Virus record (IMG/VR): IMGVR_UViG_3300005580_000026
Coordinates: 1-22,230 of that record
From: a virus
DNA: 22,230 nt
Reading direction: 5' to 3' (one strand)
Numbering within the stretch: the stretch's first letter is position 1; the number at the start of each line of letters is the position of its first letter. Position numbers and translations under genes: made by a program. This document shows, in pieces, positions 1 to 22,230 of the stretch. The notes beneath the pieces are model-generated. The model was not told the DNA's origin. It saw only the letters and a program-made list of their open reading frames with translations, and ran no database searches.

Positions 1-1035
1 ATTGACGGATTCGCCTGATATTGGTTTTATATCACCTGGTAAAAGAGTAGCAATCGTCTGATCTAAAAAGTCTAAATGACCGCTCCAATCGGAAACCATT
101 ACTGGCTTTCCACTTAAACTAGCCAATAACAATGGGTGTCCATATCCCTCTCCATGTGTGAAACTAATGTGAACCTTTACCTTTTCGTGGTTGAATAGTG
201 CGTTCATTTCAACGTCACTAAGTTCGCCGTGTAATAAATAAATATTTGGAAGATCGTCACCTACCTCTTGTTTAATTTTATGAATTCTATTCAAACACTC
301 ATGTTTATCGATTTTAGAAAAAGAAACTCCGCTGGTTTTCAAAATTAAAGCAGGCTTGTTTTTAGATCCTTTAAATGCCTCACAAAAAGTTTTTATAAGC
401 ATTCCTATGTCTTTTCTATCACCGTAAAGTCCGTTCTGATGTGTCCACTGTCCAACAAACAGAAAACAGAAGTCTTCCTTTATTGGAGAGAACGTTTCTT
501 CTATAGAAGAAATCGTATCGGATGTCTTTTTGTAAATCGTAGTATCAACTCCCCAATTTACTACCTCCATAGGTTTAATAGACTTTATTTCTTCCTTCCG
601 ACCATCCGGATGTTGTTTAGAAAAACTAACTTTCTCAAAGGTTTCCTTCACAGCTTTAGATAGAACAAAGTTTACATTCATTCTATTCAATCCTTCAACC
701 CATTCTCCGGGAGGAAGTGTAGTTTCAATACCCGCAGTCATTCCTATATTAAACTTAGCAGGAGTCTGGAATTCATTCGGTATGGTCATTTGTATGAATA
801 CCTCTGGCTGTTTCTGAAGAGGTTGTCTGAGTATTCTATTAAATAATTCCTTTTCAGCGTCGTCATCCAATTCAGCTAAAGTATTCTTAGATGGACAACC
901 GCCCCATCTGGTCGGAACGATCTTCAAGTCAAACTTATCATACCTAAGCAGAGACTTAGCCATTGCCATACTCCACTCTCCATATCCACTTCTAGTAAAC
1001 AAACTAGACTGCAATATACACATTGGTTTATTCAT
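1..1035 (-). CDS. Glycosyltransferase, GT-B/GT4-like (3' end outside window)
   Basis: I translated this from the sequence because it runs off the left edge: 345 codons are visible with no stop. It begins MNKPMCILQSSLFTRSGYGE, where a sugar-nucleotide transferase of the GT-B fold often has a Gly-rich N-terminal loop (SGYG, residues 16-19). The C-terminal donor-binding half has FLFVGQW (191-197) and a typical GT4 stretch with HGEGYGHPLLLASLSG (294-309) followed by PVMVSDWSGHLDFL. The Glu of EGYG and the following small-residue helix are the usual nucleotide-sugar contacts. It starts 2 nt after the dUTPase stop, in the context TATAAATATG, with no Shine-Dalgarno. It is the last visible member of a glycosyltransferase/dUTPase operon. 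The acceptor cannot be read from sequence: modified DNA bases, capsid proteins or host glycans are all possible. Confidence 0.85.
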   Translation of the reverse strand, partial: MNKPMCILQSSLFTRSGYGEWSMAMAKSLLRYDKFDLKIVPTRWGGCPSKNTLAELDDDAEKELFNRILRQPLQKQPEVFIQMTIPNEFQTPAKFNIGMTAGIETTLPPGEWVEGLNRMNVNFVLSKAVKETFEKVSFSKQHPDGRKEEIKSIKPMEVVNWGVDTTIYKKTSDTISSIEETFSPIKEDFCFLFVGQWTHQNGLYGDRKDIGMLIKTFCEAFKGSKNKPALILKTSGVSFSKIDKHECLNRIHKIKQEVGDDLPNIYLLHGELSDVEMNALFNHEKVKVHISFTHGEGYGHPLLLASLSGKPVMVSDWSGHLDFLDQTIATLLPGDIKPISGESVN

Positions 1036-1037
1036 AT

Positions 1038-1715
1038 TTATAAGTTTTCTCTTTCTTTAACTAAATCACTATATTTCTTTTGAGGTTCCGATTGTGGAAT
1101 ACTCTTATATAACTGTATGAGTTGGTCTGGGATAAAAGCTTGTGGGGGTTTGTCTGTGCTTCCAAAGCCGCCCGATCCTCTGGACGTTTCGTCAAGCGTT
1201 TCAACTAATTTAAATTCCACATTTTCTACTTTAGTCACTTTTAATTGACAAATTTTGTCACCCTTCTTATATATCTTTTCAAGGTTTGGCTTTCCGGTTA
1301 TCTTTCCACTAATTCCAGTTTTATTTCCATCAATAGTGGGAACGTATAAAAGATCCTCTGGTTGCCAAATATATTTAAATCGAAGAGTAATTTCTCCCCT
1401 ATAATCAGCATCAATCAAACAAATGGAATTAGCAAGTGTCAGATTATACTTCGACACGGATGATCTTGGGAATCCTAAAATATCATAGTCATCAAAGTTT
1501 GCATCTTTTTGAACTGATACAAACAAATTAGTTCTATATTGGATATAGTCTATAGATTTCCAAAGTTGTCCGGTGTCATCTGTATTATTCTTTACTCCTA
1601 TAATTTCAGGATCAGACGTAGCTACTATATCATTTCCAGTAGAACGTGCGGTTGATCTAGACGGCAACTTCGATTCATCACTATACGATGAATTTTTTAA
1701 AACTTGTATTTTCAT
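1038..1715 (-). CDS. dut: dUTPase (deoxyuridine triphosphate nucleotidohydrolase), extended form
   Basis: A trimeric-type dUTPase hydrolyses dUTP to dUMP and pyrophosphate, keeping uracil out of DNA and feeding dTMP synthesis. All five family motifs are visible in order: STGNDI (25-30, degenerate motif 1), PRSS (83-86), SICLIDADYRGEI (97-109, with the catalytic-water Asp and the YRGEI signature), GDKICQL (152-158) and RGSGGFGST (179-187, the mobile motif 5). At 225 aa it is longer than the usual ~150 aa. The extra length lies between motifs 1 and 2, between 3 and 4, and in about 38 residues after motif 5, which normally ends the protein. The start context is AATAAATATG. It lies between glycosyltransferase ORFs, 15 nt after the upstream stop. 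Function is confident; the role of the C-terminal tail is unknown. Confidence 0.93.
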   Translation of the reverse strand: MKIQVLKNSSYSDESKLPSRSTARSTGNDIVATSDPEIIGVKNNTDDTGQLWKSIDYIQYRTNLFVSVQKDANFDDYDILGFPRSSVSKYNLTLANSICLIDADYRGEITLRFKYIWQPEDLLYVPTIDGNKTGISGKITGKPNLEKIYKKGDKICQLKVTKVENVEFKLVETLDETSRGSGGFGSTDKPPQAFIPDQLIQLYKSIPQSEPQKKYSDLVKERENL

Positions 1716-1730
1716 ATTTATTAATTTACA

Positions 1731-2717
1731 TTATTTTGAAATAAATTCAATTTCTTTTATTTCAGACTCTATTTTACCTATATCAATCTTTGGAATTTCA
1801 AATCCCATACAATTTTTCGGCATGGTATGTCCTACATATTCCGTGTCAAAATGTAAACTAAATTGTTTTTCAGGAACAAAATTAGCCAATGTGAAATCCA
1901 TTGCTTTGATAAATTGTTCAGCCAAGTTCTTGTGGTTTAATCCACCTTCATTCATGGCCCATCTACGACCCTCTAACCCATAAGACTCTCGTTTGGAATT
2001 TTCAATAAGATACCAATACATCATTGCATCGGCTACATCTTCCCACTTACATAGATCATCAAATATATACGGCGTCGGAGGCGAACCTTGAATCACCCTC
2101 GCAGTCGGCCACACTGGCTTGGCCCATACTCCATGTTTACTGTATTTCTTGATATGATTGGACCCGAAATCCAATCCAAATTCAACAGGTTTACCGTCGT
2201 TATCCAACTGTCCTATTTGATCTTGCAATCCACCCGTAACGTTCACTATAACCGGTGTTCCCGACATTATGGATTCAGCTATACTCAATCCGAAACCCTC
2301 ATTTGAACTAACATTTATTGTCACGTCGGCTACATTATAGAGTAAATTCATTTCCTCCGGAGTGAATTTATTTTCCAAAATCATCGTGTTACATCCCTTA
2401 AGAAATGCTTGTTCTATCGCGGTCAGATCAGTTCCAGCATCCAATACTCTCTCCGTGTGAAGAACAAGAATGCACTTTTCAGATTTCTCCTTTGGGAGAT
2501 TGTCACAAATCGATCGGTATGCTAACATTATACTAGCCGTTCTCTTTCTATTTATATTCCTACTATTATAGAAAAATACAAAATCGTATTGTTTATCTCC
2601 AAATATATGTTTTCTAAACTTTTGGAGTTCTTCATTGGTTTTATCTAACGGCCTAAAAACATCGCTGTTAATACCGTGTGGAACATAATGCAGTAGATGT
2701 CTATTTTTTACACTCAT
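1731..2717 (-). CDS. Glycosyltransferase GT4-like, C-terminal (donor-binding) half of a split enzyme
   Basis: The 328 residues correspond to the second Rossmann domain of a GT-B transferase. It opens with LHYVPHGINSDVFRPL (9-24), the linker/domain-2 entry usually found in the middle of such enzymes. It continues with FVFFYNSRNINRKR and contains SSNEGFGLSIAESIMSGTPV, the E-x7-E-like donor-binding segment. No first domain is present here; that domain is encoded by the ORF directly upstream (2789-3334). An in-frame TAA lies one codon before the ATG, so the piece cannot simply extend upstream. The start AAAATATG resembles other starts in the window, suggesting it is translated as a separate polypeptide. 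The two halves may assemble into one enzyme, or the locus may be a decaying gene. The last ~60 residues are variable, with several acidic and lysine residues. Confidence 0.8.
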   Translation of the reverse strand: MSVKNRHLLHYVPHGINSDVFRPLDKTNEELQKFRKHIFGDKQYDFVFFYNSRNINRKRTASIMLAYRSICDNLPKEKSEKCILVLHTERVLDAGTDLTAIEQAFLKGCNTMILENKFTPEEMNLLYNVADVTINVSSNEGFGLSIAESIMSGTPVIVNVTGGLQDQIGQLDNDGKPVEFGLDFGSNHIKKYSKHGVWAKPVWPTARVIQGSPPTPYIFDDLCKWEDVADAMMYWYLIENSKRESYGLEGRRWAMNEGGLNHKNLAEQFIKAMDFTLANFVPEKQFSLHFDTEYVGHTMPKNCMGFEIPKIDIGKIESEIKEIEFISK

Positions 2718-2788
2718 ATTTTATAATATTTCTGTTTCTAAAATTTTTCTCTTAGTTATACGATTATTATCGTTCATGTTCTAACAGA

Positions 2789-3334
2789 TTAATCTTTAAT
2801 CAAATTCCCATCTTTATCAAACTCTCCTTCAATTGTTCTACAATTTTCCGGTCCTAATACCCATTTATTTATGTTGTACGTTTGTTTACTTATTGAGAAA
2901 AGGGAATCACAACTTTCATAAAATGGTAAATTCCACATTGGATATGGAATATCGTCCCAAATATTTAGGTAAGTCAGCGGTATCTTTTGACGAATCTTTC
3001 TTTCGATTTGATATAACCATCCCCAAAAACGGGGATCAGTGAAATGTAGGAGAGCGTCGGGCTTCTCGATGTCCATAATAGACATTAATACATCTTCAGT
3101 ACCATATCCATCCACGGGATATAATTTAAGATAAGCATCCGTTGTCTTGGTGTGATCTTTCGCCGCTTGAGTCATGTCCACAACTTTTCCTGCCTCAGGA
3201 TGTTTTATTGCCCCCGCGATTTGGACCCAATCATAATGGTCAAGTGTGTTCAACACAAGCTCACGCGATTGGCAAGCAATTCCGCTGAACATTCTGAGAT
3301 CATCTGATAATAATAAAATCTTTTTCTTTTTCAT
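2789..3334 (-). CDS. Glycosyltransferase GT-B, N-terminal (acceptor-side) half of a split enzyme
   Basis: A 181-aa product from MKKKKILLLSDDLRMFSGIA. An in-frame ATG 12 codons upstream lies inside the preceding gene; the internal start just after that gene's stop is preferred. The first beta strand (KILLLSDD) and the SGIA loop match the N-terminal Rossmann domain of GT-B enzymes. DALLHFTDPRFWGWL, YLNIWDDIPYPMWNLP and SLFSISKQTYNINK are the patterns seen where these domains end, just before the interdomain linker. The protein stops at NLIKD, where an intact enzyme would continue into the sequence of the next ORF. The gap between the two ORFs is 71 nt. It lies 10 nt downstream of the 61-aa ORF. 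I am confident that it is half of a glycosyltransferase; whether it is active in trans is inference. Confidence 0.78.
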   Translation of the reverse strand: MKKKKILLLSDDLRMFSGIACQSRELVLNTLDHYDWVQIAGAIKHPEAGKVVDMTQAAKDHTKTTDAYLKLYPVDGYGTEDVLMSIMDIEKPDALLHFTDPRFWGWLYQIERKIRQKIPLTYLNIWDDIPYPMWNLPFYESCDSLFSISKQTYNINKWVLGPENCRTIEGEFDKDGNLIKD

Positions 3335-3344
3335 AGTATTTTTA

Positions 3345-3530
3345 TTACGGATTAGCCACACCCGTTCCATTCACAGAATAATCTTCAATTATAGCCTTAA
3401 TCTCAGATTCAATATCTTTTATGGTTTCCTTGTAACCAGAATTTACATCTTTCTGATCCTTCTTAGTTGAGATAAGTTTTTCGGTCAATTCATAGACCTT
3501 TGATTCAGCTTGTGGTTTTGTCATTTTCAT
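3345..3530 (-). CDS. Small coiled-coil-like protein of unknown function (61 aa)
   Basis: A short, highly charged protein (starts MKMTKPQAESKVYELTEKL) that reads as one long amphipathic helix from about residue 5 to 51. It ends in a flexible tail, SVNGTGVANP. The start has the local ACAAATTATG context and overlaps the 3' end of the RHH gene by 26 nt in another frame. The next gene, the N-terminal glycosyltransferase half, begins 10 nt after its stop, so the three appear co-transcribed. No known domain is recognised. A second ATG two codons in is an alternative start. Confidence 0.6.
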   Translation of the reverse strand: MKMTKPQAESKVYELTEKLISTKKDQKDVNSGYKETIKDIESEIKAIIEDYSVNGTGVANP

Positions 3531-3684
3531 AATTTGTTAGTCGATAACTGCCGGTGATGGCTTGAAGAATGGCCTTTTCAACAAAGCGATTCATTTTGAA
3601 TCCATTTTCGTCACAAAACTCTTTGAGAAGGTCCCGTATTGTAACCGAAACTTGTATTGACGTTTTTTCTTCCTCAGTAACCAT
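3505..3684 (-). CDS. Ribbon-helix-helix (Arc/CopG-like) small DNA-binding protein, 59 aa
   Basis: Found by reading the minus strand of the gap between the 450-aa glycosyltransferase and the 61-aa ORF. The protein begins MVTEEEKTSIQVSVTIRDLL, with an alternating strand (TSIQVSVT), helix A (IRDLLKEFCDEN), a G-F/K-M-N turn and helix B (RFVEKAILQAIT). This strand-helix-helix layout is characteristic of RHH repressors, which bind DNA as dimers through the paired strands. The stop TGA overlaps the start of the next ORF. Upstream lie a 10-bp tandem repeat and a short inverted repeat that could be its operator. RHH proteins commonly repress their own operon, so it may control the glycosyltransferase/dUTPase genes downstream; that is inference. 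No toxin partner is evident. Confidence 0.72.
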   Translation of the reverse strand: MVTEEEKTSIQVSVTIRDLLKEFCDENGFKMNRFVEKAILQAITGSYRLTNYENDKTTS

Positions 3685-3689
3685 TATAC

Positions 3690-3733
3690 ACCATACATAT
3701 TAGATGGTATTGTAAAAGATTAGAAAAGATTAG
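3690..3733. promoter_or_regulatory. Candidate operator: inverted repeat plus 10-bp tandem repeat upstream of the RHH gene
   Basis: Two elements lie between the glycosyltransferase stop and the RHH start. ACCAT and ATGGT arms (3690-3694 and 3704-3708) form an inverted repeat with a 9-nt centre. Two perfect adjacent copies of AAAAGATTAG lie at 3714-3723 and 3724-3733. A spacing of 10 bp puts the copies on the same helix face, as expected for cooperative RHH dimers. Function is inferred from position. Confidence 0.4.
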
Positions 3734-3736
3734 ATA

Positions 3737-5065
3737 TTAATTATTATATTGATATCCGTCTTTTAGAAATTTAATATTTGGTTCATCTCGTAGTCTGTTT
3801 CTGTAAGGGGCCATTGGAATATTAATGCCCCAACCTAAGAAATCCATCAAAGTTTCCTTGGATACGGTTCCCCTTGTTTTTATCAAATCCAATATGTCGT
3901 TGTATCTAGGAGTATCTTTAGTAAGTTTATCAAACTCAAATAAATCCCAACCATTAAACCACTTGGAAACTGTATTCTCCCATGTAAGATTTTTTACCAC
4001 ATTGTTAAGAACTTCGTGGTGGTCTTTTCTAAAATTAGGATTATCTAATGCTTCGCCGATCTTAACAATGAATTGTGACTCATTATTGAAAAATAGTGGA
4101 TAATCCTTCCCAACCATCTCAGGATAACACAGTTTATCGGGCAGTAGATATGGAACTCCTCTACTCATACCATCTGTAACTGACAGTGACCACGCACTAT
4201 AATTTTTAAAGAATCCCACCCCCATATGCATCTGTTTAAGAAAATCGGAGTAACCTTTACGGTTTAAACAAACTTTCTTTATATAGGGCCTCTCCTGTTC
4301 CGCTAATGTGACATATACGGTGAAGTCCTGTCTAACTTTGTAAAGACTATCCATGTTCCTTAGAAAGTCGTTCCAGCCAGTATACTCATTGGGTCTGTGA
4401 TTAAATAAAATAGACCTTGGTATCACGTCTGTAGTAGCAGCCGGATCTGAGTCAGTCCCCAAATAATGAGGTTGAATAATACGATCCAAATCCTTTATCA
4501 CTGAGTCCGAATAGTATTTCTTAGCTCTTTCTAAGACTAACTTCTTTAACCACTTTGAATTGACCCCACATTCTTGCATTTCAAGAGTTCCTGCAATATT
4601 ATTCATGAAGACATTTTTAGGATAAGCAGTATTCTCATCTACCTCATACCAATGACAATAACCTATGAATTTAGGACGAATGTTGGTTTGATTGTTAAAT
4701 AGATTGGATAGTTGAAGCGTGTGTTCCGGTAGGTGTGTATAAACTAAATCGTAATCATTTCTGCGCCAATCTATCAAATCCATCACCTTTTTAAAATCAA
4801 AGTGAATGCGCATCGAATTTGGATAAGTGGGAAAATTGTAAATTAATTGTTCAGTATTATCAAATTTTAGACTCTTAACTTCTTCCGGCGTGACAATGGT
4901 CCAAAATACTCCGGGTATAATCTTATTAACCTCACGTATAACATTTGATAACACCACTACATACGAATCCTTCTCCAAATCCTCGGAATAGGTTATGTTA
5001 GGCCAAACGAGTATTCTATACTTACATTCTAGATCAGGTTTATTATATTCAAAAAATTCACTCAT
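3737..5065 (-). CDS. Glycosyltransferase-like protein, GT-B fold (442 aa)
   Basis: The product begins MSEFFEYNKPDLECKYRILV. An ATG 8 codons further upstream exists, but the chosen ATG overlaps the preceding stop as ATGA, the usual coupling arrangement. The N-terminal half has YRILVWPNITY, LVYTHLPEHTLQL and FIGYCHWYEV. The C-terminal half has SILFNHRPNEYTGWNDFL, where RP-x5-G resembles the phosphate-binding strand/loop of GT-B enzymes, and SLSVTDGMSRGVPYLLPD, which occupies the place of the donor-binding E/D-x-small-x-G-x-P segment. The last ~60 residues look like a separate helical extension. It follows the DUF4338 gene, and the RHH regulator lies downstream. It is the third glycosyltransferase system in 5 kb. 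Family assignment is from pattern, and the substrate is unknown. Confidence 0.75.
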   Translation of the reverse strand: MSEFFEYNKPDLECKYRILVWPNITYSEDLEKDSYVVVLSNVIREVNKIIPGVFWTIVTPEEVKSLKFDNTEQLIYNFPTYPNSMRIHFDFKKVMDLIDWRRNDYDLVYTHLPEHTLQLSNLFNNQTNIRPKFIGYCHWYEVDENTAYPKNVFMNNIAGTLEMQECGVNSKWLKKLVLERAKKYYSDSVIKDLDRIIQPHYLGTDSDPAATTDVIPRSILFNHRPNEYTGWNDFLRNMDSLYKVRQDFTVYVTLAEQERPYIKKVCLNRKGYSDFLKQMHMGVGFFKNYSAWSLSVTDGMSRGVPYLLPDKLCYPEMVGKDYPLFFNNESQFIVKIGEALDNPNFRKDHHEVLNNVVKNLTWENTVSKWFNGWDLFEFDKLTKDTPRYNDILDLIKTRGTVSKETLMDFLGWGINIPMAPYRNRLRDEPNIKFLKDGYQYNN

Positions 5066-5826
5066 GGCGTTGTCAATATCTTCTTCCAATTATGAACGAG
5101 TGGTTTAACAAATACAATCTTTTTCTTACTTTCAGTTACTTTATAGCCACTACCATTATGTTCTCCCAAATACTTTCCATATATCTCCAAACACTCTTTT
5201 TTGTTTTCACGGGCCAATCGACCACGTTCACCCGTCTCCTTCGCCCATAATAATAATGGAGACTTCTGAATACTGACGCCAGATGTCAACCCCACATTAA
5301 TCCAATTATCAGCAAGATATATCGAACCTTTTCTATTCTTGTGACCATTGTATTCGCCATCTCGTTCCGGCTGAACAAATGTTTCTATTAATATCAATTC
5401 GTCCCCGTATCTACTCTTCCAATCTTTAGCACCTTGAACTCTGAGATGTTTAAGTGTCATACTAGCCGCATTCTTAATTGTTATATTATCAGACACCATA
5501 CAGTATCTAGAATTATTGGCAAGTTTATTAAGATGTTTCATTTTTACATCACCCGTCCACCCTATAAACTTATCTCGACAAGCCACGGCTATCGTGGCGC
5601 TTCCCAATCCTACAGCCCCTATATGATTTCCACTCTTCCCCTCATAGATTAGATATCTGATATTTCGGGTCGGACTATCTTTATATTTAACATAGGAATG
5701 ATATTGATTTATAGTATCACGAAACAGTTTATTCTGTTTAGGACAGCCACACAATTGAAGAATAATCTCCGATTTAGGCTTATCTATGTCAAAAAAGACA
5801 TCTCCATTGTTATATAAATTATCCAT
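5062..5826 (-). CDS. DUF4338 family protein, related to Druantia DruA (254 aa)
   Basis: The sequence follows the DUF4338/DruA pattern closely: RYLIYEG (57-63), HIGAVGLGSA (68-77), CRDKFIGW (83-90), NNSRYCMVSD (104-113), NAASMTLKHL (119-128), DW (135-136), YG (140-141), LIETFV (146-151), IYLADNWINVGLTSG (169-183) and a final strand KIVFVKPL near the C-terminus. DruA proteins belong to the Druantia anti-phage system and also occur alone in transposons and phages; their biochemical activity is not settled. The start overlaps the dNMP kinase stop by 8 nt, and its stop overlaps the following glycosyltransferase start. It is shorter than Druantia DruA (~400 aa) and lacks an obvious N-terminal accessory domain. 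A second, divergent relative lies at 7950-9137. Family call is confident, function is not. Confidence 0.82.
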   Translation of the reverse strand: MDNLYNNGDVFFDIDKPKSEIILQLCGCPKQNKLFRDTINQYHSYVKYKDSPTRNIRYLIYEGKSGNHIGAVGLGSATIAVACRDKFIGWTGDVKMKHLNKLANNSRYCMVSDNITIKNAASMTLKHLRVQGAKDWKSRYGDELILIETFVQPERDGEYNGHKNRKGSIYLADNWINVGLTSGVSIQKSPLLLWAKETGERGRLARENKKECLEIYGKYLGEHNGSGYKVTESKKKIVFVKPLVHNWKKILTTP

Positions 5827-6475
5827 CTATAATTGTAGATAACGCGGCGGATACTTCGTTTCTCAAATACACATCGTTAAGCATTGAAGCATAAGAACCA
5901 TTGTATTTAGAACCAACGTCTTCCCACTCCAATTGATAATCGCTACAGCGTTTAACCGCCGGGTCATTTATCATTTCCTGATCATTGGCGGGATCCGTGT
6001 ATTTCTTGACCTTCTGTGGTTCGGAAAATCTATTAGTATTCATACCCAACATAGAATACTTTGAAATATGTATTAACTTCCCACTCATTTCATTTTTCAA
6101 CCAATACGTCTCATCTTTATCATAAACTGAAAATCTCACATCGGTTACGAATTTAACGTCCGACTCACAGCTCTTTATATCATTCTCCAACATCTCCACC
6201 CAATGTCTTCCTTTGGATTCTTTTCGTTTGACTCCGGCATACCATACCAATAAAGGTCTAAATATATCTTTTTCAGATGTGACTTCTGACCATACATTTA
6301 GTCCCAACTTTTCTTTTACAAATTCTTCACAATCTTTTTTTATATAATAAGCAAGAGCAAACGATTTTGACGTTAACTTATACTTATCCAAAAGAATTTG
6401 TGACGCGATATCTGCAAATAAATTTTTGCCCGAACGAGCTACTCCTGAAATTCCTATTATTTTTTTAGTCTTCAT
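5819..6475 (-). CDS. Deoxynucleoside monophosphate kinase (T4 gp1-like)
   Basis: A P-loop kinase of 218 aa. The N-terminus KKIIGISGVARSGKNLFAD holds a Walker A variant, GVARSGKN (11-18), typical of phage dNMP kinases. Later segments FRPLLVWYAGVKRK, GRHWVEMLE, VKFVTDVRF and the late YQLEWEDVGS fit the gp1-like NTPase fold, in which the RF/D region near 115 contacts the nucleotide. The enzyme phosphorylates dNMPs to dNDPs for phage DNA synthesis, including modified nucleotides in phages with altered bases. It overlaps the gp62-like gene by 11 nt upstream and the DUF4338 gene by 8 nt downstream, so expression is likely coupled. Its specificity cannot be read here. Confidence 0.82.
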   Translation of the reverse strand: MKTKKIIGISGVARSGKNLFADIASQILLDKYKLTSKSFALAYYIKKDCEEFVKEKLGLNVWSEVTSEKDIFRPLLVWYAGVKRKESKGRHWVEMLENDIKSCESDVKFVTDVRFSVYDKDETYWLKNEMSGKLIHISKYSMLGMNTNRFSEPQKVKKYTDPANDQEMINDPAVKRCSDYQLEWEDVGSKYNGSYASMLNDVYLRNEVSAALSTIIDG

Positions 6476-6956
6476 CTTTATTTATAATCTTTCCTATTTC
6501 TTTTTCGGTTAATCCGTAACCGGAACATACGTTATAAAGTTCTTCTATACCAATGTCAGTCGATGACAATATCTCGCAATATTCATTGGCGTCAGATTTG
6601 CTGACTTCATATTTCCGGCTGACAAGTTCCAAAAGTTCCTTGTTAAATTTTTTATTCTTACTCTTAATGTAAGGTGTGAACCTCACCGACTTGATGACCG
6701 CGCATGCTACCTTATAGAAGGATTCACTATCCATCTTATCAAATATCTTAGTCAAGTAAGACGTTTCTAAAATACTATTTGGGTCCATACTTAGAAATCT
6801 ACAAATCATATAATGGTTGAATGATTTCCTATCTTGTTCAGATAAAGTCTGAAAATAGTTTGGATTTTTAACATTTCTTATTTGATTTACATGATCAAAT
6901 AAAGATTTATTCTTTGGTTTGTCTTCTTTTACGGCGTTCTTCTTTGGTCTTCCCAT
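6465..6956 (-). CDS. 62: Clamp-loader small subunit (T4 gp62-like)
   Basis: A 163-aa product. After a basic N-terminus (MGRPKKNAVKEDKPKNKSLF) it shows the pattern I associate with gp62: SLFDHVNQIR, SFNHYMICRFLSMDPN (compare the YSKFMVENALSQFPE region of T4 gp62), YIKSKNKKFNKELLELVSRKYEVSKSDANEYCEIL (compare LIIKLLAKRYQVNTNDAINYKSIL). gp62 is the single delta-like subunit which, with four gp44 ATPases, loads the gp45 sliding clamp. Neither gp44 nor gp45 is in the window, so they must lie elsewhere. The ATG overlaps the upstream membrane-protein ORF by 50 nt; the next Met (about residue 50) would cut into the conserved core, which supports this start. Remote homology recognised by eye. Confidence 0.7.
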   Translation of the reverse strand: MGRPKKNAVKEDKPKNKSLFDHVNQIRNVKNPNYFQTLSEQDRKSFNHYMICRFLSMDPNSILETSYLTKIFDKMDSESFYKVACAVIKSVRFTPYIKSKNKKFNKELLELVSRKYEVSKSDANEYCEILSSTDIGIEELYNVCSGYGLTEKEIGKIINKDED

Positions 6957-7194
6957 AAATATTCTTAGTCAGATTTCTAACGTCCAAGGTTATCACAGAT
7001 TGATTCTTGTTCAAAGAATTTATATCTTGTCTAAGTGATTGATTTTGTTCGTTTTGATTAAATACATTTGTGTTAATGCGGTTACGAATGGACAAAAGAA
7101 AATATACCATTAATCCCAAGACTAATGGTATAAACTTTTGAAACAACCCACAGACTAACACCACAAAAATACTTATTGATAATTTATTAAGCAT
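6907..7194 (-). CDS. Small membrane protein of unknown function (95 aa)
   Basis: Residues 4-36 are strongly hydrophobic (SISIFVVLVCGLF, then FIPLVLGLMVYFLLSI) with only a Gln-Lys between. This reads as two short membrane segments or one long hairpin. An Asn/Gln-rich soluble region follows, ending in a very basic tail, KTKEERRKRRQTKE. Positive charge after the membrane segments predicts a cytoplasmic C-terminus. It begins just after the terminator of the 70-aa gene, and its 3' end overlaps the gp62-like gene by 50 nt. No known family is recognised. Long overlap and low complexity keep confidence moderate. Confidence 0.5.
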   Translation of the reverse strand: MLNKLSISIFVVLVCGLFQKFIPLVLGLMVYFLLSIRNRINTNVFNQNEQNQSLRQDINSLNKNQSVITLDVRNLTKNIYGKTKEERRKRRQTKE

Positions 7195-7204
7195 TTCAAA
7201 ATGA

Positions 7205-7236
7205 AAAAGTTGGAGGAGGTTAATCCCCCAACTTTT
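7205..7236 (-). terminator. Rho-independent terminator after the 70-aa gene
   Basis: On the minus strand AAAAGTTGG pairs with CCAACTTTT across a 14-nt loop that contains partly complementary G- and C/T-rich stretches, followed by TTTTTCATTTT. It sits immediately downstream of the 70-aa gene stop, ending that short unit. Confidence 0.75.
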
Positions 7237-7239
7237 ATA

Positions 7240-7452
7240 TTAAACAGCGGCGAGTCTGTTAGCAGTAGAAAGAACTCTCTTAAGAGTCTTAATCTGGCGA
7301 CCGTTGAGGTCGACCCGGCCGTTCTGAGAACGGATGGTCAACTGGCTTCCCTGGCGGGCATTCTTGTATGTCTGTGACATAAACGACTCAACTGCGCCGT
7401 CCGAGTCATACACGAATGCTGTTCTGTTTTTTTTGTTCTTACGAGTAATCAT
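7240..7452 (-). CDS. Small basic protein, probably well expressed, unknown function (70 aa)
   Basis: The 70-aa product (starts MITRKNKKNRTAFVYDSDGA) is rich in Arg, Lys and Gln. It has a predicted beta-hairpin (SQLTIRSQNGRVDLNG) and a C-terminal helix (RQIKTLKRVLSTANRLAAV). It forms its own unit: a 13-bp hairpin in the leader, an A-rich AAAAATATG start, and a terminator directly after the stop. Its codons are visibly richer in G+C than those of neighbouring genes, a feature shared with the ssDNA-binding protein and UvsX genes, which suggests high expression. Basic character fits a nucleic-acid-binding or virion-packaged protein, but no family is recognised. Confidence 0.65.
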   Translation of the reverse strand: MITRKNKKNRTAFVYDSDGAVESFMSQTYKNARQGSQLTIRSQNGRVDLNGRQIKTLKRVLSTANRLAAV

Positions 7453-7475
7453 ATTTTTCTTTTAGTTTTTTAAAC

Positions 7476-7504
7476 TTCGGTTATGAACACTGTGTTCAAC
7501 CGAA
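7476..7504 (-). promoter_or_regulatory. Leader hairpin upstream of the 70-aa gene
   Basis: Two nested perfect arms: TTCGGTT/AACCGAA (7 bp) outside and GAACAC/GTGTTC (6 bp, of which the last closes a very small loop) inside, separated by an AT bulge on one side. There is no T-run after it on either strand, so it is a poor terminator. It lies about 24 nt upstream of the start codon, where it could stabilise the 5' end of the mRNA or bind a regulator. Confidence 0.6.
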
Positions 7505-7519
7505 CTTATGTTTAATACA

Positions 7520-7966
7520 TTACAGTAACATCGGATCTCCGTCAACAACTTTCGTTATTATATTTAATTCGAAGAAATCTTCACTCTTTTCATTCATTCG
7601 ATCATTTCTCAATATACACTTTCCGCCAACATATAAATCGGTTGGAGATATATAAAACATTCCAATCTTATAATCAGCATAAGCTACAGTCTTAACTTGA
7701 TAATAAATCTTTACACTAGGCATGTCACAACTTCTAAATTCCACGTAATATATACGCAAATCCGTGAGTCTATATAGTTGATTTAAAGGTATGTGGATGT
7801 TTGTCAGTTCTATCTGAGATTCTGAGAATTCCACATACATGCCTCGTCCGCCGAATACTATTCTATTATACCCCGTTGACAGTAATAATCCTGACTTCGA
7901 TCGAATTGAGGTCACACCGTCACCCGTTTCACTTATTCTTAGTAGGTTTTTATCGTCCAACTTCAT
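7520..7966 (-). CDS. Conserved-looking phage protein of unknown function (148 aa)
   Basis: Begins MKLDDKNLLRISETGDGVTS. The longer ATG-started frame adds 13 codons inside the preceding gene; the internal ATG is preferred because GGAG lies 10 nt before it, one of the few Shine-Dalgarno-like sequences in the window. The protein is mostly beta-rich, with NRIVFGGRGMYVEFSESQI (about 34-52), a pattern I associate with uncharacterised phage proteins, then LRIYYVEFRS and VKIYYQVKTVAYADYKIGMF. There are no membrane segments or catalytic motifs that I recognise. It overlaps the end of the DUF4338 gene by 17 nt, so translation is probably coupled. Confidence 0.65.
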   Translation of the reverse strand: MKLDDKNLLRISETGDGVTSIRSKSGLLLSTGYNRIVFGGRGMYVEFSESQIELTNIHIPLNQLYRLTDLRIYYVEFRSCDMPSVKIYYQVKTVAYADYKIGMFYISPTDLYVGGKCILRNDRMNEKSEDFFELNIITKVVDGDPMLL

Positions 7967-9137
7967 TATAAAATTTCTCCTTTGCTTCGTTATAATCCAT
8001 GCCAATCATATTGTTGTAATAAAGCACCTCTGACTTCAATCTTTTTTCATTTTTAAGAGACCCGTATCTCTTAACAGCTTTAGGAACCCACCAATCAAGT
8101 ATGGATTTTTTATCGTCTTTAAATAAAGGTTTAATTTTAAGTTCCTCTTCGGATATCTTGTTACTTAAAAATTCCTTAGTATTTTCATAAAATGATGAAT
8201 AATACACTCCTCGTTGATATCCGTGGGTGTAATTGGACATTTTCATTCCAAGTTCACTAAAAATCATAGAAATGGCTCGTTGTTTTGCACCAGTAACTGG
8301 GCCAGATACTCCTTCTTTCTGAGTCATGGCTTTGATATATTTGTCTCTTTTGTTGGTTTGCAACCAATGATGCCATGTTTCGTAAAAGGTGTCATCCGGC
8401 TTGATTGGAATTTTTCCAGCAGACTCTCCACATTTATGCCACCACTTCAGACTGTTATACATACTAAAACTTCCATATAAGCTTGTAGTTGTCATCCCCG
8501 CCATTACGTTGTTATAAAGTCTCTTCCAAATGTCTCTAACCACGGATGATGTAACCATACAAGCGACGAGTTTTCCACCTAAGAAATTATATCCAAATGG
8601 CTGCGTTGACATAATACAGCTGCCAATTGAACTGTTATTTATTCGTTTATGTCCCTTTAACTTATCATCGGTTTTCCAACCAATATGTCTATCTCTATCG
8701 TTAATAGATATAATGTCGCTGGATATAGATACGGCTCCCAAATATCTTTTATTGGATTCGTTGCCGTCGTGAATTAGGAATTTTAAAAATCGTCCCGGAG
8801 TCTGACTGAATTCCATCGTATGACAGAAAAGACGCAACATTAACCAATCATTTTCCTGTGAATCCGTTGTCACCAATTCTATTGTGGGATTCATCGATTC
8901 CAATTCCTTTACAGTTGAAACCTCGTCGTTTATATCTATAGGAACCCATATTTTAGCCTTGACTAACGAAGAGTTTGAAATTAATTTTCGATAATTCTGG
9001 ATTTCATACCATTTTTTATAAAACGTTTGTTCTGTAACATCCATTTTTTTTAAGAAGTTCATATTATCTATGAACTTCTTTTTCTCTCCGTCGTAGTCAA
9101 AAAAAGGAATGTCGAAAAAATTATCAGATTGATTCAT
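7950..9137 (-). CDS. Second, divergent DUF4338/DruA-like protein (395 aa)
   Basis: After a ~95-residue N-terminal region, the core follows another version of the DUF4338 pattern: RFLKFLIHD (116-124), RYLGAVSISSD (131-141), DRDRHIGW (147-154), INNSSIGSCIMS (166-177), FLGGKLVACMVTS (185-197), YNNVMAGMTTTSLYGSFSMY (208-227) and a Trp/His-rich stretch WHKCGESAGKIPI. The RDxxIGW, GGKL and TTTSLYG blocks are the clearest. The C-terminal ~120 residues (YQRGVYYSSFYENTKEFL onward) are basic and helical. The size matches Druantia DruA better than the other copy. It heads its own unit: a TTGATT/TATATT promoter lies directly upstream and a terminator of the preceding gene before that. Start context is CATAAATATG. 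Family membership is recognised by motif order; activity unknown. Confidence 0.72.
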   Translation of the reverse strand: MNQSDNFFDIPFFDYDGEKKKFIDNMNFLKKMDVTEQTFYKKWYEIQNYRKLISNSSLVKAKIWVPIDINDEVSTVKELESMNPTIELVTTDSQENDWLMLRLFCHTMEFSQTPGRFLKFLIHDGNESNKRYLGAVSISSDIISINDRDRHIGWKTDDKLKGHKRINNSSIGSCIMSTQPFGYNFLGGKLVACMVTSSVVRDIWKRLYNNVMAGMTTTSLYGSFSMYNSLKWWHKCGESAGKIPIKPDDTFYETWHHWLQTNKRDKYIKAMTQKEGVSGPVTGAKQRAISMIFSELGMKMSNYTHGYQRGVYYSSFYENTKEFLSNKISEEELKIKPLFKDDKKSILDWWVPKAVKRYGSLKNEKRLKSEVLYYNNMIGMDYNEAKEKFYNEVGR

Positions 9138-9149
9138 ATTTATGAATTG

Positions 9150-9177
9150 AATATACTATGAGATTCAAAAAAATCAA
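9150..9177 (-). promoter_or_regulatory. Promoter of the 395-aa DUF4338 gene
   Basis: Minus strand TTGATT, 16-nt spacer, TATATT. The -10 box ends only 13 nt before the ATG, so the leader would be about 6 nt, close to leaderless. Confidence 0.5.
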
Positions 9178-9235
9178 CCCAAAAGAAAAAGTGTTTCATT
9201 ATATAAAAATAGATAAGATTTATGATAAAAGATAA

Positions 9236-9264
9236 GGGAGCAGTATATGGAATATACTACTCCC
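9236..9264 (-). terminator. Terminator after the winged-helix-like gene
   Basis: On the minus strand GGGAG-x-AGTATAT pairs with ATATACT-x-CTCCC, 12 bp with one mismatch and a 3-nt loop, followed by TTATCTTTTATC. It lies 19 nt after the stop of the 134-aa gene. Confidence 0.75.
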
Positions 9265-9283
9265 CGAGTTTATTAGATTGTTA

Positions 9284-9688
9284 TTAGGCGGAAATCTTCT
9301 CTTGGCGAGAATGTGCTGGCTCGGAAACCGTAACCGGAGAATCCTTAATGTCAAGAATCTTGACACTCATAGACTCACTGAACATCACGCCCGCATTCTT
9401 AGCAGACTCAACAGTTTGTTTACTTACAGGTGCGACGGAAAACACCAACTTCGGACGGCCTTTAGCCATATGAAGCGTGCCGAGTTCAGAGACGACCCCG
9501 TCATCCACAAACTTCTTAAGTTTCACACGGAGAGTAATCTCCTTCATATCAGGATTCTCAACCATTAACTGTGCAATCGTAAAATGACTTGCCATCAACT
9601 TAAGTTGGGTCTTGGTCTTATTCTTACGACCCGTCTTAGTTGGGGCGGTTGCGTCGATTTCCGTTGTATTATTTGTATTATTATTCAT
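9284..9688 (-). CDS. Small basic protein with winged-helix-like region (134 aa)
   Basis: An Asn/Thr-rich start (MNNNTNNTTEIDATAPTKTG) and basic RKNKTKTQLK lead into a likely winged-helix domain: helix HFTIAQLMVENPD (35-47), helix ITLRVKLKKFVDDG (51-64), then strand VVSELG, wing with MAKGRPK and strand LVFSVA (to ~86). The GRPK in the wing is AT-hook-like. The C-terminal 45 residues are probably flexible. It is monocistronic, with a near-consensus promoter 22 nt before the ATG and a terminator after the stop, and it uses G+C-richer codons than its neighbours. This points to strong expression, perhaps as an early regulator or abundant DNA-binding protein. No named family is claimed. Confidence 0.7.
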   Translation of the reverse strand: MNNNTNNTTEIDATAPTKTGRKNKTKTQLKLMASHFTIAQLMVENPDMKEITLRVKLKKFVDDGVVSELGTLHMAKGRPKLVFSVAPVSKQTVESAKNAGVMFSESMSVKILDIKDSPVTVSEPAHSRQEKISA

Positions 9689-9709
9689 ATTTGTTATACC
9701 TTCATACTA

Positions 9710-9737
9710 ACTATATACCCATTTTAAAGAATGTCAA
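9710..9737 (-). promoter_or_regulatory. Strong promoter of the 134-aa gene
   Basis: Minus strand TTGACA, 16-nt spacer, TATAGT (within TATATAGT). It lies between the VWA gene stop and the ATG at 9688, giving a leader of about 15 nt. Confidence 0.7.
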
Positions 9738-9747
9738 CCAGTTTTTA

Positions 9748-11808
9748 TTATTGTATATTATCTTTTTTCAAGAACATAGCATTCATTGTTTTAGCAATTT
9801 CCGTTATATTTTCTACATTAACAAATGACGCACCATTACCGTACATTTTTTTGAAAATATTCCGTGAATGATTTGACGTGTCATATGAACTTCCTATAAA
9901 ATAGGAAAGTATCGAGTATCCTCTATCACGTATAGCATTAACTTGTTTCCTTGTATGAGTCGCTGCGACGTCGCCCGAATAATTAAAAATTACATTTTCA
10001 ACGTTGGAAGAGAAACATGGTTCTCCGTCTGAGAAGTTTAAGAAATAATTATCCACATTAAGTGAATTTTCCGATAAACAACCCATTATGGCCTCAAACG
10101 TCAATCCCTCAGGAGTAACATTTGCCGGATATAGATGTTTAAAAAAGTTTGCCACTTTACTAAATTTATCTTTTGTCGAATCATAAGCAATAACTATATA
10201 CGGAGTCTCCACGCCCCGTCCACTGTTGATGGTGGTTCTAAAGCTTACATTGACTTTAATATTATCAATCATGGAGGCTGCTTTACATATAGCAACTACA
10301 GTGGTGATAGTTTTACTCCATTTTTTACCCTGCATAGAACTACTAGCATCTACGCTAATATGAATAAATGAGTTATTATATTTATCAACTTGATTGTTAT
10401 AAAATACATTTTCATTGTTAAACCCAAGTTCGGAAATTGTACGTCTATCAATCTTTCCAGTCGATTTCCTCATGAATTTAGTAACATTAACGTCATTTCG
10501 TATTTGGAGTTTCTTTCCCAAAAGTTTCCCCATTGTAATACCATGTATGACAGCATTTTCCATTAATGGATCAGAACAGTTTTTAAACTGTTTAGAATTC
10601 ATCGGAAAATCATCGTCAAATAAAAGTTCTTTCGTTAGGTTTTTAACAACTATGCACTGTATTCCCTTGAATCCATAACCCTGTACCAAGTCTTTGCCAA
10701 CCTTCACCAATGTCATTCCACTCTTATCAATGGCATCTACCGTTGTTATTTCTTTTTTAGAGAGACTCTTTTTCTTAGTCTCACCATTTATAAATTTCTT
10801 TTGTTTTTCAAAGCTCTTCTTAATCTTTTCAATCTTATTATCGCTGAATTCAGATGTGTCTCCTCGACCCGTTTCTATATTGTTCTCATCCACATCCTTA
10901 AGTTTATCAGCACTTACATCTTTATTTAAATCATTTCCACCAATTAAATCTTCTTTGACAGTAGCATCCGACTGTTTATCGGATTCTTCCTTGGTTTGAC
11001 TTTGTCCGTCGGATGAACCGCTGGATGGAGAATTTGAGATTTCGTCTGATGGATCTTTGTCAACCGATTCCTCACCTATATTTTTTAAAATAATTTTACA
11101 AATGTCCACCGCGAGGTCGAGTCTATCCTTGGTGGTTTTCAATCTTAAAATGTTGGTATAATCAATCAATTTGAAAATTATATCCAATTCTGGTAATGCA
11201 CTTAAATCGGCGGATGGATTTGTAAAATTTATGATTCGGAACAAATATGCATCTATGGTTGGGACTCTGTATATTTTCGTTGCCAGTGACTTTGAAACTT
11301 CAACGGAATTAAAATATGTGTCATACAACGAGATATAATATCCACGATATCCAGGAGCGGAATCATATACGAATTTATCAATATAACGGTCTTCTACGTA
11401 ATTCAATACTGTTTTTGTAAGTTCTACAACAGACTCTTTACTTATGTTTTTAGGCATAGATAAATCATAAATTTCACGCGGAATTCTCTGCCAAAGAGTT
11501 TTGATTACATCAAAATCGCTTAAAAGAATATGTGAACCTTCATGTAAGGCCAGACCTACAGCTACATCGAAGTCTTCCTTTTCTTTAATATCAGCGGATA
11601 AATAGACTGTGCTTCCATCTGTCATATTAGCATCCTTATTGTTAAATAATACAGGAATACTCTTGTTGGTTAATATTCTTACAAAGTTACTTACCGCTCT
11701 CTTACCATTTGCAAGTTTAATTAGGTCAATATCAAATGATGAATATCCATCATCGGTGTCATAGATATTTACATCATTTAACCAAAAATCGGAATATATA
11801 ATACTCAT
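9748..11808 (-). CDS. CobT-like protein: zinc-peptidase-like domain plus VWA domain (686 aa)
   Basis: The N-terminal part contains LALHEGSHILLSDFD with HEGSH (89-93), an HExxH zinc-binding motif, followed by NYVEDRYID (136-144), the downstream Glu/Asp region that completes the site in CobT/VWA-type metallopeptidase-like proteins. Residues ~248-325 are an acidic Ser/Asp/Glu linker, followed by a Lys-rich stretch. The C-terminal VWA domain (~482-680) has an intact MIDAS: DASSS (487-491), Thr in TPEGLT (565-570) and SDGEP (593-597). Such proteins pair with MoxR/CobS-type AAA+ ATPases, and that ATPase is encoded 6 nt upstream (11815-12792). The pair probably forms a metal-inserting, remodelling or proteolytic machine; the target is unknown. 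In phages these are often named as cobalt chelatase subunits, but nothing here indicates cobalamin synthesis. Confidence 0.85.
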   Translation of the reverse strand: MSIIYSDFWLNDVNIYDTDDGYSSFDIDLIKLANGKRAVSNFVRILTNKSIPVLFNNKDANMTDGSTVYLSADIKEKEDFDVAVGLALHEGSHILLSDFDVIKTLWQRIPREIYDLSMPKNISKESVVELTKTVLNYVEDRYIDKFVYDSAPGYRGYYISLYDTYFNSVEVSKSLATKIYRVPTIDAYLFRIINFTNPSADLSALPELDIIFKLIDYTNILRLKTTKDRLDLAVDICKIILKNIGEESVDKDPSDEISNSPSSGSSDGQSQTKEESDKQSDATVKEDLIGGNDLNKDVSADKLKDVDENNIETGRGDTSEFSDNKIEKIKKSFEKQKKFINGETKKKSLSKKEITTVDAIDKSGMTLVKVGKDLVQGYGFKGIQCIVVKNLTKELLFDDDFPMNSKQFKNCSDPLMENAVIHGITMGKLLGKKLQIRNDVNVTKFMRKSTGKIDRRTISELGFNNENVFYNNQVDKYNNSFIHISVDASSSMQGKKWSKTITTVVAICKAASMIDNIKVNVSFRTTINSGRGVETPYIVIAYDSTKDKFSKVANFFKHLYPANVTPEGLTFEAIMGCLSENSLNVDNYFLNFSDGEPCFSSNVENVIFNYSGDVAATHTRKQVNAIRDRGYSILSYFIGSSYDTSNHSRNIFKKMYGNGASFVNVENITEIAKTMNAMFLKKDNIQ

Positions 11809-11814
11809 TGGATT

Positions 11815-12792
11815 TTAAAATGGTGGAGCGGCTGGGTCTATAATAACAGTTGTGTTTCCCTTTGTCTTGTTAGCGAAAAATGGAGAATCGGGTGTTCCTG
11901 AAATGGGTATATACTTCTGAACTAATTGTTTCATGTATGTACGTTCACTATTAGTTCCACCATCGTCGTCGAAGTTTGGATAAATTACATTCTCGGCAAT
12001 TTCTAGTAAGTTAAACCCATCAGTAAGAAGTTCCGCTGCTTCGGATACATTTCTCGTAGAAAGAAAATTGGAGAGTTTAGCGTCCTCCTGTCGAATGTTT
12101 ATTCTGGTATGTTCGGCTATCTCTACAATATTATTTAACAACGCCAACATATCCACGTTCGTAATACCAAATCTATTTTTTAATAGATCATACTCATTTT
12201 TCTTATCAAGCGGCGGCATTTCTATCTTCACTGAAAATCTATTTAGAAGTGCTCTATCCATCACCCGCGTCGCGGTGTATTCATTTCCGACGTTTGCTGT
12301 TGCTATAAACGTAACGTTCTTTGCAACCTTTACAACTTCACTGTCTTTCTTCTCATCGAGCCTAAGATATCGTTGAAGATCATCCAAAACAGTCATTAAA
12401 ATGTTCCACGCGTCGGGATGTGCCCTACTTATTTCGTCCAATAAAATGATGGCACCTTCAGTTCTAATTGCTTTTACAAATGTGGATTCATTAAAAATTG
12501 TTCCCGTTTCCTTTTCAAAGTGTGTATTACCAATCAACGCACTACGCGCATCTTGAGTGCTGCCTAAATTAAAATAGAAGAATCTGTCTTCTTTCTTCAG
12601 ACCAACCGCCACACTCTGAGCCGCAAGAGTTTTTCCGCATCCAGTCGGACCAACAATTAGAATATTCTTTCCACGAATTACACTTCTCACCAAATATCTC
12701 CATTTCAAATCATCAATAATTAAAGACGGAGGCTTCATCTCTCCACAATTCTCAAGAATAGACTTAACACTATTGGGTGATTTAATTTTCAT
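11815..12792 (-). CDS. AAA+ ATPase, MoxR/CobS type (325 aa)
   Basis: Starts MKIKSPNSVKSILENCGEMK. An ATG 8 codons upstream would lie within the promoter, so the internal ATG is chosen. Walker A is GPTGCGKT (48-55), Walker B IILLDE (115-120), sensor-1 ATAN (164-167), and the arginine-finger region is MDRALLNRF (178-186). FNLGSTQDARSALIG (75-89) and the insertion around DDLQRYLRLDE are typical of the MoxR/CobS/CbbQ clade rather than of clamp loaders. These hexameric ATPases remodel partners through VWA proteins, and the VWA partner follows after 6 nt. The C-terminal ~130 residues form the lid and tail. A TTGACA/TATAGT promoter puts both genes in one unit. Functionally a remodelling ATPase; the substrate is not known. 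Confidence 0.88.
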   Translation of the reverse strand: MKIKSPNSVKSILENCGEMKPPSLIIDDLKWRYLVRSVIRGKNILIVGPTGCGKTLAAQSVAVGLKKEDRFFYFNLGSTQDARSALIGNTHFEKETGTIFNESTFVKAIRTEGAIILLDEISRAHPDAWNILMTVLDDLQRYLRLDEKKDSEVVKVAKNVTFIATANVGNEYTATRVMDRALLNRFSVKIEMPPLDKKNEYDLLKNRFGITNVDMLALLNNIVEIAEHTRINIRQEDAKLSNFLSTRNVSEAAELLTDGFNLLEIAENVIYPNFDDDGGTNSERTYMKQLVQKYIPISGTPDSPFFANKTKGNTTVIIDPAAPPF

Positions 12793-12804
12793 ATATCTAT
12801 AAAA

Positions 12805-12833
12805 ACTATACACCAAAAGTCACCGTATGTCAA
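12805..12833 (-). promoter_or_regulatory. Strong promoter of the AAA+/VWA unit
   Basis: Minus strand TTGACA, exactly 17 nt, TATAGT. The -10 ends 13 nt before the ATG at 12792, so the leader would be about 6 nt. Confidence 0.72.
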
Positions 12834-12845
12834 TTGTAAATAAAA

Positions 12846-12871
12846 AAAGAGCAATTATTACATTGCTCTTT
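12846..12871 (-). terminator. Terminator after the Lys-rich protein gene
   Basis: AAAGAGCAAT pairs perfectly with ATTGCTCTTT across a 6-nt loop; on the minus strand the stem ends in a run of seven T. It lies 23 nt beyond the stop at 12894. Confidence 0.85.
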
Positions 12872-12893
12872 ATCTATAATATGTTTAGAACTT

Positions 12894-13664
12894 TTACTTT
12901 TTCTTTATTTTTGTTTCTGGCAGCTTAAGTTCTTTTCCTTTACCACCCTTCATAAGATGCGTCTTTTCAGCTTTAGTTTGTTTAGGATAGGTGTATTTAA
13001 CCTTATCTCCAGCTTTAGGATGATCTGATAATTTGGAGAGCTTTCCGACTTCGGCCATAGGTTTATCCGGCAAGTCTTGCTCTTTCTTAACCGATACTTC
13101 GGTGTAGTCTTTGTTATCATTTTTCTTATCGGTGAGATTTTTAATTGGATTGGTCTTGGTTTCTGGGAGTTCAGACTCTTTCTTTACCACATCCTCCGAG
13201 TTTTTTGATGCCTTATTATAAGCCTTCTTTACGTAATTTCCTTCTTTAGATTCCAACTTTTCCTTTATAAAGTCTTTCACGCCCTTTGCGTCTAGATTCA
13301 TCTTCTTCTCTCTGTCAGAGTTGTCTTTGAAGTATACCACTTCGAAATTATCCTGATACATCGGTCGTATTTCGATGTGATGTGGTAAACAACCGCACAT
13401 TTCATAAAATCCCCTTTTACTTTTCTTTATGGAAAAATTCTTATTGTGTTCTTTAACAAACTTAGAAAGAGAAACCATTGTCTCATGTACTGATTTCTCA
13501 GTTTCAACCTTAATCTCTTCTAGGGATTCTCGAATTATGGATTTTAACGCATTTATAGTGGAGTTAGCGTTGGTTTGTTTAATATCAACACTTCGTTTAT
13601 TTGAGCTTTTACGTAGGTCTATAATCGATTCTTTTATAATCGATGTTAATTCTTTCAATGTCAT
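12894..13664 (-). CDS. Lys-rich protein with repeated short motifs, unknown function (256 aa)
   Basis: Three parts are visible. The N-terminus has two similar amphipathic segments, LKELTSIIKESIIDLR and INALKSIIRESLEEIK, resembling the 'LKxIIKE' helices common at the start of phage structural or tail-associated proteins. A compact middle region (about 62-140) has two Cys in EMCGCLPHHIEIRP and a strand FEVVYFKD. From ~145 on it is disordered and strongly basic, with a motif repeated three times: KKESELPETK, KKEQDLPDKP and KELKLPETK. The repeats could be docking or processing sites. It follows the Mom-like gene after 15 nt and ends at a strong terminator. No family is assigned. Confidence 0.68.
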   Translation of the reverse strand: MTLKELTSIIKESIIDLRKSSNKRSVDIKQTNANSTINALKSIIRESLEEIKVETEKSVHETMVSLSKFVKEHNKNFSIKKSKRGFYEMCGCLPHHIEIRPMYQDNFEVVYFKDNSDREKKMNLDAKGVKDFIKEKLESKEGNYVKKAYNKASKNSEDVVKKESELPETKTNPIKNLTDKKNDNKDYTEVSVKKEQDLPDKPMAEVGKLSKLSDHPKAGDKVKYTYPKQTKAEKTHLMKGGKGKELKLPETKIKKK

Positions 13665-13679
13665 ACACTATAAATATCT

Positions 13680-14450
13680 TCAAAAAAAGGTTTCATCTGT
13701 GTTATTTTGCACTTTAATTTCCTCAATATCCTCTACGTAATTGTTTCCACTTGGATACGGCAGTGTTGGGTGTTTCAACGACTTCAGCAACTTTTTCTTC
13801 TCAACTCGTCCTCCAATAAAAATGATGTATCGGTGTTTGGTTGACTCTTTCTTACGCCAAAAAGTCTTTCCTATACACCTCTTTAAGTGTTCTATATTAC
13901 AACTTCCCCATTTAGAAGTGACCGATCTACTATGTATCCATTCAAAATCCGGTGGCGGTGATAAGGAAATGGAAAAGTTAGGCATGAGGGCGAGTGAGGA
14001 ATTTCCTTGATAATGGAACCCAGTAGCTTGGTATATGGTTCCTTTATGTCCCTGTTCACCGTCCGCATAACTTATAACCGCCTTAATACGGGGAAAGTCT
14101 TTATTAAGGTGTTTGAAAGATTGTGATATGCAGTAACTTTCTATATTTCTACCATACCCATCGAAAATGAAAAGACGAACCAGTTCAAAAACCTCATCTA
14201 TTTCGAGTAATTCCGATAATGAGGCAGCAGCACTTCTACCTACAGGCTGAGCATAAATAACACATCCTATTAGTTTTTCTAAACTTTCCTTGAAGAAATC
14301 ATTAGGTTCCTCCGTCTTATAAAAAATACCATATGCAACTTGGCATAGAGTCCACTTGTGGGAATAATGGTTCTTTACTATTATATCCTTAGCTATCTGT
14401 TTATTTATAGCTCGTAGGTAAACTTTACTTGTATTACAATAAGATTCCAC
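13680..14450 (-). CDS. Mom-like GNAT-fold protein, putative DNA base-modification acyltransferase (256 aa)
   Basis: Phage Mu Mom and relatives are GNAT-fold enzymes that modify adenine in DNA and protect it from restriction. The pattern here is: AKDIIVKNHYSHKW (20-33), GCVIYAQPVGR (62-72), FELVRLFIFDGYGRNIESY (88-106, the xRL-x-N-x-ESY block), IKAVISYADGEQGHKGTIYQATGFHY (122-147, the SYAD...GHxGxxYQAxG block) and a C-terminal HRYIIFIG...PYP segment common in the phage members. All conserved blocks are intact. The start is GTG; an upstream ATG start is not available in frame. It lies between a membrane PAS protein and the Lys-rich protein. The acyl donor and product are unknown, and action on another substrate is possible. 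Confidence 0.8.
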   Translation of the reverse strand: MESYCNTSKVYLRAINKQIAKDIIVKNHYSHKWTLCQVAYGIFYKTEEPNDFFKESLEKLIGCVIYAQPVGRSAAASLSELLEIDEVFELVRLFIFDGYGRNIESYCISQSFKHLNKDFPRIKAVISYADGEQGHKGTIYQATGFHYQGNSSLALMPNFSISLSPPPDFEWIHSRSVTSKWGSCNIEHLKRCIGKTFWRKKESTKHRYIIFIGGRVEKKKLLKSLKHPTLPYPSGNNYVEDIEEIKVQNNTDETFF

Positions 14451-14473
14451 TATTAGGCAGAATACCTAATTAA

Positions 14474-15070
14474 TCAGATCTTTTCAACATTTTTTAAAAC
14501 TCTGAGACTTCCTATGTAACCGTGTTTATCCGTCTTTACTGACACACATTCTACTCGAATAGACTTACCATTGGCATCTACAATTCGATATTCGTCCTCA
14601 TACATTCGACCATCTTTAACACAGTCATTCCACAAATTTACCACTCTTTCTCTATCTTCTTCATGAATTGCATTCTTCCAACCATTATCTAAAAAATAAG
14701 ACACGTCTTGTTTTACAAGTTTTATATATGGTTTGTTAACCCAAACACACCGGCCGTCATCCGCACTCTCAAATATGGGTTCCTCTCTATTGTCAAGTAT
14801 CCACCGTTGTCTTAAGAATATTTTCTCAGTCATGTCGGTATTGACTTTCATCTGATCTGATATTAGGTTTATCTTATCTTTAATCGACCCGCCGCCATTT
14901 GGAGTTATTTCTTTAAATATAGTATCCACTTGATCGTGAACTCGTTTTATAGATAAAAATTGGTTTTTTACAAACACATAACATACTCTGCCAAATTTAT
15001 ACAAAATTCCCATAATAGTTAATATAGCTATAATAACATCCAACCGAGTTAAAAAATAGGATAAATCCAT
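14474..15070 (-). CDS. Membrane-anchored PAS-domain protein (198 aa)
   Basis: The N-terminus (about residues 8-34, with VIIAILTIMGILYKF) is a single membrane segment. A coiled linker follows (about 40-88, FLSIKRVHDQVDTIFKEI and later KINLISDQM). The C-terminal ~105 residues are a PAS fold of the PAS_3 kind: EPIFESADDGRCVWVNKPY, HEEDRERVVNLWNDC, DEYRIVDANGKSIRVE and YIGSLRVLKNVE. There is no kinase, cyclase or other output domain. A bare membrane PAS protein might sense a ligand or redox state, or bind a host sensor protein, but this is inference. The gene follows the helicase terminator and precedes the Mom-like gene by 23 nt. Confidence 0.78.
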   Translation of the reverse strand: MDLSYFLTRLDVIIAILTIMGILYKFGRVCYVFVKNQFLSIKRVHDQVDTIFKEITPNGGGSIKDKINLISDQMKVNTDMTEKIFLRQRWILDNREEPIFESADDGRCVWVNKPYIKLVKQDVSYFLDNGWKNAIHEEDRERVVNLWNDCVKDGRMYEDEYRIVDANGKSIRVECVSVKTDKHGYIGSLRVLKNVEKI

Positions 15071-15130
15071 ATATTCAATGATTAATTACATTAAATAAAT
15101 ATAAATTAAATTTTTATAATACAAAAAAAT

Positions 15131-15158
15131 ACAACGAAATTATTAAAAACTTCGTTGT
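15131..15158 (-). terminator. Terminator after the helicase gene
   Basis: ACAACGAA pairs perfectly with TTCGTTGT across a 12-nt A/T loop, and on the minus strand it is followed by ATTTTTTTG. It lies 36 nt beyond the stop at 15195. The rest of the 124-nt gap up to 15070 is A/T-rich and must hold the start of the PAS gene unit. Confidence 0.78.
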
Positions 15159-15194
15159 TTTATCTTTAAAATTACCAACTTCTAGTTATTATTA

Positions 15195-16571
15195 CTATTC
15201 ATCGTCGTCAGTATGAGCCTTCCATTTATTTGACAACATCTTTTTAACAAGATTTTCCCCCTCATTCATCTCTTGAACGGCCGCGATTCCTTCTCTGGAC
15301 CCCTCAGCAAAGAGTTGAATGTCACCACAACCAGCATTCATTCTACTCGGGAACGTCATGCCATCCGGTCCAAATCGGTTCTTGATAATATGAACTCGAG
15401 CTGTGTTACTAGCTTTATCATTAACCTTTCTAGATACACTCATCACAAAGTCAGCTGTCATTATCTTTCTATAGCTGTCAGAAATGTTGTTAGCCTGAAT
15501 AATATCCTCATCCATAGCTGCCCGATTACTTTGCGAAGCTGTCCAAATTGGGATTTGCATCTCACCGGCTACTCCTCTCAGTTCTTCGTAGATTCCGCCC
15601 GCTTCGCTATAACTGTTACTGTTTTTGTCAGAATGTGTCGGCCGTAAAATATCAGCATAATCTACAATCATCATATCTATCTTCGTCCCCAACATTTGAA
15701 TTCTCTCAGCGTGGACTTTCAATGTATGGGCTGATACTGTTTTTATGGGGAAATATTTAATGATTAGTTTACCTGGAACTTGTGATATTTTCTGTTTAAC
15801 GATGTCCACATTGTTTCTAATATTTTGAAAATCAATACCTGTGAAACACGCATCGTATCTTAACCCAACGTAATTCTCATTTAACTCAAGCGTAACGTGT
15901 AATACATTTTTTCCCTGTTTCATTGCTTCCGTACCAAGTTTAGCCAAAACCCAACTTTTCCCGGCTCCAGCACAGGCGGTCACCACTCCCAATTCACCGG
16001 AAGCAAGTCCCCCATCCATGATGGAATCAATAACTTCCCAATTTGTTTTAAGTGTCTTTCTCGCCATCTGACTCATTCGATTCTCAATATCAACAATGTA
16101 ATCGTGACCGACATTTCTTTCCATACCAGCCTTCAAAGCGTCTTGAACTATGTGTGAAATTTTATCGTATTCACCATTTCTAATCAAATCGACACTGTCC
16201 ATAATAGCCGACTTCATTTTCTGATTCTTACAAAATTCCAAATACTGTTCTTTTACGAACGTAATATCACTCTCACTTATCTTTTGATAAACTACTTTAA
16301 GTTGGTCAATAACCGTCTTTTTAAGAATTTCCGTCTCAATTGTATCTACGTGAACCTTGAAAACGTTTAAGGTTGGTAGATCTTTATATGTCATAAAGTA
16401 TGACACGATTGTTTTTACAATCCACTGATGCGCATCCGATTCAAAACTCGTTGGGTCTGCTATATCACATATTCTCTCTAAGAAAGACTTATCACTAAGG
16501 AGACTAGAGATACATTTGACCTGAAATTCAGATCCGTATTTTTTCAAATTGTCGATAATTTGTTTTTCCAT
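15195..16571 (-). CDS. 41: Replicative DNA helicase, DnaB/T4 gp41 type (458 aa)
   Basis: Residues 1-~150 form a helical N-terminal domain. The RecA-type core starts near 175 (TNWEVIDSIMDGGLASGELG) with Walker A ACAGAGKS (199-206), VLHVTLELNENYVGLRYD (223-240), Walker B MIVDYAD (301-307) and the DnaB-type PIWTASQSNRAA (341-352), then a final strand with the nucleotide-sensing HIIKNRFGPDG. This is the hexameric 5'-3' helicase that unwinds the phage fork. An upstream in-frame ATG (16616) exists, but the ATG at 16571 has the local ACAAATATG context and the first start lies within a possible promoter. The C-terminus is acidic (DDDE), possibly a contact site for primase or ssDNA-binding protein. 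No primase is in the window. Confidence 0.9.
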   Translation of the reverse strand: MEKQIIDNLKKYGSEFQVKCISSLLSDKSFLERICDIADPTSFESDAHQWIVKTIVSYFMTYKDLPTLNVFKVHVDTIETEILKKTVIDQLKVVYQKISESDITFVKEQYLEFCKNQKMKSAIMDSVDLIRNGEYDKISHIVQDALKAGMERNVGHDYIVDIENRMSQMARKTLKTNWEVIDSIMDGGLASGELGVVTACAGAGKSWVLAKLGTEAMKQGKNVLHVTLELNENYVGLRYDACFTGIDFQNIRNNVDIVKQKISQVPGKLIIKYFPIKTVSAHTLKVHAERIQMLGTKIDMMIVDYADILRPTHSDKNSNSYSEAGGIYEELRGVAGEMQIPIWTASQSNRAAMDEDIIQANNISDSYRKIMTADFVMSVSRKVNDKASNTARVHIIKNRFGPDGMTFPSRMNAGCGDIQLFAEGSREGIAAVQEMNEGENLVKKMLSNKWKAHTDDDE

Positions 16572-16603
16572 ATTTGTTTGTCTGTTACTACCAGTAGATA
16601 TTG

Positions 16604-16632
16604 ACTCTACCAACATAAAGGTAAAAAGACAA
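16604..16632 (-). promoter_or_regulatory. Possible promoter of the helicase gene
   Basis: Minus strand TTGTCT, 17 nt, TAGAGT; each box has 4 of 6 consensus bases. Used as a promoter it would exclude the upstream ATG at 16616 and favour the start at 16571. Confidence 0.35.
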
Positions 16633-16648
16633 ATTCTTTTAAAAATTC

Positions 16649-16661
16649 GACACTACTTATA
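16649..16661 (+). promoter_or_regulatory. GACACTACTTATA motif upstream of the plus-strand gene
   Basis: A 13-nt motif 46 nt before the plus-strand ATG at 16708. The identical 13 nt occur on the minus strand immediately before the gene at 17697, and a related CTACTTAT lies on the minus strand before the ssDNA-binding protein gene. Each copy points at the gene downstream, as a promoter element would. Confidence 0.45.
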
Positions 16662-16707
16662 TGTGAAATCTGGTGTAGTCCAGCTTTTATAAAAAGAAAG
16701 ATAAATT

Positions 16708-17454
16708 ATGTATTATTCAAATGATGTTAGTGTTGATATCTTAGTCAACGGAAATTCCACCGCCAAATATTACAAAGACGGAAAAGTTTACGTTGAAGCA
16801 AAAGACGGTAGCGAATATGAAATTCTTATTAAAAATAATGGTTTTAATAAAGTTCTAGCAGTGTCAAGTGTCGATGGTTTGAACGTATTAAACGGAGAAC
16901 CATCTGGAGAAGTTGATAGTGGTTATATAATAAACGGTTATAATTCGTATAGAATAAAGGGATTTCGTTACAGCGACGAAAAGGTTGGGGCGTTCAAATT
17001 TTCTAAAAAGGAAAATTCATATGCATCATCCAAATCAGCCGAACTCACAATTAACTGTGGCGTTATCGGTGTTAGGATTTATAATGAAAATGTAAACTAT
17101 ACACTCACCGCTAATTCTACAAATTCCCCAACGTGGATATCTGCTACATATGGGAATTGTGTTGATGATGTGACCGTCACAGGTCTTAATAGTGTATTCA
17201 GATCGTCAACCGGCGTAGATTCTAATACAAAATCACTTTCATTTGACATGGGTTCTACATGGGGACAGTCGAAAGAAAGCAAGGTTACTTCTGCTGATTT
17301 TAACCGTGGGAGTGTATTTCATCCATTTGATATCTATTATGCATCTCGAGCATCTCTTGTTGAGATGGGTGTGATACAGGCCAGTAAACCACAAGTTTCT
17401 TTCCCAAATAGTTTTCCAAAATACGCAACTCCGCCTAAGGGGTGGAAGGAGTAG
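16708..17454 (+). CDS. Conserved family of unknown function, only plus-strand gene (248 aa)
   Basis: Starts MYYSNDVSVDILVNGNSTAKYY in the context ATAAATTATG. The order of blocks recalls an uncharacterised family I have seen in bacteria and phages: VDILVNG, KVYVEAKDGSEYEILIKNN, VLAVSSVDGLNVLNGEPSG, SGYIINGYNSYRIKGFR, VGAFKFSKKENSYA, GVIGVRIY and later GSTWGQSKESKVTSADFNRG and IYYASRASLVEMGV. It is beta-rich and soluble, without signal peptide or catalytic motif that I can name. It lies alone against the direction of the region, between the helicase and a small ORF with which it converges (9 nt between the stops). It has its own upstream motif. This position fits an independently expressed accessory ('moron'-like) gene. 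No function is claimed. Confidence 0.8.
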   Translation: MYYSNDVSVDILVNGNSTAKYYKDGKVYVEAKDGSEYEILIKNNGFNKVLAVSSVDGLNVLNGEPSGEVDSGYIINGYNSYRIKGFRYSDEKVGAFKFSKKENSYASSKSAELTINCGVIGVRIYNENVNYTLTANSTNSPTWISATYGNCVDDVTVTGLNSVFRSSTGVDSNTKSLSFDMGSTWGQSKESKVTSADFNRGSVFHPFDIYYASRASLVEMGVIQASKPQVSFPNSFPKYATPPKGWKE

Positions 17455-17463
17455 GAGACTGAC

Positions 17464-17697
17464 TCAATTTATTATATCGTGGATTTTGTTGTGGATTTTG
17501 TTTAACAACGTTTCGTAATTGGGATCTAATCCAGCTCGATTTATTGGATCGTTAATCGTATCGAGAATGTCAGAGTAAATTTTTTGAAGTGATCTAAAAG
17601 AATCTCCGCCATCTTCTTGCATTCTTTCAATATGATCATCTACGATATTTTCCAAATCTCTATAATTGATTCTTCGGATATCGTCTAGATTATTCAC
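17464..17697 (-). CDS. Small acidic helical protein of unknown function (77 aa)
   Basis: Starts at GTG with MNNLDDIRRINYRDLENIVD. The product is predicted to be almost wholly alpha-helical, with charged residues and heptad-like spacing. A 12-bp tandem duplication (17479-17502) gives the repeated KIHNKIHD near the C-terminus. It converges with the plus-strand gene, with no clear terminator between them. The TATAAGTAGTGTC element, here read on the minus strand as GACACTACTTATA, ends only 5 nt before the GTG. No known family. Because of size and GTG start the confidence is moderate. Confidence 0.55.
   Translation of the reverse strand: MNNLDDIRRINYRDLENIVDDHIERMQEDGGDSFRSLQKIYSDILDTINDPINRAGLDPNYETLLNKIHNKIHDIIN
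17479..17502 (+). repeat. 12-bp tandem duplication in the 77-aa gene
   Basis: GTGGATTTTGTT occurs twice without spacer. In frame with the minus-strand ORF it duplicates a four-residue unit (KIHN/KIHD), a typical slippage event that preserves the reading frame and supports that the ORF is coding. Confidence 0.7.
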
Positions 17698-17701
17698 CGT
17701 C

Positions 17702-17714
17702 TATAAGTAGTGTC
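17702..17714 (-). promoter_or_regulatory. Second copy of the GACACTACTTATA motif
   Basis: Identical over 13 nt to the motif at 16649-16661, here on the minus strand directly before the GTG-started 77-aa ORF. If TATA is the -10 core, the transcript would be leaderless or would start inside the ORF. Confidence 0.4.
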
Positions 17715-17738
17715 AAAAATGTATTAAAAAAGTATAAA

Positions 17739-17768
17739 AAAAGAACCACACTTGTGCGTGGTTCTTTT
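17739..17768 (-). terminator. Terminator after the exonuclease gene
   Basis: AAAAGAACCAC pairs perfectly with GTGGTTCTTTT (11 bp) across an 8-nt loop; on the minus strand the stem runs into a T-run (CTTTTTTTATAC). It lies 62 nt beyond the stop at 17830. The part between (17769-17829) holds only a short ACCC/GGGT hairpin and A/T-rich sequence. Confidence 0.88.
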
Positions 17769-17829
17769 CACCCGATGGGGTTGTATAGCCTCCGATTATA
17801 AATATAATAAATTTACAAAAACACCAAAA

Positions 17830-18894
17830 TTACTTTACAAAATTATCTAATCTATTAAACACTTCCCCTAACCATATTTGGTAATTTGGAATATTATTCC
17901 ATATCTTATCTTCAGTTACCAATTTGCTAAACTCAAACCGATTTAGCTTTTTACAATTCTGATCCAATATTTCGTTTATACGTAATTGAGTGAAACTTTG
18001 TATTTGGCTATCATTCAACTGCATCAACTGATAATTCCTCTCCACTATATTCTTATTAGCCAATATGGTATCGTATAATTTGTATTTTCCCTTATGGGTG
18101 TCCGCGTAATTACAAATTTCATCAACTGTATATCTGTGGTTATCCGCGAAGATGGGAAAACACTTTTTAATCGTCTTCAGTCCTGCACCAGATATACCTT
18201 TAATGTTATCACTTACATCACCTTCCAATGTTCTATAATTGATATAGTTCTCACAACTAATTCCATATTCCGTCAATATTTCAGCACAACCATATAACTT
18301 TTTCTTAGTGGGGCTCCATATCTTTACCCTCTGACTTGCTAATTGTAAGAAGTCTTTGTCCGCCGACATTATGGTTATATTATTATCTTTAAACTTATCC
18401 TGTGCCAGATATGCAATGACATCATCGGCTTCCACGTTATCTATGGCCATCGTTGTAAGGGGCAAACAATCCAGGTAATTAACCGTTCTTATTAATTGTT
18501 TTCTGAGATTGCGTTCCTCATCATCTGCTGATGTGTTATCGGCATACGTTCTATTTAGTCTAACTTTGGTTTTTCTTTTATTTTTATACTCAGGATACAA
18601 TTTCCTGCGTTTGACACTTCCGCCCGTTCCGTCAAATACTATAATACACCTGGTCGGGGTGAAGAGTTTTATGGCATACCCAAGACTTTTTAGAAAACCG
18701 GAAATCCCTCCTGTGTGAACGCCATCGTCGTTCATGTAAGGTAAAACCGAAAAAGAACGAATAAACAGGTTAAGAGCGTCGATTATTAGAACGTCGGAGG
18801 ATTGGGTTTTATTCAACCCCCCATCAAGTATCTCGTCCTTAACATTCGCAAAAAGAGAATATAACTTCTTTTTATCAGATGCGTTTATATCCAT
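17830..18894 (-). CDS. rnh: 5'-3' exonuclease, FEN/T4 RNase H type (354 aa)
   Basis: A PIN/FEN-fold nuclease that removes RNA primers and 5' flaps. The metal-binding acids are all present: Asp in LIIDALN (39), Asp in IVFDG (88), E and DD in NVEADDVIAYLA (155-158), DKD in MSADKDFLQLAS (179-181) and the two Asp in EGDVSDNIKG (226, 229). The helix-two-turn-helix GISGAGLKTIKK (233-244) binds the template. The region 97-125 is very basic and disordered-looking (KRRKLYPEYKNKRKTK), like the arch/threading helix of phage FEN proteins. The start is 6 nt after the UvsX stop and shares its transcript, and a strong terminator follows. The alternative name is FEN-like phage exonuclease; biochemical role as T4 rnh is inferred from context. 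Confidence 0.87.
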   Translation of the reverse strand: MDINASDKKKLYSLFANVKDEILDGGLNKTQSSDVLIIDALNLFIRSFSVLPYMNDDGVHTGGISGFLKSLGYAIKLFTPTRCIIVFDGTGGSVKRRKLYPEYKNKRKTKVRLNRTYADNTSADDEERNLRKQLIRTVNYLDCLPLTTMAIDNVEADDVIAYLAQDKFKDNNITIMSADKDFLQLASQRVKIWSPTKKKLYGCAEILTEYGISCENYINYRTLEGDVSDNIKGISGAGLKTIKKCFPIFADNHRYTVDEICNYADTHKGKYKLYDTILANKNIVERNYQLMQLNDSQIQSFTQLRINEILDQNCKKLNRFEFSKLVTEDKIWNNIPNYQIWLGEVFNRLDNFVK

Positions 18895-18900
18895 AAAGGA

Positions 18901-20058
18901 TTACTCATCTGTCGAAACCGCAACATCCTCATTGGAATCAACGGTGGCATCTTCTACTATTTTAGAATTGGGATCCTTATACTTCATGATTACAGAATCG
19001 CAAATTTTCTGATAGATTTCTTCCTTGAGTATCGGTTCATTATCTAACAGTTTTACGAAATCCTTTGTCTGAAACTGTAGATCTCGTCCGTCATCAGTTG
19101 TATATTTATAATATGGTCCGCTCTGTTTCACAATAGAATTGAGCTTCAATACCTCCAACCAACTTGCATAGTCAGCAATTCCACTATCGAAATAAATATC
19201 GAACATAGCATGTCTCTGTGGAGGACCCATTCTGTTTTTAACTACCACAGCTTTACACTTGTTACCTATAACATCGTCACCTCGCTTGAGTTTACCGGTG
19301 TTGTTAAGTCTCACTCTCACAGAACAGTGGTAGGCCAAAGCCTTTCCGCCGCTGACGATCCACTTATCGCCGAAGGCCATGGCATTCAAATTCTGTCTCA
19401 ATTGGTTTGTGAATATAATAAGAACCTTTTGACGACCAATCATATTGGTTATCTTTCTCATTGCTTTGCTGATAATAATAGACTTACCTGTAGCATAACC
19501 ATCTTTACCGTGGTCACTTTCTTGTTCAACCTTTGTAGAAGCTGCTGCTACAGAATCTACAATGATTGTGAGAATTCTATCTTTATTTGACTTTCTCACA
19601 ATTGCAATCATCTCTTCCATTTTAGCGAAAATATCCTCCACCGTCTCAGATTGAACGTAGAGTAGATTTTTGAGATTCACACCCAAACTTGCCCAAAATG
19701 CTGGGGCGGCAGCGTTCTCAGTGTCAATGACCACCGCTACGCCACCTCTTTTCTGCGTGTCGGCGACAACATGAGCGGCCAGTAGACTCTTCCCCGTACC
19801 CTCAAGTCCATTAAATTCAATCATCCGGCCGACAGGCAATCCGCCGTGCGGACGATTGCTTATGGCCAAGTCCAATATCGATGAACCCGTCGAAATCCAG
19901 TCGGATACCGTCGATGGGTCATCGTGTTCATCCAAGAAATACGCAACCTTGCCATCCTTTGAATTTTTATTTAATTCAGAAGCGAGTGATGTTATTAGAT
20001 CGTCACGGTCCAGTTTCGGATCAAATTCTACTTTCGATGTGCTTTTATTTTTTGCCAT
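18901..20058 (-). CDS. uvsX: Recombinase, UvsX/RecA family (385 aa)
   Basis: Catalyses strand exchange on ssDNA and supports recombination-dependent replication and repair. The RecA core has ISTGSSILDLAISNRPHGGL (56-74), Walker A GLEGTGKS (84-91), VVIDTENA (109-116), Walker B TIIVDSVAA (164-172) and FTNQLRQNLNAMAFGDKWI (216-234), the sensor/DNA-binding loop 2 region, then VSGGKALAYH. The C-terminus is acidic (VEDATVDSNEDVAVSTDE), as in RecA tails that modulate DNA binding. It begins just after the ssDNA-binding gene terminator and is followed after 6 nt by the exonuclease gene. Codons are richer in G+C than most of the window. The start ATG lacks a Shine-Dalgarno. Confidence 0.92.
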   Translation of the reverse strand: MAKNKSTSKVEFDPKLDRDDLITSLASELNKNSKDGKVAYFLDEHDDPSTVSDWISTGSSILDLAISNRPHGGLPVGRMIEFNGLEGTGKSLLAAHVVADTQKRGGVAVVIDTENAAAPAFWASLGVNLKNLLYVQSETVEDIFAKMEEMIAIVRKSNKDRILTIIVDSVAAASTKVEQESDHGKDGYATGKSIIISKAMRKITNMIGRQKVLIIFTNQLRQNLNAMAFGDKWIVSGGKALAYHCSVRVRLNNTGKLKRGDDVIGNKCKAVVVKNRMGPPQRHAMFDIYFDSGIADYASWLEVLKLNSIVKQSGPYYKYTTDDGRDLQFQTKDFVKLLDNEPILKEEIYQKICDSVIMKYKDPNSKIVEDATVDSNEDVAVSTDE

Positions 20059-20078
20059 AGTGTTACTTTAAAGAAAAA

Positions 20079-20101
20079 GGGGAGAGGGAATACCTCTCCC
20101 C
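20079..20101 (-). terminator. Terminator between the ssDNA-binding protein and UvsX genes
   Basis: GGGGAGAGG pairs perfectly with CCTCTCCCC (9 bp, G+C-rich) across a 5-nt loop; the minus strand continues TTTTTCTTTA. It is only 21 nt before the UvsX ATG, so UvsX must use read-through or a promoter at the end of the upstream gene (a TATAGT is present near 20110). Confidence 0.9.
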
Positions 20102-20119
20102 GTTATGTTTACTATACTA

Positions 20120-20965
20120 TTACGAGTTGAACAAATTGTCAAATGCTTTCGATACGTCGTCGGTGTTTGACTTAGACGTAGCCGCACTTGGCGATTTCTT
20201 TGAAGTTACAACTTTATCAGCTGTGGGTGTAACGTCGCATGTTACATCAGATGTCGCAACGGCGGACGTTTCCTCTGTGGCGCTCGTAGTTGACTCGTTC
20301 TCTCCGTTTTCCGAGTGTAACCAAGCATCCATTACGTTCTTGAGTTCGTCGTAACTCAGTTCCGGAAACAAATCCAAAATGTTTGTTTGGTTCTGAATTC
20401 TGGAGATCAGCTCCTTATTATTAGGATCGACTGCCGGAGAAGAGTTGGGCTTAACTCGGATTGTAGTCTCGGGGAACTGTTTACCCGTTTCCTCAATCGT
20501 CTTGAACTCGACCACAATATCACGACCATTGACCAATTCGGTGATATCACCATAATCAGGATCGGAAATCACAGAGAGGATTTCTTGGTAAACATTCTTA
20601 CCGAAACCCCAGAACTTAACTCCCTCACTTTCCTGACCTCTTACGAGGATAGGAGCGAAAGTCCGCATCTTGGGTTCCAGCTTCTTACCAAACTTCCACT
20701 CTTCCTTATCTCCGGATTTCTTGAGCTTATTGCTAAACTCAACAATGGGGTCTGGGCGATTGAAACTGTCCGGTGAGATATAAGTCTTACCGTTCAATCC
20801 ATAATGGAACTTGAGTTCGATAAAAGGATTCTCGGTATTGTGCTTATAAGGGACAATCCGAATTACTTGCTTACCGGGACTTGGCTTCCAAATGAGGGTT
20901 GACTTTGTGTTTGAGTTTGAAAGAGAGTTCAAACGGCTCTTTATTCTATCGATGTTTAATGACAT
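20120..20965 (-). CDS. 32: ssDNA-binding protein, T4 gp32-like, without the zinc site (281 aa)
   Basis: Coats replication and recombination intermediates. The N-terminal basic segment with a KST sequence (21-23) matches the cooperativity motif of gp32. The OB-fold core follows: GKQVIRIVPYKHNTENPF (31-48), HYGLNGKTYI (54-63), RTFAPILVRGQESEGVKFWG (101-120), FGKNVYQEI (121-129), and ELVNGRDIVVEF. In T4 gp32 the core holds a His-Cys3 zinc site (CPVC); here the corresponding place is NRPDPIVEF and the core has no Cys at all. A helical LFPELSYDELKNVMDAW follows, then a long Ser/Thr/Val-rich linker and a short C-terminal FDNLFNS, the typical interaction tip of ssDNA-binding proteins. It ends at a strong terminator. 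Confidence 0.88.
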   Translation of the reverse strand: MSLNIDRIKSRLNSLSNSNTKSTLIWKPSPGKQVIRIVPYKHNTENPFIELKFHYGLNGKTYISPDSFNRPDPIVEFSNKLKKSGDKEEWKFGKKLEPKMRTFAPILVRGQESEGVKFWGFGKNVYQEILSVISDPDYGDITELVNGRDIVVEFKTIEETGKQFPETTIRVKPNSSPAVDPNNKELISRIQNQTNILDLFPELSYDELKNVMDAWLHSENGENESTTSATEETSAVATSDVTCDVTPTADKVVTSKKSPSAATSKSNTDDVSKAFDNLFNS

Positions 20966-21016
20966 AATTTATTAATTATTAATTGTTAATTAGTTAAATA
21001 AGATAATTGATAACCA

Positions 21017-21067
21017 CTCAGTTAATTTTTAGTCTTACCACTAATCATAAGTAGAGACTACACTGAG
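21017..21067 (-). promoter_or_regulatory. Structured leader or promoter region upstream of the ssDNA-binding protein gene
   Basis: Nested complementarity: CTCAGT (21017-21022) with ACTGAG (21062-21067), and inside it TAGTCT-TAC (21030-21038) with GTA-x-AGACTA (21051-21060). Read on the minus strand this precedes an unstructured A/T-rich stretch of ~50 nt leading to the ATG at 20965. CTACTTAT (21054-21047) lies inside the inner stem, so the region could be a promoter or a transcribed leader, but hardly both. Confidence 0.4.
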
Positions 21068-21111
21068 ATTATTACAAAGGAAAGTTATTTTAAATTAGAA
21101 AATTAGTTATA

Positions 21112-21504
21112 CTAAATTTCTACAACTTTTAAAAAATCTAAATCTATTATAGAATATCCGCCTAAACTATTTGTAAGTATTAAACAATTTCTATAAAGTT
21201 CCCAATCGATTTGGTATGATTTATCTAACACTCCGCCATTCTCTTCCTCTATTACTCTATTCATAGCATTAAGAGTAAACAATGTGCTTGTAGTTTTTTT
21301 TCTGTGAACTGATATTGTTGATTTAAATTTTGTAAATTTATCTTCAAGCAATACGTTATATGTAATTAATATTGAATTGGGATCCTTACCGTCTCTAAAA
21401 ACAAATAATTTTTTATCCGGCAATGTATATAATTTCGTTATAGTGGAAATTGTGTCCCTATATTCACGTTCCGATGAAAAGGTACACAGAAGTTGTATCT
21501 TCAT
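21112..21504 (-). CDS. Conserved phage protein of unknown function (130 aa)
   Basis: Starts MKIQLLCTFSSEREYRDTIS, ATGA-overlapping the stop of the upstream gene. A mixed alpha/beta small protein with KLFVFRDGKDPNSILITYNV, then ISVHRKKTTSTLFTLNAMNRVIEE, NGGVLDKSYQIDWELYRNCLIL and a short final strand. The HRKK-x3-TLFTLNA and NGG-x5-Y-x-IDW-x-xY blocks are a combination I associate with uncharacterised T4-like and jumbo-phage proteins. No enzyme motif is apparent. It ends 147 nt before the ssDNA-binding gene start. Confidence 0.7.
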   Translation of the reverse strand: MKIQLLCTFSSEREYRDTISTITKLYTLPDKKLFVFRDGKDPNSILITYNVLLEDKFTKFKSTISVHRKKTTSTLFTLNAMNRVIEEENGGVLDKSYQIDWELYRNCLILTNSLGGYSIIDLDFLKVVEI

Positions 21505-22229
21505 ACATCTTTGATAACTATTCGGTTTAATGTTTCATCAAAACACTGTATTCCAACATAAACACCATCCGTTGTATACCACTTGTAACCTTTGTTATAA
21601 AAGTCAAATTGTTTGGCCTCCTCCAAAGTGTAACCCTTAGATGTGTAACCATTAGGCGGTTCGGTTTTTAAAAGTTTCTCAACGTATTCTGCCTGAGCTT
21701 TTTTTTGTTCATCGTCATCTCTTCTTTTTAATTCTCCGGGAGGAAGAACCATAACGGGAGCGGATACAGTTTTCGTTGCCGGAGTCGGAACCTCGACGGG
21801 TGCAGCGATGGACGGTGTGGGCGTGATTTGTGGGGGTGGGGTAGGTTCTACAGCAGGTTCTACAGCAGGTTCAGTTGGTTCAGATTGAACGGGTTTTGTT
21901 TCCGGAGCGGTCTTATCTACAAAATCTACATTTGGCTGTTGTTTCTTTGGGTTAATCTCAAAATGAGTCCCTCTCTCAATCGCTTTCTGTTTATATTCTG
22001 ATGTTGGGAATGTCACCAAAATACCGTTTACGTTATAAGCTTGTCTCTCAGGATATTTACCCTCGACCATTCTATTACGAGCGGTTACAGCTTCCTCTAT
22101 ATCAGCACCCATATTTTCTAGATATTCTTGAAATATATCTAAATGTTGGTTGTTTTCTATTCTAAAAATACCATCGGAGATTCGTTCATCCAATGACAGC
22201 TTATTTAAAAATTTTTCTATTAATTTCAT
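21501..22229 (-). CDS. Pro/Glu-rich linker protein with conserved N-terminal domain (242 aa; start at window edge)
   Basis: The first ~95 residues (starts MKLIEKFLNKLSLDERISDG) are a compact domain: ISDGIFRIENNQHLDIFQEY, AVTARNRMVEGKYPERQAYN and GILVTFPTSEYKQKAIERGT. This type of domain occurs in uncharacterised phage and bacterial proteins. Residues ~105-165 are a Pro/Glu/Thr/Val linker with AVEP duplicated by a 12-bp tandem repeat (21843-21866). The C-terminus (from ~175) is a small domain with a KGYTLEEAKQFDFYNKGYKW and YVGIQCFDE. The two-domain-plus-linker design suggests a tether, perhaps structural. The ATG is one base from the window end, so the gene could start further upstream. Function unknown. 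Confidence 0.72.
   Translation of the reverse strand: MKLIEKFLNKLSLDERISDGIFRIENNQHLDIFQEYLENMGADIEEAVTARNRMVEGKYPERQAYNVNGILVTFPTSEYKQKAIERGTHFEINPKKQQPNVDFVDKTAPETKPVQSEPTEPAVEPAVEPTPPPQITPTPSIAAPVEVPTPATKTVSAPVMVLPPGELKRRDDDEQKKAQAEYVEKLLKTEPPNGYTSKGYTLEEAKQFDFYNKGYKWYTTDGVYVGIQCFDETLNRIVIKDV
21843..21866 (+). repeat. 12-bp tandem repeat in the Pro/Glu linker
   Basis: AGGTTCTACAGC occurs twice, with a partial third copy following. It encodes the repeated AVEP of the linker on the minus strand. In-frame slippage in a disordered linker. Confidence 0.7.
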
Positions 22230-22230
22230 A

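Follow-up and report, generated by a model that had tools for sequence, protein, structure and literature searches.

The 22,230-base viral contig analysed here over its whole length (the window) carried T4-like replication genes for SSB, UvsX, 5'-3' exonuclease, gp41-like helicase, and a clamp-loader subunit, and it harbored on the minus strand a gene pair composed of an AAA+ gene (12792-11815) and, after a 6-bp gap, a VWA gene (11808-9748), both with intact open reading frames. The two genes may encode one machine, an ATP-driven, VWA-tethered metallopeptidase/remodelling machine that would act early, probably on DNA-replication complexes; we put the probability of this whole reading at about 0.5. 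An earlier note on this DNA had described a complete pair of AAA+ and zinc-peptidase-VWA genes, which translation confirmed, every residue named there being found in its place. The two genes and two motifs of the ATPase were located as follows:

11815 to 12792, minus strand: MoxR/AAA_5-type AAA+ ATPase of 325 aa (Pfam, PHROG, and solved-structure profile matches; invariant catalytic residues)
12628 to 12651, minus strand: Walker A GPTGCGKT, residues 48-55 (by translation)
12433 to 12447, minus strand: Walker B ILLDE, residues 116-120 (by translation; D and E kept in 63/63 relatives)
9748 to 11808, minus strand: predicted zinc-peptidase-like plus VWA protein of 686 aa (residue conservation and predicted model)

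The AAA+ protein matched Pfam AAA_5 (E=1e-19) and PHROG 249 'porphyrin biosynthesis' (E=8e-31), and a profile search of solved structures gave matches including midasin and NorQ. Translation further placed sensor-1 at N167, the Arg finger at R185, and sensor-2 at R247; D119, E120, N167, and R185 were identical in 63/63 relatives, which bore out the earlier claim of intact Walker A, Walker B, sensor, and Arg-finger residues. The AAA+ motifs and an adjoining VWA partner with a complete MIDAS (see below) are those of a MoxR-type AAA+/VWA pair. In one related locus (L078, 5877-7972), the AAA+ gene was interrupted right after Walker A by a GIY-YIG homing-endonuclease-like ORF, and a comparison of this insertion with Rfam intron families found none.

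The VWA protein was modelled in full with pLDDT 78.8, displaying a helical N-terminal domain joined by a low-confidence linker to a VWA region, and its elements were as follows:

11065 to 11745, minus strand: predicted N-terminal zincin-like domain, residues 22-248 (AF2 model, weak zincin matches, and hhalign)
11530 to 11544, minus strand: HEGSH (H89, E90, H93), predicted zinc site plus catalytic Glu (H, E, and H invariant)
11377 to 11403, minus strand: NYVEDRYID (N136, E139, D140, D144), with NYVED at 11403-11389 (invariant in 69 relatives)
10384 to 10500, minus strand: putative AAA+-pore 'finger', residues 437-475 (analogy with the NorD VWA finger; low model confidence)
9760 to 10380, minus strand: VWA domain, about residues 477-683, with MIDAS D487-x-S489-x-S491, T565, and D594 (structure match plus invariance)

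The N-terminal domain modelled alone reached pLDDT 91.4, with HExxH and NxxED mid-way along two predicted helices (NxxED in the middle of helix 124-150). Its structural matches were weak (Z at most 5.9) and were mostly zincin metallopeptidases of several families, among them LTA4 hydrolase, selecase, M1 aminopeptidase, DPP III, ArdC, IrrE, and M4 proteases; Foldseek alone gave no match to this domain below E 0.9, an absence given no weight here, and when PDB sequences were searched with the N-terminal profile, all matches were unrelated (the best being cyclodextrin glycosyltransferases, E about 0.001). In hhalign, the N-terminal profile scored 88-97% with several other phage/plasmid VWA proteins, 68% and 29% with the two most distant ones, and 0.3% with that of Thermus phage TSP4. 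HExxH and the downstream Glu made up a gluzincin-like signature conserved in 69 close and 12 distant relatives, and E139 is predicted as the third zinc ligand. The domain is predicted as a probable zinc metallopeptidase-like domain.

The MIDAS DASSS occupied 10350-10336 on the minus strand, and T565 and D594-G595 were placed by translation. In the predicted model, the C-terminal half folds like the NorD VWA region: its best PDB match was NorQ-bound NorD (Z 20.5, 269 residues, rmsd 5.9), followed by the Rea1 MIDAS (Z 19); the whole protein matched structural models of phage 'CobT-like' proteins. The NorD VWA finger is the model for pore insertion (PMC13036017), and R447 and G451 of the putative finger were invariant in an eight-protein alignment.

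An alignment-based scan of IMG/VR gave at least 424 contigs encoding relatives of the VWA protein, 80 of which were kept; the 69 non-redundant relatives were mostly 42-56% identical to the window protein, and at such divergence H89, E90, H93, N136, E139, D140, D144, D487, S489, S491, T565, and D594 were identical in 69/69, so the motifs are not due to chance. A second alignment brought together 12 proteins of phage or phage-plasmid origin (cyanophage, Gordonia, Bacteroides, haloarchaeal, Rhizobium, and enterobacterial) and the window family (17-28% identical to the reference row, except for one close pair at 61%), and it contained 13 invariant columns, all in HExxH, NxxED..I, DxSxSM, and DG; N, E, and D of NYVED were accordingly kept in the 12 distant proteins as well. 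Since these columns fell in both metal sites, the two sites were more conserved than any other feature of the superfamily as sampled. The earlier note had pointed to an HEGSH...ED zinc-site-like motif and an intact MIDAS (DxSxS, T, D) in the partner and had held that a lack of conservation in close homologues would refute its view; both sites stood, the residues being invariant in close and distant proteins alike.

Thermus phage TSP4 had the AAA+-VWA pair, but its VWA protein carried no HExxH, so that the VWA part would be able to work without this motif, a point against the proposed machine; an open frame of marine virus AG-345-E15 likewise lacked the HExxH region. The Azospirillum plasmid VWA protein (L107, 4534-6678) displayed HEAGGH, i.e., HExxH plus one residue, with NIIEDVRIE intact, and its gene adjoined a DUF3150 gene near a lambda-exonuclease gene. 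Such genes have been reported as core in T4-like cyanophages (PMC3037559, PMC8651126), and they were also found in haloarchaeal viruses and in about a thousand plasmid records, enterobacterial for the most part. When viral contigs were scanned with single proteins, neither the window protein nor the LR756508 protein gave matches, and a genome-wide scan gave only two matches in cellular genomes; the better of these, a 15-kb contig in a Nitrosopelagicus MAG, carried the pair plus phage-like genes and was probably a misbinned phage fragment.

Two signals were located upstream of the pair:

12846 to 12871, minus strand: intrinsic-terminator-like hairpin closing the upstream unit (folding z -4.9)
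12805 to 12833, minus strand: sigma-70-like promoter TTGACA-N17-TATAGT, 11/12 to consensus (consensus match; enriched in relatives)

The promoter (12833-12805) came just after the hairpin (12871-12846). The AAA+ start was taken as ATG at 12792, the ORF being extendable to TTG at 12816, inside or beside the -10 element. Promoter-like sites with at most two mismatches were found upstream of AAA+ in 26 of 63 relatives vs 11% of shuffles, and upstream of VWA in 6 of 66 regions; a second 11/12 site of the same type (9737-9710) preceded the next gene in the window. Of the claim that a single near-consensus promoter controls both genes, the site itself stood, and its common control of the pair is plausible by consensus matching. 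The next gene (9284-9688), with this promoter of its own, encoded a small conserved protein in which the motifs RKNKT and GKGRP were well kept.

The locus comparison was applied to 83 loci. The AAA+ gene belonged to the AAA+ cluster of the window in 77 of them and lay just upstream of VWA in most, mostly -71 to 47 bp apart; in rearranged loci it was mostly within a few kb of VWA (13 kb in one case). The conserved neighbours of known function in the window family were class I RNR, helicase, clamp loader, dNMP kinase, UvdE, exonuclease, and DNA-modification genes, with glycosyltransferase farther out. The pair was found in other lineages (i) between gp46/47 and gp45/44 in a T4-like cyanophage, (ii) near primase/helicase in Gordonia phages, (iii) near DNA polymerase in a Bacteroides phage, (iv) near DnaB in Thermus phage TSP4, (v) directly before dnaE in phage-plasmids (in one case with a sigma factor between), and (vi) near lambda-exonuclease plus toprim in the Azospirillum plasmid; these lineages were sampled via matches to the pair itself, and the proximity is stated without a background rate. 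In Hardycor1, the pair is located in the replication/accessory module (PMC7911831). The DNA-replication context claimed for the window holds across its family and several unrelated lineages, and it may simply mean 'early region', which also houses accessory genes.

Several other genes around the pair were recorded. In 41 relatives (e.g., L068, 6611-6949), a small secreted-looking protein was encoded just upstream of AAA+; it had AGDREWATVGKVLTGV as a conserved stretch and a tail rich in PVV and His, and the window carried no such gene. The window contained a curious combination of a Mom-type DNA-modification gene (PF25680, 13680-14450) and two genes of the DruA family (PF14236, 7950-9137 and 5062-5826), which is known from Druantia defence; the nearer DruA gene was present in 61 of 83 loci. 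The window also contained a gene (14474-15070) whose PAS-domain product carries a hydrophobic N-terminal segment.

Protein identities of AAA+ and VWA were correlated at r=0.90-0.93, and across 39 shared loci the clamp-loader subunit, AAA+, VWA, and a charged protein encoded upstream displayed r of about 0.87-0.93, compared with 0.42 for NrdA; linkage and common descent also contribute to such values. NrdA and NrdB gave r of 0.38-0.58 with the pair and several core genes 0.8-0.9, with NrdB and UvdE poorly correlated in the larger comparison. Judged by these sequence identities, the pair evolves with core genes such as the clamp loader, unlike the adjoining RNR genes. A role in RNR maturation had been prompted by nrdA (65/83 loci) and nrdB (50/83 loci) beside the pair in most relatives, and it was weakened because the two genes do not co-evolve with the pair. 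The charged neighbour was as follows:

12894 to 13664, minus strand: conserved charged upstream neighbour (same strand in 73/83 loci; r=0.92 with AAA+ and 0.90 with VWA)

Its product was fast-evolving, with repeated amphipathic LKxIIRESLEEI-like segments, and is a candidate partner, substrate, or client of the pair.

In the proposed mechanism, the MoxR-type AAA+ protein would form a hexamer, as expected from its family, and the C-terminal VWA of the partner would dock on it, probably with the finger inserted into the ring pore as in NorD, while the MIDAS-bound metal would grip an acidic residue of the client. In the N-terminal domain, H89, H93, and probably E139 would bind zinc, with E90 as general base. 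ATP-driven remodelling would be coupled to client cleavage, a coupling proposed because the N-terminal domain is taken as zinc metallopeptidase-like; the action would be early and, by gene context, most likely on phage/host replication/recombination proteins, not corrin metallation. As a tentative extension, which we consider possible, unrelated phages and phage-plasmids might keep, as a core function of their replication modules, a widespread and so far unrecognised ATP-driven metalloprotease directed at the replisome, in which the MIDAS grip couples the AAA+ ring to a zinc peptidase; cellular CobT would then maybe be a peptidase-dead relative of it.

MoxR plus metallopeptidase-VWA pairs are already known in jumbo phages, and the window pair is a further variant. 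For group 2.2 jumbo phages, virion assembly was proposed by analogy with ATV p618/p892 (PMC7824862), a viral MoxR-VWA pair with experimental evidence for a part in tail development (PMC4124505). Compared by description (PMC7824862), the group 2.2 pair has the same logic as that of the window, i.e., MoxR ATPase and a vWA partner with an N-terminal metallopeptidase, and a pair acting as virion-assembly chaperone plus processing peptidase could use the metallopeptidase on structural proteins. This remains an unlikely explanation of the window pair: the annotated neighbour clusters in the 83 loci, many short neighbours carrying no annotation, included none that was structural and were mostly of replication, nucleotide, or DNA-modification functions, and annotated relatives of other lineages lay near replication genes. 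Moreover, the Salicola jumbo phage SCTP-2 carried a DUF2201_N/DUF2201 metallopeptidase-VWA gene with AAA+ close by (L112, 5587-6882 and 8222-9580), a parallel case of this design but from a different family, with only a weak match to the window family; its protein matched both PF13203 and PF09967, whereas the window VWA protein had no Pfam match to either. No match to the pair was found in Atu_ph07.

NorQ-NorD shares MoxR AAA+ and a C-terminal VWA with MIDAS with the window pair, its NorD being closest to the VWA half, and NorQD inserts iron into cNOR (PMC13036017). The pair could by this likeness, and by the frequency of nrdA and nrdB in its loci, be a pure NorQD-like MoxR-VWA remodeller or metal-insertion chaperone, with the zincin-like domain binding or delivering metal, e.g., to diiron NrdB. 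We find this rather improbable, since the catalytic-type Glu of HExxH was as invariant as the ligands, NrdA and NrdB correlated poorly with the pair (see above), the window had no nrdAB at the position where relatives carry it, and several pair-bearing phages had no NrdB, many of these records being fragments. The NorQD accounts (PMC13036017, PMC9976466) do not mention HExxH, and the NorQD client is a membrane NO reductase. RavA-ViaA likewise shares a MoxR AAA+ with a VWA partner, but the N-terminus of E. coli ViaA was unrelated to that of the window protein (hhalign 0.5%). A protease for host takeover, aimed at a defence or transcription complex of the host rather than at the replisome, would suit the early-region position and the Mom and DruA-like genes of the window; it is very unlikely, because conservation this broad and inheritance like that of core genes, across unrelated hosts, speak for a general target.

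The remaining comparison was that with cobaltochelatase. Cellular CobS-CobT, like the window pair, is composed of AAA+ and a C-terminal VWA; unlike it, the CobT examined has no zinc site, and it works with CobN. In the comparison, which covered one complete protein and an aligned fragment of solved CobT, the Cereibacter CobT beside CobS displayed no HExxH and had IYEAMEAARCEA in place of NxxEDxRI, and hhalign of the phage N-terminal profile with cellular CobT gave 0.1%. The window VWA protein scored 14.8 bits with Pfam CobT domain PF11775 (cut-off 21) and had no match to PF06213, and phage-plasmid relatives passing the Pfam CobT cut-offs still carried HExxH; the C-terminal half of a profile of eight phage proteins aligned with CobT at E=4e-9. 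CobN (PF02514) was found in none of 21 phage records, including those of 484, 303, and 252 kb, with control genomes positive and the window genome being a fragment; the earlier note, which had named co-occurrence with CobN as evidence against its view, was right to doubt the CobS/CobT names. The CobS/'peptidase' of cyanophage S-H9-2 and the CobS/CobT-likes of Gordonia, Bacteroides, haloarchaeal, and SSU5-like phages or phage-plasmids shared HExxH, NxxED, and MIDAS with the window protein at about 17-21% identity, with AAA+ nearby and often close to replication genes, as in the window; the spacing of HExxH to NxxED was shorter in most phage CobT-likes (20-30 residues in several) than the 45 residues of the window. 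Viral CobST has been proposed to recruit host CobN and boost cobalamin as auxiliary metabolic genes (PMC8651126), in keeping with the CobT alignment and Pfam matches above, but a cobaltochelatase role is the least probable of all given CobT without HExxH and NxxED, an N-terminus unmatched by the phage profile, no CobN in the 21 records, the class I, B12-independent RNR carried by many relatives, and inheritance of the pair like core genes rather than exchangeable cargo. Altogether, the data weigh against the cobalamin reading and, more weakly, against virion assembly.

In published descriptions such genes figure as auxiliary metabolic genes for vitamin B12. The peptidase-like site, which is conserved here but missing from a true CobT, and the lack of CobN together argue that the vitamin B12 names are mistaken and that a protein remodelling/proteolysis step common in phage infection has been overlooked; a relative in PhiR41_1, the host of which is E. 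coli K-12, makes the function testable.
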